Source: Clostridia bacterium (lineage in GTDB: Bacteria; Bacillota; Clostridia; Christensenellales; Aristaeellaceae). Taken from it: a DNA stretch of 64,000 bases. The translations under genes and the position numbers were made by a program. Shown here in pieces: positions 1 to 64,000 of this stretch. The stretch covers positions 1 to 64,000 of the forward strand of contig JAFXQO010000074.1 in assembly GCA_017527065.1 (NCBI GenBank), written 5' to 3'. The notes under the pieces are model-generated. The model saw only the letters and a list, made by a program, of their open reading frames with translations. It was not told the origin of the DNA and searched no databases. How positions within the stretch are numbered: the first letter of the stretch is position 1; each line of letters opens with the position of its first letter.

Positions 1-1196
1 GCTTCCCCCGCCGGGGCCTGGGCCGCGGCGGCCGGGCGGACGCCCTCGGCCATCGCCCTTTCGAGGGCGGCCAGCCGGTCCTCCAGCGCCTCCTCGCCCT
101 GCTCCCGCTCGGGATGGCAGCCTCGCACGGCGCACAGCTCCAGCACGATCCGCTGCTGGGACGACCACTTCATGTCGTTCTCCGCCTGGATGAACAGCTC
201 CATCAGCCGCATCAGCCGCGGCTGCGAGGCCTGCGACGCCTGCGCCTTCATGCGCTCCGCGTCCTCCCGGGTGATCTCCAGGAGGTCCTCCAGGCCGTCT
301 TCGCAGGTGCGGGCCACCAGCAGCCCCCGCACGTGGCCGGTGACTTCCCGGGCGAATACCGCCGGATCGCGGCCGCCCAGCATCACTTCGCCGATCATTT
401 CCACGGCGCGCGCGGCCTCGCCGTCGATGAGCGCCTGGGCGAAGTCGAACAGGAACGCCCGATCCGACGCGCCAAGCACCTCGCGCACCAGCGCCGCGGT
501 GAGCCGCCCCTCGCCGTAGGAGAGGCACATGTCCAGTATGCTCAGGGCGTCGCGCATGCCGCCCTCCGCGGCCCGCGCCACGAGGGACACGGCCTCGTCC
601 TCCGCGCCGGCGTCCATCGAGTCGAGCACCTGGCGCAGCCGCTTTTCGATCAGCCGGGCCGGGATGCGCTTGAAATCGAAGCGCTGGCAGCGGGAGAGGA
701 TGGTGGCGGGCAGGCGCTGGGGCTCGGTGGTGGCCAGTATGAACACGGCGTGGGCCGGGGGCTCCTCCAGCGTCTTCAAGAGCGCGTTGAACGCGCCGGC
801 GGAGAGCATGTGCACCTCGTCGATAATATACACCTTATACCGCCCCACGGTGGGGGGATATTTCACCTTGTCGCGCAGGTCGCGGATCTCGTCCACGCCG
901 TTGTTGGAGGCGGCGTCGATCTCCACGATGTCCAGGTTGTTCTCCCCCGCCAGCTGCACGCAGGCGGCGCAGCGGCCGCAGGGCTCGCCGTTTTCCGGCT
1001 CGAGGCAGTTGATGGCGCGGGCCAGCACCTTGGCCGTGGAGGTCTTGCCGGTGCCGCGGCTGCCGCAGAACAGGTAGGCGTGGGCAATGCGCCCGGAGGT
1101 GATCTGATTGATCAGGGTGGTGATGATGCGCTCCTGGCCCACGAAATCGCGGAAGTATTCCGGCCGCCACTTGCGGTACAGCGCCTGATAGCTCAT
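1..1196 (-). CDS. dnaX: DNA polymerase III subunit gamma/tau, N-terminal ~398 residues (runs off left edge)
   Basis: Clamp-loader ATPase of the replisome; it loads the beta sliding clamp. The visible product begins MSYQALYRKWRPEYF, the usual DnaX start, followed by a Walker A (GSRGTGKTS, about residue 45), the zinc-binding cysteine cluster (CLEPENGEPCGRCAAC), a Walker B (YIIDEVHM), the sensor segment ATTEP and the SRC arginine-finger region (ILSRCQRF). This is the AAA+ core plus the collar domain; the last visible part is Ala/Pro-rich, as expected of the linker towards the tau region. The start is ATG at 1196-1194 with a GGGAGG-like site a few bases upstream. The gene continues beyond base 1, so the C-terminal region and any frameshift site for gamma production cannot be seen. 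Confidence 0.95.
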   Translation of the reverse strand, partial: MSYQALYRKWRPEYFRDFVGQERIITTLINQITSGRIAHAYLFCGSRGTGKTSTAKVLARAINCLEPENGEPCGRCAACVQLAGENNLDIVEIDAASNNGVDEIRDLRDKVKYPPTVGRYKVYIIDEVHMLSAGAFNALLKTLEEPPAHAVFILATTEPQRLPATILSRCQRFDFKRIPARLIEKRLRQVLDSMDAGAEDEAVSLVARAAEGGMRDALSILDMCLSYGEGRLTAALVREVLGASDRAFLFDFAQALIDGEAARAVEMIGEVMLGGRDPAVFAREVTGHVRGLLVARTCEDGLEDLLEITREDAERMKAQASQASQPRLMRLMELFIQAENDMKWSSQQRIVLELCAVRGCHPEREQGEEALEDRLAALERAMAEGVRPAAAAQAPAGE

Positions 1197-1276
1197 CCCG
1201 TCGCCTCCCCGTCCGCAAAATCTCCCCCATAGCATACCACTTTTTGCGGGGATTGTAAATCGGAAAAATGCGTGGG

Positions 1277-1508
1277 ATCAGGGCTGTCTCATTTAGCGTC
1301 TCGTTCAACAAATCGAATGCAGTCGTGTTAAGCAACGACCCTATTGCCTCGCTGCGCTCGGCACTTCCCCTGAGAGGGGAAGCAAGATCGTTCCTATTTG
1401 GGCGTTCTTCTTGGCTCCCCTTTCAGGGGAGCTGGCGCGCAGCGCCTGAAGGGTCATCTCCGTCATACGTCTGTTTGTAAACGACACTTTAAATGAGACA
1501 ACCTTGAT
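1277..1508. repeat. Terminal-inverted-repeat element (MITE-like) carrying a paired-hairpin repeat
   Basis: The ends are inverted copies about 19 bp long with two mismatches (ATCAGGGCTGTCTCATTTA at 1277-1295, its complement at 1490-1508). The element is flanked by a near-perfect direct repeat (ATGCGTGGGATCA at 1268-1280 and ATGCGCGGGATCA at 1507-1519), which may be a target duplication or ancestral sequence. Inside, at 1410-1455, lies one copy of a paired-hairpin repeat found again at 52475-52522 and, inverted, at 53002-53049. No credible protein is encoded. It fills most of the dnaX-regulator gap (1197-1667). Confidence 0.6.
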
Positions 1509-1515
1509 GCGCGGG

Positions 1516-1560
1516 ATCAACCCCCGGTTGAATCGGTTTTTTTATCAACCGCCGGTTGAT
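1516..1560. promoter_or_regulatory. Two tandem inverted-repeat operator candidates
   Basis: Two copies of the dyad ATCAACC-N3-GGTTGAT stand at 1516-1532 (last base of the right arm differs) and 1544-1560 (perfect), with centres 28 bp apart, close to three helical turns. They lie 33-77 bp upstream of the -35 of the HTH gene starting at 1668. Placement suggests binding by a dimeric regulator, possibly the adjacent one. Confidence 0.5.
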
Positions 1561-1592
1561 TTTCGCCGTCTTTCCGGTCAACTGCGCCTCCA

Positions 1593-1621
1593 TTGCGCGG
1601 GGGCGGCGGCTATGCTATCAT
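1593..1621 (+). promoter_or_regulatory. Sigma-A-type promoter for the HTH/beta-solenoid gene
   Basis: TTGCGC at 1593-1598, a 17-bp spacer, and TATCAT at 1616-1621. This places the transcript start about 40 bases before the ATG at 1668. Confidence 0.55.
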
Positions 1622-1667
1622 AAGGCCGTCGGATCCGAAGAGAATACACCGCGAGGAGCGTGATATT

Positions 1668-2360
1668 ATGAGCATAACGGCGGAACAGATGGGCGTCATC
1701 ATCAGGGAACAGCGAAAGAAAAGGGGCCTCACCCAGCAGGACCTGGCGGTGGCCGCGGGCGTGAGCGTGCAGGCGGTGAGCAAATGGGAGATCGGGCAGT
1801 CGCTGCCGGACGTGACGCTGCTGCCGGACATCGCCGACGGCCTCGGCCTGCCGCTGGCGGCGCTGTTCGGGCGCGAGGAGACAAGGGAAGAAGCCGGCGC
1901 CGTCGAAGCGCGGTTCCCGGACGACGGCAGGCTGCGCGTGGCGCAGTTCCTCGGAAACAGGCTGCTCACGTCGGATCTGCAGACGGAGGACACGCCGCCC
2001 ATTCCCCTGGCCATCGAGGAAGCGCTGAAGCGCGGACTCACGGAGGATCAGCTGGGGCGGCTGGCGCTCAACGTCGAAATCCGGGGCTCGGCGAACATAG
2101 AAGGCGACATCCAGGGCGACGCGCAGGCCGGCGCGCGCGTGGTCTGCATGGGCAACATCGGCGGCGACGCGCAGGCCAACGGCGGCATTGAGTGCCATGG
2201 CGACATCGGAGGCGACGCCTCGGCGGGCGGGAGCCTGTCCTGCGGCGGCGGCATCGGGGGCGACGCCTCGGCGGGCGGGAGCCTGACCTGCGGCGGCGAC
2301 ATACAGGGCGATGTTTCGGCAAAGGGAGGCCTTAACTCAAAATCGATGAGCATAACATAA
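1668..2360 (+). CDS. XRE-family HTH regulator with C-terminal beta-solenoid (bactofilin-like) repeats
   Basis: The 230-residue product has an HTH_3/XRE DNA-binding domain at about residues 8-65 (IIREQRKKRGLTQQDLAVAA, then the recognition helix VSVQAVSKWE), a linker of about 70 residues, and from about residue 135 a run of short Gly/Asp/Ala repeats of the type GDIGGDASAGGSL(S/T)CG. The repeats have a period near 14-17 residues and resemble the right-handed beta-solenoid of bactofilins or polymer-forming proteins. No signal peptide or membrane segment is seen. The ATG at 1668 is preceded by GAGGAG; an in-frame ATG at 1593 lies inside the promoter and is not used. Two tandem dyads upstream suggest autoregulation. 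The solenoid could oligomerise the regulator or sense a surface; no ligand can be named. Confidence 0.8.
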   Translation: MSITAEQMGVIIREQRKKRGLTQQDLAVAAGVSVQAVSKWEIGQSLPDVTLLPDIADGLGLPLAALFGREETREEAGAVEARFPDDGRLRVAQFLGNRLLTSDLQTEDTPPIPLAIEEALKRGLTEDQLGRLALNVEIRGSANIEGDIQGDAQAGARVVCMGNIGGDAQANGGIECHGDIGGDASAGGSLSCGGGIGGDASAGGSLTCGGDIQGDVSAKGGLNSKSMSIT

Positions 2361-2363
2361 AGG

Positions 2364-2411
2364 AAAGGGCGGACGCGCGGCTCCAACATGACCGCGCCGT
2401 TCGCCCTTTTT
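2364..2411 (+). terminator. Rho-independent terminator
   Basis: AAAGGGCG (2364-2371) pairs with CGCCCTTT further on, an inner GCGCGG/CCGCGC pairing extends the stem, and a run of five T ends it. It closes the HTH gene. Confidence 0.75.
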
Positions 2412-2565
2412 CCAATTATTCCCAGCGCGATTTCCTGTGGAAAGCGGAAACATTTTCCGAAAAAGCGCGTCTTATTTATCGTAAGGCGGCCCGGGAAGGC
2501 GGAAGCGGCGCGCCCTTGAACGCTCCCCTGTTCGCCCGCAGAACAAATTCCTGGAGGTGTTTCCG

Positions 2566-3270
2566 ATGAAACGCAAAATCTCCCTTCTGATCGCCCTGTG
2601 CCTGATCCTCTCGGCCTTCGCTTCCTTCGCGCTGGCCGACACCGTGACGGGTTACATCAAGACGCCCGCCTCCGACGGCTCGGTCAACATCCGCTCCCAG
2701 GGCAGCGCGAAGTATCCCATCATCGGCTGGGCCAAGAACGGCGCGCAGGTCGAGATCCTCTATCAGGGCAATTACTGGCACAAGGTGCGCGTGCTCTCCT
2801 CCGGCAAGGTCGGCTGGGTCTACGCCCAGTATGTGCAGATCACCAGCTATTCGCCCGACCCCGCGCCCTACGTTCCCACCGACGGCACCATGGCCACCGT
2901 CACCACCAAATACGCCGGCAGCGTCGTCAACCTGCGCACCGGCCCCGGCACGGAATACGCCGTCGTGAGCGGCGCGCGCAGCGGCGCCTCGCTGACCGTT
3001 CTCGCCTCCCAGGGCAACTGGTATCAGGTCTACGTGCCCTCCAGGGGCGTCACGGCCTGGATCAGCCGCAACTACGTCTCCCTCGGCCTGAACGCCTACG
3101 CCACCGGCGACGTGAACCTGCGCACCGGCCCCGGCACGGAATACGCCCGCATCAGCGTGATCAAGAAGGGCGTGCCCCTGAACGTGCTCTCCCAGGGCAG
3201 CAACTGGAGCCAGGTCTACTGCAACGGCCAGACGGGCTATATCAGCAACAAATACTGGGCCTACCGCTGA
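2566..3270 (+). CDS. Secreted protein with three bacterial SH3 domains
   Basis: A 234-residue exported protein. The N-terminal 23 residues (MKRKISLLIALCLILSAFAS, then FALA) form a Sec signal peptide likely cut after ALA. Three SH3_3/SH3b domains follow at about residues 28-80, 105-165 and 170-234, each with the hallmark NIRS/NLRTGPGTEYA and a closing GWVYAQY/AWISRNY/GYISNKY. Such domains generally bind cell-wall peptides or glycan; no catalytic domain is attached, so an adhesion or wall-binding role is likely. The ATG at 2566 is chosen because GGAGG at 2553-2557 is correctly spaced; a GTG nine bases earlier overlaps that site. It is monocistronic, with a strong hairpin downstream. Confidence 0.85.
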   Translation: MKRKISLLIALCLILSAFASFALADTVTGYIKTPASDGSVNIRSQGSAKYPIIGWAKNGAQVEILYQGNYWHKVRVLSSGKVGWVYAQYVQITSYSPDPAPYVPTDGTMATVTTKYAGSVVNLRTGPGTEYAVVSGARSGASLTVLASQGNWYQVYVPSRGVTAWISRNYVSLGLNAYATGDVNLRTGPGTEYARISVIKKGVPLNVLSQGSNWSQVYCNGQTGYISNKYWAYR

Positions 3271-3286
3271 GCGCTGCAACGGACGC

Positions 3287-3330
3287 AAAAAACCGCCGGC
3301 CGCCTCTCCGTTTGGAAGGGCGGCCGGCGC
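3287..3330 (-). terminator. Terminator between convergent SH3 gene and tgt
   Basis: A perfect 11-bp GC-rich stem (3294-3304 with 3319-3329) is followed on the minus strand by six T. On the plus strand the hairpin lacks a T run, so it mainly serves the tgt transcript. Confidence 0.75.
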
Positions 3331-3339
3331 GCTGTTATA

Positions 3340-4500
<1,161 letters not shown>

Positions 4501-5742
4501 TTATTTCTTGGGGAAGCGCTCCAGGATGACGCCCGCCGCGCCGTTGTCCGCGAAACCGGGCCAGGGCTTGGCCGCCTCGGCGGGCAGGCGCTGGTTCGGC
4601 CAGGTGGCGCTGTGGCCTTCGGGCACGGGCACGTCCAGGTAGCGGCCGGCCTCTTCGTCGCCCCTGAGGACGGAATCCAGGAAGGCCGTGGTGAAGTGGG
4701 CGTTCAGGTTGTTCAGCTTCCAGGTGTCCCACACCGGGTCGGCCCAGCGCTTGTAGATCTCACAGGAGGCGGCCTGCGCCTCGACGGGGGCGGGGTTGTT
4801 CGCCACGTTGTGGCCGCAGCGCTCGTAGCTCACGAACACCCGGTCGGAGCGCTGGACAAACCGGCTGAAGCGGTGGACCTCCTGATAGAACACCGTCCTG
4901 TCGGAGGTGCCGCAGAACCAGAGCGTGGGAATGTCCACATCCTCCGCGCGGGTCTTCTCCAGCCAGAACAGCGCCGGCGCGAACAGCACCGCGGCTTTCA
5001 CCGCCTTCACGCCCGCGTAGCCCTCCGGCTCGGCCAGTTCCTCCGCCAGGGCGGCGAAGGGCGTGCCTTCGGGGTCCTTCATGCCCACGCCGATCGTCCT
5101 GAGCGCGCCGTAGCCGCCCATGGAGAAGCCGACGAGGCCCACGTTCTCCGGCATGAGCAGCCCCTTGAGGAAGCCCTCCCCGTTCAGCCGCGGCAGCTCG
5201 CCGATCACGAAGCGCTGGTCCAGCGAGCGGTGGATGAGCGCGCTCTCGAGGGAGCCCCGGGCGGCGAAATCCTCGTAGGTGTTGTCCGTGTGGCCGATGG
5301 AGAGCACCACATAGCCCTTGCTGGCCAGGTTCTCCGCCAGGTTCACCAGCAGGATGCGGGAGCCGGGATAGCCGTGGGATATCACGACCACGGGCCGTGG
5401 CCCGGCCTGCGGATCGGGCCGGGCGTCGCGCCAGGCTCGGCCCGGAATGGCGTAGGGCGAGAGGTTGTTCAGGTCGGCGCGGCCGAGGTAGTCGGTGTAG
5501 ACGGCGCGCTCGCCGCCCGCCAGCGCGGGATACCAGACCTCCGCCGCCAGCGGCCGGTCATAGCGGGGATAGCGCCCGTCCCGCAGGCCGGAGAGCACGT
5601 CCGCCTGGCCGGGATGGGTCAGCCGGATCGTCCGCACGCCGACGACCGTGTCGCCGCGGGCGGCCAGCGCCGGCGCGCCGGGCAGGGGATCGCCGAGGAT
5701 CGTTCCCATGGGATGCGCTTTCAGCCATTCGTCCATCGTCAT
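4501..5742 (-). CDS. Alpha/beta hydrolase (PAF-acetylhydrolase/dienelactone-hydrolase-like)
   Basis: A 413-residue cytoplasmic serine hydrolase. Visible are the oxyanion-hole segment VVVISHGYPGSR, the nucleophile elbow VGFSMGGYG (Ser in GxSxG), a probable acid in LWFCGTSDRT and a His in SYERCGHN. The layout (long N-terminal strand region, HGYPG, GFSMGG) resembles the plasma PAF-acetylhydrolase and DLH-like families, which hydrolyse esters; the substrate is unknown. The ATG at 5742 follows AAGGAG at proper spacing; an upstream in-frame GTG has no ribosome site. There is no signal peptide. It precedes tgt in one transcript, without an obvious functional link. Confidence 0.8.
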   Translation of the reverse strand: MTMDEWLKAHPMGTILGDPLPGAPALAARGDTVVGVRTIRLTHPGQADVLSGLRDGRYPRYDRPLAAEVWYPALAGGERAVYTDYLGRADLNNLSPYAIPGRAWRDARPDPQAGPRPVVVISHGYPGSRILLVNLAENLASKGYVVLSIGHTDNTYEDFAARGSLESALIHRSLDQRFVIGELPRLNGEGFLKGLLMPENVGLVGFSMGGYGALRTIGVGMKDPEGTPFAALAEELAEPEGYAGVKAVKAAVLFAPALFWLEKTRAEDVDIPTLWFCGTSDRTVFYQEVHRFSRFVQRSDRVFVSYERCGHNVANNPAPVEAQAASCEIYKRWADPVWDTWKLNNLNAHFTTAFLDSVLRGDEEAGRYLDVPVPEGHSATWPNQRLPAEAAKPWPGFADNGAAGVILERFPKK

Positions 5743-5779
5743 TTCGCTCCTTTTCACCGGTTATTTGACACTTTGTTTC

Positions 5780-5808
5780 AGTATAGCAGAAAAGCCCCGT
5801 AATTTCCA
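5780..5808 (-). promoter_or_regulatory. Promoter for hydrolase-tgt transcript
   Basis: On the minus strand TGGAAA (5808-5803), 17-bp spacer, then TGC-TATACT (extended -10, TATACT at 5785-5780). The transcript would start about 30 bases before the hydrolase ATG. Confidence 0.5.
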
Positions 5809-5870
5809 GCCGTTTTCGCGGATTCCTCCGCCCCTTTTTGCCCGTTGTGGGAAAAGAATCATCGGACGAG

Positions 5871-5900
5871 TAGACAAATCCCCGGCCGCCATGATAGAAT
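5871..5900 (+). promoter_or_regulatory. Promoter for the secreted duplicated-module protein
   Basis: TAGACA (5871-5876), 18-bp spacer, TAGAAT (5895-5900) preceded by TGA as an extended -10. Confidence 0.45.
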
Positions 5901-5939
5901 GATATGCAGGACAAAATAAATAATCAGAGGAGGGATACC

Positions 5940-8135
5940 ATGAAACGCCTTATCGCGCTGCTGCTGGCCGCCGTCATGCTTTCGGGCGGATTCGCCCTGG
6001 CGGAAGAACCCGCGCCGGCGGAAGAACCCGCGCCGGCGGAAGAACCCGCGCCGGCGGAAGACCTCCGGGAGGCCTTTTGCGAACGGCTGACGGAGCTGCT
6101 GGAGGATTTCGACCCGACGGACGGGGACCGGGCGGCTCTGAGCCTGACCGCTCCCGATTGGCCGGGTGTCGGCCTCATCCTCAAGGGCGCCGAAAACCTG
6201 CTGGACCTGACCTTGCAATCCCCGGAAAGCGGAGACGCCAGGGCGCAGCTCACGCCGGAGGCGGCGTATCTCGCCGCGGGCGGATCGACGATAGCGCTCC
6301 GCTATGAGGACATCCCCGCCGTCGCCCAGGCGGCGGCCCAGGCCCTCCTGGAGGCCCAGGGCGTCGCGCTGGACCCGGAGGCTCTCGCCGCCATCGACGG
6401 GGAGACCGTGGACGAGCTGTTCGCGCTGCTGCTCCGGACGGCCGTCATGAAGCGCGTGACGCTGAAAACGGACGAGGACGGCCTTACGCTGCGTTACGCC
6501 GCCAGCGGGGAAGAGTTGCTCGCCGACCTCTGCGAATTCGCGGATCAGGTTCTGGCGGAGGAGAAGTACCAGCCCCTTTTGAAGCAGGTCTGGGCACTGA
6601 TCCGGGCCGCGAACGGCGGAACAGATCTTCCCGAATTTGAGGCGCTCATCGCCGCGTGGCCTCAGGCGAAGGAGTACCTGCTGGCCGTGGAAACCGATTT
6701 CTCCCTGACCCTGGAGGCCAACATTAAGAACGGCGGCGACCGGATCGCCATCAGCGCCGAGGCGGGCGTGCCGGGCGACCTGTACCTGGCCGACATCGCC
6801 CTGACCGCCGATCCCTACCGGGGCAAGCTGACCGCGGACGCCAAACTCACGGAGCGGATAACCCGCGGTAGCGGCGAGGAGGCCGTCGTCCGGGATTACG
6901 ACATTCTGGCCGGCTTTGACCTGACCGTCCGGGACGACGGCGCCCTGTGGCGGTTCAACGTGGATTATCCCAGCCGGTATTTCACGCTGACCATGAACGG
7001 CAGCCATCTGGAGGGCGAAGGCCGGATCACCCTGTCGGTGAGCGACGTGAGGCGCGCGCGGTATTCCTTCGACGCGGCGCTGGACTACGCGCTGTATGAG
7101 GACAGCTTCTCGGCCAACCTGACGGTGGACAGGCCCAGAGGCATGGGAACCGTTTTCACCCTGGCCCTGGACGCCAGAGTGATCGACGACGAGAAGGTTG
7201 TCCTCAGCTTCGAGGCCGGCACGCCGGAGGACATGTACCTGGCGGACCTCACCCTGGCCTTCGATTCCGACAAGGGCAAGCTGACCGCGGACGCCAGGCT
7301 CACGGAGCGGATAACCCGCGAAAACGGCGGGGAGACCGTCGCCCGGGATTACGATATCCTGGCCGGCTTCGACCTGACCGCCCGGTACGGCGGCGCCCTG
7401 TGGAGGCTCAACATCGACTATCCCAGCCGGTATTTCACCCTGACCCTGAACGGCGCTCACCTGGAGGACGAAGGCCGGATCACGCTGAAGGCGGCCAACA
7501 GGATGAGTCCCCGGGGATCCTTTGACGCGGAGCTGAATTACGCCATGGATGTGTACGAAGACAGCTTCGCGGCGGATCTGAAGGTGATCGACGGGGCCGG
7601 CGCGGAAACCGATCTGGACCTTTCCCTGGACGAAAGCCATTTCTCCTTCACCGCCGCCCGCGGCTATTCCCGCGACATCACCATGCGCCGCGGCCTTGAA
7701 GGCCCGGTTTCGGACGTGGTCTTCGCCCTGAAGGCGGAGGCGGACGAGGACGGCGCGCCGCAGTACGCGCTGCTGGCCGCCCGGGACTTCTCCGTGGAAT
7801 ACGACGGAGCGCAGGTGAACATCACCGCGAACGGCGTGACCGTACACTGCGCGGGCGAATTCGTATCCGACCATGAGTATCTGGTCACGCTGACCCCGGA
7901 AGGAGAACGCCTGGCCGACACGACGCCCGCCTACCTCCGCGTCTCTTATGAGGGCGAGGAGGGCGACTGGACGCTCCGGGCCGTGATGATCGATCCCGAA
8001 GGCGGCGAATACGCCTCGGCCGTCCTCGCCGTCGCCCCGGCCGGGCCGGTGGAATCCCTCGCGGACGCCGAAGGCCTCATGACGCTGACCCCCGAGCTCG
8101 CCCGGCAGCTGGTCGGCCTGATGATGGACAACTGA
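5940..8135 (+). CDS. Large secreted protein with a duplicated ~170-residue module, function unknown
   Basis: 731 residues with a clear Sec signal peptide (MKRLIALLLAAVMLSGGFAL, cleavage after ALA) and then a perfect triple repeat of EEPAPA (about residues 24-40), probably a flexible wall-spanning or anchoring linker. The rest is acidic and beta-rich. One module occurs twice, about residues 270-400 and 425-545, sharing GKLTADA(K/R)LTERITR, RDYDILAGFDLT and DYPSRYFTLT with DNA-level similarity, so the duplication is recent. There is no lipobox, LPXTG signal or recognised enzymatic motif. The start has GAGGAGGG just upstream. It is monocistronic between its own promoter and a strong terminator. 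The shape suggests a surface beta-structure protein; no family could be assigned. Confidence 0.75.
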   Translation: MKRLIALLLAAVMLSGGFALAEEPAPAEEPAPAEEPAPAEDLREAFCERLTELLEDFDPTDGDRAALSLTAPDWPGVGLILKGAENLLDLTLQSPESGDARAQLTPEAAYLAAGGSTIALRYEDIPAVAQAAAQALLEAQGVALDPEALAAIDGETVDELFALLLRTAVMKRVTLKTDEDGLTLRYAASGEELLADLCEFADQVLAEEKYQPLLKQVWALIRAANGGTDLPEFEALIAAWPQAKEYLLAVETDFSLTLEANIKNGGDRIAISAEAGVPGDLYLADIALTADPYRGKLTADAKLTERITRGSGEEAVVRDYDILAGFDLTVRDDGALWRFNVDYPSRYFTLTMNGSHLEGEGRITLSVSDVRRARYSFDAALDYALYEDSFSANLTVDRPRGMGTVFTLALDARVIDDEKVVLSFEAGTPEDMYLADLTLAFDSDKGKLTADARLTERITRENGGETVARDYDILAGFDLTARYGGALWRLNIDYPSRYFTLTLNGAHLEDEGRITLKAANRMSPRGSFDAELNYAMDVYEDSFAADLKVIDGAGAETDLDLSLDESHFSFTAARGYSRDITMRRGLEGPVSDVVFALKAEADEDGAPQYALLAARDFSVEYDGAQVNITANGVTVHCAGEFVSDHEYLVTLTPEGERLADTTPAYLRVSYEGEEGDWTLRAVMIDPEGGEYASAVLAVAPAGPVESLADAEGLMTLTPELARQLVGLMMDN

Positions 8136-8159
8136 GGCGCGAACGGCGCATCCCGATCC

Positions 8160-8228
8160 GCAAAGGCCCGCGGCGCAGCCTTCCAGGCAAAGCGCCGCGG
8201 GCCTTTGCGCCGCCCCACTTTCTTTTTT
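8160..8228 (+). terminator. Strong terminator before the rnf operon
   Basis: A perfect 17-bp stem (8160-8176 with 8192-8208) and, a few bases later, a T-rich tract TTTCTTTTTT. Confidence 0.8.
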
Positions 8229-8246
8229 AACCTTTGACGCCCGGCA

Positions 8247-8275
8247 TTTACAAACCATAGCCTGTATGGTATAAT
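8247..8275 (+). promoter_or_regulatory. Promoter of the rnf-nrf operon
   Basis: TTTACA (8247-8252), 17-bp spacer, TATAAT (8270-8275) with an upstream TGG giving an extended -10. It lies about 43 bases before the rnfC start. No FNR, NsrR or Rex site was recognised. Confidence 0.65.
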
Positions 8276-8317
8276 TGCATTGTCACTTTACGATAACAGG
8301 CCGAAGGGGAGTGGAGG

Positions 8318-9667
8318 ATGGTGAAGAGTACGTTCCGCGGCGGCGTGCATCCGGCCGATCATAAGGATCTGAGCCGGGAAGCGCCGCTGCGCGAGTTTCT
8401 GCCAAAGGGCGAGATGGTTTTCCCGCTCTCGCAGCATATTGGAAAGCCGGCCAGGCCCATCGTCAAAAAGGGCGACGCCGTGCTGGCCGGGCAGCGCATC
8501 GCGGAGGCCGACGGCTTCGTCTCCGCGCACATTATATGCTCCTGCTCGGGCACGGTGAAGGCCGTCGAGCCGCGCCGCACGCTCACGGGCGGGATGATGG
8601 ACTGCATCGTGGTGGACAACGACGGGCAGTTCACCCCCGCGGCGGACTATACGAAACGCCAGGACGTCTCGAAGCTGGACGGCGACGAGATCGTCCGCCG
8701 CGTCCAGGAGGCGGCCATCGTGGGCCTGGGCGGCGCGGGCTTCCCCACGCACGTGAAGCTCCGGCCCAAGGATCCGGCCGGCATCCGCTATCTCATCGCC
8801 AACGGCGCGGAGTGCGAGCCCTACCTCACGGGCAACGACCAGCTCATGCGCACCCAGGCGGAGGCCATCGCCGAGGGCATGGAGCTGATCCTGTGCCTGT
8901 TCCCGAACGCGGAGGGCGTCGTCGGCATTGAAAAGAACAAGCCCGAGGCCATCGCGGCCATGCAGAAGGCCTGCGCCGGCAAGGCGCGGCTGCGCGTGCT
9001 GCCGCTCAAGACGAAATATCCCCAGGGCGGCGAGCGCAGCCTGATCCAGGTGATCGCCGGGGTGGATTTCCCCATCACCGGCCTGCCCGCCGACGTGGGC
9101 TGCATCGTGGACAACGTGGGCACGATCTACGCCGTGCAGCGGGCGGTGGTCTACGGCGAGCCGCTGTTCTGCCACGCGCTCACCCTCAGCGGCGAGGCGG
9201 CGAAGAACCCCGGCAACTACATCGTGCGGGACGGCACCAGCTTCCAGGAGCTCCTGGACGCCGCGGGCGGCCTGAAGGACGGCGTGACCCTCAAGAAAGC
9301 GCTGGCCGGCGGCCCGATGATGGGCATCGCCATGGCCTCGCTGGAGGTGCCCATCCAGAAGCAGAACAACGGCCTGACGCTGCTCGCCGAGGACGAAAAC
9401 GAGCGCGCCGAGCTGGAAATGACGGCCTGCCTGCACTGCGGGCGCTGCACCACGGTGTGTCCCATGGGCCTTTTGCCCCAGCTGATGGCGGACGCCGTGT
9501 CGGTGGGCGACCTGGCGCGCTACGAGGGCAAGCTCTACGGCCTGGAGTGCATCCAGTGCGGCTCCTGCACCTACATCTGCCCGGCCAAGCGGCCGCTGAT
9601 GCAGACCTTCAAGCAGACCAAGGCGGAAATCATGGCGCGCAAGCGCGCGGCGGGAGGTAAAAAATGA
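8318..9667 (+). CDS. rnfC: Rnf electron transport complex subunit C
   Basis: Cytoplasmic NADH-binding, FMN-containing peripheral subunit of the Rnf complex, which couples reduced ferredoxin:NAD+ electron flow to ion transport. 449 residues. Visible are the Rossmann-like flavin/NAD region VGLGGAGFPTHVK (about residue 136), NGAECEPYLT, KYPQGGE, and two [4Fe-4S] motifs CLHCGRCTTVCP (from C371) and CIQCGSCTYICP (from about C411). It is first in the operon and overlaps the next gene by ATGA (9664-9667), indicating translational coupling. The subunit order C-D(G)-E-A-B follows the common clostridial CDGEAB arrangement. Confidence 0.97.
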   Translation: MVKSTFRGGVHPADHKDLSREAPLREFLPKGEMVFPLSQHIGKPARPIVKKGDAVLAGQRIAEADGFVSAHIICSCSGTVKAVEPRRTLTGGMMDCIVVDNDGQFTPAADYTKRQDVSKLDGDEIVRRVQEAAIVGLGGAGFPTHVKLRPKDPAGIRYLIANGAECEPYLTGNDQLMRTQAEAIAEGMELILCLFPNAEGVVGIEKNKPEAIAAMQKACAGKARLRVLPLKTKYPQGGERSLIQVIAGVDFPITGLPADVGCIVDNVGTIYAVQRAVVYGEPLFCHALTLSGEAAKNPGNYIVRDGTSFQELLDAAGGLKDGVTLKKALAGGPMMGIAMASLEVPIQKQNNGLTLLAEDENERAELEMTACLHCGRCTTVCPMGLLPQLMADAVSVGDLARYEGKLYGLECIQCGSCTYICPAKRPLMQTFKQTKAEIMARKRAAGGKK

Positions 9668-11241
9668 ATACGGCGCTCAATATTTCCTCCAGCCCCCACG
9701 CGAGGGACAAATGGACGACCGCGTTCATCATGCGGATCGTGCTGCTCGCGCTCCTGCCCACCACGATCGTGGGCGTGGCCGTTAACGGGCTGCACGCGCT
9801 GCTGATCGTGCTGATCGGCGTCGCCGCGGCGGTCGGAACGGAATTCGCGTTTGACAAAGCCTGCCACAAGCCCGATACCTGGAAGGACGGCAGCGCGGCG
9901 GTCACGGGCCTGCTGCTTGCGCTGTCCCTGTCGCCCTCCTCGCCGCTCTTCGCGCCGGCGCTGGGCAGCGTCTTCGCCATACTGGTGGTCAAGTGCTGCT
10001 TCGGCGGCCTGGGCAAAAACTTCATCAACCCCGCCCTGGCCGGGCGCTGCTTCCTGCTGATCTCCTTCGGCCGGGCCATGTCCAGCTTCCAGGTGGACGG
10101 CGTGTCCTCCGCCACGCCCATCGCGCTGCTGATGACCGGCAAGGCCGTGAACATCACGCAGATGTTCCTGGGCACCGCCAACGGCGTCATCGGCGGGTCG
10201 ATCCTGTGCCTGTTGGCCGGCGGCCTGGTCCTCTGGGCGCTGGACGTCATCCATGGCGAGATCTGCTTCTCCGTGCTGGGCGGCTTCACGCTGTACATGG
10301 CGCTGTTCGGCGGGCAGGGGTTCGATCCTAAGTTCCTGCTGGCGCACCTGTGCGGCGGCGGCGTGATGATGGGCGCCTTCTTCATGGCGACCGACTACGT
10401 CACCTCTCCGGTCAGCAAGCTGGCCCAGGCGTGCTACGGCGTGCTGATCGGCGTGCTGGGCGGCCTGTTCCGGCTGCACGGCGGCACGGCGGACTCCTTC
10501 AGCTACGCCATCATCATCGGCAACCTGTTTGCGCCGATCCTGGACACCTATGTCATTCCCAAGCCCTTCGCCTACCGCCGCGCGGCCCTGCGCGCCCGCA
10601 GCGGCGACAAGCGCCCCTTCCTGCAGCGCGTCCCGCGCCCGGTGGTCGTGCTGACGGCCATCACCCTCATCGCGGGCCTGGCGCTCTCCGGCGTCTACGC
10701 CATGACGAAGGACATCATCGAGGACCAGCAGCGCCTGGCAAACACCGCCTCCTACAAAGTGGTCGTTCCCGAAGCCGACCACTTTGAGAACGTGGCCGCC
10801 ATCGACCGCGCCATCGAGGACCTGGACGGCGGCGTATACGGCGCGGGCTTCGGCCGCGCTTACATCCGCGAGACCGTGGCCGGCGTGGACGCGGAAGGCC
10901 ATACCGTGGGCTACGCCATCCGCGTGACCAGCTCCGACGGCTTCGACGGGGACATCACCCTGGTGGTGGGCGTGACGGTGGAGGGCGTTCTGAACGGCAT
11001 CTCCTTCACAGAGCTGAACGAGACCCCCGGCATGGGCATGCGCTGCGCCGAGCCGGCCTTCAAGGACCAGTTCAACAACCGCAGCGCCGCCTCCTTCCGG
11101 CTGAACAAGTCCGGCGCGTCGGATAACTCCGACGACGGCATCGACGCCGTGTCCGGCGCGTCCATCTCCTCCAGCGCCGTGGTCAACGCGGTGAACGCGG
11201 GCCTCGACTTCTTCCACTCCGTCATCAAGGAGGGAACATGA
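9664..11241 (+). CDS. Fused Rnf subunits D and G (RnfD-RnfG)
   Basis: One 525-residue reading frame carries two subunits normally encoded separately. Residues about 1-305 are RnfD: many membrane helices, TWKDGSAAVTGLLLALSL, GGLGKNFINPALAGR, and SSATP near 148-152 where the family carries covalent FMN on Thr. From about residue 318 (PVVVLTAITLIAGLALSG) RnfG begins with one membrane helix and an extracytoplasmic FMN-binding domain ending in the flavinylation motif VSGASISSSAV (S497-S500). No stop or internal ribosome site was seen between them; the linker is about 15 basic residues. The downstream gene starts two bases after the stop. A separate rnfG is absent, so the fusion is probably functional. 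ApbE, which would attach both flavins, is not in this window. Confidence 0.93.
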   Translation: MNTALNISSSPHARDKWTTAFIMRIVLLALLPTTIVGVAVNGLHALLIVLIGVAAAVGTEFAFDKACHKPDTWKDGSAAVTGLLLALSLSPSSPLFAPALGSVFAILVVKCCFGGLGKNFINPALAGRCFLLISFGRAMSSFQVDGVSSATPIALLMTGKAVNITQMFLGTANGVIGGSILCLLAGGLVLWALDVIHGEICFSVLGGFTLYMALFGGQGFDPKFLLAHLCGGGVMMGAFFMATDYVTSPVSKLAQACYGVLIGVLGGLFRLHGGTADSFSYAIIIGNLFAPILDTYVIPKPFAYRRAALRARSGDKRPFLQRVPRPVVVLTAITLIAGLALSGVYAMTKDIIEDQQRLANTASYKVVVPEADHFENVAAIDRAIEDLDGGVYGAGFGRAYIRETVAGVDAEGHTVGYAIRVTSSDGFDGDITLVVGVTVEGVLNGISFTELNETPGMGMRCAEPAFKDQFNNRSAASFRLNKSGASDNSDDGIDAVSGASISSSAVVNAVNAGLDFFHSVIKEGT

Positions 11242-11242
11242 C

Positions 11243-11929
11243 ATGAACAAGTACCTTGAGCGGCTGTACAACGGCATCGTCAAGGAAAACCCCACGCTGA
11301 TCCTGATGCTGGGCATGTGCCCCACGCTGGCGGTCTCCACCCGGGCCATCAACGGCATCGGCATGGGCCTGTCCACCACGGCGGTGCTCATCCTCTCCAA
11401 CCTGGTGATTTCCCTCCTGCGCAAGCTGATCCCCGACCAGGTGCGCCTGCCGGCCTACATCGTCGTGGTGGCCTCGCTGGTCACGGTGACGGAGCTGACC
11501 ATGCAGGCCTACCTGCCCGCGCTCTACGAGGCGCTGGGCATCTACATCCCCCTGATCGTGGTCAACTGCATCATCCTCGGCCGCGCCGAGGCCTACGCCA
11601 ACAAGCATTCCGCCGGCCTGTCCGTGATGGACGGCCTGGGCATGGGCCTGGGCTTCACCCTGGCGCTGACGCTGGTGAGCGTCATTCGCGAGCTGCTGGG
11701 CAACGGCACCTTCTTCGGCGCGCAGATCCTGCCGGAGAGCGTCGATGCCATCGCCATCTTCGTCCAGCCGCCGGGGGCCTTCCTGGTGCTGGCCGCGATC
11801 ATCGCCGTGATGAACGCCATCGGCATCAAGTCCCGCCAGCGCAAGCTGGTGGAGAGCGGCTGCGACGGCCAGTGCGCCGCCTGCGCCATGAGCTGCGATA
11901 AGAAGGGGAAGGAGGGAAGCGCCCAATGA
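11243..11929 (+). CDS. rnfE: Rnf complex subunit E
   Basis: Integral membrane subunit (228 residues, about six helices) of the NqrD/RnfE family; with RnfA it forms the pseudo-symmetric core holding a membrane iron-sulfur cluster. It starts NGIVKENPTLILMLGMCPTLAVST and contains IPLIVVNCIILGRAEAYA, the conserved Cys-bearing helix. The C-terminal tail is unusual in being Cys-rich and cytoplasmic, CDGQCAACAMSC (four Cys), which could bind metal but is not part of the core family. It overlaps rnfA by four bases. Confidence 0.96.
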   Translation: MNKYLERLYNGIVKENPTLILMLGMCPTLAVSTRAINGIGMGLSTTAVLILSNLVISLLRKLIPDQVRLPAYIVVVASLVTVTELTMQAYLPALYEALGIYIPLIVVNCIILGRAEAYANKHSAGLSVMDGLGMGLGFTLALTLVSVIRELLGNGTFFGAQILPESVDAIAIFVQPPGAFLVLAAIIAVMNAIGIKSRQRKLVESGCDGQCAACAMSCDKKGKEGSAQ

Positions 11930-12504
11930 AAAGCCTGATTCTGATCATCGTCAGCGGCGCGCTGATCAACAACGTGGTGCTGAACCAGTTCCTGGGCATC
12001 TGCTCCTTCCTTGGCGTCTCCAAGCAGATGAAAGCTTCCGTGAGCCTGGGCGGCGCGGTCATATTCGTCATCACCATCGCCTCCGCGGTGGCCAGCCTCC
12101 TGTACGACTACGTGCTCGCCCCGCTGGGCCTCGACTTCATGAAGACCATCGTGTTCATCCTGGTCATCGCGGCGCTGGTCCAGGTGGTCGAGATGTTCCT
12201 GAAAAAGAAATCCCCCGCCGTCTACAAGGCGCTGGGCATCTACCTGCCCCTGATCACCACCAACTGCGCGGTGCTCGGCGTGGCGCTCACCAACGTGCAG
12301 GACGGCTACAACTTCCTCGAGAGCGTGCTCTCCGGCTTCGGCACGGCGGCGGGCTTCACCATCGCCATCGTGCTGCTGGCCAGCATCCGCAGCCGCATGC
12401 GGGAGGAGGACATCCCCGCGCCGCTGCGGGGCGCGCCCATCGTGATGATCTCCGCCGCGCTCATGTCCATTGCGTTTCTGGGCTTCTCGGGCCTGTCGTT
12501 CTGA
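11926..12504 (+). CDS. rnfA: Rnf complex subunit A
   Basis: 192-residue, six-helix membrane protein of the NqrE/RnfA family, partner of RnfE. Typical segments are NNVVLNQFLGICSFLGVS near the N-terminus and GIYLPLITTNCAVLGVAL, whose Cys residues coordinate the intramembrane [2Fe-2S] cluster in this family. It begins inside the end of rnfE (ATG at 11926) and is followed after 12 bases by rnfB. Confidence 0.97.
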   Translation: MKSLILIIVSGALINNVVLNQFLGICSFLGVSKQMKASVSLGGAVIFVITIASAVASLLYDYVLAPLGLDFMKTIVFILVIAALVQVVEMFLKKKSPAVYKALGIYLPLITTNCAVLGVALTNVQDGYNFLESVLSGFGTAAGFTIAIVLLASIRSRMREEDIPAPLRGAPIVMISAALMSIAFLGFSGLSF

Positions 12505-12516
12505 GGAGGCGATCGC

Positions 12517-13314
12517 ATGCAGATAATTTTGATTACGACGCTTGTCATCGCCCTGGTGGGCCTGGTGGTCGGCGCGGCGCTGGTGTTCATGAGCGGCAAG
12601 TTCCACGTGGAGGTGGACGAGCGGGAGAGCGCGGTGCGCGAGTGCCTGCCCGGCAACAACTGCGGCGCGTGCGGCTACGCGGGCTGCGACGCCATGGCGG
12701 CGGCCATCGCCGCGGGCGAGGCCCCGGCGAACGGCTGCCCGGTGGGCGGCGCGCCGGCGGCGGAGAAGATCGGCGCCATCATGGGCGTGTCGGTGGAAAC
12801 GGTGGAGCGCAACGTCGCCTTCGTGCGCTGCAAGGGCAGCTGCGACGTGACCCACAACCAAGGCAACTACATCGGCATAAAGGACTGCCGCAGCGCGGTT
12901 CTCTCGGGCCTGAACGTGACCGAGTGCGGCTACGGCTGCCTGGGCTTCGGCTCCTGCCAGGCGGTCTGCCCGGAGAACGCCATCCGCGTGGTCAACGGCG
13001 TGGCCGTCGTCAACCGCAGCCGCTGCGTGGGCTGCGGCCTGTGCGTGAAGGCGTGCCCCAGGAACCTCATCGAGCTGGTGCCCGCCAGCAAGCGCGTGGC
13101 CGTTCAGTGCTCGAACAGGGACCGGGGCCCGCTGGTCAAGAAGGTGTGCTCCGCCGGCTGCATCGGCTGCACGCTGTGCACAAAGCAGTGCGAGGTTGGG
13201 GCCATTTCGATGAACGGCGCCCTGGCGCACATCGACTACGCCGCCTGCGTGCAGTGCGGCAAGTGCGCCGAAAAGTGCCCCGCAAAGGTCATCACGCCGC
13301 CGGCGGCCTCCTGA
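12517..13314 (+). CDS. rnfB: Rnf complex subunit B (ferredoxin-accepting iron-sulfur subunit)
   Basis: 265 residues: an N-terminal membrane anchor (IILITTLVIALVGLVVGAAL), then the four-Cys cluster domain CGACGYAGC (about residue 46), a second motif CGYGCLGFGSCQAVCP, and three ferredoxin-type motifs CVGCGLCVKACP, CIGCTLCTKQCE and CVQCGKCAEKCP. RnfB accepts electrons from reduced ferredoxin on the cytoplasmic side. The third ferredoxin motif ends in CE rather than CP. It is last of the rnf genes; nrfA follows after 41 bases with no terminator between. Confidence 0.97.
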   Translation: MQIILITTLVIALVGLVVGAALVFMSGKFHVEVDERESAVRECLPGNNCGACGYAGCDAMAAAIAAGEAPANGCPVGGAPAAEKIGAIMGVSVETVERNVAFVRCKGSCDVTHNQGNYIGIKDCRSAVLSGLNVTECGYGCLGFGSCQAVCPENAIRVVNGVAVVNRSRCVGCGLCVKACPRNLIELVPASKRVAVQCSNRDRGPLVKKVCSAGCIGCTLCTKQCEVGAISMNGALAHIDYAACVQCGKCAEKCPAKVITPPAAS

Positions 13315-13355
13315 GATACTGAGGATCACCCCGGCTGAAAGGTTGAGGATCGGAT

Positions 13356-14636
13356 ATGGAAAACAAGAAGTACGTCAAGATAGCCTGCGCGGCGGCGGTC
13401 GTCGTGGCGGCCGCCCTGTGCCTGAGCGGCCTGTTCGGCGGCGACATGATGTATCACCTGCGCAACCGCGGCAGCCTCGGCCCGCTGACCCGTGACGACA
13501 TCGACTACCGGGAAATCGAAGCGCCCGAAGCCACCAGCCAGGACGGCACGATCAGCGCCGCCGACTGGGCCGAGGCCTATCCCTACATCGTCGCCACCAT
13601 GGGCGACAACGACAAAAACAGCTACGTCGTCGACTACCTGGAGCAGGACCCGTACCTCGTGAACATCTACGAGGGCTATGGCTTCGCCAAGGACTACGGC
13701 AGCGCGCGCGGCCATAACTACACGCTGGCCGACGTCGAAAAGACCCAGCGCCCCCATCCCAAGGCCAACTGCCTCACCTGCAAGACCCCCAACTTCGCCA
13801 AGCTGGTCAACGACCAGGGCGTGGGCGTCTACTCGATGCCCTTCGACGAGGTCATGGCGCTGATGGAGGAAAACATCAGCTGCTACACCTGCCATGGCAA
13901 CGACGCCGGCAACAAAGGCGCGCTGGTCGTCACCCACAGCTACGTGACCAAGGCCCTGGGCAACAGCGCGAAGGCCATCGACCCGGCGACGCTCTCCTGC
14001 GGCCAGTGCCACATCGAGTATTACTTCACCCGCGAGGACTCCGAAACCATGATGCCCTACCGCAACGTCGTGGGCATGACGCCCGACGCCATACTGGCCT
14101 ACTACGACGGGATAGACTTCTACGACTGGATCCAGGAATCCACCGGCACGAAGCTGCTCAAGGCGCAGCATCCCGAGATGGAGACCTTCCTGCAGGGCAA
14201 GCACGCGGCGCTGCTCAACTGCGCCGACTGCCACATGGCCATCGAGCAGGCCGACGACGGAACCATCTACCACAGCCACGAGCTGGTGAGCCCGCTGGAG
14301 AACGAGACGCTGCTCTCCAACTGCGCCACCTGCCACGGCGACACCGACATGGTTGGCATGGTGCGCCGCCTGCAGAGCCGCGTGACCGACCGGGAGACCG
14401 AGGTGGGGAACAAGCTGAGCGACATGAAGGACGCCCTCGCCGAAGCCGTCTCCTCCGGAACCTGGAAGGAAGAAGACCTGGACGCCGTGCGCAAGCTGCA
14501 CCGCAGCGCCCAGTGGTACTTCGATTTCTGCTACGTGGAGAACGCCGAGGGCGCGCATAACTCCGAGCTGGCGCTGAAGTGCCTGGACGCCGCCGAGGCG
14601 ATCATCGACGAGGCCATGGGACTGCTCGCAAAATAA
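13356..14636 (+). CDS. nrfA: Cytochrome c nitrite reductase (ammonia-forming), membrane-anchored
   Basis: Pentahaem enzyme reducing nitrite to ammonium with six electrons, outside the cytoplasmic membrane. 426 residues with an N-terminal hydrophobic anchor or signal (residues 6-26). Haem sites: CLTCK at 139-143 (the active-site CxxCK with Lys ligand), CYTCH at 176, CGQCH at 215, CADCH at 289 and CATCH at 323. Active-site features of NrfA are present: Arg in SARGHNY, the CGQCHIEYYF segment (calcium and Tyr ligands), KAQHPE and His in GKHAALLNC. The usual electron donor NrfH is absent; upstream are the rnf genes and downstream the haem-attachment genes resB and ccsA. This implies a single respiratory unit; direct electron supply from Rnf is an inference. 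Confidence 0.95.
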   Translation: MENKKYVKIACAAAVVVAAALCLSGLFGGDMMYHLRNRGSLGPLTRDDIDYREIEAPEATSQDGTISAADWAEAYPYIVATMGDNDKNSYVVDYLEQDPYLVNIYEGYGFAKDYGSARGHNYTLADVEKTQRPHPKANCLTCKTPNFAKLVNDQGVGVYSMPFDEVMALMEENISCYTCHGNDAGNKGALVVTHSYVTKALGNSAKAIDPATLSCGQCHIEYYFTREDSETMMPYRNVVGMTPDAILAYYDGIDFYDWIQESTGTKLLKAQHPEMETFLQGKHAALLNCADCHMAIEQADDGTIYHSHELVSPLENETLLSNCATCHGDTDMVGMVRRLQSRVTDRETEVGNKLSDMKDALAEAVSSGTWKEEDLDAVRKLHRSAQWYFDFCYVENAEGAHNSELALKCLDAAEAIIDEAMGLLAK

Positions 14637-14647
14637 ACGGAAAGGCC

Positions 14648-14695
14648 GACGCGGCAGGCGCGGGCGCACATTCGCCCGGCCCTGCCGCGCTTTTT
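14648..14695 (+). terminator. Internal terminator/attenuator between nrfA and resB
   Basis: An eight-base outer stem (14651-14658 with 14681-14688) and six-base inner stem (14661-14666 with 14673-14678) are followed by GCTTTTTGG. As resB and ccsA are needed for NrfA, this is probably a partial terminator that lowers their expression relative to nrfA. Confidence 0.6.
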
Positions 14696-14709
14696 GGATG
14701 GGAGGATAT

Positions 14710-15996
14710 ATGCCGACTGTCAGGAAAATCTGGAAATTCGTCTCCTCCATGCGCTTCGCCATCATCCTTTTGGCGGCGCTGGCCGCGGCCTGCTCCGTTG
14801 CCAGCCTGGTCACCCAGGGGCAGGACTACGCCTGGTACGCCCAGCGCTATTCCGACAGGACCGCGGCGCTCATACTGGCCCTGGGCCTTGACGACGCCTT
14901 CCACAGCGGCTGGTTTATCCTCATCAACGGGTTTCTGTGCCTGAACCTGCTGCTGTGCAGCGTGTCGCGGCTGCCGCGGCTGATCGAACGCACCCGGGCC
15001 GAGGCCGACCCGAAGGCCGCGCTGCGGGGCGAGGGCGGCGTCCGCGCCGAAGGCGTCGCCGACCCGAAGGCGGCCTTCGCCCGGCTGCGCATGGGGAAAC
15101 CCGTCGAGACCGCGACGGAGGACGGGCGGCGCGCGCTGTTCGCCTCGAAGAACCGGATCGGCCTGTGGGGCGCGTGGGTGTGCCATGTGGGCATCCTGCT
15201 GCTCATCGCGGGGTTCTCGCTGGGGCAGGCGACGCAAAAGCAGTACGCGGTGTACGGCGCGCCGGGGCAGGCAAAGGCCATCGGCGACACGGGCTATGTC
15301 CTCGCCATAGACGATTTCCGGATCGCCCTGCGGGAGGACGACACGGTGGAGCAGTACACGGCGGACATCACCGTGACGGGGCCGGACGGCCGGTCCGAAG
15401 GCGCTGAAATCAGCGTCAACAACCCCGCCGCGCTGTTCGGCATGAAGTTCTACCAGAATTCCACCGGCTGGGCGGCGACGGTGCGCGTGGCAGAGGGCGG
15501 CGAGCCGCTGCAGGAGGCGATCCTCTGCGCGGGCGAATACCTGCGCGTGGCGGACAAGCCCGACCTGGTGATCGACTTCAACGCCTTCTACCCGGACTAC
15601 GTTCAGAGCGCCGGGTCCATGCCCGCGACGGCCACGGGACAGCTGAACAACCCGGCCTACCTGTATTCCGTGTATTACCTGGAGCAGATGATCGGCATGA
15701 ACGTGCTCATGGAAGGCGAAAAACTGACTATAGACGACTACACCGTCACCTTCTCCGAGCCGCAGCCCTACACCCTCATCCAGATCAAGGCGGACCGCTT
15801 CACCGGCCTGGCGCTGCTGGGCGGCCTCATCACGACGCTGGGCCTGCTGCTGGCGTTCTACGTCCAGCCGGCGAAGGCCTGGGCCGTTCAGGAAGCGGAC
15901 GGCCGCTGGACGCTGCGGGGCGAGAGCCGGAAGGGCGGCGCGCTGTTCAGGGAAGCGTTCCTGCGCGCGGCGGGCGCGGAGAAAGATAAATCATAA
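14710..15996 (+). CDS. resB: Cytochrome c biogenesis protein ResB/CcsB (System II)
   Basis: With CcsA it forms the System II synthetase that carries haem across the membrane and attaches it to CxxCH motifs. 428 residues: membrane helices near residues 10-30, 70-90 and 155-175, a long extracytoplasmic domain (about 180-355), and a final helix (GLALLGGLITTLGLLLAFYV). The start pattern (KIWKFVSSMRFAIILLAALA) matches the ResB family. The ATG at 14710 follows GGGAGG at 14700-14705; an in-frame ATG at 14698 overlaps that site. The partner ccsA follows after 27 bases. Its target here is surely NrfA, the only c-type cytochrome in view. Confidence 0.93.
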   Translation: MPTVRKIWKFVSSMRFAIILLAALAAACSVASLVTQGQDYAWYAQRYSDRTAALILALGLDDAFHSGWFILINGFLCLNLLLCSVSRLPRLIERTRAEADPKAALRGEGGVRAEGVADPKAAFARLRMGKPVETATEDGRRALFASKNRIGLWGAWVCHVGILLLIAGFSLGQATQKQYAVYGAPGQAKAIGDTGYVLAIDDFRIALREDDTVEQYTADITVTGPDGRSEGAEISVNNPAALFGMKFYQNSTGWAATVRVAEGGEPLQEAILCAGEYLRVADKPDLVIDFNAFYPDYVQSAGSMPATATGQLNNPAYLYSVYYLEQMIGMNVLMEGEKLTIDDYTVTFSEPQPYTLIQIKADRFTGLALLGGLITTLGLLLAFYVQPAKAWAVQEADGRWTLRGESRKGGALFREAFLRAAGAEKDKS

Positions 15997-16023
15997 AGAA
16001 AAATCATAGAGAGGTCAAAATTC

Positions 16024-16839
16024 ATGCTGCAAGCCGAAAACACGCTGTTCACCATCGTCATGCTGATCTACTTCGCCGCAATGATACTGTATTTCGCCTT
16101 CATCGCGGCCCGGCGGGAGGGCGTCGCCAAGGCGGCCGTGGCGCTGCAGGCCGCCGGGTTCCTGCTGCATACGGCGGCCCTCGTCTGCCGGGGGATCGGC
16201 GCGGGCCGGCTGCCCCTCACCAATCAATACGAGTTCGCCACCAGCTTCGCCTGGGGTCTGTGCCTGGTCAGCCTGGCGTTCATCTTCCGGTACAAATTCA
16301 CCGTGCTGGGGGCCTTCGCCGCGCCGGTGGTCTTCCTCATCATCGGCTACGCCGCCATGCAGAGCAAGGAGGTTCGCGAGCTCATGCCCGCGCTGCGCAG
16401 CAACTGGCTGGGGTTCCACGTGTCCACCGCCATCATCGCCTACGGCGCGTTCGGCGTGTCCTTCGTGCTGTCGGTCATCTTCCTGCTGCGCGACCGCATG
16501 AAGGCGAGCGGTTTCCTGGACCAGCACATCCCGGACCGTGAAAAGCTGGATGTGATCAGCTACCGCAGCGTGTCGCTGGGGCTGCTCTTCCTCACCTTCA
16601 CCATCGTCACCGGCGCGATCTGGGCCGAGCGCGCCTGGGGAAGCTACTGGTCCTGGGACCCGAAGGAGACCTGGTCGCTGGTCACGTGGATCGTGTACGC
16701 CGCCTACCTGCACCTGCGCATCCGCCGGGGCTGGGAGGGCCGGGCGGCGGCCGTCTTCGCGGCGGTGGGGTTCCTGTGCGTCATGTTCACTTACATCGGC
16801 GTGAACACCTTCCTGCCCGGCGTCCACAGCTACGCCTGA
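16024..16839 (+). CDS. ccsA: Cytochrome c biogenesis protein CcsA/ResC (System II)
   Basis: Polytopic membrane haem-handling protein of System II, 271 residues and about eight helices. The tryptophan-rich WWD-type segment WAERAWGSYWSWDPKETW (about residues 200-217) is diagnostic, with flanking His residues (WLGFHVS, and PGVHSYA at the C-terminus) that ligate haem in the family. A ribosome site AGAGAGG precedes the ATG. It ends the operon and is followed by a strong hairpin. The usual third System II member, the ResA/CcdA thiol-reduction pair, is not seen here. Confidence 0.95.
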   Translation: MLQAENTLFTIVMLIYFAAMILYFAFIAARREGVAKAAVALQAAGFLLHTAALVCRGIGAGRLPLTNQYEFATSFAWGLCLVSLAFIFRYKFTVLGAFAAPVVFLIIGYAAMQSKEVRELMPALRSNWLGFHVSTAIIAYGAFGVSFVLSVIFLLRDRMKASGFLDQHIPDREKLDVISYRSVSLGLLFLTFTIVTGAIWAERAWGSYWSWDPKETWSLVTWIVYAAYLHLRIRRGWEGRAAAVFAAVGFLCVMFTYIGVNTFLPGVHSYA

Positions 16840-16853
16840 TTCATCGTGGGTCC

Positions 16854-16893
16854 AGGGGCCATGGAGACCGGCTTCCATGGCCCCTTCCTTTTA
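16854..16893 (+). terminator. Terminator of the rnf-nrf-ccs operon
   Basis: A perfect 11-bp stem (16855-16865 with 16874-16884) followed by TTCCTTTTAT. It separates ccsA from the convergent SPOCS gene. Confidence 0.75.
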
Positions 16894-16899
16894 TGCGGC

Positions 16900-18426
16900 T
16901 CATCCCCGAACCCGGATGAACAGCGGCGTCCCGGCGCTGGCCGCGGCCAGGCCGCCGTTGTCCGCCTTCAGCTGCTCCAGGGGGATCCGGTAGCGCCGCC
17001 CGACCGTCCAGAGGGTATCCTCCGCCGAGGGATAATATACGCCCATGCCCCGCCGGCGCGGCTCGGCCTGGGCGGCCTGGGCGTCGGTCACGACGGCGGT
17101 TTCCATCGTCTTCCAGGAGACGCCCCGGGCGGTGAGCACGCATTTGAGCTCCATGCGGTCGCTCATCAGCGCGCTGGCCTCGGCCTCGGAGGCCGTCACC
17201 CAGAGGGCCGCATCCTCGCCGGCGGGCGCGTCCAGCTTGATGGAAAAGGGCAGCTCCGTCCGCACGGAGGCCAGCCGCTCCCCGCCGGAGGGCATGTACA
17301 GCACCGTCGCCTCCAGCACGCCCTGCGCCTTGCCCGCGCCGTTTTCCGCCTCCCAGCCGCTCACCACCGGCCGCACCCGCGCCGCCAGGGCCGCGCCGGC
17401 GCCGGGCGCGCCCTCGGGCAGCAGCAGCGCGCCGCGGAAGGTCTCCCGCGCCTGGACGCACGCCGCGCCGGCGCAGACCGTCAGCGCCTCCCAGGTGAGG
17501 GCGAGGGCGCCGCCGCCGGCCACATAGGCGTCGCTCACGGCGTCCACGCAGTCCTCGCCGTCCAGCCGCGCCGTCACCTGCAGGGCGCATTCCAGCTTCA
17601 GCGCGGCGTCCCCGCCTTCGGTGCCTTCCTCCACCTCCACGTTCAGATCCTGCACCTCGGCCTCGCAGTCCGGCTCGCCCTCGAGCCAGTCCGGCATGGC
17701 CACCAGCTGCTCAAAGGGCAGCTGGCAGCGCACCAGGGCCACCGGCCGGCCCGCCACGCTGCTGGCGATCAGCGACTCCACCTGCACCGCGCCGCTCACC
17801 CGCACGCCCCCCAGATCCCGCTCCGCCGACTCCACGCGGGGCTCCGCCCACTGCATCAGCACCACCCGCGCGTGCAGCGCCCCGGGCAGGCTGACGCTGT
17901 CCGACAGCCGGGCCGTCTCGCTGTTTTCGGCGCTGGTGCGCGCGGAGCAGACCGGAGATGTGAGCGCCTCGACCGGCTCGTCCGCCGCGATCTCCGTCAC
18001 GGCCTCCACCGGCGCGAGGCTGCGCACGCGCACCATCACCGCCACCGTCACCTGGAACACCATGTGTCCGTTGTCGTAGGCCGCCTCCACGTGTTCCACG
18101 GCCGCCCGGGCGCGCACGGCCATCTGCGGCTGCGCGCCCTCCATGTCCACGGCCTGCTCAAACCCGGCGCGGGCTGTGAGGGCCTTGAGGCCGCCTTCCT
18201 CCCCCAGCCGGTACACCGCCTGGCACTGAACCTGGCCCGTGACCAGCACGCGCCCGGCCTGCGCCTCCGCGCCCGTGACCGACGCGAAGGCGTCCTCCAT
18301 CAGCGTCTCCACCGATTCCCGGCCCGCGCCGGGCACCGCCGCCTCCGCCCGCACGGGAATCTGAAACGACGCGCCGCCCACCAGCCTTTCCACTTCGATC
18401 GACCGCTTCGTGCACGATACCTCCAT
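16900..18426 (-). CDS. SPOCS (DUF3794)/LysM protein, spore-morphogenesis-like
   Basis: 508 residues. Repeated DUF3794/SPOCS beta-modules occupy about residues 10-440 (recurring pattern of hydrophobic strands, for example VSGAVQVESLIAS and QCQLPFEQ-like segments), ending in a LysM domain at about 455-505 (GVYYPSAEDTLWTVGRRYRI, PLEQLKADNG). SPOCS plus LysM is the architecture of SipL, which recruits coat proteins to the forespore in clostridia; here the SPOCS part is long. There is no signal peptide, consistent with mother-cell cytoplasm. Start ATG at 18426 with AAGGAGG upstream. The composition is Ala/Glu-rich. Whether it is the true sipL or a paralogue cannot be decided. Confidence 0.75.
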   Translation of the reverse strand: MEVSCTKRSIEVERLVGGASFQIPVRAEAAVPGAGRESVETLMEDAFASVTGAEAQAGRVLVTGQVQCQAVYRLGEEGGLKALTARAGFEQAVDMEGAQPQMAVRARAAVEHVEAAYDNGHMVFQVTVAVMVRVRSLAPVEAVTEIAADEPVEALTSPVCSARTSAENSETARLSDSVSLPGALHARVVLMQWAEPRVESAERDLGGVRVSGAVQVESLIASSVAGRPVALVRCQLPFEQLVAMPDWLEGEPDCEAEVQDLNVEVEEGTEGGDAALKLECALQVTARLDGEDCVDAVSDAYVAGGGALALTWEALTVCAGAACVQARETFRGALLLPEGAPGAGAALAARVRPVVSGWEAENGAGKAQGVLEATVLYMPSGGERLASVRTELPFSIKLDAPAGEDAALWVTASEAEASALMSDRMELKCVLTARGVSWKTMETAVVTDAQAAQAEPRRRGMGVYYPSAEDTLWTVGRRYRIPLEQLKADNGGLAAASAGTPLFIRVRG

Positions 18427-18583
18427 AACCCAGCCTCCTTCCGAGCAGACTGCCGCTCTCTGAAAGATGGATATGCGCGCCCGCGGCGGAATATCTGCGG
18501 CTGCGCACGGGTTTCGCGTCGGTTAATCGCAGGGGCGTCTCATTTGAAAAATGAGAGCGCAAAGCCGCGTTTACGGAAGAAAT

Positions 18584-18898
18584 GCAATGAGTCAACGACG
18601 TATGTGGTAAGAGACCTCTTCCCCCGGCCCCCTTCCCCGCTCTTCGCGAGGACGGGGGAAAAGTTTGTTGTGGGCTTCGCCCACTCGGAGCAGGGCTCCG
18701 CCCTGCACCCGATTCGTTAAAGCGCAATGTGTTCGCTATGACCCCGGGGTCTGGGGCCGTGAGGCTCCAGTGGGTGCAGGGCAAAGCCCTGCTCAGCATG
18801 GGGCGAAGCCCCATATCTATTCTTTCCCCGTCCCCGCGGAGAGCGGGGAAGGGGTGCAGGGGATGGGGTCTGTACGGCATTCGCCGCTGACTCATTGC
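18584..18898. repeat. Long palindromic intergenic repeat (two head-to-head units with terminal inverted repeats)
   Basis: The ends are inverted copies of GCAATGAGTCARCG (18584-18597 and 18885-18898, 13 of 14 bases). The interior contains two inverted copies of a unit of roughly 90 bases, each with a CCCTTCCCCGCTCT..GCG..GACGGGG hairpin, a GGGCTTCGCCC hairpin and a GCAGGGC..GCCCTGC hairpin. It encodes nothing credible and lies between the divergent SPOCS and asd genes (gap 18427-19059). Non-autonomous transposition is likely. Confidence 0.6.
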
Positions 18899-18964
18899 GC
18901 TTCGCTATTCATTTCATTAAGCGTTATTCCAAATAAGACCACCCCGAGTTAATCGGGAATAAAC

Positions 18965-18993
18965 TTGACAGAACGGAATGGCGATGCTATCAT
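18965..18993 (+). promoter_or_regulatory. Promoter of asd
   Basis: TTGACA (18965-18970), 17-bp spacer, TATCAT (18988-18993). The 5' leader would be about 60 bases with no evident riboswitch. Confidence 0.75.
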
Positions 18994-19059
18994 TTCAGTA
19001 TTATTCCGCATAGAATAGACAGAGTTTCCCCAATAATATGAAGGTTTGGAGGCGGGAAA

Positions 19060-20142
19060 ATGCAAAAATACCGCGTGGGCGTCATCGGCGCGACCGGCAT
19101 GGTCGGCCAGAGATTTCTGATGCTCCTGGAAAATCATCCCTGGTTTGAGGTCAAGGCCCTGGCGACCAGCGCGCGCTCGGCCGGGCGGCCTTACCGGGAG
19201 GCGGTGGAGGGCCGCTGGGCCTTCGACTGGGATATCCCGGCCTACGCCGCGGACATGCCCGTGCTGGACGCGGCAGACATCGAAGCCGTGACGAAGGACG
19301 TGGACTTCGTGTTCTGCGCCGTCGATATGCCGAAGGATCAGATCCGCGCCCTGGAGAGCGCCGTCGCATGCACCGAGACGCCGGTCGTCTCCAATAACTC
19401 CGCCCACCGCTGGACGCCGGACGTGCCCGTGATGGTGCCGGAAATCAACGCGGACCACACCGCGGTCATCGAGGCGCAGCGCCGCCGCCTGGGCACCAGG
19501 GTTGGCTTCGTGGCCGCCAAGCCGAACTGCTCCATACAGGGCTATGTGCCCGCGCTGAGCCCGCTGCGCGATTTCGGGCTGAAGCAGATCAGCGTGTGCA
19601 CCTACCAGGCCATTTCCGGCGCGAGCAAGACCTTCAAGCGCTGGCCGGAGATGGTGGACAACGTGATCCCCTTCATCGGCGGCGAGGAGGAGAAGAGCGA
19701 GCGGGAGCCCCTGAAAATCTGGGGCCGCGTGGAAAACGGCCAGATCGTGTGCGCGGAACGGCCGGTCATCAGCGCCCAGTGCTACCGCGTGGCCACGTCG
19801 GACGGACACATGGCCGCCGTGTCGGTGTCCTTCGACAAAAAGCCTCCCAGGGACGAGATCATCGCCCGCTGGAAGGCGTACAAGGGCCTGCCGCAGGAGC
19901 TGAACCTGCCCAGCGCGCCCAAGCAGTTCCTCACCTATTTTGAGGAGGAGAACCGGCCGCAGACCCGGCTCGACCGCGACATCGAGCGCGGCATGGGCGT
20001 GTCCATCGGCAGGCTGCGGGAGGACCCCATCTTCGACTACAAATTCGCCAGCCTGGCCCACAACACCATCCGCGGCGCGGCCGGCGGCGCGGTGCTCACC
20101 GCCGAGCTGCTGTGCGCGCAGGGGTATATCCCGCATAAATAA
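19060..20142 (+). CDS. asd: Aspartate-semialdehyde dehydrogenase
   Basis: Reduces aspartyl-phosphate to aspartate semialdehyde with NADPH, the branch point to lysine/diaminopimelate, threonine and methionine. 360 residues: N-terminal Rossmann motif VGVIGATGMVGQRF, catalytic Cys in KPNCSIQG (about residue 155), and the substrate-binding His region (ATSDGHMAAVSVSF). The length, VSNNSAHR and the C-terminal LAHNTIRGAAGGAV match the fungal/archaeal-type branch rather than the short classical bacterial enzyme. The ATG follows TTTGGAGGCGGG. It is transcribed alone from a near-consensus promoter and ends at a strong terminator after an intergenic repeat. Confidence 0.95.
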   Translation: MQKYRVGVIGATGMVGQRFLMLLENHPWFEVKALATSARSAGRPYREAVEGRWAFDWDIPAYAADMPVLDAADIEAVTKDVDFVFCAVDMPKDQIRALESAVACTETPVVSNNSAHRWTPDVPVMVPEINADHTAVIEAQRRRLGTRVGFVAAKPNCSIQGYVPALSPLRDFGLKQISVCTYQAISGASKTFKRWPEMVDNVIPFIGGEEEKSEREPLKIWGRVENGQIVCAERPVISAQCYRVATSDGHMAAVSVSFDKKPPRDEIIARWKAYKGLPQELNLPSAPKQFLTYFEEENRPQTRLDRDIERGMGVSIGRLREDPIFDYKFASLAHNTIRGAAGGAVLTAELLCAQGYIPHK

Positions 20143-20170
20143 GCAAAAAAAGAGATTCATGACGGAAAGT

Positions 20171-20315
20171 TGTGGGATGCCGACTCCCTTCGTCTCGGCT
20201 GCGCCGAGCCACCTCCCTCAGGGAGGGAGGCAATGTCGTTTCCCTTCGCCGCTGTGAGGCTCCCTCTTTGAGGGAGCTGGCACGCGAAGCGTGACTGAGG
20301 GAGTTGTAATCCACA
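20171..20315. repeat. Intergenic MITE-like repeat with terminal inverted repeats
   Basis: Ends are imperfect inverted copies (TGTGGGATGCCGACTCCCT at 20171-20189; TGTGGATTACAACTCCCT as the complement of 20298-20315). Inside at about 20250-20303 is a paired-hairpin repeat of the CTCCCTC type: a first hairpin, then CACGC-GAA-GCGTG, then a conserved CTGAGGGAG tail. The same architecture appears at 42871-42990. Confidence 0.6.
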
Positions 20316-20343
20316 GAAAAACGTGAAGGACCAAAAAGAAATA

Positions 20344-20387
20344 CCGCCGCGGCGCGTTCCCGTTGGAACGCGCCGCGGCGGTTTTTT
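20344..20387 (+). terminator. Terminator between asd and the convergent C39-like gene
   Basis: A perfect 17-bp stem (20344-20360 with 20365-20381) with a four-base loop and six T. On the minus strand it is also followed by a T-rich stretch, so it likely works in both directions. Confidence 0.85.
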
Positions 20388-20994
20388 ACGCCTGAGGTTC
20401 TTTCTTTTCAAACAGGAAAAACGGCCTGTGCCAGCAGTCCGAGGCGAGGATGGAGAAATCGGCCACGGCCAGATTCCCCTCCATGCGCACCTTGCCCGCG
20501 CGGCCGGGAACGTCGAAGCGGCCGGGGCGGTACATCGGGTCGAGGACCCGCGCCTTTTCCCCCTCTACGCCGACGACGAGCACATAGTGCCCCGAATCGG
20601 AGAACACGCCGATATAGCCCTCCTCCGGACGGTCGCCGTAGGTGTTGGCGATGACCATGCCGCGCCCCGCCGCCAGGAAATCGTAGGCCTCGCCGGCGTC
20701 CTCGGTATCCCTGACGGCCAGGCCGAACCGCGCCGCCACCGCCTTCGAGGCGACGTACAGGTTCGTGCCCACGTCCGCCCGCGCGCCGCACGCCAGGAAG
20801 AATTTCGCCGATTCCTCCGGCGGAAACGGAACGCCCAGCATGTTCTCGATCAGCATGGACACCGACAGCGGCCCGCACCCGTTGTTCGCCAGATTCCCGA
20901 ACCCGTTCTTCGGCGAGGGAAAGGGCACATGCTCATAATCCAACTGACAGTAAAACGACGGAACAGATTTCATAAAAAACCACCACTTTCCCAT
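20386..20994 (-). CDS. C39-like papain-fold protein, probable cysteine peptidase
   Basis: 202 residues with the peptidase C39/papain-like pattern: catalytic Cys in NNGCGPLSVSMLIENMLG (about residue 40), a helical mid-section, His in SDSGHYVLVVGVE (about residue 135) and Asp in ARVLDPMY. No signal peptide, transporter domain or second domain is present, so this is a small cytoplasmic or poorly exported member, not an ABC bacteriocin transporter. Substrate unknown; bacteriocin leader cleavage is only one possibility, and no bacteriocin gene is nearby. The start is uncertain: ATG at 20994 has a GGAG ten bases upstream; ATG at 20973 (MKSVPSFYC) has GGTGG at a better distance. Confidence 0.65.
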   Translation of the reverse strand: MGKWWFFMKSVPSFYCQLDYEHVPFPSPKNGFGNLANNGCGPLSVSMLIENMLGVPFPPEESAKFFLACGARADVGTNLYVASKAVAARFGLAVRDTEDAGEAYDFLAAGRGMVIANTYGDRPEEGYIGVFSDSGHYVLVVGVEGEKARVLDPMYRPGRFDVPGRAGKVRMEGNLAVADFSILASDCWHRPFFLFEKKEPQA

Positions 20995-21061
20995 CCCCGG
21001 AACGCTCCCCCGCGTCCCCTTTCAATCAAACTTTCAATTCCCCATTCCCAATTCCTAATTC

Positions 21062-22243
21062 CTAATTCCTAATTCCCATGTAGTCCAGCACGAACTGCAC
21101 GAACACCTTCACGCCCGTCTCCAGGCCGTCCTCGTCGATGTCCCAGTCCTTGGTGTGGGCCGGGTGGCAGGCGCCCTTCGCCTCGTTGCGCATGCCCAGG
21201 CCGAAGAGCAGGCCGGGCTTGTGCTGCTCGTAGTAGGCGAAGTCCTCGCCGCCGGGAGAGGGCAGCAGCAGCTTCACGCGCTCCGGGCCCACCACCTTGC
21301 GCGCGGAGGCGGCGAAGGCCTCGTAAAGGGCGGGGTCGTTGTGCGCGCTGGGCAGCGGCTCGCCCGACCAGGACAGCGCCCAGGTGACGCCGGTCTCCTC
21401 GGCGGTGAGGCGGACGAGCTTTTCCAGGCGCGCCCGGGCCCAGGCCATGGTCGCGTCCCTGAGGCAGCGGATGGAGCCCTCCATGACGCACTCGTCCGCG
21501 TTGGTGGACACGGTGGAGCCCGCGTGCATGGCGCACACGGCCATCACGCAGGTATCGAAGGGATCCACCTCGCGGCTGACGAGCGTCTGGATGCCGTTGT
21601 AGATCTTTACCCCCGCGGCCAGCGCGTCGACGCCCATGTGGGGCGAGGCCACGTGGACTGACTTGCCGCCCAGGGTGATCTTGTAGGCCACGGAGGTGGC
21701 GTTGGTCACGCCGGGGCAGCTGGATATGACGTGGGTCGGGTCGCCGCAGTTGACGTGGCACATCAGGATGCAGTCGATGTCGTCCATCACGCCGTGCTGG
21801 CACATCACGCTCGCGCCGCTGGGCCGGCCCTCCTCGCAGGGCTGGAACAGCAGCCGCACGCGGCAGTCGATCTGGTCGCGGATGGCGTAGAGCGCGCGCG
21901 CCACGCCGATCATCATGGCCGTGTGCGCGTCGTGCCCGCAGGCGTGCATCACGCCCTCGTTCCGCGAGCGGTAGGGCTTGTCCTGGTTGTTTTCGTGGAT
22001 GGGCAGCGCGTCCATGTCGGCGCGCAGGCCGATGGTGAAGCCCGTCTTCTCCGGGTTGATGGTGGCCACGGTGGTGTACTGGCCGTACTTGTCGGCCTCG
22101 TAGGGAACGCCGATCCTGTCCAGCTCTTCGCGCACCAGCGCGGCGGTTTTGGGCAGGTCCCAGCGGAGTTCGGGATACATGTGCAGCTGGCGGCGGATGC
22201 GCACCAGTTCTTCCTGGTCGATGAAGGGGATACGGCTGTCCAT
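21062..22243 (-). CDS. M20-family amidohydrolase (HipO-like)
   Basis: 393-residue zinc/manganese amidase or deacylase acting on N-acyl amino acids or related amides. Metal and catalytic motifs: GLRADMDALPI, HACGHDAHTAMM (metal Cys/His), QPCEEG (catalytic/metal Glu pair) and HPAHTKDWDID near the C-terminus; the central dimerisation domain lies at about residues 185-295. Cytoplasmic. The ATG at 22243 has GGGAGG nine bases upstream. The stop codon lies within a tandem array of a 7-bp unit (see findings). The exact acyl substrate cannot be told. Confidence 0.9.
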   Translation of the reverse strand: MDSRIPFIDQEELVRIRRQLHMYPELRWDLPKTAALVREELDRIGVPYEADKYGQYTTVATINPEKTGFTIGLRADMDALPIHENNQDKPYRSRNEGVMHACGHDAHTAMMIGVARALYAIRDQIDCRVRLLFQPCEEGRPSGASVMCQHGVMDDIDCILMCHVNCGDPTHVISSCPGVTNATSVAYKITLGGKSVHVASPHMGVDALAAGVKIYNGIQTLVSREVDPFDTCVMAVCAMHAGSTVSTNADECVMEGSIRCLRDATMAWARARLEKLVRLTAEETGVTWALSWSGEPLPSAHNDPALYEAFAASARKVVGPERVKLLLPSPGGEDFAYYEQHKPGLLFGLGMRNEAKGACHPAHTKDWDIDEDGLETGVKVFVQFVLDYMGIRN

Positions 22244-22278
22244 GGTGTATGGCCTCCCGCGTTGTTTTTTTCAGCCGT

Positions 22279-22307
22279 ATTATAGCACAGCGCGCCGGAG
22301 GCGGCAA
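22279..22307 (-). promoter_or_regulatory. Promoter of the M20 amidohydrolase
   Basis: Minus strand: TTGCCG (22307-22302), 17-bp spacer, TGC-TATAAT (TATAAT at 22284-22279, extended -10). Confidence 0.6.
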
Positions 22308-22320
22308 GGCGGTTTGCGGG

Positions 22321-22360
22321 AAAAAAGCGGACGGCACTCTGTCCTCTGAGCGCCGTCCGC
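22321..22360 (-). terminator. Terminator of the zinc-ribbon gene
   Basis: GCGGACGGC / GCCGTCCGC stem (22352-22360 with 22327-22335) followed on the minus strand by six T (22326-22321). Confidence 0.8.
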
Positions 22361-22381
22361 GGGATATTCACGATGGGTCTG

Positions 22382-23029
22382 TCATTCGCCGGCTTCCGGC
22401 TTCGGCTCCTCGCCGGGTTCCGGTTCAGTGGTTTCGGGTTCCGGTTCAGTGGTTTCCGGTTCAGGTTCGGTGGCTTCGGTTTCCGGCTCGGCAGCTTCGG
22501 GTTCAGGTTCAGCGGCTTCGGGCTCCGGCCCGGCTTCATCGGCTTCCGGCTCGGCGGCGGCCTCCGGCCTGGCGTCGGGCCAGTTGATGTACACGTCGCG
22601 GCCGTCCCCGGCGGGGGCTTCGGCCTCCGGTTCGGCTTCAGGGGCGGGCTCGGCCGGCTTCTCCGGTTCGGCGGGCGCCTTGACCTCGAGCTTCGCGCCG
22701 CACTTGCTGCAGAACAGCGCGCCTTCCTCCACCACGTTGCCGCAGACCGCGCAGCGGCACACGCCGTTGATCTCGTCCACCTTGCCGCGCAGCTTGTCGA
22801 TCTCCTGGGCGAGGGCGGTCACGCGGTCGCACAGGGCGTCGATGCTCTCCTCGGGCTGAACGCCCCTCTGGCGGCAGCTGTAATAGAGCTGGCCGATCTG
22901 GTGATACAGGGAGTCAAATTCGGCCTGCTTCTGGTTGATCTGATGCTGAATTTTCGCCACCTCAGTCGTCTTCTGGGCGGATTGGTAGATGCCGTTGATG
23001 CGCTTGCTGAATTCATCGAAAAAGGCCAT
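22382..23029 (-). CDS. Coiled-coil/zinc-ribbon protein with long acidic Glu-Pro tail
   Basis: 215 residues. Residues about 1-90 (from MAFFDEFSKRINGIYQSAQK) are helical with a coiled-coil character; a zinc ribbon follows (CRCAVCGNVVEEGALFCSKC, about residues 92-111); the last ~95 residues are low-complexity Glu/Pro/Ala/Thr repeats (EPEPET, EPEPEA). Related clostridial proteins of unknown function share the helix-ribbon layout. No membrane segment. The ATG at 23029 follows AAAGGAG; an earlier in-frame TTG lacks a ribosome site. Strong -35/-10 upstream. The tail is repetitive at DNA level and probably length-variable. Confidence 0.7.
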   Translation of the reverse strand: MAFFDEFSKRINGIYQSAQKTTEVAKIQHQINQKQAEFDSLYHQIGQLYYSCRQRGVQPEESIDALCDRVTALAQEIDKLRGKVDEINGVCRCAVCGNVVEEGALFCSKCGAKLEVKAPAEPEKPAEPAPEAEPEAEAPAGDGRDVYINWPDARPEAAAEPEADEAGPEPEAAEPEPEAAEPETEATEPEPETTEPEPETTEPEPGEEPKPEAGE

Positions 23030-23109
23030 TTCATTCACTCCTTTGACTGTTGTCAACCGGCCGCGCTGGATCAGTCTATGCCGGCGGTCCTGCCTTTATT
23101 CTGTGAAGT

Positions 23110-23138
23110 ATTATAACCAGCGCGGGGAGAATTATCAA
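23110..23138 (-). promoter_or_regulatory. Promoter of the zinc-ribbon gene
   Basis: Minus strand TTGATA (23138-23133), 17-bp spacer, TATAAT (23115-23110). Confidence 0.75.
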
Positions 23139-23229
23139 GGCTGTGAGGCGTTTTCACGCTGTTTTCTAGTATAATTCTAATCTTTCGGCGCAAAATGAAG
23201 GCAAAAAAGAGAATTCGCCGGAGGATATC

Positions 23230-23946
23230 ATGCTCACGCTGTTCATTCGGGCCATCATCCTGTATATCGCGCTGATGGCGTTTACCAGGGCCATGGGCAA
23301 GCGCCAGCTGGGGCAGTTCCAGCCCTACGAGCTGGTCATGACCATGCTGATCGCCAACCTGGTGGCCGCGCCGATGGGGGACGTGGCCACGCCCCTGCTG
23401 CACGGCATACTGCCCGTGGCGGCCATGTTCGTGGTCCATTCCGCCATCACCCTGCTGAGCATGCGCAGCGACCGCATGCGCTGCTTCTTTTCCGGCAAGC
23501 CCTCGGTCATCATGGCGCGGGGCGTCTGGCAGGAGGCGGAGATGCGGCGGCTGTGCCTCACCCTGTCGGACGCGCTGGAGGGCCTGCGCGCGGCGGGCAT
23601 CCTCGATCCCGGCGAGGCCGAAACCGCCATCCTGGAGGCCAACGGCAGCATCTCCGCCTTTCCCCGGGCGGCGCAGCGGCCCGCCTCCGCCCAGGACATG
23701 GGCGTTCAGACGGTCTACCAGGGCGCGCCGCTCATCCTGGCCATGGACGGGCGCGCCCAGAGCGGCAGCCTGGCCGTCGCGGGCCGAGACGAGGCCTGGC
23801 TCGACGCCGCGCTGGCGGCCCGGGGCCTGTCCACGCGGAACGTGTTTTTCTGCTGGCTGGACACCCAGGGGCTGATGACCGTTCAGGAGCGGGGCGGCGC
23901 GGTGAGCCGCTTCCAGGCGATGAAACCGGAGGAGGTGAACTGGTGA
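23230..23946 (+). CDS. DUF421 (YetF-family) membrane protein
   Basis: 238 residues: three N-terminal membrane helices (about 5-25, 38-55, 60-80) with the family pattern FTRAMGKRQLGQFQPYELVMTMLIANL, then a cytoplasmic alpha/beta domain (about 85-225) holding KPSVIMARGVW. This matches the YetF/YdfS group; some members influence spore properties, but the biochemical role is unknown. GGAGG precedes the ATG. Immediately followed, one base after the stop, by a DUF4363 gene, a pair commonly found together in clostridia, so the two likely act in one membrane complex. Confidence 0.85.
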   Translation: MLTLFIRAIILYIALMAFTRAMGKRQLGQFQPYELVMTMLIANLVAAPMGDVATPLLHGILPVAAMFVVHSAITLLSMRSDRMRCFFSGKPSVIMARGVWQEAEMRRLCLTLSDALEGLRAAGILDPGEAETAILEANGSISAFPRAAQRPASAQDMGVQTVYQGAPLILAMDGRAQSGSLAVAGRDEAWLDAALAARGLSTRNVFFCWLDTQGLMTVQERGGAVSRFQAMKPEEVNW

Positions 23947-23947
23947 C

Positions 23948-24331
23948 ATGAAGCGGTGCTTTATCTCTATGCTGGCGGCGCTGCTGCTCTCGTTGGGGAT
24001 CTGCCTGGGTTCGTTTCTGTTCATGCGGCATGTGGCCGAGGAGATCGAGGCCATGCGCACGCAGATCCTGCGCCTGGCGGAATCGGGCGACGAGGCCGGG
24101 GCGCGGGAGCGCATGACGCAGATGGCCGAAATGTGGGAGAAGCACGAGCCGCTGCTGGAGGCCATTTCGCCCCACGACACGCTGCACGCCGTGACGGAGC
24201 TCATCATCGAGGCCGACGCCAACCTGAACACCCGCGATATCGACGATTTCAACCGCTCCATGATGCTTTTGGGCATGGCCATCGAGCACCTGTATATGGA
24301 GGAGCGGCTGCGGCCGGAGAACATCTTATGA
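23948..24331 (+). CDS. DUF4363-family small membrane-anchored protein
   Basis: 127 residues: one N-terminal membrane anchor (ISMLAALLLSLGICLGSFLF), then an all-helical extracytoplasmic part (about 27-127). DUF4363 proteins usually follow DUF421 genes, as here. No catalytic residues are known. Translation is coupled to the upstream gene (GTGACATG junction). Confidence 0.8.
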   Translation: MKRCFISMLAALLLSLGICLGSFLFMRHVAEEIEAMRTQILRLAESGDEAGARERMTQMAEMWEKHEPLLEAISPHDTLHAVTELIIEADANLNTRDIDDFNRSMMLLGMAIEHLYMEERLRPENIL

Positions 24332-24356
24332 GAACGCAAAAACGGCATATCATCGG

Positions 24357-24378
24357 AGCCCCTTCGCGGGGCTTTTGT
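24357..24378 (+). terminator. Terminator after DUF4363 gene
   Basis: AGCCCC-TTCGC-GGGGCT stem followed by TTTGTT; short but typical. Confidence 0.7.
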
Positions 24379-24406
24379 TAATTCTCGCCTTTTTTTCCCG
24401 CATGTA

Positions 24407-24435
24407 TTGACACCGCGCGCCCGTCTGAATATAAT
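24407..24435 (+). promoter_or_regulatory. Consensus promoter of the zinc-export locus
   Basis: TTGACA (24407-24412), exactly 17 bp, TATAAT (24430-24435): a perfect sigma-A consensus, fitting a gene held off by a repressor. Confidence 0.9.
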
Positions 24436-24439
24436 AATC

Positions 24440-24465
24440 ATATGAGCAGTTATTCAAATGTTCAA
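24440..24465 (+). promoter_or_regulatory. SmtB/CzrA-type operator overlapping the transcription start
   Basis: ATATGAGCAGTTATTCAAAT followed by GTTCAA; an imperfect inverted repeat of the 12-2-12 form bound by zinc-sensing ArsR/SmtB repressors, very like the cyanobacterial smt operator as recalled from the literature. It starts four bases after the -10. Confidence 0.7.
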
Positions 24466-24477
24466 GGGAGTGATTCC

Positions 24478-24804
24478 ATGGAGCGCGAGGCCCTGCCCCA
24501 GGCCGGCGAGTGCGACATCCTGCCGGACGACGAGATCCTGTACGACCTGGCGGAGCTTTTCAAGGTGTTCGGCGACACCACGCGGGTGAAGATCCTCTAC
24601 GTGCTGTTCGAGAGCGAGCTGTGCGTGAACGACATCGCGCTGCGCCTGACCATGACGCCCTCCGCCGTGAGCCACCAGCTGCGCATTCTGAAGACCTCGA
24701 AGCTGGTGAAGTTCCGCCGCGACGGCAAGACGGTCTTCTATTCCCTGGACGACGACCACGTGCGTTCCATGATCGCCATGGGGCTCGAGCATATCACCGA
24801 ATGA
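24478..24804 (+). CDS. ArsR/SmtB-family zinc-responsive repressor
   Basis: 108 residues, winged helix with recognition segment TPSAVSHQLRILKTSKLV and wing FRRDGKTVFYSL. The C-terminal alpha-5 helix carries D-x-H, then His at +11 and Glu at +14 from that His (DDHVRSMIAMGLEHITE), the zinc site of SmtB/CzrA. The Cys pair of CadC-type cadmium/lead sensors is incomplete (ELCVND), so zinc is the likely inducer. Start ATG at 24478 follows AAGGGAG; an upstream ATG at 24442 lies in the operator. It is first in a row with a metal chaperone and P1B ATPase, which it should control. Confidence 0.9.
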   Translation: MEREALPQAGECDILPDDEILYDLAELFKVFGDTTRVKILYVLFESELCVNDIALRLTMTPSAVSHQLRILKTSKLVKFRRDGKTVFYSLDDDHVRSMIAMGLEHITE

Positions 24805-24834
24805 CGGGATACATCAGAGAGGAGACGGACTGCC

Positions 24835-25053
24835 ATGAAGAAAAAGTTCAGGGTCGAGGTCGACTGCGCGAACTGCGCCGCGAAGATGGAGGACGCCGTG
24901 AAGAAGGTGCCCGGGGTGAAGGACGCCACCGTGAGCTTCATGACGCAGAAGCTGGCTATCGAAGCCGACGACGACCGCTTCGAGGAGATCATGCGGGACG
25001 TGGTCAAGGCCTGCAAAAAGGTGGAGCCGGACTGCGAAATCTATCTGAAATGA
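24835..25053 (+). CDS. Stand-alone heavy-metal-associated (HMA) domain protein
   Basis: 72-residue ferredoxin-like metal chaperone with the metal-binding CANC motif (VDCANCAAKM, C11 and C14). The ATPase encoded at 25692 lacks an N-terminal HMA domain, and this protein is best read as that domain supplied separately. DCANCA is the variant common in zinc/cadmium ATPases rather than the copper GMTCxxC form. A partial terminator follows. Confidence 0.88.
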   Translation: MKKKFRVEVDCANCAAKMEDAVKKVPGVKDATVSFMTQKLAIEADDDRFEEIMRDVVKACKKVEPDCEIYLK

Positions 25054-25062
25054 GTTTACCCC

Positions 25063-25097
25063 ACGGGCCCGGCTTTGTCCGCGGCCCGTTTCTTTCG
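25063..25097 (+). terminator. Weak terminator after the HMA gene
   Basis: ACGGGCC (25063-25069) pairs with GGCCCGT (25083-25089), followed by TTCTTTC. Likely leaky, allowing the ATPase to be expressed at lower level than the chaperone. Confidence 0.5.
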
Positions 25098-25117
25098 GGG
25101 ACCGCGGGGGAAATGCG

Positions 25118-25630
25118 ATGCGGACAAAAAAAGTCGTGGTCGTTCCTTACGACGAAAAGTGGAAGGACGACTTCATAAAGATCAGATCGGAGCTGCAGGC
25201 CGCGCTGGGCGATCTGGCGCTGCGCATCGAGCACGTGGGCAGCACGTCCGTGGAGGGGCTTTCGGCCAAGCCCATCATAGACATCGACGTGGTGATCGAC
25301 GAAGCCGATTTCGACGCGGCGGCGGCCGCCCTGGCCCGGATCGGCTACGAACATCAGGGCGATCTCGGCATTGCCGGCCGGGAGGCGTTCCGGTATGAGG
25401 GGAAAGAGCATCTGCGCGAGCATCATCTGTACGTCTGCCCGGAGGATTCGCCGGAGCTGAAAAGGCATCTGGCCTTCCGGGATTACCTGCGCGCCCACGG
25501 GGACGCCGTCAAAGAATACAGCCGGATAAAGGAAGAAGGCGCCCGGCTGTATCCTTATGACATCGACCGCTACATCAAACACAAGTCGCCCTGGATCGAA
25601 AGGATCTATCGCGAAATCGGCCTTTTGTGA
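25118..25630 (+). CDS. GrpB-family (UPF0157) nucleotidyltransferase-fold protein
   Basis: 170 residues with the family signature HVGSTSVEGLSAKPIIDIDVV (about residues 43-63), containing the GST and DxD of the polymerase-beta-type nucleotidyltransferase fold, and a conserved HHLYVC and FRDYLR segment. Substrate unknown. It sits between the HMA chaperone and the zinc ATPase on the same strand; whether it belongs to metal handling or is an insertion is unclear. Ribosome site GGGGG before ATG. Confidence 0.85.
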   Translation: MRTKKVVVVPYDEKWKDDFIKIRSELQAALGDLALRIEHVGSTSVEGLSAKPIIDIDVVIDEADFDAAAAALARIGYEHQGDLGIAGREAFRYEGKEHLREHHLYVCPEDSPELKRHLAFRDYLRAHGDAVKEYSRIKEEGARLYPYDIDRYIKHKSPWIERIYREIGLL

Positions 25631-25691
25631 TCGCGGGTTTCCCGGCCAGATCGCATTCTCCGGCGGATTACAACGGAAAGAGGTTCGTTTC

Positions 25692-27545
<1,854 letters not shown>

Positions 27546-27571
27546 AGGCCGGCCGTGAACGGGAACAGACG

Positions 27572-27605
27572 GGGCCCGCGGCAAAGCGCCGCGGGCCCTT
27601 GCCTT
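27572..27605 (+). terminator. GC-rich hairpin after the zinc ATPase
   Basis: Perfect 11-bp stem (27572-27582 with 27588-27598), followed by only TTGCCTTTG; a weak or assisted terminator. Confidence 0.55.
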
Positions 27606-27721
27606 TGTCCGGCGCCGCATTGCGATTTGAACGAGATGGTAACATGCCCTTGATAGACAGCGCGGCGGCGGCGAAACTAAAATAACACGGTTCTGATTTT
27701 TATGCGAAGGAGTCTTCGGTT

Positions 27722-29548
<1,827 letters not shown>

Positions 29549-29564
29549 TTTTTGTTTTGTGAAA

Positions 29565-29641
29565 CGGGGGGCGTCAAAGCGCCGGTTTGGCGCTTTGGCC
29601 CCCTCACACCGTTGACAAAGGCGATTTGTCAGCGGTTTTTT
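29565..29641 (+). terminator. Tandem hairpins terminating typA (bidirectional with YolD operon)
   Basis: First hairpin at 29565-29603 (CAAAGCGCC/GGCGCTTTG core extended by G/C runs), second at 29608-29636 (ACCGTTGACAAA with TTTGTCAGCGGT) followed by TTTTT. The second hairpin is also usable by the convergent minus-strand operon. Confidence 0.75.
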
Positions 29642-29671
29642 GATGCTTTTCTGATCAGCGCTTCCGCTTTC

Positions 29672-30223
29672 CTATGCCCCTTCGATCGTCCAGTCCACGT
29701 CAAAAACCTTGTCCGCTTCAATGGCTGTGATGCTGTCCAGCGGTATCGTTTCCCTGCCGACGGTGATGGTTTTTGTTTCCTCAAGATCAACCTTCCGGCA
29801 GACGCCGACCGCCGTGGCATAGAAGCCCTTTATGCCATAGGCAAAGCTGTCCTCATCCTCGCAGGGAACGTAATGCGTTACCGCGACCACAATCCTGCTT
29901 TCCCGGGCCGTTCTTCCGGTCAGGGTGAGCCTGTGGAGAATGCCTATACAGCGGGACAGTTCTTCGCTGTCTTCTTCCGAAAGCTCTATTCTTTCGGTGT
30001 ATGCCGTGTCTTTGCTTCGCACCGCGTCGCTGTACCCATCGAGCGCGTCGAAAGGCGCGAAGATCTTGGCCCTTTTCCCCCGCTCCATCTTCGGATGACG
30101 GAGCGAAAAATCATCGTTGTCATGTTCCGGCGGGCCCTGGAAAATGATCGTCAGGTACGGAAAGTCCAGGGGAATCTCCAGACCGTTCCAGGGCAGGATC
30201 CCAGGCAGAGCGAATGAAATCAT
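29672..30223 (-). CDS. YolD-like family protein
   Basis: 183 residues. The central part HPKMERGKRAKIFAPFDALDGYSDAV (about residues 43-68) is the YolD-like signature (RAxxFxPFxALxGY), followed by a helix rich in Glu and a C-terminal beta-domain. YolD proteins are found beside Y-family polymerases (uvrX-yolD in Bacillus) and are thought to act with them in damage tolerance, like UmuD with UmuC. It lies 24 bases downstream of the polymerase on the same strand, inside the SOS-controlled transcript. The first ~40 residues (hydrophobic, Pro-rich) are not part of the usual domain. Confidence 0.75.
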   Translation of the reverse strand: MISFALPGILPWNGLEIPLDFPYLTIIFQGPPEHDNDDFSLRHPKMERGKRAKIFAPFDALDGYSDAVRSKDTAYTERIELSEEDSEELSRCIGILHRLTLTGRTARESRIVVAVTHYVPCEDEDSFAYGIKGFYATAVGVCRKVDLEETKTITVGRETIPLDSITAIEADKVFDVDWTIEGA

Positions 30224-30247
30224 GATGCCCCTCCTTTCTCAGATTTG

Positions 30248-31741
30248 TCATCTGGCCTTTTTTGAACCGGCGAGGATAGACGGCCTTGCATATTTCGCCT
30301 GGCCGGCGTTCAGGACGGGCGCGCCCGCTTTGTGTCCGCCGATTTGCTGATTCCGCTCTATTGTCGTCGCGCCTTCCAGGAGATTCATGCCTTTCACAAC
30401 GGCGTTGAGGCCGTATTTGCGCCGCACGCTCAGCATGGCGCGCTGCATGTTCCGCTCCTTTTCCAGCGCTTCGAAATCCGTAAACAGGTCAAGCTGCCGG
30501 TATCCGTCGTCCGGGCGCGTGTCGTTCGCCGCGATGCCCAGCCGCCGGATGAGCAGGAAGCGATTGACTTTTTCCTCAAAGGACTTCGTCAGCGCGTCGA
30601 GGATCAGGCTCTTGCTGTTCGTGCGGATGCGCAGTTTCACCGTCGCGTGCGCGCTTTTGGGGAGGGCGCGGCCGTAAAAGTCTACGGTCAAAGGGCCGGT
30701 GTAGGCGGGGTTTTCCTCCAGACTTTGCGGGTCATAGCTGACCCACCAGGTGAGCGATTGCGTGGTCAGTTCCTTGGAAAACAGGTCGGCGCAAAGCAGA
30801 TCGCCCATCTCGCGGAATACCAGCAGCCCTTCGCCGTACTGATACGGACGGGGCAGCACCTGGCCGGTGGAGAGGGAATGGCTTTCCGTCCTGTAGTTCT
30901 TGATGTCGCTCATTTCCGTCGGCTCGATGCCCCAGGCGTGGTCTATCAGCAGTTCGGCGTTGACGCCGAACAGATCATACAGCATGCCTTCGTTGCTGAC
31001 GGACATCGCCGCAATGTCGCCCATGGTATACAGGCCGCGGGACTGCAGCCGCCGCGCCGTGCCGGGCCCTATCTGCCAGAAGTCGGTCAGCGGCATGTGC
31101 GTCCACAATTTGAGCCTGTAGCTCATCTCGTCCAATTCCGCGATGCGCACGCCGTCCTTATCCGGCTTCGCCTTCTTCGCCACAATGTCCATGCCGATTT
31201 TCGCCAAATACAGGTTGGCGCCGATCCCCACGGTGGCGGTGATGCCGGTCTCCTTCAGCACGGCCCGAATCATCAGCATGGCGAAGTAGTGCGCGGGGGA
31301 AACGCCGGCCTTCTTCGCGGCCCCGCGGTACAGGTGCAGGTAAGGCGAAATGTCGATGAACAATTCGTCAATGGAGTATACATGCGTGTCAACATCCGCC
31401 ACATATTTTCTGAACACTTCATAAATGCGTGATGACACGCGGATATACTCGGCCATGCGCGGCGGGGCGATGATATAATCTACTTTTGCGTGGTGCATGA
31501 CCTCATAAAGCCGGATGGCCTGTTTTGCCTCGAACAGGCGGGGGCGGGACGGCACGCCCATGGCTTTCAACGCCGGACTGACCGCCAGGCAAATGGTTTT
31601 GTCGGAACGCGATTCGTCCGCGACGAGCAGGCGCGCTTTAAGGGGGTCAAGCCCGCGCGCGACGCACTCGACCGAGGCGTAGAAGCTTTTCATATCACAG
31701 CAAATGAAGGCTTTGCCATGATCTCCAACCCTGCTTGACAT
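30248..31741 (-). CDS. Y-family translesion DNA polymerase (UvrX/UmuC-like)
   Basis: 497 residues. Palm-domain metal ligands appear in FICCDMKSFYASVE (Asp16) and HVYSIDELFIDI (Asp-Glu); helix-hairpin-helix segment DFWQIGPGTARRLQSRGLYT; little-finger region after about residue 330. The size and lack of a clear beta-clamp C-terminal motif of DinB place it nearer the UvrX/UmuC-type found with YolD. Start ATG at 31741 (MSSRVGDHG) follows GGGGAGG; long upstream in-frame extensions run through the promoter and LexA boxes and are rejected. Expected to be induced by DNA damage and to copy past lesions with low fidelity. Confidence 0.93.
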   Translation of the reverse strand: MSSRVGDHGKAFICCDMKSFYASVECVARGLDPLKARLLVADESRSDKTICLAVSPALKAMGVPSRPRLFEAKQAIRLYEVMHHAKVDYIIAPPRMAEYIRVSSRIYEVFRKYVADVDTHVYSIDELFIDISPYLHLYRGAAKKAGVSPAHYFAMLMIRAVLKETGITATVGIGANLYLAKIGMDIVAKKAKPDKDGVRIAELDEMSYRLKLWTHMPLTDFWQIGPGTARRLQSRGLYTMGDIAAMSVSNEGMLYDLFGVNAELLIDHAWGIEPTEMSDIKNYRTESHSLSTGQVLPRPYQYGEGLLVFREMGDLLCADLFSKELTTQSLTWWVSYDPQSLEENPAYTGPLTVDFYGRALPKSAHATVKLRIRTNSKSLILDALTKSFEEKVNRFLLIRRLGIAANDTRPDDGYRQLDLFTDFEALEKERNMQRAMLSVRRKYGLNAVVKGMNLLEGATTIERNQQIGGHKAGAPVLNAGQAKYARPSILAGSKKAR

Positions 31742-31848
31742 GGCCGTGGAACCTCCCCGAGCGTCATTCACGGAACCAGGGCGTATGGCCGTTCTTTTCT
31801 CCCAGCCTGCCGTTCCGGGCCGCCGCGCCCTGCGACAAACAAAATAAA

Positions 31849-31860
31849 GAACGTATGTTC
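31849..31860 (-). promoter_or_regulatory. LexA (SOS) box 1
   Basis: GAACGTATGTTC, a perfect GAAC-N4-GTTC dyad just downstream of the -10, at the expected transcript start of the polymerase/YolD operon. Confidence 0.85.
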
Positions 31861-31862
31861 TT

Positions 31863-31891
31863 ATTATAGATCGAACACACGTTCTTTTCAA
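31863..31891 (-). promoter_or_regulatory. Promoter of the SOS polymerase operon
   Basis: Minus strand TTGAAA (31891-31886), 17-bp spacer, TATAAT (31868-31863). One LexA box lies in the spacer and another just after the -10. Confidence 0.85.
31873..31884 (-). promoter_or_regulatory. LexA (SOS) box 2
   Basis: GAACGTGTGTTC on the minus strand, flanked as C-GAAC..GTTC-G/T, inside the promoter spacer. With box 1 the centres are 24 bp apart. Confidence 0.85.
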
Positions 31892-32000
31892 GATAAGGGC
31901 ACGGACCCGGACCAAATTTAATAATATGTTCGTTTTGGCGCAATGAGGGGATGGCGCGTCAAAATGATTGGAAAACTGATGGAGCGGATGCTGTGAAATG

Positions 32001-32009
32001 TGGTATAAT
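32001..32009 (+). promoter_or_regulatory. Extended -10 promoter for the phosphatase-superfamily gene
   Basis: TGG-TATAAT (TATAAT at 32004-32009) without a good -35. The transcript would have a GC-rich leader of about 190 bases before the ATG at 32209; a 70-codon reading frame within (31951-32163) looks non-coding and starts upstream of the promoter. Confidence 0.4.
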
Positions 32010-32208
32010 ACCTTCAAGAGAAATGCCGCCGGCCGGAAGAAACGGGCTGGAAAACGGAAGGTACATACTGACGGCATCCAAAAGCGTTCCGGCGTTCAGG
32101 GCCGGAAATCCCGGCGAAGAGAACAAGCGGATAACGCTTTACGCCTATATGGCGCAAGAGTAACGTGGCAGATTGTCATAAACACAAAACAACAGGAGGC
32201 GTCATCAC

Positions 32209-33744
32209 ATGAAGCAATGGGCGAAAAGGGTCGTACTGTTTGGCATCGACGGGGCGGGCACGTTCTTTGAGCAGACACCCACCCCGAACATTGACCGCAT
32301 CTTCCGCGACGGAGCGGTCTGCCGCCGCGCGCTGACGGAAATGCCCACCATCAGCGCGGAATGCTGGGGCAGCATACTGCACGGGGTGGACTGCCGCCGC
32401 CACGGGCTGACCAACTGGGTCACGGGCAAGCGTCCCTTCCCGGCGGATTCGCCCTATCCGTCCGTGTTCCGGGTGATCCGGGAAAACCGGCCGGACGCGG
32501 AGCTGGCCTCCTTCTGCGAATGGGGCAACGTCAACTTCGGCATCATCGAGAACAATCTCGGGGTGTACGAGGTCAACGCCCAAGGCGACGAGCTGATCCA
32601 GGCCGCCCTGGATTATATCGGCGCGCACGATTTTACTCTCATCTACTTCCATTTCGACATTCCGGACCACGAGGGCCACGCCCACGGCTACGGCTCGCCC
32701 GAGCATCTGGCCGCGGTCACGCTGGCCGACAGCTGGGTCGGCCGGGTCACGGAGGCCATTGAGAAGCGCGGCTTGCTGGAGGACACCATGCTGCTGGTGG
32801 AGCCCGACCACGGCGGCACCCCGCCGGACGAGCGGGGCCGGGGCAGCCACGGCGGAGACAGCGACGCGGAAAAGTACGTGAGCTTCTTCGCCGCGGGCGG
32901 AGGCGCGCAACATACGGAGCTTCACGACATGCTGACGCGGGACACCGCGCCGGCCATACTGCACGCCCTCGGCCTCCCCATCCCCGATACCTGGAACAGC
33001 CGGGTGCCGGGCGGCCTGTTCGCCGACGTGCCCGAGAACCTGCCCCGCCCGGAAGGGCTGCCCGTCAGGGTGGAGGAGCCGAGGCTGAAGAAGGCGTTTG
33101 GCGTCTTTGAGGAAGAGCTCGCCGCGTTGAAGCCCGCGCTGCATCTGCCCTTCGCCTCGTTTGACGCGCTGCCGGAGGGCACGGAGCGCACGGGCAAGCT
33201 GTACCTGGTGGACGGCCTGCGCGGAAAGGCCATGCGCTTCGACGACGGCGCGCTCCGCGTGCCCTGCCCGCTGAAAGGCGGCAGCGTCTCGTTCACCGCC
33301 TGGCTGCGCCTTGACGCGATGGAAAACCGGATGCCCGTGCTGAGCGTCCGCTGCGCGGAAGACGGGTCGGGCTGGCTCTGCATCGCGGCCACCGGCGAGG
33401 ATCACCTGGTGCTGTCCGTCCGGCTGCCCGACGTGGACAAGATCCGGCACATGGAGGTCGGCCTCCCGGCGAAAAGGACGGGAACCTGGATCTTTGCGGC
33501 GGGCTCGTTTGAGGCGGAGGCGGGCGTCGCGGGCTTCTCCCTCAACTTTGAGCCCTTCATGCGCCAGCTTCTGCCCGGGAAGCGGGTCATGGGCGACGGA
33601 AAACACGCCCGGCTCCTCCTGGGCACCGACGACCTCAGCGGCCCCGGCCAGCGCTTTCCGGGCGTGCTGGAGGACGTGTGCGTGTACGACAAAGCGCTGA
33701 CGGATGAGGACATGGCCAGGCTGAAGGCGTACTATGTGGGATAA
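32209..33744 (+). CDS. Alkaline-phosphatase-superfamily phosphodiesterase with C-terminal LamG-like domain
   Basis: 511 residues. Residues about 5-265 have the superfamily's metal and nucleophile motifs: VVLFGIDGAGTFF (metal Asp), PTISAECWGSILHG (Thr or Ser nucleophile), FDIPDHEGHAHGYGS (Asp/His ligands), VEPDHGGTPP and SHGGDSD. This is closest to nucleotide pyrophosphatase/phosphodiesterase and sulfatase-like enzymes. Residues about 325-511 resemble a concanavalin/laminin-G fold (LYLVDGLRGKAMRFDDGALR, VSFTAWLRLD, FPGVLEDVCVYDKALTDEDM). No signal peptide is seen, which is unusual for a LamG-bearing enzyme. AGGAGG precedes the ATG. Monocistronic; substrate unknown. Confidence 0.8.
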   Translation: MKQWAKRVVLFGIDGAGTFFEQTPTPNIDRIFRDGAVCRRALTEMPTISAECWGSILHGVDCRRHGLTNWVTGKRPFPADSPYPSVFRVIRENRPDAELASFCEWGNVNFGIIENNLGVYEVNAQGDELIQAALDYIGAHDFTLIYFHFDIPDHEGHAHGYGSPEHLAAVTLADSWVGRVTEAIEKRGLLEDTMLLVEPDHGGTPPDERGRGSHGGDSDAEKYVSFFAAGGGAQHTELHDMLTRDTAPAILHALGLPIPDTWNSRVPGGLFADVPENLPRPEGLPVRVEEPRLKKAFGVFEEELAALKPALHLPFASFDALPEGTERTGKLYLVDGLRGKAMRFDDGALRVPCPLKGGSVSFTAWLRLDAMENRMPVLSVRCAEDGSGWLCIAATGEDHLVLSVRLPDVDKIRHMEVGLPAKRTGTWIFAAGSFEAEAGVAGFSLNFEPFMRQLLPGKRVMGDGKHARLLLGTDDLSGPGQRFPGVLEDVCVYDKALTDEDMARLKAYYVG

Positions 33745-33793
33745 TATCACAAGCATATATCCGCGCCAGGGGGTGGCCCGGAGGCCTCATCTG

Positions 33794-33802
33794 TGGTATA
33801 AT
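33794..33802 (+). promoter_or_regulatory. Extended -10 promoter of the nitroreductase gene
   Basis: TGG-TATAAT (TATAAT at 33797-33802); no convincing -35. Same form as the promoter at 32001-32009. Confidence 0.4.
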
Positions 33803-33848
33803 AGAAGCGGCGGATAGGACGCCGAATAAAAAACAGGAGGAAATCAAC

Positions 33849-34391
33849 ATGGACGTTTTGCAGGCAATTTCAAATCGCAGGTCCCATCGAGCTTATAAGG
33901 CCGAGCAGCTTCCCGAAGAAGCGCTGAACGCCATCCTGACGGCCGCCCTTCAATCCCCCAGCGCCCGGAACAGGCAGCCGTGGCATTTCTCCGTCGTTCA
34001 GGATGCCGCCCTGCTCCAGGAAATCAGCGACGAAGCGGCGAAGGTGATGGGAAAGGGCGGAAGCCCCCGCTTTGCCGATCCCGATTTCCAGATCTTCTAT
34101 CACGCGCCGACGGCCATTTTCCTCTTTGGCGAGAAGGAGAACAGCTGGACGCCGATAGACTGCGGCATCGCCGTCGAGAACATCGCCCTCGCCGCGGAAG
34201 GACTCGGCATGGGAAGCGTGATCCTCGGCCTGCCCAAGCCCGCGTTCATGGGCGAAAAGGCCGACGCGCTGCGGGCGAAGCTCCAGTGCCCGGAGGGATA
34301 CGATTTCGTGATAGCCATCGCGCTGGGGTACAGCAGCGATACTAAAGACCCGCACGAGCTGAGGGCGGAGAAAATAAGCCGGATCGGGTGA
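33849..34391 (+). CDS. Nitroreductase-family FMN oxidoreductase
   Basis: 180 residues of the NfsA/FRP fold: N-terminal VLQAISNRRSHRAYKAEQLP with the FMN-phosphate Arg and Ser, SPSARNRQPWHFSVV, and GIAVENIALAAEGLGMGSVILG. Uses NAD(P)H to reduce quinones, nitro compounds or flavins; the physiological substrate is unknown. ACAGGAGGA precedes the ATG. Likely first of a short series of accessory genes on the plus strand. Confidence 0.9.
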   Translation: MDVLQAISNRRSHRAYKAEQLPEEALNAILTAALQSPSARNRQPWHFSVVQDAALLQEISDEAAKVMGKGGSPRFADPDFQIFYHAPTAIFLFGEKENSWTPIDCGIAVENIALAAEGLGMGSVILGLPKPAFMGEKADALRAKLQCPEGYDFVIAIALGYSSDTKDPHELRAEKISRIG

Positions 34392-34461
34392 GCCGGGGGT
34401 TGATTGCCCGCCCGGTGTCGTTCAGGCGAAGGGATAAGAATATTTCAGGATGAGGCGTGAT

Positions 34462-34974
34462 ATGTCGGACAATATGCTGATTTTGCTGAACGGCCCGTCT
34501 TCCGCGGGGAAATCGACGATCGCCAATGAACTGCGGCGGCGGCTGCGCCCGCACGGCGCGGACCCGGCTGTCATATCCATCGACGATTACATGAAAATAT
34601 CGACGGATGAAGAGATCTGGGAAGACGATGTGTTTGAGGTCATGCCGGATATGTGCCGCGACATCAGCGCGGCGCTGCGGCGGGGGGAATGGGTGATCGT
34701 CGATCATGTGATCACCAGCGCCCGCATCTACGACGCCCTCCTCGAAGCCGCCGCGGGATTCAAAATGATGACGGTTCTGGTCACCTGCCGCCTCGAAACG
34801 CTTCTGAAAAGGGAAAAGGAGCGCGGGAACCGGTTCGCGGGCACCGCGGAAGCGTCGTTTCAATATCTCTATCCCAGGGAAGGATATGACCTGCGGATCG
34901 ACAGCGAGGAATCAGGCCCCGCGGCGTCCGCGAAGAAAATCGTTGAGGCGCTCCAAAGAGGGCGCGCGTCATAA
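34462..34974 (+). CDS. Chloramphenicol-phosphotransferase-like P-loop kinase
   Basis: 170 residues. P-loop NGPSSAGKSTIA at about 8-18, an ISIDDYM motif, a VIVDHVIT strand and, near the end, the family-like run RGNRFAGTAEASFQYLYPREGYDLRID. This is the CPT-like/zeta-like kinase family; members phosphorylate small molecules, and a resistance function cannot be claimed. Start ATG at 34462 has GAGG six bases upstream; the earlier ATG at 34450 overlaps that site. Confidence 0.75.
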   Translation: MSDNMLILLNGPSSAGKSTIANELRRRLRPHGADPAVISIDDYMKISTDEEIWEDDVFEVMPDMCRDISAALRRGEWVIVDHVITSARIYDALLEAAAGFKMMTVLVTCRLETLLKREKERGNRFAGTAEASFQYLYPREGYDLRIDSEESGPAASAKKIVEALQRGRAS

Positions 34975-35034
34975 CGCTTTCCGGAACGCGGGAAGCCCAT
35001 CGCTTCGTCACGACAAGATGGAAGGGGAAACACA

Positions 35035-36240
35035 ATGGACAGTCTCCGGTCTGCGGAAAGGCTCCCGGCCCGGCGCTGGCTGATGCTGCTGCTCCTGGCG
35101 CTGCCGAATTTCGGCACGAATTACGCGCAGTTTCAGCTTTCCGCCTTCGCGGCGGATTTCATGGCCGACTTCGGCGTCACCACGGCGCAGTTTTCCGCCG
35201 TGGCCCTGTCCTTTACCATCGTCACCGGCATTGTCGGCGTCGCGGGCGGCACCCTGGCCGACAAATTCGGCGTCAGGCGCGTGGCCGTCGCCTGCGGCTT
35301 CATCACCGGGGCGGTTTCCCTGCTCCGGCTGCTGGTCCACAGCTACGCGGCCTTCTTTGCCATCAGCCTGTTCATGGGCGCCTTCCTGGGCTGCGTGAAC
35401 GCCACCTCGGGCAAGATCATCCGCGCCTGGTTTCCCGAAAGGCAGACCGGCCTGGCCTTCGCCGTCTATGCGGGCATCGGCGCGATCGGCATTTCCCTGG
35501 CCCAGCTCATGGCGCCCGTCTATTCGGGCTACCGCCAGGCGCTGTTTGTCTCCGGCCTGATCCTTTTGGGCGGCGCGTTTCTCTGGCTGCTGCTGGGCCG
35601 CGACGCGCCCCGCGGCGCGGTTCTGCCGCCGAGCCAGTCCTTTTTCAGGCATCTTTCGCGGGTCGTGCGCCTCAGAAACCTCTGGATCGTCGCCGGGGCC
35701 CTGGCCTGCTTCAACGCCCTGATCTTTTCGCTCTCGGCGCTGCTGCCCACGGTGTTCTCCACGGACCTCGGCCTGGAGGTCACGGCTGCCAACCGCATCG
35801 CCGGCATGCTGAACATCGCCGCCATACTGGGCATGATCGTCCTTCCCCTGGCGCAGGCGCGCCTGGGCCGGTACAGGCCGCTGCTCATCGCCCTGATGCT
35901 GACGACCGCCGCCCTGGCCGCGTCCATGCGGATCGCGCAGCGGGGCCTTCTCCTGCCGCTGGTGTGTCTGACCGGCTTCTTCATGAGCGTCGGCGCGCCG
36001 TTCCTCATGGCGATGCTCGCCGGGCTGCCGGAGCTGGACGCAGGATGCCTTGGCAGCGCCACCGGCCTGGTCACCCTGGTTCAATACCTGCTGGGCGGCT
36101 TCGTTTTGCCCAGCTGGGTCATCGCCCCGCTGGTGGAACGCGCCGGCGGCGCACTGTTCTTCTGCGCGGCGGCTCTGGCGCTGCTGATCGGCTTCGGCGC
36201 GTCGCTGCTGCCGGAGACCGGGCGGGGCGGCCGGACGTGA
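35035..36240 (+). CDS. Major facilitator superfamily transporter
   Basis: 401 residues, twelve predicted helices, with the MFS loop 2-3 motif GGTLADKFGVRRVA (about residues 79-92) and a second-half counterpart at the LGRYRPLL loop. Resembles the CynX/NNP-like or sugar/organic-anion group, without substrate-specific residues I can recognise. Ribosome site GGAAGGGG before ATG. It is followed by a GNAT gene on the same strand. Confidence 0.88.
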   Translation: MDSLRSAERLPARRWLMLLLLALPNFGTNYAQFQLSAFAADFMADFGVTTAQFSAVALSFTIVTGIVGVAGGTLADKFGVRRVAVACGFITGAVSLLRLLVHSYAAFFAISLFMGAFLGCVNATSGKIIRAWFPERQTGLAFAVYAGIGAIGISLAQLMAPVYSGYRQALFVSGLILLGGAFLWLLLGRDAPRGAVLPPSQSFFRHLSRVVRLRNLWIVAGALACFNALIFSLSALLPTVFSTDLGLEVTAANRIAGMLNIAAILGMIVLPLAQARLGRYRPLLIALMLTTAALAASMRIAQRGLLLPLVCLTGFFMSVGAPFLMAMLAGLPELDAGCLGSATGLVTLVQYLLGGFVLPSWVIAPLVERAGGALFFCAAALALLIGFGASLLPETGRGGRT

Positions 36241-36297
36241 ACGGGCGGGCCCGAGCGCGCCGTCCTATTGTATTGTCTTATGAAAGGATTGAGAACC

Positions 36298-36951
36298 ATG
36301 GGCGATTTGACGATCCGTCTTGAGACGGAGAAAGACTACAGGGCCGTGGAAGAGCTGACCCGCGACGCGTTCTGGAACGTTTACAAGCCGGGCGCGGACG
36401 AGCATTACTACGTCCATCAGATGCGGAATCATCCCGACTTCATTCCCGAGCTCGCCTTTGTGCTGGAGCTGGACGGAAAGATCGTCGGCAACATCATGTA
36501 CACAAAGGCGTGGCTTGAGGATGAGCGGGGCATGCGGAAGGAGATCCTCTCCTTTGGCCCCCTCTGCGTGGCGCCTCAGCATCAGAGGCGGAAATTCGGC
36601 AAGATCCTGATCGAACGCTCCTTTGAAGCCGCGCGGGGAATGGGATACGATGTCAACATCAATTTCGGCAATCCGGGCAATTACGTCAGCCGCGGCTTTG
36701 TGAGCTGCAAGAAAAAGAACGTCTGCTTCGCCGTGGAGGGCAACTTCCCGACGGCGCTGCTCGTCTGCGAGCTGGTTCCCAACGCGCTGGACGGCAGGAG
36801 ATGGATGTACATCCCGAGTGCCGCCGCCGATTGCTGCGAGGACAGAGCCGCGGTCGAGGCCTTCGACGCGACCTTCCCGCCCAGGGAAAAGGCGTGGAGG
36901 CCGAGCCAGGAGGAATTCTACATCTACAGTCATTCTTCTGTGGTCAGATAA
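36298..36951 (+). CDS. GNAT-family N-acetyltransferase
   Basis: 217 residues with the acetyl-CoA-binding segment LCVAPQHQRRKFGKILIERS (about residues 86-105; Q/RxxGxG/A-like with K in place of the final G) and strand pairs typical of GNAT. The C-terminal ~70 residues are an extension. Start ATG at 36298 follows AAAGGA; an ATG ten codons earlier has no ribosome site. Acceptor unknown. Confidence 0.85.
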   Translation: MGDLTIRLETEKDYRAVEELTRDAFWNVYKPGADEHYYVHQMRNHPDFIPELAFVLELDGKIVGNIMYTKAWLEDERGMRKEILSFGPLCVAPQHQRRKFGKILIERSFEAARGMGYDVNINFGNPGNYVSRGFVSCKKKNVCFAVEGNFPTALLVCELVPNALDGRRWMYIPSAAADCCEDRAAVEAFDATFPPREKAWRPSQEEFYIYSHSSVVR

Positions 36952-36975
36952 GCCAGGAACAGCGGAAAATTCACG

Positions 36976-36997
36976 CGGGCGGACGAACGTCCGCCCG
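36976..36997 (+). terminator. Hairpin after the GNAT gene
   Basis: CGGGCGGAC-GAAC-GTCCGCCCG perfect stem followed by GCCCTTTGAGG; weak T run, possibly a partial terminator. Confidence 0.45.
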
Positions 36998-37035
36998 GCC
37001 CTTTGAGGATCATCGATCCGTTACGGAGGATGGAT

Positions 37036-37335
37036 ATGGAATACGGCTTTTCGATCCTGATGTTTTTTTTCTCGGCGGCCCTTCTGATTTACGCGGGGAT
37101 ACTGGCCGTCACGAAGGACTACACCCTTCTGCCCCGGCGCGCCCGGGTTTCCGTCAAGCCGAAGAACAGCAAGGTCTATGCCTTCCAGATCGCGAAGGCC
37201 GTCGCGCTGGCGGCGCTCGCCCCGGCGCTGGGCGGTCTCGCGGGGCTGTGGAACGGCGCGGCGGGCGCGGCCGTTCTGATCGCCGGACTCGTCGCCTGCC
37301 TCTGGCTCTCGACGAAGATCGTGAAGAACGTCTGA
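37036..37335 (+). CDS. Small two-helix membrane protein, unknown family
   Basis: 99 residues: helix at about 5-24 (FSILMFFFSAALLIYAGILA), a basic loop (RRARVSVKPKNSKVY), and a second hydrophobic region at about 55-93 that may form one or two helices. No known family recognised. Start chosen at 37036, six bases after GGAGG. It converges on the HTH-desulfoferrodoxin gene with only two bases between stops and no terminator. Confidence 0.6.
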   Translation: MEYGFSILMFFFSAALLIYAGILAVTKDYTLLPRRARVSVKPKNSKVYAFQIAKAVALAALAPALGGLAGLWNGAAGAAVLIAGLVACLWLSTKIVKNV

Positions 37336-37337
37336 AA

Positions 37338-37925
37338 CTACCGGGCCTTCGCGCGGAACAGCCCGTGGCGGTTGCAGTAGGCGCAGAAGGCCGTCACGCC
37401 GCCGCGCTTGAACCGGGCCTCGGCGTTTCCCTCGGGATACAGCTTCACGAACTGGACGCCCCGGTCGGACACCGCGGACAGGAAGGATATGTAATGATCC
37501 TTTTCCATGGGGTGGCGGACCGAGACGCAGTACTCGTCCTCCACGGCCTCGACGAAAATCGGGTGCTCTTCGTCCGCGGGCTCCGCCTCCAGGGGCGGCA
37601 GCGTGACGCCGCAGCAGCTGACGACCGCCTCGCCGACCGCCTGAACGACGTTGCCGCAGACCGGGCAGACATAGGTCGCGGCCCGGGCGATGTTGGCGGC
37701 CCGGTTCCCGTTGCGGATCGCGCCGCCGGAGAACAGCTCGATGACGGAGATGCCCAGCGCCTTCGCCAGCGGCTCCAGCAGGCTGACGTCCGGGAAGCCC
37801 TTGCCCGTTTCCCATTTGCTGACCGCCTTGCCGCTGACGTGGATTTTCCCGGCCAGCGCTTCCTGCGTCAGCCCCTTGCCCTCGCGCAGGCTTTTGATCG
37901 CCGCGCCGGTCACATATTGATTCAT
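37338..37925 (-). CDS. XRE HTH domain fused to a desulfoferrodoxin (superoxide reductase) domain
   Basis: 195 residues. HTH at about 8-62 (SLREGKGLTQEALAGKI, SGKAVSKWETG). Residues 84-195 match desulfoferrodoxin: a desulforedoxin-type four-Cys site (C87, C90, C104, C105) and the superoxide-reductase iron site (H121, H138, H144, C184, H187), with spacings H-x5-H and C-x2-H as in the enzyme. The enzyme's conserved Glu-Lys-His before the first His reads E119-E120-H121, so the lysine that promotes superoxide reduction appears to be Glu. This suggests a redox or iron sensor more than an enzyme. No target operator was identified. Cytoplasmic; ribosome site GGAGGC upstream. Confidence 0.85.
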   Translation of the reverse strand: MNQYVTGAAIKSLREGKGLTQEALAGKIHVSGKAVSKWETGKGFPDVSLLEPLAKALGISVIELFSGGAIRNGNRAANIARAATYVCPVCGNVVQAVGEAVVSCCGVTLPPLEAEPADEEHPIFVEAVEDEYCVSVRHPMEKDHYISFLSAVSDRGVQFVKLYPEGNAEARFKRGGVTAFCAYCNRHGLFRAKAR

Positions 37926-38005
37926 GGCCTTCGCCTCCTTGTCGGGGCCAGTGTAGCACAGGCCGCGGGCGGAGGCAACCTACGCATCGTAGAGCGCGCC
38001 GCCCG

Positions 38006-38515
38006 TCACGCCCGCCAGAGGCGCTTCACAATTTCCCTTTGCTGGCCCTGATACGGGCCGACGCCGTCGAACAGCTTTTCAAAGCCGCATTTTTCCAGCA
38101 CGCGGCAGGAGGCGGCGTTTTCCTTCAGGCAGATGCCGTACACCTCTCTGAGCCCGATCCGCCCCGCCATGACGGGAAGAAACGCCCGGACCGCCTCCGT
38201 GGCGTAGCCTTTGCCCGTGTGCTTTTTGGCGATGTGGTAGCCGATCTCCCAGGTCCCGTCCTCCAGGGGAACCATCTGGACGTAGCCGATGTTGAGGCCG
38301 CCCGCGCGCGTGATCACAGCGTAGACCAGCGGCCCTTCCGTCGCGCCGTACTGGGAAATCAGGAATTCGACCGTCTCGCGGGCGTCCTCCAGGGTCTCGA
38401 ACACCTCGTCCGGCACAAAGCGCCGGGTGTCTTCATCCAGCGAATTCTCATGCACGGCCTGCGCCATGTCCATCGTGAGGTCGGTGATGGTCAGCCTGTC
38501 CGTCTCGATATTCAT
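38006..38515 (-). CDS. GNAT N-acetyltransferase, RimJ/RimL type
   Basis: 169 residues, starting TDRLTITDLTMDMAQ as in the RimJ/L group; acetyl-CoA motif GYHIAKKHTGKGYATEAVRAF (KGYATEA core, about residue 100) and LKENAASCRVLEKCGFE near the C-terminus. The ATG overlaps the stop of the fucosidase gene (ATGA, 38512-38515), so its translation is coupled. Acceptor unknown; modification of a sugar or ribosomal protein are possibilities. Confidence 0.88.
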   Translation of the reverse strand: MNIETDRLTITDLTMDMAQAVHENSLDEDTRRFVPDEVFETLEDARETVEFLISQYGATEGPLVYAVITRAGGLNIGYVQMVPLEDGTWEIGYHIAKKHTGKGYATEAVRAFLPVMAGRIGLREVYGICLKENAASCRVLEKCGFEKLFDGVGPYQGQQREIVKRLWRA

Positions 38516-39927
38516 TGAATCTGTTCTCCCCTTTCTTTTTCAGCGCGGTACACCCCGATGAAGGCGAGGGTGGGCGAGACCCTCGAGTCGGTGATCCGGA
38601 CGCGCAGGCAGTCCGTGAGCGCGCCGTTCAGCGGCACGATGCGCTTGTAGCCGATCACCGTGCCGTCGTAGACCGTGCGGAATCCGCCGTTTTCGCATAC
38701 GTCCACCGCGAAGCGCTCCACGCGCTGGCTCATGCGGATGTTCTCCTTCATCACGAGGAAGCCGAGCCGCTCCGGCACATTGAAGCGGATGGTGATTTCC
38801 GCCGTCCGCCCCTCCGGCGCGAAGAAGCTGTCGTCGTCGTCGGTCAGCACGCCGGAAATTTTCCGTCCGCCCGAGGTGATCTCCGCCTCCGGCGCGATGT
38901 TCACGGCGAACGACTTCCTCAGCAGCGCGCCCAGCTCCGAGAGCCGCCGGACGTCGTTTTCGTGCAGCAGGCCCTCGTCCGTCGGCGGGATGTTCAGGAG
39001 GAACGTGGCGTTGCCGCCCACCGATTTCAGGTAGATGTCGAACAGCTCCTCCAGCGGGCGCACCTTATCGTTCTCCCGGGCGTGCCAGAACCAGCCGGGC
39101 CGGATGGAAGTGTTCACCTCGGCGGGATACCAGATGAGCTCGGTCTCGTTCGCCAGCGCCTCGCGGCTGCCGAGGTCCTCGTCCCGGGCGTCGACACGGC
39201 GGCGGAAGGCCTCGCCGTCCTCCTGCTGGCTCTTTGCCGCCACGGTCTCGCTGTCCCTCGCCCGGAGGGGCACGACGCTCCACTCCGCGCGGCGGGTGTG
39301 GCCGGCTTCGTTGCCGCACCAGCGGATATCCGGCCCGCACACCGAAATGCACGCGCCGGGCTGCAGCGCCCGCACGGCGGCGTAATAGCGCTGCCAGTCG
39401 TAGATCTGCCTGCGGCCGTTCGGGCCCTCCCCGCAGGCCCCGTCAAACCACACGGAAAACACCTCGCCGTAGCCGGTGAGAAGCTCCGTGAGCTGGGCGA
39501 CGAAGAAATCGTCGTAGGCCTTTCCGCTGCCGTAGAGGGGACAGTTCCTGTCCCAGGGGGAGAGATACACCCCGAAGGCGAGGCCATGCCGCCGGCAGGC
39601 CTGGGACACCTGGCGGACGACGTCCTTCCCGTAGGGGCTGTTCATGACGTTGTGGGGCGTCTGCTTTGTGTCCCACAGGCAGAAGCCGTCGTGGTGCTTG
39701 CAGGTGAGGATGAGGCCCTTCATGCCCGCGGATTGGACGGCCCGGGCCCATTGTTCCGCGTCGAGCCTTGACGGCGCGAAGACGGCGGGGGACTCCGTTC
39801 CGTCGCCCCATTCCTTATCCGTGAAGGTGTTCACCGTGAAGTGGATAAACGCGTAGAATTCCAGCCGCTGGAAGCGGATCTGCCGCTCCGAGGGCGCCAC
39901 CCGGATCAGTCTTTCGTCGCTCTGCAT
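38512..39927 (-). CDS. Alpha-L-fucosidase, glycoside hydrolase family 29
   Basis: 471 residues. N-terminal (beta/alpha)8 domain with FHYFIHF-like FYAFIHFTVNTFTDKEWGDG, LILTCKHHDGFCLWDT (the HHDG signature), YLSPWDRN and VFSVWFDGACG, whose Asp is the family's nucleophile; C-terminal beta-sandwich from about residue 335. No signal peptide, so it acts on fucosides already inside the cell. The ATG at 39927 has GGAGG at good spacing. It is preceded by a small membrane protein and followed by an overlapping GNAT gene, all minus strand. Confidence 0.93.
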   Translation of the reverse strand: MQSDERLIRVAPSERQIRFQRLEFYAFIHFTVNTFTDKEWGDGTESPAVFAPSRLDAEQWARAVQSAGMKGLILTCKHHDGFCLWDTKQTPHNVMNSPYGKDVVRQVSQACRRHGLAFGVYLSPWDRNCPLYGSGKAYDDFFVAQLTELLTGYGEVFSVWFDGACGEGPNGRRQIYDWQRYYAAVRALQPGACISVCGPDIRWCGNEAGHTRRAEWSVVPLRARDSETVAAKSQQEDGEAFRRRVDARDEDLGSREALANETELIWYPAEVNTSIRPGWFWHARENDKVRPLEELFDIYLKSVGGNATFLLNIPPTDEGLLHENDVRRLSELGALLRKSFAVNIAPEAEITSGGRKISGVLTDDDDSFFAPEGRTAEITIRFNVPERLGFLVMKENIRMSQRVERFAVDVCENGGFRTVYDGTVIGYKRIVPLNGALTDCLRVRITDSRVSPTLAFIGVYRAEKERGEQIQ

Positions 39928-39965
39928 AAGCGTTCCTCCTCCGTATTCCCGGTCCTTTCCGGCCT

Positions 39966-40382
39966 CTACGCGAGGACGGAGGCCAGTATGAACAGCCCCG
40001 TCGTGACCAGGTTCGCGATGAGCAGCGTCAGGTCCTTTTCCTCGTCGCTCAGCTCCTCGAAGGTCACGACCGGCTCGTCCACGTAGTCGATCATGTCGCC
40101 GAAGGCGCGCTCGGGGGTCTTCCTGCGGCGGAAGAGCTTTCTGTCGAATTTCGGCACCTTCACGCCGTCCAGCCGCAGGTAGGCCAGCCACGCCATCGCG
40201 GCGAAGAACACCACGAGGAACGCGAAGGCCCAGGAGGCGTTCGCCGCGGCGACCCGGGGCGCGATGAAGCGGTTCCACAAAAGCGCCAGACACAGGCCCA
40301 CCAGGAACCGGGTGAACACCTGATAGACCACGGGGCGGATCATGTATTTTTCAAAGGGCGGCCTTTTCGGTTTCTTAGGCAT
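39966..40382 (-). CDS. Three-helix membrane protein, unknown
   Basis: 138 residues. Basic N-terminus (MPKKPKRPPFEKYMIRP), helices at about 18-38 and 45-65, a cytoplasmic middle with Lys/Arg (KFDRKLFRRRKTPERAFGDM), acidic stretch (VVTFEELSDEEKDLT) and a final helix (IANLVTTGLFILASVL). No family recognised. AGGAGG precedes the ATG at 40382; an upstream in-frame ATG lies beyond the promoter. First gene of the fucosidase operon. Confidence 0.65.
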   Translation of the reverse strand: MPKKPKRPPFEKYMIRPVVYQVFTRFLVGLCLALLWNRFIAPRVAAANASWAFAFLVVFFAAMAWLAYLRLDGVKVPKFDRKLFRRRKTPERAFGDMIDYVDEPVVTFEELSDEEKDLTLLIANLVTTGLFILASVLA

Positions 40383-40412
40383 GCTGCGCCTCCTGCCAGA
40401 TGGGATAGGTGC

Positions 40413-40441
40413 ATTATAGTATATGGAAGCGAAAAATGCAA
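40413..40441 (-). promoter_or_regulatory. Promoter of the membrane protein-fucosidase-GNAT operon
   Basis: Minus strand TTGCAT (40441-40436), 17-bp spacer, TATAAT (40418-40413). The rest of the 343-base divergent gap (40383-40725) holds a weak plus-strand candidate, TTTACA (40630) with TATAAC (40656) at 20 bp, and nothing else recognisable. Confidence 0.7.
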
Positions 40442-40725
40442 GCGCGGGTACATTCATGGATAATTATACATAGAGGTAAGGATTAACTCATTCCATGCGG
40501 GGCGAAAACAAGGCAATTTATGGCGTTTTTCCGAACAAATTGCAGGATTGTCCTTGAAAAATTCCGGTAAAATCCGCATTGGAGGGGCGAAAACCCAGGT
40601 ATTTGCATCTGATTTGGTCCGCCCGGTGCTTTACAAAACCGGAGAGATGTGTTAGTATAACAAACAAGAAAAGTGTTGCTTGCACTGTTTCTGTATATTA
40701 TCATCGTAGAGGAGGAACCCAAAGC

Positions 40726-42621
40726 ATGAAAAAGATGCTGACTCTGGTTCTGGCCCTTTGCCTGGTTCTGTCCATGGCGATCGTGCCGAACGCAAGCGCA
40801 GAGAAGATCACCAACTATGTGGACTATCAGACCCAGGCGAACGAAGTCGAGTACTGGTGCATCCAGCACTCCCAGGGCGCCGTCGACCTGAACGTCCTGT
40901 GCAACTGCATCGACGGTCTTCTGACCAACGACAACCACGGCAACCTGATTTCCTGCGTTGCCAAGGAGTGGTCTTGCAATGAAGACGGCACCGTCTGGAC
41001 CTTCAACCTGCGCGACAACGTCAAGTGGGTCGACTATGAGGGCGAAGAGATGGCCGACTGCGTGGCCGAAGACTTCCTCTGGGGCCTGGAGTTCGTGCTG
41101 AACTACGCCAAGAACGAGGCCGCCAACACCTCGATGCCCATCGAGATGATCAAGGGCGCCGGCGAGTACTATGAGTACACCAAGGCCCTGGCCGAGTCCG
41201 ACAACCAGGCCGCCCTGGACCTCGACCTTGAGAAGTTCAAGGAGATGGTCGGCATTGAGGCCGTGGACGACTACACCGTCGTTTACACCCTGTCCGGCCC
41301 CTACAGCTACTTCCCCACTGTGGCCACCTATTCCTGCCTGAGCCCCATCTCCGGCGCTCTGCTGGAGGAGATCGGCGCGGACGGCTACCGCAACGTGACC
41401 TATGATACGCTGTGGTACAACGGCCCGTACTATGTGAGCGAGTTCGTGGATCGTTCCTACAAGATCTTCACCGCCAACCCCCTGTACTACAACGACGAGG
41501 ACGAGCTCTTCGAGACCGTCAAGGTGCAGATGGTTGAGTCCGCCGACCAGGCCTTCCTGCTCTACGAGGCCGGCGAGATCGACAGGGTCACCCTGAACCA
41601 GGCCAACCTGACCGCCATCTACAACAACGCGGACGACAAGTTCCACGATTACCTGGTTGAGTCTCGCCCGACCAAGTACTCCTATCAGTTCCACTTCAAT
41701 TACAACCGCCTGAACGAGGACGGCTCCGAGGACACCGCCTGGAACACCACCATCGCCAACGAGAACTTCCGCAAGGCCTGGTACTATGGCGTTGATATGA
41801 CCGAGTGGCTGGCCCGCACCAACTTCATCAACCCCCTGTCCTGCGAGAACTATGCCTACACCAACGTCGGCGTCTCCACGCTGAGCGACGGCCGCGACTA
41901 TGTGGACCTGGTTCTGGATGAGATCGGCCTGTCCAACGGCACCGGCACCTATGCCCGCTATGACGCCGAAAAGGCCGCCGGCTACATCGAGGCCGCCAAG
42001 GAAGAGCTCACCGCCGCCGGTGTCGAGCTGCCTGTGACCGCCCATTACTGGATCGTCTCCGGCAACCAGACCGCTCTGGACAGCGCCGAAGTGCTGAAGA
42101 AGTGCATCGAGGATCAGCTGGGCGATTTGGTCAACCTTGAGATCGACACCTATGTGTCCTCTCTGGCGCAGGAAGTCCGCAACCCCCACCTGCAGTCCTT
42201 CGTGATCAACGGCTGGGGCGCCGACTTCGGTGATCCCGTCAACTTCCTCGGTCAGGAGACCTATGGCGACGACAACGCCTACTATGCTCAGTACTACTCC
42301 AACGCCAACCTGGCGACCGACGAGAACCTGATCGCCGCGTACAAGGAGTTCACCGACCTGGTCAACGAGGCGAAGGCCATCATCGATCTGGACGCCCGCT
42401 ACGCCGCGTTCGCCAAGGCCGAGGCCTGCATGATCGACCACTGCCTGATCATCCCCGCCTACGTCAACGTCGGCTGGGAGCTGACCAAGCTCAACCCCTA
42501 CAGCACGATCTACTGCGCCTACGGCATGATGACCTATCGCTATGTCAACTATGACACCAACAGCGACGGCTACACCACCGCCGAGGTCGAAGAGCTGAAG
42601 GCCGCCTACATGGGCAACTGA
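40726..42621 (+). CDS. oppA: Oligopeptide ABC transporter substrate-binding protein
   Basis: 631 residues, SBP family 5. Signal peptide MKKMLTLVLALCLVLSMAIV with likely cut after NASA; no lipobox (the only Cys, in LALCL, lacks the required small residue), so it is predicted to be released or held by the permease rather than lipid-anchored, which is unusual for Gram-positive OppA. SBP_5 features: CIDGLLTNDNHGN, LAKEWS-like VAKEWSCNEDGTVWTFNLRDNVKW and VNFLGQETYGDDN. It is rich in Asp/Glu, Tyr and Asn, with lower GC and preferred codons, consistent with very high expression. GAGGAGGA precedes the ATG. Next come a stem-loop, a repeat, then oppB, C and DF. Confidence 0.92.
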   Translation: MKKMLTLVLALCLVLSMAIVPNASAEKITNYVDYQTQANEVEYWCIQHSQGAVDLNVLCNCIDGLLTNDNHGNLISCVAKEWSCNEDGTVWTFNLRDNVKWVDYEGEEMADCVAEDFLWGLEFVLNYAKNEAANTSMPIEMIKGAGEYYEYTKALAESDNQAALDLDLEKFKEMVGIEAVDDYTVVYTLSGPYSYFPTVATYSCLSPISGALLEEIGADGYRNVTYDTLWYNGPYYVSEFVDRSYKIFTANPLYYNDEDELFETVKVQMVESADQAFLLYEAGEIDRVTLNQANLTAIYNNADDKFHDYLVESRPTKYSYQFHFNYNRLNEDGSEDTAWNTTIANENFRKAWYYGVDMTEWLARTNFINPLSCENYAYTNVGVSTLSDGRDYVDLVLDEIGLSNGTGTYARYDAEKAAGYIEAAKEELTAAGVELPVTAHYWIVSGNQTALDSAEVLKKCIEDQLGDLVNLEIDTYVSSLAQEVRNPHLQSFVINGWGADFGDPVNFLGQETYGDDNAYYAQYYSNANLATDENLIAAYKEFTDLVNEAKAIIDLDARYAAFAKAEACMIDHCLIIPAYVNVGWELTKLNPYSTIYCAYGMMTYRYVNYDTNSDGYTTAEVEELKAAYMGN

Positions 42622-42664
42622 TCGGATTCCGACAGCCCGCTTGACGGCATAGCTTAACACTCTT

Positions 42665-42696
42665 TCCCGTGCGGCTCCGTAAGGGGCCGCACGGGA
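42665..42696 (+). terminator. Stem-loop between oppA and oppB (attenuating/mRNA-stabilising)
   Basis: A perfect 11-bp stem (42665-42675 with 42686-42696) without a T run. Such hairpins between binding-protein and permease genes usually protect the oppA mRNA and reduce downstream expression. Confidence 0.6.
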
Positions 42697-42870
42697 ATCC
42701 ATTCACAAAATGACCCGCACAGGTCACCGCGTGCCCTTGTCCGGCGGACGGCCGGGCGAAGGCATGCGGTGAAACAGGGCCGCCTGGGATATGTTTCGGA
42801 TGACAGGGGAGCCATCTGAGCGCAGACCCTGTCGTTTTTGTTTCTTCATCATAGAACAAATGTGGATATA

Positions 42871-42990
42871 GGACTCCCTCAGTCTGGCCTGCGGCCAGCC
42901 AGCTCCCTCGGAGAGGGAGCCTGGCGCAGACGCGCGCCAAAAGCCTCCCTCCTCGAGGGAGGTGGCCCGCGAAGCGGGCCGGAGGGAGTC
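42871..42990. repeat. Intergenic paired-hairpin repeat with GACTCCCTC ends
   Basis: Inverted ends GGACTCCCTC / GGAGGGAGTC. Contains two sub-units in opposite orientation, each with a CTCCCTC..GAGGGAG hairpin and a second hairpin (CTGGCC-TGC-GGCCAG; GGCCCGC-GAA-GCGGGCC). Same family as 20171-20315. It lies inside the opp operon in the 42622-43033 gap. Confidence 0.6.
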
Positions 42991-43033
42991 CATGATTGGA
43001 TCGTTATTATTCATTCACTGAGGAGGCGAGCGC

Positions 43034-44089
43034 ATGCTCAAATACACCCTGAAACGCCTTCTGCAGTCGTTGGTCACGGTGCTGCTCATCGTGTCCATCG
43101 TGTTCCTGCTGATGCGCCTTCTGCCCACGGACTATTACTTCCGCGAGGATGAGCTGATGAAGTTCACCGACGAGCAGAAGAACGAGCGCCTCGAGGCCGA
43201 GGGCCTCTTGGACCCGCCGCTGGTGCAGCTGGGCAACTTCTTCCGGAACATGGTGCAGTATCAGATCAAGAAGGGCCGCAGCTATTCGCTGGATCAGTAT
43301 ATCTACGCCAAGCTGAGCGGCCAGGGCATCGACAATCCGAAGAACGCCAAGGCGACATGGGCCTTCAATTTGGGCATATCCCGCCGCATCCAGTACGGCC
43401 AGCCCGTCCAGAAGGTCATCGGCGAGAAGTTCGCCATCTCGATGAAGATCGGCCTCATCTCGCTGGCTGTGGCGCTGGTGCTAGGCGTGGTGCTGGGCGT
43501 TCTGCAGGCGCGGTATAAGGACGGCGTGTTCGACCACGTCGGCACGGCCTACACCGTGTTCGTCAACGCCGTGCCGCACCTGGTGAGCTACTCGCTGATC
43601 CTGATCATCGGCAACCAGATCTTCGGCCTGCCCGCCGTGTATTCTTCCCGCGATGAATTCCGCTCCCTCATACTGCCCGTCATCTGCCTGGCCATGGGCT
43701 CCACCGCCGGCTACATGCTGTGGATGCGCCGCTACATGGTGGACGAGCTGAACAAGGACTACATCCGCCTGGCCAAGCTGAAGGGCCTCTCCTCCACGAA
43801 GATCATGTTCCGCCACGTGCTGCGCAACGCCTTCGTGCCGCTGGCCCAGTACCTGCCCTATTCCATCCTGCTCACGGTGGGCGGCTCGCTCCTGGTGGAG
43901 TCCTTCTTCGCCATTCCGGGCATGGGCCCCATGCTCTCCCAGGCCATACCTCGCTATGACCTGAACCTCGTGCAGGCCATCGTCATGCTGTACGCCGGGC
44001 TGGGCGTCATCGGCGTGTTCCTGGGCGACCTGCTCATGTGCCTGTTCGATCCTCGCATCAGTCTTGTTGGAAAGGGGGAGGCGCGCTGA
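43034..44089 (+). CDS. oppB: Oligopeptide ABC transporter permease OppB
   Basis: 351 residues, six helices. N-terminal MLKYTLKRLLQSLVTVLLIVS is typical of DppB/OppB, followed by a larger than usual extracytoplasmic loop (about residues 35-135), and the EAA-type coupling motif (LNKDYIRLAKLKGLSSTKIM). C-terminal GSLLVESFFAIPGMGPM is diagnostic. GAGGAGGCG precedes the ATG. The stop overlaps the start of oppC. Confidence 0.95.
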   Translation: MLKYTLKRLLQSLVTVLLIVSIVFLLMRLLPTDYYFREDELMKFTDEQKNERLEAEGLLDPPLVQLGNFFRNMVQYQIKKGRSYSLDQYIYAKLSGQGIDNPKNAKATWAFNLGISRRIQYGQPVQKVIGEKFAISMKIGLISLAVALVLGVVLGVLQARYKDGVFDHVGTAYTVFVNAVPHLVSYSLILIIGNQIFGLPAVYSSRDEFRSLILPVICLAMGSTAGYMLWMRRYMVDELNKDYIRLAKLKGLSSTKIMFRHVLRNAFVPLAQYLPYSILLTVGGSLLVESFFAIPGMGPMLSQAIPRYDLNLVQAIVMLYAGLGVIGVFLGDLLMCLFDPRISLVGKGEAR

Positions 44090-45138
44090 TGGCAAAGGAA
44101 AATCGCAAAAAGACGCCGCAGGAGCTCGAGGAGCCCATCGTCAAGCTGGACGTCGACTATTCCACGGTGGATACCGACCCGAAGAAGGAGCGTCCCTTTG
44201 GGCGCGAGTATCCCCAGTCCCGCAGCCGCATGCCCGAAAAGCAGCTCTTCGAGTTCGCCGAGTACCGGCCGCAGGACGCCGAGCGCATCGGCTATTCAAA
44301 CTATTCCTACTGGAAGAGCGTGCTTCAAAACTTCCTGAAGAAGAAGCCCGCCGTCATCATGCTGTGCGTGTTCATACTGCTGTTCATCTTCACCTATGTG
44401 GCGGAGTGGATCAGCCCCTACAAGGTGGCCGAGCTGCAGCAGGACAACAACTCCATCTTCCTCTTGCCCAGCAGCGAGCACTGGTTCGGCACCACGCAGG
44501 CCGGCAAGGACTACTGGGTCATCACCTGGTACGCTACTCGCGTGTCCATCGGCCTGGCGGCCATGGTGGCCGTGGGCCAGATCGTGGCCGGCACGGTCAT
44601 CGGCCTTGTGTGGGGCTACGTGCGCAAGCTGGACCGCTTCTTCACCGAGCTGTATAACCTGATCGACAACATCCCCACCATCATCTACATGACGCTGATC
44701 GCCCTGATGATCGGCCAGTCGGTGGGCATCATGGCCGCGGCCATGATCGCGTTCGGCTGGCTCGGCACGGCGCGCAACGTGAGAAACCTGGTGTTCATGT
44801 ACCGCGACCGCGAGTACAACCTGGCCTCCCGCTGCCTGGGCACCGGCCTGTGGCGCATCCTGTTCAGGAACATCTTCCCCTACCTCATCAGCGTCATCGT
44901 GCTGCGGCTGACCCTGGCCATTCCGGGCACCATCGCCTATGAAACCACGCTGAGCTACTTAGGCCTCATCAGCGAGGAGTATTCGCTGGGCATCCTTTTG
45001 AAGAACTCCCGCGACTACTTCCTGCGCTTCCCCCACATGCTGGTCTTCCCGGCGGTCATCGTCTCCATCATTACCATCACCTTCTACCTGGTGGGCAATG
45101 CGTTTTCCGATGCGTGCGACCCGCGCAACCATGTGTAA
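44089..45138 (+). CDS. oppC: Oligopeptide ABC transporter permease OppC
   Basis: 349 residues. A long charged cytoplasmic N-terminus (about 80 residues) precedes the first helix (AVIMLCVFILLFIFTYVAEW). Then PSSEHWFGTTQAGKDYW (typical OppC/DppC), five more helices, and the EAA loop (REYNLASRCLGTGLWRILFR). ATG at 44089 is one base into the oppB stop; AAAGGGGGAGG is the ribosome site. Pairs with OppB to form the channel. Confidence 0.95.
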   Translation: MAKENRKKTPQELEEPIVKLDVDYSTVDTDPKKERPFGREYPQSRSRMPEKQLFEFAEYRPQDAERIGYSNYSYWKSVLQNFLKKKPAVIMLCVFILLFIFTYVAEWISPYKVAELQQDNNSIFLLPSSEHWFGTTQAGKDYWVITWYATRVSIGLAAMVAVGQIVAGTVIGLVWGYVRKLDRFFTELYNLIDNIPTIIYMTLIALMIGQSVGIMAAAMIAFGWLGTARNVRNLVFMYRDREYNLASRCLGTGLWRILFRNIFPYLISVIVLRLTLAIPGTIAYETTLSYLGLISEEYSLGILLKNSRDYFLRFPHMLVFPAVIVSIITITFYLVGNAFSDACDPRNHV

Positions 45139-45153
45139 AGGAGGAGCGGCAGC

Positions 45154-47217
45154 ATGAGTGAAAATTCAAGGCTTGAAACCGTCGATTTCGACGCGCGCGC
45201 CAAGCAGATTCTCTCCCAGGAGCCCATCCTCTCCGCCCGCGACGTGGAAGTGACCTTCTCGCTGCGCGGCAACAAGCTGGTCGCCATCCGCCGCGCCTCC
45301 CTCGACCTCTACGAGGGCGAGACGCTGGCCATCGTGGGCGAGTCCGGCTCGGGCAAGAGCGTGTTCACCAAGTGCTTCGTGGGCATGCTGGACAAGAACG
45401 GCTCCATCACCCACGGCAGCATCATGTACGAGGGCGAGGACCTGACCCATTATACCGAAAAGGACTGGCTGAAGATTCGCGGCCGCAAGATCGCCATGGT
45501 CACCCAGGACCCCATGACCAGCCTGAACCCCTTAAAAACCATCGGCAGACAGATTCAGGAATCGGTCGAGCTGCACCAGGGCCTGAAAGGGGCCGAGGCG
45601 AAGAGGGAAACCATTCGCATCCTGGAGGCCGTGGGCATCCAGGAGCCCGAGCGCCGCTACAAGCAGTATCCCCATGAGTTCTCCGGCGGCATGCGCCAGA
45701 GGGTCGTCATCGCCATCGCCGTGGCCTGCCGCCCGCAGATCCTCATCTGCGACGAGCCCACCACCGCGCTGGACGTGACCATCCAGGCCCAGATCCTGGA
45801 CCTGATCCGCCGCCTGCAGAAGGAACAGGGCATGACCATCATCTACATCACCCACGACCTGGGCGTCGTCGCCAACGTGGCCGACCGCGTCGCCGTGATG
45901 TACGCCGGCCAGGTGATCGAGGTGGGCATGGCCAACGAGGTGTTCTTCGACCCGTGGCATCCCTACACCTGGGCGCTGCTCTCCGCCCTGCCCCAGCTGG
46001 GCGTCAAGGGCGAGAAGCTGCCCGCCATCGACGGCACGCCGCCCAACCTGTTCAACAAGATCCAGGGCGACGCCTTCGCGCCCCGCAACCGCCACGCGCT
46101 GAACATCGACTTCCTCGAGGAGCCGCCGATGTACGAAGTGACGGCCACGCACCAGGTCAAGGCCTGGCTGCGGGACCCGCGCGCGCCCAAGGTCGAACAG
46201 CCCAAGGCCATCATGCGCCTGAGCGAGACCCAAAACGACAAGGGCACCGACCCGAACGCCTACCATCCCCACCTGGACCCGAATCGGGAGACGCTGGTGG
46301 AGGTAAAGAACCTGCAGGTGACCTTCGGCACCGGACGCAAGAAGTTCGTGGCCGTGGACGACGTCAACTTCCAGATCTACAAGGGCGAGACCTTCGCGCT
46401 GGTGGGCGAGTCCGGCTCCGGCAAGACCACCATCGGCCGCGCCATCGTGCGCATCAACCCGGTCTCGGGCGGCGAGGTGCTCTTCCGCGGCCAGCGCGTG
46501 AGCGGCCGCATCAGCAAGGCGATGGATACTCAGGTCATCCGCTCCATGCAGATGATCTTCCAGGACCCCATGGCGTCGCTGAACGAGCGCGCCAAGGTGG
46601 ACTACATCGTCTCCGAGGGCCTCATCAACCACCACCTCTACAAGGACGAGCGCGACCGCGAGGACAAGGTCCAGGCGGCGCTGAGCGAAGTCGGCCTGCT
46701 GTCCGAGTTCTCCAGCCGCTTCCCCCACGAGTTCTCCGGCGGCCAGCGCCAGCGCATCGGCATCGCCCGCAGCCTCATCATGCAGCCGGAATTCATCGTG
46801 GCCGACGAGCCCATCTCCGCGCTGGACGTGTCCATCCGCGCGCAAGTGCTGAACCTGCTGAACGACCTGAAGAAGAGCCGCGGCCTGACCTACCTGTTCA
46901 TCGCCCACGACCTGTCGGTCGTCCGGTTCATCTCGGACCGCATCGCCGTCATTCACAAGGGACGCATCGTGGAGCTGGCGGAGAGCGAGGAGCTGTTCTA
47001 CCATCCGCTGCATCCCTACACGAAGGCGTTGCTTTCGGCCGTGCCGAACCCGAACCCCTATGTGGAGCGCGCGAAGAAGCTCCTGGTCTACGATCCCTCG
47101 GTTCACGACTACAGCGTGGACAAGCCCCAGTGGGTCGAGATCATCCCCGACCACTTCGTCTACGGCAACCAGCGGGAGCTGGACGGGTATCGCCAGGAAA
47201 TCGCGGCGAAGAAATAA
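45154..47217 (+). CDS. Fused oligopeptide ABC transporter ATPases OppD-OppF
   Basis: 687 residues with two complete nucleotide-binding domains. N-half (about 25-290): [12 protein letters not shown] Walker [12 protein letters not shown] signature, [12 protein letters not shown] Walker B, and the OppD C-terminal [15 protein letters not shown]-half (about 385-670): [39 protein letters not shown], and [15 protein letters not shown]. The linker of about 95 residues keeps the OppD C-terminal segment but has no four-Cys iron-sulfur motif. Fusions of OppD and OppF are known in some lineages. AAAGGAGGAG precedes the ATG. Ends the opp operon. Confidence 0.95.
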
Positions 47218-47252
47218 GGCTCCGGCGCGTTCCCCAAAACGACATATACAGC

Positions 47253-47289
47253 GCGAGAGGCTCACGGCGGCAAACCGTGAGCCTCTCGC
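47253..47289. terminator. Bidirectional hairpin between oppDF and the convergent aldo/keto reductase
   Basis: Perfect 15-bp stem (47253-47267 with 47275-47289); T tracts are poor on both sides, but position between convergent stops supports a terminator role. Confidence 0.6.
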
Positions 47290-47305
47290 TATGTCTGACG
47301 GGCGA

Positions 47306-48199
47306 TCAGAAGAATTCCTTGCCGCGAACGGTTTCCAGCTTTTCTTTCAGCAGGGCCTCGTCCGCCGGGGCGTAGGGCGCGCTCACGCAGGCTTCGGCGT
47401 GCTCCACCGCGAAGCGGAAGCTCTCGAAGTTGCCGGGCGGGATCAGCGTGTCCACGCCGAGGGACAGCGCGTAGCGCATGGCGGCCATGCCGAAGGCCTC
47501 GTCCTCCACGTCGATGGGCTTGCACCAGGATTTGGGGAAGGCGGAGGCGGCGCGCTCCGCGTCGCTTTCCCACCTGCGCTCGATGAACGCCTTCATGCAG
47601 AGCACGCCCATGTTCCGGGCCCTGGCGGCCTCCAGGAGCCGGGAGCCCATGCCGTGGGCTATGTTCATGAACCAGTTGAAGGGAAAGAGCACGGTGTCGA
47701 AGTCGTACAGTTCGATCATGCGCAGCGCGGCGTCCTCGTTGTGGGCGGTGAAGCCGATATGCGCCGCGATGCCCTTTTCCTTGACCTCGCGCATCAGCTC
47801 CATCACGCCGCCTGGCGCGAAGGCGGCCTCCACGTCCTTCATGGAGGAAATCGCGTGGAGCTGGTAGATGTCGAAGCTGTCCGTGTGCAGGCGCTCAAGT
47901 GATTGTTTCAGCTCCGCCTCGGCGCCCGCGCGGTCGCGCCTGCCGGTCTTGCAGGCGAGGTGGATGTCCCGCCGGTAGGGCCTGAGGGAGTTGCCCAGCT
48001 GTTCCTCGGCGTTGCCGTAGGAAGGCGCGACGTCGAAGTAGTTCACGCCGTGCTCTATGGCGAAGGCCACGAACCGGTCGGAGGCGTCCTGTCCCAGGGC
48101 AGGGTAGTTGGTCCTGTCGTAAAAGCCGGCGGAGACGATGCCGCCGTAGGAAATCGTGGAGACGCTGAAGCCCGTGCGGCCCAGGGGTTTATACTTCAT
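47306..48199 (-). CDS. Aldo/keto reductase
   Basis: 297 residues, AKR barrel. Starts MKYKPLGRTGFSVSTISYGG; catalytic tetrad residues in NYFDVAPSYGNAE (Asp, Tyr), LACKTG (Lys) and IYQLHAI (His). The C-terminal part keeps a PPGNFESF segment in place of the usual NADPH-binding GxxSxxQ loop. No ferredoxin-like extension. It overlaps the upstream aldo/keto reductase gene by 11 bases, indicating coupled translation. Substrate unknown. Confidence 0.9.
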   Translation of the reverse strand: MKYKPLGRTGFSVSTISYGGIVSAGFYDRTNYPALGQDASDRFVAFAIEHGVNYFDVAPSYGNAEEQLGNSLRPYRRDIHLACKTGRRDRAGAEAELKQSLERLHTDSFDIYQLHAISSMKDVEAAFAPGGVMELMREVKEKGIAAHIGFTAHNEDAALRMIELYDFDTVLFPFNWFMNIAHGMGSRLLEAARARNMGVLCMKAFIERRWESDAERAASAFPKSWCKPIDVEDEAFGMAAMRYALSLGVDTLIPPGNFESFRFAVEHAEACVSAPYAPADEALLKEKLETVRGKEFF

Positions 48200-49166
48200 T
48201 ACAATTACCCTCCAATAGCCATTCGCATTCCCGGTCGGTCAGTTCAAGGTCGAGCGCGGCGGCGTTGTCGCGGATATGCGCCTCGCTCGAGGGGGCCACG
48301 ATGGGGAAAAGGTTGAGGGGCTGCCGCAGCAGCCATTGAAGGCAGATTTGCGAGACGGAGCAGCCCTTCTCCCCGGCCAGCTTTTCCGCCCGCGCGAGCC
48401 GGGCGCGGTTCACGGGCGCGTCGTATTCCATGATCGAGCCCTTGCCGACGCACGCCTCGATGGGCTGGCCGCCGTCCGTCCTGAATTTGCCGGAAAGATA
48501 GCCCCGACCCAGGGACGAATAGCAGAACACGGGCAGCTGCGTCTCCCGCAGCCACGCCCGGAAGGGCGCCTGCGCCGCGCCGGACAGGGCGACGCTGCCG
48601 CCCCAGGGGTCGCGCATGTATTCGGCGAGGGAATAGGCGGGGCTGGCGGCGGTAAAGCCCTCGAGGCCCCGCGCCTGGGCGTAGGCGTTGGCGGCGAGCG
48701 TCCGCTCCAGCGTCCAGTTGGAGCCGCCGAAGCGCAGGATCTTGCCCTCTTGTTTCAACTTATTCAGCTCGTCGACGATCTCGTCCACGGGGATGGACAT
48801 ATCGTCTCTGTGGAGAATGTAGAGCTCAACATGATCGGTTTGCAGTCGGCGCAAGGATTCTTCAAGCTGCTCGCGGACGGTTGCGGCGGAGAACACGTCC
48901 GGGCTTCCGCCCTGGCCGGGGTTGCAGCCCTTGTCCAGTATGACGGCTTCATTCCGGCAGCGCCGCGAGGCCAGCCACGCGCCGAGGGTTTCCTCGCCCG
49001 CGCCGTAGCTGTGGGCGGTGTCGAAGGTGCGGAAGCCCGCCTCCCAGGCCAGATTGTAGCTCAGGAAGGCCTCGGCCCGGGTCCTGGCGTTTGTGGCGGT
49101 ATGGGGCGTGCCGTAGGTCAGGGCGGACAGGGGCTTGTCGATGCCCGGAATGGTTTTATACCGCAT
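48189..49166 (-). CDS. Aldo/keto reductase
   Basis: 325 residues. FRTFDTAHSYGAGEETLG (Asp, Tyr), VILDKGCNP (Lys), ELYILHRDD (His) and the cofactor region VAPSSEAHIRDN near the C-terminus. Closest to the AKR group acting on sugars or small aldehydes. It shares limited identity with the downstream reductase, so they are not a recent duplicate. Preceded by one base by the hydrolase gene. Ribosome site AAAGGAG inside the end of that gene. Confidence 0.9.
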   Translation of the reverse strand: MRYKTIPGIDKPLSALTYGTPHTATNARTRAEAFLSYNLAWEAGFRTFDTAHSYGAGEETLGAWLASRRCRNEAVILDKGCNPGQGGSPDVFSAATVREQLEESLRRLQTDHVELYILHRDDMSIPVDEIVDELNKLKQEGKILRFGGSNWTLERTLAANAYAQARGLEGFTAASPAYSLAEYMRDPWGGSVALSGAAQAPFRAWLRETQLPVFCYSSLGRGYLSGKFRTDGGQPIEACVGKGSIMEYDAPVNRARLARAEKLAGEKGCSVSQICLQWLLRQPLNLFPIVAPSSEAHIRDNAAALDLELTDRECEWLLEGNCNEV

Positions 49167-49167
49167 G

Positions 49168-50181
49168 TCAGTCTCCTTTCATCGCCTTTTTCAGGAAGGC
49201 CCTCATGCCGTCGCCCCGCCACTCATGGCCGCCGCCGTGCACGGAATGGACGATCTCGCCTTCCGCGCCGAACAGCCGGTACGCGGCGCGGGTCACGTCC
49301 AGCTGTTCCGTCACGTTTTGCACGCGCCGCCGGCCGGCGAGCGGGTCGTTTTCGCCGCTCTCCACGAAGAAGGGCCGCGGGGCGATCAGCGCGCCCAATT
49401 CGCCCATATCGGCGGTCTCGAAGAAATGCGGCACGAAGTTGCACGCGCAGTTCTGGGGCAGCTCGATGAGCGAATCGCGCACGCCGTAGAAGTAGCCGCT
49501 GGTGATGGCGGCGTTCACGCGGTCGTCCAGCGCCGCGAACCACAGGGTCTGCTGGCCGCCGCCGGACATGCCGGCGCAGGCGAGGAAGCCGCTCGCCTCC
49601 TCCCGGGCGAGGAGCCAGTCCGCCAGGCGCATGAGATCCCACACCGCCCCGCCGATCACCGTGCGGCCGAAATTCAGGCCCAGCTGCATGAGCTCCCGGT
49701 GGGAATTCATGCGCTCCTGCTCCGGCGCGTCGCCCTGCTCTGGAAATTCGCGCCGGTCGCCGCTGCCGCGCGCGTCCGGGCAGGCCACGATGAAGCCCTC
49801 CTCCAGCGCCTCGCGGATGAACTTTCCCTGGTGCGCCAGCACCGCGCGCTTGCCGCCGCCATGGCCGTGAGGAATGATGAGAACGGGCCGCTTGCCCCCG
49901 AAGGCGGCCTCCGGGCGCATGAGGTAGAAGGGCATGACGACGCCGGGCTCGGTCTCCAGGGTGTGGTATTCGGCCTGGAACCCCTCGACCTCGCCGGTGG
50001 AGACCAGCTCGTGCGCGCCTCCGCAGGGGACGCAGCGGTTCAGCCCGGTGATCTCTTTAAGGCGCGCGCGCAGGGCGTCCTTCCACGCGTCGTATTCTTC
50101 CGGGCTCTTCGCCTGAAAGGCGAATTCCCTCTTTCCGGAATCAAACAGGTTCAGGTAGTAATTCAGCGTGGTGTAGTACAT
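49168..50181 (-). CDS. Alpha/beta hydrolase (acetyl-xylan-esterase-like)
   Basis: 337 residues. PVLIIPHGHGGGK (oxyanion region), DARGSGDR, nucleophile CAGMSGGGQ (Ser, about residue 209), FVESGENDPL (Asp) and VHGGGHEW (His). The order and long N-terminal segment resemble AXE1/Abhydrolase_7 esterases active on acylated sugars. No signal peptide. ATG at 50181 has AAGGAG at good spacing; an ATG further upstream lies beyond the promoter. With the two reductases it forms a three-gene operon, probably for uptake products of plant or host glycans. Confidence 0.82.
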   Translation of the reverse strand: MYYTTLNYYLNLFDSGKREFAFQAKSPEEYDAWKDALRARLKEITGLNRCVPCGGAHELVSTGEVEGFQAEYHTLETEPGVVMPFYLMRPEAAFGGKRPVLIIPHGHGGGKRAVLAHQGKFIREALEEGFIVACPDARGSGDRREFPEQGDAPEQERMNSHRELMQLGLNFGRTVIGGAVWDLMRLADWLLAREEASGFLACAGMSGGGQQTLWFAALDDRVNAAITSGYFYGVRDSLIELPQNCACNFVPHFFETADMGELGALIAPRPFFVESGENDPLAGRRRVQNVTEQLDVTRAAYRLFGAEGEIVHSVHGGGHEWRGDGMRAFLKKAMKGD

Positions 50182-50224
50182 GTCGTTCTCCTTTCGCCGG
50201 TCTTTTGCTGATTGTTCATAGCCT

Positions 50225-50253
50225 ATCATAACACGTCGCGGCCGTTTTGTCTA
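50225..50253 (-). promoter_or_regulatory. Promoter of the hydrolase-aldo/keto reductase operon
   Basis: Minus strand TAGACA (50253-50248), 17-bp spacer, TATGAT (50230-50225). Confidence 0.55.
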
Positions 50254-50303
50254 TCGCCCGCCAAACGTTATGCAAATCATATGTAAAATGTCACAGGCCC
50301 CCC

Positions 50304-50332
50304 TTGCGCCGCCCCTGAAAGTCGATTATACT
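50304..50332 (+). promoter_or_regulatory. Promoter of the leader peptide-ABC exporter transcript
   Basis: TTGCGC (50304-50309), 17-bp spacer, TATACT (50327-50332). The transcript would begin near 50339, 35 bases before the leader ATG. Confidence 0.6.
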
Positions 50333-50373
50333 ATTTCACGTCGCAACAATTTGACGGAAAGGAGGCTTCGGAC

Positions 50374-50457
50374 ATGTTCGCAATGGCATGGTTTGGACGG
50401 CTTGACAACGATAATATCCGGGGGCTCCGTATGCACGGCGAGGCGTTCGTCTGTTGA
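50374..50457 (+). CDS. 27-residue leader peptide of an attenuator
   Basis: A short reading frame, MFAMAWFGRLDNDNIRGLRM then HGEAFVC, with a near-perfect ribosome site AAAGGAGG ten bases before the ATG. It lies between a promoter and an intrinsic terminator, upstream of a heterodimeric ABC exporter. Codons 15-18 (50416-50427) can pair with the left arm of the terminator, and also with the ribosome-site region 50362-50372. This is the arrangement expected for ribosome-stalling control, as described for bmrB upstream of bmrCD in Bacillus subtilis. The peptide itself needs no function; similarity to BmrB was not seen. Confidence 0.7.
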   Translation: MFAMAWFGRLDNDNIRGLRMHGEAFVC

Positions 50458-50484
50458 CGCGCGCGAGGGCTGTATGTGTGCGCA

Positions 50485-50520
50485 GGGCCACCGGATCGAA
50501 TCATCCGGCGGCCCTTTTTT
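50485..50520 (+). terminator. Attenuator terminator upstream of the ABC exporter
   Basis: GGGCC-A-CCGGAT (50485-50496) pairs with ATCCGG-C-GGCCC (50503-50514), one A/C mismatch, followed by six T (50515-50520). It is 28 bases before the exporter start. Its left arm also matches codons 15-18 of the leader (11 of 12 positions, one G-U). Confidence 0.85.
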
Positions 50521-50548
50521 ATAAATCATCCGGGAGTGAAAAAACGCT

Positions 50549-52336
50549 ATGAAATCGAGACGCATGACCATGATCCGCACGTTCCTGAAGGGCAACGTGA
50601 GCCGCTATTTCGGCTCCATCGGCGCGGTGATCGTAAACGTTGCCATCAGCTTTCTGACGCCGCTGGTGCTGGCCGAGACCATCGACGGCATCATCGGCCA
50701 GAAGCGCGCGCTGAGCGGCTGGGCCGAGGCCCTGGGCGGGCGCGAGTTCCTGATCCGCAACCTGTGGATCATGGGCCTGATGATGCTGGGCCTCACCGTG
50801 CTGGGCGGCCTGTTCCAGTTCCTGCGCGGGCGCTGGATGGCGGAGGCCTCCGAATCCATCGCCAAAAATATGCGCGACCGGCTGTACCGGCACCTGCAAA
50901 CCCTGCCCTTCGACTACCACGTGAAGGCCGAGACGGGCGATCTCATCCAGCGCTGCACCAGCGACGTGGAGACCATCCGTCGCTTCCTCAGCTCCCAGGT
51001 GATCGAGATGTTCCGCGCGGTGCTGATGATCGGCGTGGCGCTGGTGGTCATGCTCCGCATGAACTGGAAGATGACCCTCATGAGCATGGTGCTCATTCCC
51101 CTGCTGTTCGCCTTCGCCTTCCTGTATTTCAAGTGGGTGGTCAAGTTCTTCCGCATCGCCGACGAGGCGGAGGGCAAAATGAGCGCCGTGCTGCAGGAAA
51201 ACCTCACCGGCGTGCGCGTGGTGCGCGCCTTCGGCCGGGAGAGCTATGAGGTCGAAAAATACAGGAAGGTCAACGACGACATGTTCCGCAAATGGCGGCG
51301 GGTGAACGACCTGCTGGCCGTGTACTGGAGCGGCTCCGATTTCCTGAGCATGACCCAGACCGGCATCACGCTGCTGTTCGGCGTGCTCATGGCCGCCCGG
51401 GGCGAGCTGCTGATGGGCGAGATGACCGTGTTCGTGAGCTACATCTCCATGCTCCTCTGGCCCATCCGCCAGCTGGGGCGCATCCTCTCCGACATGGGCA
51501 AGAGCATGGTCGCCTTCGACCGCATCGACGAGATCCTCGTCATAAAGAGCGAGGAGGACGACCCCGACGCCGTCGACGCGCCCATCGACCGGGACATCGA
51601 ATTCCGCCACGTGGGCTTCGAGTACGAGGCCAAGAACCCCGTCCTCAAGGACGTGAGCTTCACCGTGAAGGCGGGCCAGACCGTGGCCATTCTGGGCGCC
51701 ACCGGCAGCGGCAAGTCCACGCTCATGCTGCTTCTGCAGCGCCTCTACGACGTGAAGCGCGGCGACATCCTCATCGGCGGCGTGAGCATCAAAAAGATCC
51801 GCAAGAAGCACCTGCGCAGCCGCATCGGTCTGGTGCTGCAGGAGCCGTTCCTGTATTCCCGCTCCGTGCGCGACAACGTGCGCATCGTCAAGCCGGACAT
51901 CTCCGACGAGGAGGTGTTCGAGGTGACGCGCACCGCCAGCGCCCATGAGTTCATCGAGTCCTTCGAGCGCGGCTACGACACCCCCGTGGGCGAGCGCGGC
52001 GTGACTCTCTCCGGCGGCCAGAAGCAGCGCGTGGCCATCGCCCGCACGCTGCTCAAGGACAACGACGTCCTCATCTTCGACGATTCCCTCTCCGCGGTGG
52101 ACACCGAGACCGACGCCGCCATCCGCAGGGCCCTCAAGGAAAAGAAAAAGGGCCTGACCACCTTCATCATCTCCCACCGCCTGACCACCCTCGCAGAGGC
52201 CGACTTCATCATCGTGCTGGAGGACGGCAAGGTGGCCCAGCAGGGCACCCACGCCGAACTGATCCGCCAGCCCGGCCTCTACCACCGCATCTACCAGATC
52301 CAGTCCGCGCTGGAAGAGGAACTGGAGGCCGTGTAA
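50549..52336 (+). CDS. Heterodimeric ABC exporter half-transporter with degenerate Walker B (BmrC-like)
   Basis: 595 residues: six-helix ABC exporter domain (about 1-320) and nucleotide-binding domain. Walker A GATGSGKST (about 383-391), intact signature LSGGQKQR (about 486), and Walker B LIFDDS, where Asp replaces the catalytic Glu. Its partner at 53109 has the Glu but an altered signature, so together they form one active and one degenerate site, as in BmrCD and TM287/288. Likely exports drugs or lipophilic compounds. Start ATG at 50549 with GGGAG 12 bases upstream. Controlled by the leader-attenuator immediately before it. Confidence 0.93.
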   Translation: MKSRRMTMIRTFLKGNVSRYFGSIGAVIVNVAISFLTPLVLAETIDGIIGQKRALSGWAEALGGREFLIRNLWIMGLMMLGLTVLGGLFQFLRGRWMAEASESIAKNMRDRLYRHLQTLPFDYHVKAETGDLIQRCTSDVETIRRFLSSQVIEMFRAVLMIGVALVVMLRMNWKMTLMSMVLIPLLFAFAFLYFKWVVKFFRIADEAEGKMSAVLQENLTGVRVVRAFGRESYEVEKYRKVNDDMFRKWRRVNDLLAVYWSGSDFLSMTQTGITLLFGVLMAARGELLMGEMTVFVSYISMLLWPIRQLGRILSDMGKSMVAFDRIDEILVIKSEEDDPDAVDAPIDRDIEFRHVGFEYEAKNPVLKDVSFTVKAGQTVAILGATGSGKSTLMLLLQRLYDVKRGDILIGGVSIKKIRKKHLRSRIGLVLQEPFLYSRSVRDNVRIVKPDISDEEVFEVTRTASAHEFIESFERGYDTPVGERGVTLSGGQKQRVAIARTLLKDNDVLIFDDSLSAVDTETDAAIRRALKEKKKGLTTFIISHRLTTLAEADFIIVLEDGKVAQQGTHAELIRQPGLYHRIYQIQSALEEELEAV

Positions 52337-52387
52337 CAGGAATGGAACCTTCCGCTTCATCCAAAGGCCTTGCCTCCCCTGTCAGGG

Positions 52388-52571
52388 CAATGTCATCAAC
52401 TTAAGGAATGTATGTCAATACATCGCCACGAGAACGAACCCTTCCCTGAAAGGGGAGGCGAGACACGAGCGAATCTTGGCTCCCCTTTCAGGGGAGCTGG
52501 CAGCGAAGCTGCCTGAAGGGTCCGCCTATGCCACACTTCGCAGCTGCATATGGCCTAAGTTGATGACATTG
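52388..52571. mobile_element. 184-bp MITE with TIRs and a 10-bp target duplication
   Basis: Terminal inverted repeats CAATGTCATCAACTTAAGG (52388-52406) and CCTAAGTTGATGACATTG (52554-52571). Both ends are flanked by the same 10 bases, CCTGTCAGGG (52378-52387 and 52572-52581), a clear target-site duplication that also splits an older hairpin repeat (CTCCCC..GGGGAG). The element contains a complete paired-hairpin repeat at 52475-52522. No transposase; TIR and duplication length would suit an IS4-type enzyme acting in trans, an inference. Confidence 0.8.
52475..52522 (+). repeat. Paired-hairpin repeat, CCCC type, copy left of DUF559
   Basis: 48 bases: a CTCCCC-TTTCA-GGGGAG hairpin, then GGCAGC-GAA-GCTGCC, then tail CTGAAGGGTC. 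The first 25 and last 10 bases are identical to the inverted copy at 53002-53049 and to 1410-1455; the second stem differs but remains fully paired. Confidence 0.8.
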
Positions 52572-52634
52572 CCTGTCAGGGGAGGTGCCGAGCGAAGCGA
52601 GGCGGAAGGGTCGTAGATCATCTGGAGAGCATTT

Positions 52635-52997
52635 ATGCATGATCGAGACGACAGGCTGAACGCCAATGCCAAAGACCTGCGCCGGCATATGACGGACGAA
52701 GAACGCAAGCTTTGGTACCTCTTTCTTCACGATTATCCTGTTCGCTTTCGCCGGCAGGTCATCATCGGACAGTATATCGTCGATTTCTACTGCCACCAGG
52801 CGAAGCTGGCGATAGAACTGGATGGTTCTCAACACTACGAAGAAAAGGGCCTGGTCTATGACCAGAAGAGAACGGACTATATCCGAAGCCAGAATATAGA
52901 TGTTTTGCGCTTTTCCAATCTGGATGTCGCGAGAAATTTCCGGGGCGTATGCGAAGAAATAGACGCTATCGTGAAGCGAAGGACCGATACGGAATGA
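52635..52997 (+). CDS. DUF559 (Vsr-like PD-(D/E)xK fold) protein
   Basis: 120 residues. The core RRQVIIGQYIVDFYCHQAKL then AIELDGSQHYEE (about residues 38-70) carries the VDFYC...ELDG acid residues of the restriction-endonuclease-like fold related to Vsr; then YDQKRTDYIRSQNIDVLRFSN. Begins MHDRDDRLNANAKDLRRHMT with no strong ribosome site. It interrupts the two halves of the exporter operon and is bracketed by inverted copies of a paired-hairpin repeat (52475-52522, 53002-53049). Nuclease activity is not proven; association with these repeats suggests it is carried by, or mobilises, them. Confidence 0.88.
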   Translation: MHDRDDRLNANAKDLRRHMTDEERKLWYLFLHDYPVRFRRQVIIGQYIVDFYCHQAKLAIELDGSQHYEEKGLVYDQKRTDYIRSQNIDVLRFSNLDVARNFRGVCEEIDAIVKRRTDTE

Positions 52998-53001
52998 GAA
53001 C

Positions 53002-53049
53002 GACCCTTCAGCCGCCTGCGGCGGCAGCTCCCCTGAAAGGGGAGCCAAG
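53002..53049 (-). repeat. Paired-hairpin repeat, CCCC type, inverted copy right of DUF559
   Basis: Inverse orientation of 52475-52522. Second stem reads GCCGCC-TGC-GGCGGC on the plus strand, that is, all changes relative to the other copies are compensated. Confidence 0.8.
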
Positions 53050-53108
53050 GCGTTTCGATTGAAAGAAGACACCATCATTTTAAACTGATTCAGGGCGGGT
53101 GAAAAGCA

Positions 53109-54938
53109 ATGCAATACCAGGAAGAGCAGGAGTATACCAAGCGATTTGATTTGGGCGTGTGGAAAAGGCTCCTGTTTTACGCCAAACCGTTCTATAAACA
53201 CCTCGTCGCCATCGCGTTCACGATGCTTTTGTGCGCGGGATTCGACGTGATCTTCCCGCTGCTCACGCGCGAGGCCATCGACGGATATGTCTCCGTGGGC
53301 AAGACGGAGGGCCTGGGCCTGTTCGCGCTTAAGTATATGGCCGTCGTCGTGGGGCAGATCATCTGCATATTCACGTTCTGCTTCCTCTCAGGCCATGTGG
53401 AGGTGGGCATGACCAACCGCATCCGCGACATCGGCTTCCGCCGGTTCCAGGAGCTGCCCTTCTCCTTCTATGACCAGACTCCCGTGGGCCACATGATCGC
53501 CCGCATGACCAGCGACACAAACCGCCTGGGCGAGACGGTGGGCTGGGGCCTGATCGACCTGCTCTGGAGCGCGGGCTACATCGTGCTGACCGCCTGCGTC
53601 ATGATCTCGCTGAACTGGAAGATGTCCATCATGGTCATGCTGGTGATACCCGTGATCGCCGTGATCGCCATGTGGTTCCAGAAGCGCATCCTCAAGAACT
53701 ACCGCGAGGTGAGAAAGACCAATTCCAGGATCACCGGCTCGTTCAACGAGGGCATCATGGGCGCCAAGACCACCAAGACGCTGGTGCGCGAGGAGGCGAA
53801 CGCCGCCGAGTTCGTGGAGCTGACCGGCCGCATGAAGGCCGCCTCCATCCGGGCGGCGGTGCTGAGCGCGCTGTTCATGCCCATCGTGTCCGCGCTGGGC
53901 TCCCTGGCCGCGGCCTACGCGCTGTGGAAGGGCGGCTACGACGTGTTCACCGGCGCCATGACCTTCGGCACGCTGACCGTGTTCATCAGCTACACCACGC
54001 AGATCTTCGAGCCCATCTCGAGCATCGCCCGCATCTTCGCGGAAATGCAGTCCGCCCAGGCGGCGGCCGAGCGCGTGATCACCATGATCGAGACCGAGCC
54101 GGAAATCGCCGACACGCCCGAGGTCATCGAAAAGTACGGCGACTCCTTCCATCCGAAGAGGGAAAACTGGCCCTCCATCAAGGGCGACATCGAATTCAAA
54201 GACGTCACCTTCCGCTACACCGGCGGCGAAAAGGTGCTCTCGCACTTTAATCTGAAGATCAAAGCGGGCGAGACCATCGCCCTGGTCGGCGAGACGGGCA
54301 GCGGCAAGTCGACCATCGTGAACCTCGTCTGCCGCTTCTACGAGCCCACCGAGGGCGAGATCCTCATCGACGGCGTGAACTACAAGGAGCGCAGCCAGCT
54401 CTGGCTGCAGAGCCACCTGGGCTACGTGCTCCAGCAGCCGCACCTGTTCTCCGGCACCATCCGCGAGAACATCCGCTACGGCCGGCTTGACGCCACCGAC
54501 GCGGAGGTGGAGGCGGCGGCGCGGCTGGTCAACGCCGAGGAGTTCATCCTGAAATTTGAAAAGGGCTACGACACCGACGTGGGCGAGGGCGGCAACCGCC
54601 TGTCCATCGGCCAGAAGCAGCTGGTGTCCTTCGCCCGGGCGCTGATCGCCAATCCGGCCATCTTCGTGCTGGACGAGGCCACCTCCTCGGTCGACACCGA
54701 AACCGAGCAGATCATCCAGGAGGCCATCAAGACCGTGCTGTCCGGCCGGACCAGCTTCATCATCGCCCACCGCCTGTCCACCATCCGCCACGCCGACCGC
54801 ATCCTGGTGATCCAGCATGGCGAGATCACCGAGCAGGGCAGCCACGCCGAGCTCATCAGGAAAAAGGGCTACTACTACAACCTGTACACCAACCAGTTCC
54901 GCGAGGAAAAGGAAAACGCCCTGCTGGGCATACGGTAA
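53109..54938 (+). CDS. Heterodimeric ABC exporter half-transporter with canonical Walker B (BmrD-like)
   Basis: 609 residues: exporter membrane domain (about 20-330) and NBD with Walker A GETGSGKST (about 394), signature altered to LSIGQKQL (about 498; canonical LSGGQ), Walker B FVLDEATSS with catalytic Glu, and H-loop IIAHRLST. It complements the partner at 50549. A DUF559 gene and repeats (772 bases) separate them, so this gene may need read-through or its own promoter; no convincing promoter was found. The ribosome site GGGCGGG is poor. Strong terminator downstream. Confidence 0.93.
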   Translation: MQYQEEQEYTKRFDLGVWKRLLFYAKPFYKHLVAIAFTMLLCAGFDVIFPLLTREAIDGYVSVGKTEGLGLFALKYMAVVVGQIICIFTFCFLSGHVEVGMTNRIRDIGFRRFQELPFSFYDQTPVGHMIARMTSDTNRLGETVGWGLIDLLWSAGYIVLTACVMISLNWKMSIMVMLVIPVIAVIAMWFQKRILKNYREVRKTNSRITGSFNEGIMGAKTTKTLVREEANAAEFVELTGRMKAASIRAAVLSALFMPIVSALGSLAAAYALWKGGYDVFTGAMTFGTLTVFISYTTQIFEPISSIARIFAEMQSAQAAAERVITMIETEPEIADTPEVIEKYGDSFHPKRENWPSIKGDIEFKDVTFRYTGGEKVLSHFNLKIKAGETIALVGETGSGKSTIVNLVCRFYEPTEGEILIDGVNYKERSQLWLQSHLGYVLQQPHLFSGTIRENIRYGRLDATDAEVEAAARLVNAEEFILKFEKGYDTDVGEGGNRLSIGQKQLVSFARALIANPAIFVLDEATSSVDTETEQIIQEAIKTVLSGRTSFIIAHRLSTIRHADRILVIQHGEITEQGSHAELIRKKGYYYNLYTNQFREEKENALLGIR

Positions 54939-54950
54939 TTGCCGCGCAGG

Positions 54951-54994
54951 CGGCCGGAGCGGTTTCACCATGGAAACCGCTCCGGCCGTTTTTT
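54951..54994 (+). terminator. Terminator of the exporter operon
   Basis: Perfect 16-bp stem (54951-54966 with 54973-54988) followed by six T. Confidence 0.9.
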
Positions 54995-55168
54995 CTCTCT
55001 GCCCTTCAAAAAACACGCGGAGCTGCCGGTTCAGCCGGCGCATACGCGGCTGAAGGGCGGCATGCCGGACGCGGCGCGCGCTTCCCTGCAAGAGGCCCGC
55101 GCGCCGACGCGGCGCTGTCCCTGCTGTTCAACAGACAGGCCGGGAGCATTTGATGTGAACGCACGGAA

Positions 55169-55207
55169 AAGACCGGAGCGCGTCCCAATGGGGAAACGCT
55201 CCGGTCT
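55169..55207 (-). terminator. Terminator of the Gld-like operon
   Basis: AGACCGGAGCG (55170-55180) with CGCTCCGGTCT (55197-55207); on the minus strand followed by TTTTCC. The 200 bases between this and the exporter terminator hold no gene. Confidence 0.65.
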
Positions 55208-55224
55208 CTTTGCGGGTTTCAGGC

Positions 55225-56616
55225 TTACGCTTCGCGCCTGCGTCTGAGGAACAGCCCGACGGCCAGGCAGATCACCGGCAGCGCGGCGAGGCAGACGATC
55301 GCCGGAACCAGGGGCAGCTCCGTGGGCATCGCCAGCAGATTGGCGGCGGGCAGCGGCTCGCCGGCGGCCGGGAAGTCGAACATGTCCTTCAGGATCTCCG
55401 CCAGCAGCGCGCTGTTGCCGCCCTCGGAGGCGCTGTCGTTGGTCTCGGCGAACATGGTGATGGAGGCGAGCCAGACGAGGCGGGTGTCGCCCTCCCTGGC
55501 GGCCATGCCCAGTATGAAGCGGCCGGTCTCGTCTTCTATCTCCTGATCCAGGGTGGAAATGGCGTCCGTGTTGGCCTTCAGGTAGCCCTGATCGGAGGAG
55601 GTCAGTATGGGCTGCGCGTTCAGCCCGGCGCGGCGCACGTCGCTGCGCACGATGGCCTCTGAGACGGGCATGAGCACCGTCTGCTTGCCCTCGATGAGCG
55701 CGCTCGTGACGGCGCTCTCGCGCATTTCAGGCTTGAGGAAGTACTTGTAATCCGAGCTGTAGACGTGTTTTGTGTCGTTGTCCAGCACCAGGCCCTTCCG
55801 GCGGGCCATGCCGTAGTAATCCACGACCGCGTCCAGGCCGGTGAAGTCGGTGGTGTAGTTGGTCATGAGCAGCACGTTGCCGCCGGCCTTCAGGTAATCC
55901 AGCAGCGCGGCGCAGGTTTCATCGCCCACGGGGGCGGTGGGCCCGCACACCATCACGGCCGCGGCGTCGGCGGGGATCGCCTCGCCGGGCGCGAGGGTCA
56001 GCTTCTCAAAGGCGATGTTGTTGTCAAAGCACACGCGGTTGAGGGCCCCGTCCCAGCCGCTCTCGCCATGGCCGGTGAGCGCGTAGAACACGGGCATGTC
56101 GTCGCGGGTGACATAGCGGAAGGCGCGGCAGAGCGCATCCTGAGCGGTGAAGTCCGCGCGGGTGTAGGAGACCACGCCGTAATAGTAGTAGATGGTCTGG
56201 TCGTATTCGTAGTCGTACAGGTCGGCCGCGGTGAGCGCGACGGCGCGCCTGGCCGAGGCGACGACCACGTTGCCCTCGGCGAGGGTCTGGCCGGCCAGCG
56301 CGGAGAGGGTCTCCATCTGCGGCGCGTCGGGCGCGACGGTCTCCGCGGTGATGTTGGCGTTGGCCGCGGCCATGCGGGAGACGATCTCGTCCAGCCACAC
56401 GTCGCGGTTCTCCTCCGATTCAACGACGTAGACCTGCACCGGCTCGTTCAGCGCGCGCACGGCTTCGAGCGCCTCTTTGGAGAGGGTGGCCGCGCGGCTG
56501 GCGGACAGGTCGACGCGGCCCAGGCCGGCGGCCGCGGCGTTCAGCGCGATGACTGCCGCCAGCGCGGCGATCAGTATGACGGGGCGGAATTTTTCGGAGC
56601 GAAGCAGCTTTTTCAT
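55225..56616 (-). CDS. GldG-like ABC-associated auxiliary protein
   Basis: 463 residues. N-terminal helix (PVILIAALAAVIALNAAAAG), extracytoplasmic part (about 35-425) with a thioredoxin/GATase-like core including VFYALTGHGE, ADAAAVMVCGPTAPVGDE and GGNVLLMTNYTTD (DUF4350/GldG-like), and a C-terminal helix (LVPAIVCLAALPVICLAVGL) ending in RRRREA. Such proteins accompany GldA/GldF-type ABC transporters across many phyla with no link to gliding; function unknown. It follows the permease gene by one base. Confidence 0.8.
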   Translation of the reverse strand: MKKLLRSEKFRPVILIAALAAVIALNAAAAGLGRVDLSASRAATLSKEALEAVRALNEPVQVYVVESEENRDVWLDEIVSRMAAANANITAETVAPDAPQMETLSALAGQTLAEGNVVVASARRAVALTAADLYDYEYDQTIYYYYGVVSYTRADFTAQDALCRAFRYVTRDDMPVFYALTGHGESGWDGALNRVCFDNNIAFEKLTLAPGEAIPADAAAVMVCGPTAPVGDETCAALLDYLKAGGNVLLMTNYTTDFTGLDAVVDYYGMARRKGLVLDNDTKHVYSSDYKYFLKPEMRESAVTSALIEGKQTVLMPVSEAIVRSDVRRAGLNAQPILTSSDQGYLKANTDAISTLDQEIEDETGRFILGMAAREGDTRLVWLASITMFAETNDSASEGGNSALLAEILKDMFDFPAAGEPLPAANLLAMPTELPLVPAIVCLAALPVICLAVGLFLRRRREA

Positions 56617-56617
56617 A

Positions 56618-57502
56618 TCACAGCGCCCTCCTTTTCCCGCGGCGGCGCGCGCCGGCGGCCATCAGGCCGATCACGGTCATCAGGGCGGCGGCCGACAGCC
56701 AGTACACGATGGCGGACAGGTCGACGAGGCCGCGCATGGCCAGCGACAGCGGCTCAAACACGGCGCAGGCGCGCAGGCCCTTCGCGATGCCGCCGAACAC
56801 AGCCGCGTCGCTGCCCCGCAGGTGATTGAAGAGCACCGGCGCCAGCGCGACCGCGGCGGCCGCGAAACCGATGAGCACGTCCTCGGAGATCATCCATGCC
56901 AGGAGGCCGGCCAGCGCGGGCAGCAGAACGAGCATGAGCGGCGAGAGCGCGGTCATCGACCCGACGCGGGCGGCGATCGGCGCGGCGAACCAGCACAGCG
57001 CCGTGAGCGCGGCGTAGGCGATAAAGGCGATCAGGCCCGAACGGCAGAAGGCGGAACAGGCGAGGGCCGCCGCCGTAAACAAAAGGCCCATGACGGCCAC
57101 CACCAGCACGCAGCCCAGGCCCTCGCTCATCGCCGCGGCGGGCACGGCCAGCGAGAAGACCACGGGATACAGCGCCAGCAGCGCGCAGCCGATCAGAAGC
57201 GTCGCGAGCCGCGCCAAAAGCTTTCCGAAAAACACGGCCCGGCCCGTCAGCGGCAGCGCGTAGAGGGCGCGCTCCGTCTTTTCCCGGCGCTCGGCGGGGT
57301 AGGCGTCGGCGCAGAGCAGGCCGCAGGCCAGCGCCATGCCCAGCGCCAGCCAGCGGGTGTTTTCGCTGAAAAGCGGGCTGCCGCTCTGAATGTTGACAAA
57401 GAACATGGACACGCCGGCCGCGGCCAGCAGCAGGGCGAAGAAGCCCCAGCCGGTCAGGCCGCCCAGCAGCGCGCGCAGCTCCTTCCTGAAAACGGCGCTC
57501 AT
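56618..57502 (-). CDS. ABC-2-type permease (GldF-like)
   Basis: 294 residues, six or seven helices (first at GWGFFALLLAAAGVSMFFV). Contains DAYPAERREKTERALYALPL, the cytoplasmic coupling segment typical of ABC-2/GldF permeases. Starts within the last four bases of the ATPase gene. Works with the ATPase at 57499 and the GldG-like protein at 55225. Confidence 0.85.
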   Translation of the reverse strand: MSAVFRKELRALLGGLTGWGFFALLLAAAGVSMFFVNIQSGSPLFSENTRWLALGMALACGLLCADAYPAERREKTERALYALPLTGRAVFFGKLLARLATLLIGCALLALYPVVFSLAVPAAAMSEGLGCVLVVAVMGLLFTAAALACSAFCRSGLIAFIAYAALTALCWFAAPIAARVGSMTALSPLMLVLLPALAGLLAWMISEDVLIGFAAAAVALAPVLFNHLRGSDAAVFGGIAKGLRACAVFEPLSLAMRGLVDLSAIVYWLSAAALMTVIGLMAAGARRRGKRRAL

Positions 57503-58446
57503 GCCTCGTCGACGCCTCCTTCGACCTGCTCGGAGACCAGGCTCTCGAGCAGCTTGTCCAGAGGTTTCCTGACGGGGCTCAGCTCCAGCAGCGGCAGGTT
57601 CGCCTTCATGGCGGCGCTGAACAGCGCCTCGCGCTGGTCGCCGTTCATCTGGATGGTCAGCTCGAGGCCTTCGCCCGTGACCTTCGCGCTCTTCACCGTC
57701 GCGTCCTTCACGGCGGAGAAGGCGGCCCGGGCGGCGGCCTCGTCGGCGCGGGTCACGACGCGCACGCTATCGCTCAGCCGGGTCATATTGTGCAGCTGGT
57801 CCGGCGTCCCTTCGGAGACGACGCGGCCTTCGCTGAGCACGATCACGCGGTTGGCCAGGGCGCACATCTCCGTGAGGCTCTCGCTCGCCAGCAGCACGGC
57901 GCGCTCCCGGGCGACTTCCTTAAGCGCCCCGCGCACGGCCGCGATCTCCTTGGGATCGAGGCCCGCGGTGGGCTCGTCGATGAGCAGCGCCTCCGGTTCA
58001 AAGAAGACGGCCTGGGCGATGGAGGCCAGGCGAAGCGCGGCGCGGTTCAGGCGGCGCATGGATTTGTCGGCCGCGTCCTGGAGGCCCAGCAGCTTGATGG
58101 CGGCGTCGATCTTCCCGGCGGCGTCGCGGGAGGAGAGCCCGCGGGCGTCGGCGAGGAATTTGAGATAGGCGCGGGGCGACATGTCGCGGGGGGCCGGCGT
58201 CTCGGCGGGCACATAGCCCACCAGCTGGCGCGCCCGGCTGATCTCGCTGTCCATGGCCACGCCGCCGATCTCCACCGTGCCCCCGTCGGCCTCGCGGACG
58301 CCGGCGATGACGTCCATCGCGGTGGTTTTGCCCGCGCCTTTCAGGCCGGTCAGGGCGACGATTTCGCCCTTGTCGACGCTGAGCGACAGGCCACGCAGCG
58401 CCGGCTTGCCCTCATAGCTCTTTGCGACGTTCTGAACTCTGATCAA
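57499..58446 (-). CDS. ABC transporter ATP-binding protein with degenerate signature and H-loop
   Basis: 315 residues. Walker A GLKGAGKTT (about residue 34) and Walker B ALLIDEPTAGLDP are intact. The signature region reads RRLNRAALRLASIAQA, where LSxGxxQR is expected, and the H-loop reads VLLASESLTEM, with Glu where His is expected. The last ~80 residues are an extension as in GldA/Ccm-like ATPases. Its permease and auxiliary gene follow at once. The ribosome site is GGGAGGGG upstream. It may be a low-activity or regulatory ATPase, or its homodimer may work with these variants. Confidence 0.85.
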   Translation of the reverse strand: MIRVQNVAKSYEGKPALRGLSLSVDKGEIVALTGLKGAGKTTAMDVIAGVREADGGTVEIGGVAMDSEISRARQLVGYVPAETPAPRDMSPRAYLKFLADARGLSSRDAAGKIDAAIKLLGLQDAADKSMRRLNRAALRLASIAQAVFFEPEALLIDEPTAGLDPKEIAAVRGALKEVARERAVLLASESLTEMCALANRVIVLSEGRVVSEGTPDQLHNMTRLSDSVRVVTRADEAAARAAFSAVKDATVKSAKVTGEGLELTIQMNGDQREALFSAAMKANLPLLELSPVRKPLDKLLESLVSEQVEGGVDEA

Positions 58447-58554
58447 TGATAACCCCTCCCGCCTTTCGCCTGCGCGAAAGCATAATCAAATCGTATGTCT
58501 TTATTGTAGCGCATTACTGTTTACGATTTATGGGAAAAGAATGAATATTTTATG

Positions 58555-58589
58555 AATGAAAGCGGCGCGGCCCCAAAGAGCCGCGCCGC
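58555..58589 (-). terminator. Terminator of the C69 gene
   Basis: Perfect 10-bp stem (58562-58571 with 58580-58589), then TTTCATTC on the minus strand. Confidence 0.65.
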
Positions 58590-58647
58590 ATGGGCCGCGA
58601 AACGTCGCTCCCCCGCCAGAAGGCGCGGGACTTTCTTCCGTCGCCCG

Positions 58648-60111
58648 TCAGTTGTCCGCCCGGTTATAGCCGTTTTTCATGCGCTGGCTGGCGTCAAGCA
58701 CCAGCTTGTTCAGCGCGGCGGCGGTCTGCTCCTTCGCCATGGCGCAGAGCTTGTCGTTCGCCTCGGCGGCGAGGGAGAAATCGCCGCTCTCGATCATCTT
58801 TTTGTCGTACTCGCGCACCAGCTGGCGGCCCTTGGTCATCACGGCGTTCTGGTAGCGCTCCACCTGCTGGATGGAGGCGGCGTAGTTGTGGTCGGCCAGC
58901 GTGGCGATGAGGCGGCTGCCCCAGTAGAAGTTTTCGGTGGACACGTCGAGGGACACGTCCGACAGGTACGCGGGCATCTTGTCCACGTTCACGTAGACCG
59001 GCAGCGCCGCGTCGAAGGCGGTGGAGCCGAAGCAGATCCATTCGACGCCGCGGATCTCATCCGGCACGTCGGGCCGGATCTGGCAGATGGAGGTGACGCC
59101 GGTGCGGTTGATGCCGATGGAGCGGTACATGCCGCGGCGGCCGGTGTCCCGGCCGGCATAGGGATCGAAAGGGGTTCCCTGGTAGTGGCTGGAGAGCATG
59201 TACTTCACATCCTCCACGGCCACCTTGCGGTCGGGCGTCAGCGCCCAGGGGATGAAGTCGCTCTCCGGGTTGAACTCGGCGTCCGGGCCCTCCCAGGTAT
59301 GGGACCTGGGCGCGAGGAAGCGGCCCATGAACCAGGCGCGGGGGGTGTTGTAGATGTGGTCCATGTCGGTGTGGGAGCCGAACACGTCCCTCGGGTTGAA
59401 GGCGCCGTTCTGGTTGAGGTCCAGGTCGTTCTCCGCGATGAATTCCCGTAGGTCCTTGGAGCACAGGTGGGCCGCCTGGGCGCCGAAGGCGTCGTCCAGG
59501 TCGAATTCGTCCATGCCGAACTGGTTCGGCGCGATGACCACCTTCTCGTCCGGCACCCGCCGGGCCATCCAGTGATGCCCGCCGATGGTCTCCAGCCACC
59601 ACACCTCGTCCCGGTCGTTGAAGGCGATGCCGTTGGACTCGTAGGTGCCGTACTGCTCCAGCAGCGAGGCCAGCCGCAGCACGCCCTCGCGGGCGGTGCG
59701 GATGTAGGGCAGCACCAGCACCACGATGTCCTCCTCGCCGATGCCGCCGGGGGTGTCCTTCTCCCGGCGGGTCTTGGCCTTTTTGTAGCTGACCAGCGGG
59801 TCGGCGGCCAGCACGCGGGGGTTCGAGGTGATGGTTTCCGTGGCGGTCATGCCCACGCCCGCGGCGTTGATGCCGGTGGCGGCCCACACGCCGTTTTTCG
59901 GATCGACGCTGGGGCAGGCGGTGTAGCGCATAGGATCGGCGGGCAGCTCGATTTCCAGATGCGATATGACGCTCTTGTATTTCTTCGGCTGCTTGTCAGG
60001 CGTCACGACGACCAGCTTTTTCACGTCGAAAAAGCCGTCGTCCGTGCGGGCGATCAGGGTGGAGCGGTCGTTTGTGGCCTTCTTGCCGGCGAGAACGGTG
60101 GTGCAGGACAT
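58648..60111 (-). CDS. C69-family dipeptidase (PepD-like)
   Basis: 487 residues, N-terminal-nucleophile hydrolase. Begins MSCTTVLAGKKATNDRSTLI: the Cys at position 3 is the expected nucleophile exposed after removal of the first residues, and ARTDD follows as in lactobacillal PepD. Other family features: ATGINAAGVGMTATETI, ESNGIAFNDRDEVWWLET and the MYRSIGINRTG segment. No signal peptide, so intracellular peptide turnover is likely, consistent with the Opp system in this window. Start ATG at 60111 has GGAGG eight bases upstream; an in-frame ATG seven codons earlier overlaps that site. Confidence 0.9.
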   Translation of the reverse strand: MSCTTVLAGKKATNDRSTLIARTDDGFFDVKKLVVVTPDKQPKKYKSVISHLEIELPADPMRYTACPSVDPKNGVWAATGINAAGVGMTATETITSNPRVLAADPLVSYKKAKTRREKDTPGGIGEEDIVVLVLPYIRTAREGVLRLASLLEQYGTYESNGIAFNDRDEVWWLETIGGHHWMARRVPDEKVVIAPNQFGMDEFDLDDAFGAQAAHLCSKDLREFIAENDLDLNQNGAFNPRDVFGSHTDMDHIYNTPRAWFMGRFLAPRSHTWEGPDAEFNPESDFIPWALTPDRKVAVEDVKYMLSSHYQGTPFDPYAGRDTGRRGMYRSIGINRTGVTSICQIRPDVPDEIRGVEWICFGSTAFDAALPVYVNVDKMPAYLSDVSLDVSTENFYWGSRLIATLADHNYAASIQQVERYQNAVMTKGRQLVREYDKKMIESGDFSLAAEANDKLCAMAKEQTAAALNKLVLDASQRMKNGYNRADN

Positions 60112-60162
60112 GAGAATTACCTCCGATTTCATCTGTTGTGCGTTTTTGGATAGGCTCCGGCG

Positions 60163-60906
60163 TCACACCGCGCCGCCGCGCATCTTGTTGACGGAGCGCT
60201 CCACGGCGTCCTGGCTGTTGCCCCAGGGCTTGTCGCGGTTCCGGTAGTCGAACTTGAGGGTGAACCATTCCAGGTCCTTCTCCACCCGGTTCAGGTTCTC
60301 CAGCTCGATCTTCGTGATCGTCTCAATGAACTCGTTCAGCTCCTTGCCGGAGAGGTGCTGGGGCGCGGCCTTCATGGCCTGGGCGTAGTGGTCGAGGCAG
60401 AAGCCCTTCGACGCGGCCAGCGCCTTGCGGAACTCCGCCTCGTGCTTGTACATGTAGAGGAGCGTGTACACATAGCGGTCCATGGCCGTGTTCAGCCGCT
60501 CGCAGAGGATGCAGCGGCCGGTCAGGTCGAGGATCTCCTCCGCGCAGGCGGGGATATCGGCGTTCTTTTTGCCCACCCGGGCGATGAAGCTCTTCTTCGC
60601 CTCTTCATTCCCCGCCGCGGCCGCGCGTTTGGCGTTCTCGGCCAGCTTTTCGATGGTGCGCTTCATGTAGGTGTCGGTCATCAGGGCGAGGCCCAGCCGG
60701 TTGCCCGCGTCGAACATCATCTTGAAATGGCGGCGGCAGAAGCCCTTTTCGTTCACCTCCACCCGGCGGTCCGGCTCCATGACCGACGCGCCGAGGAAGT
60801 TGTCCACGTATTCCTCCTCGTTTTTCTTCGCGAGCACGCACAGCGGGCACTCGCAGTCGCCCTTATAGGCGTCCCACACGGGAATGGTATCGATGTGCTG
60901 GTTCAT
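60163..60906 (-). CDS. DUF6062-family Cys/His-rich protein
   Basis: 247 residues, mostly helical. Two similar metal-binding units: CECPLC with FCRRH (about residues 18-62) and CILCERL with FCLDH (about 130-175), each CxxC..CxxH, so two zinc or iron-sulfur sites are likely. Starts MNQHIDTIPVWDAYKGDCEC. ATG at 60906 follows GAGGGAG. It lies between DUF6171 and the C69 dipeptidase in the same direction. Role unknown. Confidence 0.75.
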   Translation of the reverse strand: MNQHIDTIPVWDAYKGDCECPLCVLAKKNEEEYVDNFLGASVMEPDRRVEVNEKGFCRRHFKMMFDAGNRLGLALMTDTYMKRTIEKLAENAKRAAAAGNEEAKKSFIARVGKKNADIPACAEEILDLTGRCILCERLNTAMDRYVYTLLYMYKHEAEFRKALAASKGFCLDHYAQAMKAAPQHLSGKELNEFIETITKIELENLNRVEKDLEWFTLKFDYRNRDKPWGNSQDAVERSVNKMRGGAV

Positions 60907-60948
60907 GAATGGCCTCACTCCCTCTTGTTCTTCCGGGGGCGGTCGCCC

Positions 60949-61197
60949 TCACCACTTGCGGAACGGACACCTTTCGCCCCGGCCGGCCGCGCGGATCTCC
61001 ACCAGGCAGCCGCAGCCCATGCAGGTGCCGTTTGAAAGCTGCCCGCAGGCGCGGCAGATGTCCAGCCTGCGGGCGTAGGTTTCGCCGTCGGCCCGCGCGC
61101 CGGGTTTCATGCGCGCGAGCACCGACGCCACGTATTTTTCATAGTCCGCCGGATACGCCTCCCGGAGCAGGCAGCGCCGGCATTTTGTTCTGTCCAT
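60949..61197 (-). CDS. Small Cys-rich DUF6171-type protein
   Basis: 82 residues with eight Cys: CRRCLL near the start, CRACGQLSNGTCMGCGCLVE in the middle, and CPFRKW at the end. Probably a double zinc ribbon. Starts six bases after the arabinofuranosidase stop; GAGGCG is the ribosome site. Role unknown. Confidence 0.7.
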   Translation of the reverse strand: MDRTKCRRCLLREAYPADYEKYVASVLARMKPGARADGETYARRLDICRACGQLSNGTCMGCGCLVEIRAAGRGERCPFRKW

Positions 61198-61203
61198 CGC
61201 CTC

Positions 61204-62673
61204 TCAGCGGATGGCCAGGTGAACCAGGCTGCAGGGCGGCAGCGCCGCGGTGAAGCCGCCTTCGGCCTTGGCGACGCCGTCGAAGGGGCGGTCGGCCACG
61301 GTGTCCGGCGCGTCGAAGGTGTTGTGGTCGTCCATCTTGCCCGTGAGGATCTCTCCGGCCGCCGCCGTCGCCTCTTTGCCCCGAAGGACGATGGCGACCT
61401 CCCGCAGTTCGTCCGGCGAGGGATTGACCAGTGTCACGTGGATCGCGCCGTCCGGAGCCAGGGAGGCGGATTCCTGCAGGGCGGGCAGGCCGTCCGCGCC
61501 CGCCTCCGCCAGCAGGGCGCTGTCCAGCAGCTCGTTTTCCTGGTGCGCGCTGAACAGCTTGAAGGCGTAGTAGGTGGGCGTGAGCACCAGGCCGGGGCCT
61601 TCGGTGAGTATGGGGGACTGCAGCACGTTCACCATCTGGGCGATATTGGCCATGTGCACGCGCTCGCAGTGCTTGTTGAAGATGTTCAGCGTGAGGGCGG
61701 CCACCATGGCGTCGCGCATGCTGTTCTGCTGGTAGAGGAAGCCGGGGTTGGTGCCCTCCTCCACGTCGTACCAGGTGCCCCATTCGTCGACCACCAGGCC
61801 CACGCGCTTCTCCGGATCGTAGCGGTCCATGATGGCGGTGTGGCGGGTGAGCAGTTCGTCCATGCGCAGCGCCTTTTTCAGCGTCACGCAGTAGTCCTCG
61901 CGGGAGAAGCCCAGGGCGTGACCCTTGTGCTGCCAGTCGTTGGAGCAGAGCGTGTAGTAGTGCACGGACAAGCCGTCCATATAGCGGCCGGCGTTCTTCA
62001 TCAGGGTTTCCGTCCATTCATAGTTGAAGTCGCTCGGGCCGCAGGCGATCTTGTAGATGGGCGCGTCCGGGCTGTAGCGGCGCACGTAGGTCTGGTAGCG
62101 GCGGTACTCGTTGGCGTAGTATTCGGCGGTCATGTTGCCGCCGCAGCCCCAGTTCTCATTGCCCACCGCGAAATAGGGCACGCGCCAGGCGGCCTCATGG
62201 CCGTTCGCGCGGCGCAGGTCGGCCATGGGGGATACGCCGTCGAAGGTCATGTATTCCACCCACTCGCTCATCTCGCGCACCGTGCCGCTGCCCACGTTGC
62301 CGTTGACATACGGATCGCACCCCACCTGGCGGCAGAGCTCCATGAACTCGTGGGTGCCGAAGCTGTTGTCCTCGGTCACGCCGCCCCAGTGGGTGTTGAC
62401 CATGCGCTTGCGCTCGGCCTTGGGGCCGATGCCGTCCTGCCAGTGGTATTCGTCGGCGAAGCAGCCGCCGGGCCAGCGGATGACGGGGGCCTTGATGGCC
62501 TTCAGCGCCTCCACCACGTCGGTGCGGATGCCGTTCACATTCGGTATGTCGGAATTTTCGCCCACGTAGACGCCGCCGTAGATGCAGCGGCCCAGGTGCT
62601 CGGCGAAGTGGCCCTGGAGGGTCTTGCGGATGTGGCCGCGGGTGACGTCTGCGTTGATGATCAGTTTGTTCAT
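61204..62673 (-). CDS. abfA: Alpha-L-arabinofuranosidase, glycoside hydrolase family 51
   Basis: 489 residues. (beta/alpha)8 domain plus C-terminal beta-sandwich. [27 protein letters not shown] (acid/base Glu), DGLSVHYYT and [15 protein letters not shown] (nucleophile Glu) are all present. No signal peptide, so it releases arabinose from imported oligosaccharides. AAAGGGGAAAC precedes the ATG. First gene of a transcript reaching DUF6171, DUF6062 and C69. Confidence 0.95.
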
Positions 62674-62713
62674 GGCTCTGTTTCCCCTTTGTGTTTTTTT
62701 GCGATTGCGCGGC

Positions 62714-63430
62714 TCAGGCGCCGCCGGTATAGGGCGCGTCGCCGCCGGGCGCGGTGTCGCGCAGGAGCAGCATGGCGTGGAAGATCTGCTCCATGCGGGC
62801 GTCCGTCTCGGTGATGACGTCCGCGCAGCCCTTGAGTTCGTCCACGATGAACTGGGGCACCTCGTCCTCCGCCTTGTAGCGCAGGTTGTGCTCCAGGCTG
62901 GCCCAGAAGTCCATCGCCACGGTGCGGATCTGCACCTCCACCGGAATGAACACCTTCGCGCCGGACAGGTACACCGGCACGTCCACCACCAGGTGCAGGC
63001 TCCGGTAGCCGTTGTCCTTGGGGTGCTTGATGTAGTTCTTCTCCTCGATGAGCTGCACGTCGTCCTGAGAGGTGAGCAGACGCGCGACGGTGAATATGTC
63101 CTCCACGTAGCAGCAGATCACGCGCACGCCCGCGATGTCCCTGAGGTTTTTCTTGGCGTTGGTCATCGACACGGGCACGCCCATCTTCCTGAGCTTCAGC
63201 GTGATGGACTGGGGCGTCTTCACGCGGGACTGAATGTGGTGAATGGGGTTGTGGCTGTGCCGCACGCGAAACTCGTTGTTGAGCGTTTCAAGGCGGCCGC
63301 GAACGAACGCGATGCCCGCCTCGTAGAGATACTGCACCTTGTTGTAGGCGTTGAGCATCTCCTTGTACTCCGCGTCATAGAGCAGCTCGTTTTCCTCCGG
63401 CGCCGGGCCCGGCGTTTCGGGGAACTGCAA
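62714..63430 (-). CDS. RelQ-type small alarmone synthetase
   Basis: 238 residues (RelA/SpoT synthetase domain only). Motifs: [41 protein letters not shown] and [19 protein letters not shown]. Makes (p)ppGpp without ribosome or hydrolase domain. The start is read as TTG at 63430: AAGGAGG stands eight bases before it, and the promoter at 63475-63503 would start the mRNA near 63468, so the upstream in-frame ATG at 63466 would be leaderless. The TTG product begins MQFPETPG and matches family length. Confidence 0.9.
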
Positions 63431-63474
63431 TATCAATCCCTCCTTCCATAAACGGGACTTATCCATCTTCTCCC

Positions 63475-63503
63475 ATTATATACCGTCGTGAACGTTAAAT
63501 CAA
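63475..63503 (-). promoter_or_regulatory. Promoter of the alarmone synthetase gene
   Basis: Minus strand TTGATT (63503-63498), 17-bp spacer, TATAAT (63480-63475). Confidence 0.75.
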
Positions 63504-63563
63504 TGATAATTTCCGATTTCGCCGCGTTTTGAGCGTTTTTTCATCTTTCCGCCGCGATTTGCA

Positions 63564-63597
63564 GAAAAGCGGCGGCCCGCCTCCGCGAACCGCCGCG
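63564..63597 (-). terminator. Terminator of livF
   Basis: GCGGCGG/CCGCCGC stem (63590-63596 with 63569-63575) followed on the minus strand by TTTTC. About 70 bases after the livF stop. Confidence 0.55.
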
Positions 63598-63665
63598 CTG
63601 TGTATGGGTTTATTTCAGGAAAATCCCGATGACCGGCGCCGCCGGTCTGAGGCGCCAGAGAAGTA

Positions 63666-64000
63666 TCAGCCGCCCAGATACGCCGCGCGCACGCGGTCGT
63701 CGGCCAGCACCTCGGCCGCGTTGCCGGAGATGGTGATGCGGCCCGTGCCCAGCACGTAGGCGCGGTCGGCGACGGACAGCGCCATCTGCGCGTTCTGCTC
63801 CACCAGCAGGATGGTGGAGCCGGCCTCGTTGAGCTCCTTCACGATGTCGAAGATCTGCTCCACCAGGATGGGAGCCAGGCCCATGCTGGGCTCGTCCAGC
63901 ATGAGCAGCTTCGGCTTGCTCATGAGGGCGCGGCCCATGGCCAGCATCTGCTGCTCGCCGCCGGACAGGGTGCCGGCGATCTGCTTTTCGCGCTCCTTCA
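63666..64000 (-). CDS. livF: Branched-chain amino acid ABC transporter ATP-binding protein LivF, C-terminal part (runs off right edge)
   Basis: The last ~111 residues: LSGGEQQMLAMGRALMSKPK (signature), LLMLDEPSMGLAP (Walker B), ILLVEQNAQMALSVADRAYV (H-loop region, Gln where many families have His, as is normal in LivF) and the end AEVLADDRVRAAYLGG, which is the typical LivF C-terminus. The gene begins beyond base 64000; LivG, LivM, LivH and a binding protein would be expected there. Confidence 0.93.
   Translation of the reverse strand, partial: KEREKQIAGTLSGGEQQMLAMGRALMSKPKLLMLDEPSMGLAPILVEQIFDIVKELNEAGSTILLVEQNAQMALSVADRAYVLGTGRITISGNAAEVLADDRVRAAYLGG

Follow-up and report, generated by a model that had tools for sequence, protein, structure and literature searches.

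How does a pentahaem nitrite reductase obtain its electrons when its gene lies in an operon for the Rnf complex and no recognised quinol-oxidizing partner accompanies it? The window, that is, the whole stretch of 64,000 nucleotides of a Clostridia bacterium contig that was analysed, contains such an arrangement. We consider it probable, judging from gene content and conservation, that the operon specifies a short respiratory chain free of quinones, in which electrons would pass from ferredoxin (or NADH) through Rnf and a covalently bound flavin to NrfA, yielding ammonium.

The rnf-nrfA operon

The genes rnfC, rnfD-G, rnfE, rnfA, rnfB, nrfA, resB and ccsA are packed closely together at positions 8318-16839; all eight are open and on the + strand. 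From 5' to 3', the junctions are a 4-nt overlap, 1 nt, another 4-nt overlap and then gaps of 12, 41, 61 and 27 nt. The eight-gene order, single direction and tight spacing read by the initial annotation are borne out by the coordinates and profile matches alike, and so is its single front promoter: a TTTACA-17-TATAAT site with TG before the second hexamer (8247-8275, + strand; 11/12 consensus matches) is the sole + strand promoter-like site detected in 8100-17000 by a consensus scan that yielded 4 sites in total versus 1.2 expected in shuffles. On the 3' side of ccsA, scan and folding identify an intrinsic-terminator-like hairpin with a 13-pair stem and a T-rich tail (16854-16885, + strand; -29.3 kcal/mol, z -2.3, 3/200 shuffles equally good). 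Terminator-like sites across the region show no excess over shuffles (5 observed vs 4.7 expected), and two others on the + strand lie inside the operon, at 10360 and 14500, with stems of only 5 pairs. The unit appears to be bounded by the promoter-like and terminator-like sites and may be read as a single transcript.

All six Rnf subunits, RnfABCDGE, and the flavinylation motifs are present, with D and G in one chain. The cytoplasmic FMN/Fe-S subunit on the NAD side, RnfC (8318-9667), belongs to the NrfA-associated lineage described below (TIGR01945, E 3e-141; PF13375, RnfC_N; PF01512, Complex1_51K). The rnfD-rnfG fusion (9664-11241; 525 aa) combines NQR2_RnfD_RnfE with an extracytoplasmic FMN_bind domain; a hydrophobic segment at residues 323-348 separates the two parts, and flavinylation-type motifs lie near residues 148 (SSAT) and 497 (DAVSGAS). 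Both rnfE (11243-11929; TIGR01948, E 1.9e-74) and rnfA (11926-12504; TIGR01943, E 1.1e-76) encode Rnf-Nqr proteins, and rnfB (12517-13314; TIGR01944, E 1.7e-28; Fer4 and FeS domains) encodes the ferredoxin-side Fe-S subunit. Ferredoxin:NAD+ activity and ion translocation are predicted for this complex.

A predicted nitrite reductase and its candidate haem-maturation genes

The nrfA product (13356-14636) matches PF02335 (Cytochrom_C552) at E 3e-74, scoring 251 bits where the cut-off is 24.1, and the solved NrfA 3ubr at E 4e-49. It carries an N-terminal hydrophobic anchor (residues 5-33) and five haem motifs, CLTCK139, CYTCH176, CGQCH215, CADCH289 and CATCH323, with CXXCK at the catalytic haem. 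Conservation was assessed in 81 rows of the clade, with one duplicate contig (L018 = L118) entered once and the window added. The haem cysteines are kept in 81/81 rows and the haem-3 His in 80/81; among the active-site positions, placed by alignment to solved NrfA, K143, Y222, H272, E221, K269 and Q271 occur in 81/81 rows and R118 in 78/81, the remainder being 2 gaps and 1 V. E221, K269 and Q271 are presumably the calcium-site residues of NrfA. The predicted nitrite-reducing active site is intact, and the protein probably catalyses six-electron nitrite reduction with nitrite as the natural substrate.

Downstream lie two genes of System II cytochrome c synthesis: resB (14698-15996), which matches PF05140 at E 4e-49 in Pfam only and no profile in the NCBIfam search of the window proteins, and ccsA/ccsB (16024-16839; TIGR03144, E 9e-81; Cytochrom_C_asm/CcsB), which encodes a haem-handling protein. 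Together, ResB and CcsA are a candidate synthase of the lysine-ligated CXXCK haem. Three relatives (L014, L016, L090) have no ccsA in 9 kb of visible sequence, and two of these lack resB as well.

Linkage among relatives

The order sample comprises 13 NrfA genomes, the window's own and 12 others. An rnf operon lies directly upstream of nrfA in 11 of these 12, including G179, where an FMN_bind gene stands in between; in the 12th, a 4,264 bp contig starts inside nrfA. Adding 69 loci from a genome scan to 12 from the order sample gives 81 clade loci, with one contig in both sets. The rnfB-nrfA adjacency highlighted at the outset recurs widely: rnfB precedes nrfA on the same strand in 68/81 loci, a rate that holds for close relatives, which are all that the six peptide patterns of the scan recover, and not for NrfA at large. 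In 53 of the 68, at most 231 nt separate rnfB from the NrfA match. Because the gene order is repeated in dozens of separate assemblies, among them the 2-contig genomes G284 and G179, chance or an assembly artefact is ruled out. The linkage is not obligatory, since six loci with at least 3 kb of upstream sequence visible have no rnfB before nrfA.

The loci examined show the Rnf link in this clade only. Outside it, an rnf operon adjoins nrfA in 0/17 fetched loci, and a small NrfH-like ORF with 3-4 haems adjoins nrfA in 17/34 short loci, compared with 0/69 scanned loci of the clade. Some NrfA genes of other lineages have neither a small multihaem neighbour nor linked rnf. A flavinylated donor replacing NrfH in other lineages was considered and rejected: 0/10 genes upstream of nrfA encode FMN_bind by Pfam, the ten comprising ABC transporter parts, SIR2, a metallopeptidase, a beta-lactamase-fold/flavodoxin protein, a LysM protein, DUF5131, a response regulator and an amine oxidoreductase. 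Separately, L060, a locus outside the clade, has a frame with a local 39% match to rnfB and no other rnf genes.

A distinct Rnf lineage

The Rnf complex that accompanies NrfA is a lineage of its own. The window RnfC matches those of the 12 other NrfA genomes at 68-78% and those of the remaining listed genomes at 46% at most, except G056 at 63%, and the NrfA-type and ordinary RnfC lineages separate at SH-aLRT 99. (Trees were quick searches with SH-aLRT as the only support measure and several long-branched outgroup rows; only the splits named here are relied upon.) At E 1e-10, the NrfA-type RnfC is the only RnfC in all 13 genomes, save a partial 35% match in G061. RnfD and RnfG are fused in 62/62 visible cases of NrfA-accompanying Rnf; in L193, one of the deepest genomes without rnfB before nrfA, they are unfused.

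The association extends beyond gene order. In 11 further genomes no rnf linked to nrfA is visible; 8 of them have the NrfA-type lineage elsewhere (52-64%), including all 6 with at least 3 kb visible upstream, and it was not recovered in the other 3 (none in L120, a 40-aa fragment in L124, a 31% partial match in L088). This Rnf is not the sole one everywhere, given that the genomes of L141 (39%) and L110 (41%) additionally have ordinary RnfC. G079, of the same genus as four fusion genomes (see below), has ordinary Rnf at 41% and no NrfA was found in it; nor was NrfA found in G056, which has the NrfA-type lineage on a contig that ends in rnfD.

NrfA fused to flavin domains

Five proteins (L018, L020, L022, L024, L025) combine Cytochrom_C552 and FMN_bind by Pfam, and further members, recognised by motifs or inspection, fall within the same 12-row NrfA subclade (SH-aLRT 99). 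The FMN_bind domains are RnfG-like. In L025 the fusion further includes a flavocytochrome-c reductase domain, and in L110 and L111 a reductase of this type is encoded between rnfB and nrfA. These fusions point to flavin-to-haem transfer, in support of the flavin-domain route to NrfA suggested by the initial annotation, and make the electron path directly testable.

Proposed electron route and alternatives

Electrons would enter Rnf from reduced ferredoxin, or from NADH at its opposite end, and cross the membrane through the complex to the flavin bound covalently to the RnfG part of RnfD-G. This flavin may then reduce the membrane-anchored pentahaem NrfA directly, and NrfA would convert nitrite to ammonium outside the membrane, its haems, including the lysine-ligated one, having been matured by ResB-CcsA. 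In the derived subclade, extra RnfG-like FMN_bind domains are part of NrfA itself. We infer the direction and rate of electron flow, the conservation of energy and the branch point between NAD+ and NrfA, as well as nitrite as the substrate and the role of ResB-CcsA. ApbE is present in 12/13 NrfA genomes, the window's included; G104 (88% complete) yielded no match.

The alternatives overlap in probability, and the first is compatible with the proposed wiring. It is possible, at rather long odds, that Rnf does feed NrfA, the main role being removal of nitrite, nitric oxide or hydroxylamine, or turnover of some other small oxyanion, and that little energy is conserved. NrfA enzymes use several substrates, and no molybdopterin oxidoreductase was found in 11/13 NrfA genomes, the window's included (11/14 control genomes matched), so that nitrite is probably external and may be occasional. 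Against this stands the NrfA-accompanying Rnf as the only full RnfC detected in the 13 genomes, which points to a chain that is central and not accessory, an argument tempered by the two genomes beyond the order sample that keep ordinary RnfC too; the flavocytochrome-c type reductase that some relatives have at this position, either as a fusion or as an insertion, also argues against detoxification.

That Rnf and NrfA share a transcript simply because both are needed at once, with NrfA reduced by some unrecognised donor, is improbable. Clade members that keep nrfA-resB-ccsA apart from rnf (L122, L123, L126, L127, L134, L141) favour this reading, as do the NrfA genes of other lineages with neither kind of neighbour, and the donor search was confined to PF03264 (NrfH/NapC/CymA) and PF01040 (UbiA family). 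It is opposed by the FMN_bind fusions, by the co-occurrence of NrfA and a single Rnf lineage in unlinked cases too and by the failure to find either donor-related family in the window genome. PF03264 has 0 matches in this genome (89% complete) and matches 0/13 NrfA genomes of the order sample, and the nrfH-bearing controls G1003 and G778 matched; NrfH, noted initially as missing from the operon, was thus not detected in the genomes sampled either, many of the relatives being draft assemblies. PF01040 was likewise not found in 12/13 NrfA genomes, the window's included (14/14 controls matched), in line with the bypass of quinones proposed from the operon; as a test of the quinone pool this covers one gene family and is compatible with uptake of ready-made quinone. 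The lone match, in G254, adjoins a phosphatase-like frame and, by its motifs, presumably resembles decaprenyl-phosphate phosphoribose synthase; with this neighbour and these motifs it is probably not a MenA, and it was discounted as a sign of menaquinone synthesis.

Least plausible is that the pentahaem domain is not a nitrite reductase and serves as a conduit that passes electrons on, in the manner of MmcA or to extracellular acceptors. This reading is close to the wording of Meheust et al. 2021 on the fused form, fits the MmcA conduit of the Methanosarcina acetivorans rnf operon (PMC11024163) and accords with the window NrfA falling short of the strict NCBIfam equivalog cut-offs (216 vs 595 and 181 vs 692.5 bits). 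Against it stand the invariant CXXCK lysine, catalytic Tyr and His and calcium-site residues, for which a conduit would presumably have no use.

Direct feeding of NrfA by Rnf would allow strict anaerobes without quinone synthesis to respire nitrite. Rnf would then be the only coupling site in a chain of two complexes, as a bacterial equivalent of MmcA-Rnf. The titles of their records place at least 25 of the 69 scanned relatives in ruminants. In the ruminant gut, nitrite reduction to ammonium and methanogenesis are rivals for reductant.

Comparison with known systems

We found no earlier description of the putative Rnf-fed NrfA in the openly licensed PubMed Central literature. No title or abstract among the matches listed there concerns an rnf-nrfA operon or NrfA fed by Rnf; the link is absent from the excerpts of PMC6479175, PMC12918512, PMC12780646 (which describes NrfHA with NrfH in Sporomusa) and PMC10811737, and from those of PMC11334425 and PMC12174285, where the word nitrite occurs 0 times. 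A close precedent is Meheust 2021 (PMC8238504), whose text and legend to Fig. 6H describe rnf clusters of Christensenellales in which a multi-flavinylated RnfG combines several FMN_bind domains with a "multi-heme cytochrome domain". This is very probably the fused NrfA form seen here (L020, L022, L024, L129-L131). NrfA has 0 occurrences in its main text, the two mentions of nitrite reductase refer to NirS, and the available text mentions neither an operon with stand-alone nrfA nor the fusion of RnfD to RnfG nor the missing quinones.

Like NrfHA and NrfABCD, the window's system has a catalytic subunit with five haems, a CXXCK catalytic haem and conserved Arg, Tyr and His, and its System II genes beside nrfA recall the Wolinella nrfHAIJ arrangement in the available text of PMC12285233. 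In that 2025 review, mainly of Gram-negative systems, Wolinella NrfI is the only confirmed System II protein for CXXCK haems, and resB-ccsA is a further candidate route to them. Unlike NrfHA, the present system showed no NrfH/CymA-family member in 13 genomes and no UbiA-family prenyltransferase in 12/13.

The analogy with Methanosarcina acetivorans drawn by the initial annotation holds in kind: a multihaem cytochrome is encoded in the rnf operon as an exit for Rnf electrons, mmcA being the first gene there (PMC11024163, in the part available). MmcA is a seven-haem relative of octahaem tetrathionate reductase that delivers its electrons to methanophenazine or to extracellular acceptors, whereas the window cytochrome has five haem motifs, belongs to the Cytochrom_C552 family, is bacterial and is predicted to be a terminal reductase. 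The system also resembles flavocytochrome-c reductases of the fumarate/urocanate reductase type, in which a covalently flavinylated domain feeds a respiratory reductase; unlike the FMN_bind-fused members, its terminal enzyme is a haem nitrite reductase with no flavin domain of its own.

With somewhat less assurance than for the electron route proposed for the operon, we favour the view that gut Clostridia possess a modular quinone-free platform, in which one Rnf lineage (usually with RnfD-G fused, and the sole full Rnf detected in the 13 order-sample NrfA genomes) would serve, through covalent flavins, interchangeable terminal reductases: NrfA, the flavocytochrome-c type, or both in one chain. 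The partners of NrfA given in the accessible text of PMC12285233, NrfH, CymA and NrfB/NrfCD, all draw on the quinol pool; Rnf would be the fourth, and the first non-quinol one.

The rnf-nrfA operon and its nitrite reductase

Eight genes on the plus strand of the window, with gaps of no more than 61 nt, form the series rnfC, fused rnfD-G, rnfE, rnfA, rnfB, nrfA, resB and ccsA. Pfam and NCBIfam are concordant for 7 of the 8, ResB being matched by Pfam only; together with the gene calls, these assignments confirm the compact, unidirectional arrangement described in the initial annotation. The single promoter claimed at the front corresponds to the sole plus-strand promoter-like site detected in a consensus scan of the region, 42 nt 5' of rnfC (4 sites found versus 1.2 expected, the other three on the minus strand). 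A terminator-like hairpin of 13 pairs lies directly 3' of ccsA; terminator-like sites show no excess in the region (5 versus 4.7 in shuffles), and two weak plus-strand ones, with 5-pair stems, lie within rnfD-G and nrfA. The gene directly 5' of the operon (5904-8135) has no Pfam match and encodes 743 aa with a signal-like start and, by eye, internal near-repeats. The downstream gene (16900-18426, minus strand), convergent on the operon end, encodes a sporulation-type SipL/SPOCS-domain protein.

The window NrfA contains a hydrophobic anchor segment (residues 5-33) and five haem motifs, of which CXXCK is the first. In a phmmer search against solved structures, it matches two cytochrome c nitrite reductases, 3ubr (E 4e-49) and 1gu6 (E 1.5e-42), the alignment spanning the RGH, EYYF and KAQHPE regions. 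Across the 81 aligned NrfA sequences of the clade defined below, there is no variation at the lysine of CXXCK, at the catalytic tyrosine and histidine or at three more calcium-site residues; the catalytic arginine is kept in 78 of these (2 gaps, 1 V). In one sequence of the 81, L090, Gln replaces the ligating His of the haem-3 motif. Judged by its family, motifs and active site, the window protein is a nitrite reductase, despite scoring under the strict NCBIfam equivalog cut-offs.

Conservation of the linkage

Of 297 genomes sampled from the order, 13 encode NrfA; the class sample (391 genomes) adds 4 more and the phylum sample (398 genomes) a further 75. Among the 13 from the order, the window has rnf genes directly 5' of nrfA, as do 11 of the remaining 12, in G179 with an FMN_bind gene intervening. 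In the twelfth, G264, nrfA resides on a 4.3-kb contig and rnfB on another, where a frame bearing flavinylation motifs comes after it and extends to the contig end. Screening of named genomes, which recovers close relatives only, contributed 69 loci; with the 12 from the order sample other than the window, the clade comprises 81 loci. In this clade, rnfB is encoded upstream on the same strand in 68 loci, and nrfA is followed by resB in 78 and by ccsA in 71.

The distance from rnfB to the NrfA match is at most 231 nt in 53 of the 68 linked loci. Among the 15 with larger distances, ten carry an FMN_bind extension (with altered motifs in L115 and a broken frame in L128), L110 and L111 have a reductase gene in between, L025 combines a separate FMN_bind gene with a fusion, the NrfA frame of L142 is short, and 1 kb intervenes in L079. 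Seven of the 13 loci without rnfB have less than 1.9 kb visible upstream, and the other six, with at least 3 kb, are unlinked within the visible stretch. With 9 kb in view, ccsA is missing from L014, L016 and L090, and resB also from L014 and L016; the remaining resB and ccsA misses have less than 1.5 kb visible downstream. No rnf operon was found at 17 fetched nrfA loci outside the clade, and a small 3-4-haem ORF adjoins nrfA in 17 of 34 short loci outside it. In the class and phylum samples, further lineages (L060-L071 and others) encode NrfA with neither a small multihaem neighbour nor rnf nearby. A draft titled Erysipelothrix rhusiopathiae (RUG11795; L103) holds a clade NrfA with rnf, and its label looks doubtful.

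A distinct Rnf lineage

Some RnfC match is present in 270 of the 297 order-sample genomes. The window RnfC matches those of the 12 other NrfA genomes at 68-78%, that of genome G056 at 63%, and that of every other genome among the matches listed at no more than 46%. In each of the 13 NrfA genomes, only one RnfC was matched at E 1e-10, except that G061 adds a partial 35% match; both NrfA and the NrfA-associated Rnf are lacking from G079, which shares its genus with four fusion genomes. The RnfC tree separates 66 NrfA-associated sequences (57 adjacent to nrfA, 8 elsewhere and G056) from 8 of the ordinary type (SH-aLRT 99). RnfD and RnfG form one chain in all 62 clade loci showing both, and the RnfD frame ends without RnfG in all 7 ordinary rnf loci fetched.

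Twelve genomes without visible rnf by nrfA were searched for RnfC of this lineage. It was found at 78% in the genome of L118 (the G264 case) and at 52-64% in 8 of the other 11; the remaining three yielded one fragment only, one 31% partial match and nothing, respectively. Ordinary RnfC occurs additionally in the genomes of L141 (39%) and L110 (41%). Among the unlinked rnf operons fetched, L186, L188, L189 and L191 have RnfD-G as a single frame, as does L187 up to the contig end; RnfD and RnfG are separate in L193, and L190 and L192 are cut. Beside the unlinked operon of L188, a convergent 700-aa frame (6703-8805, minus strand) contains a flavinylation motif.

In L164 (G035), an ordinary rnf operon from the same family, a 925-aa RnfG-like protein (6887-9664) contains six copies of a flavinylation motif and is not matched by NrfA; by its motifs it is a multi-flavinylated RnfG. 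Between rnfD and rnfE of the ordinary operons L162, L163 and L165, RnfG was not matched at E 1e-6; the subunit may be missing, divergent or encoded elsewhere.

Proposed electron path to NrfA

The proposed path would run from ferredoxin or NADH to Rnf, on to the RnfG flavin, then to the NrfA haems and finally to nitrite. The steps inside Rnf are taken from what is established for the complex, and ions may also be pumped on this branch.

In a 12-sequence NrfA subclade (SH-aLRT 99), the catalytic domain is fused to RnfG-like FMN_bind domains on its N-terminal side, its C-terminal side or both. Pfam identifies the fusion in L018 (the same contig as L118), L020, L022, L024 and L025, and flavinylation motifs lie in the nrfA frame in L114, L129, L130, L131 and L138, as well as, without the usual glycine, in L115; the frame of L128 is broken in the draft. 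The 974-aa protein of L025 combines FMN_bind, a flavocytochrome-c type reductase and NrfA, and adjoins a separate four-FMN_bind protein. In L110 and L111, the gene of an FMN_bind-flavoprotein reductase separates rnfB from nrfA (in L110, flavocytochrome c by NCBIfam), accompanied in L111 by that of a NusG_II-domain protein. The fusions of a putative donor domain with the enzyme are the strongest evidence for the path. Tandem KYMRERPAF-type linker repeats separate FMN_bind from NrfA in L138 and L115, with fewer in L114 and L018. We infer a stepwise history, from unlinked genes through the D-G fusion and the operon to domain fusion, which fits both trees.

The genome containing the window, 89% complete and amounting to 3.07 Mb in 85 contigs, encodes one NrfA and one ApbE, the flavinylation protein, and has no match to PF03264 (NrfH/NapC/CymA), PF01040 (UbiA-family prenyltransferases) or PF00384 (molybdopterin oxidoreductases). 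The absence of NrfH noted initially extends to all 13 NrfA genomes of the order sample, none of which matches PF03264; the menaquinone check gave PF01040 in one of the 13 (G254). PF00384 is found in two (G254, G061) and ApbE in 12, G104 being the exception. As positive controls, two nrfH-bearing genomes and E. coli matched PF03264, and control genomes matched PF01040 in 14 of 14 cases and PF00384 in 11 of 14. Given these results for the NrfH/NapC/CymA and UbiA families, a quinol donor for NrfA is unlikely, and most of these bacteria are probably supplied with nitrite from their surroundings. Neither PF03264 nor PF01040 was matched in G919, a genome of another lineage, and NrfA may therefore have yet another kind of donor.

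Linkage, fusion, co-occurrence and missing alternatives jointly suggest electron transfer from RnfG to NrfA. The original proposal that Rnf feeds NrfA via the RnfG flavin, bypassing quinones, is thus supported at the level of genomic evidence, and extended.

Comparison with known systems

Our searches of openly licensed papers brought up no description of rnf-nrfA. A 2025 NrfA review, devoted mainly to Gram-negative systems, presents as partners NrfH, CymA and NrfB/NrfCD, all quinol-linked, and contains no mention of Rnf (PMC12285233). The same review gives NrfI as the sole confirmed System II protein recognising CXXCK (PMC12285233). Meheust et al. (2021) report multi-flavinylated RnfGs with a multi-heme domain from Christensenellales, very probably the fused NrfA members of this clade (PMC8238504). 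MmcA (PMC11024163) is the archaeal parallel of the Rnf-linked NrfA.
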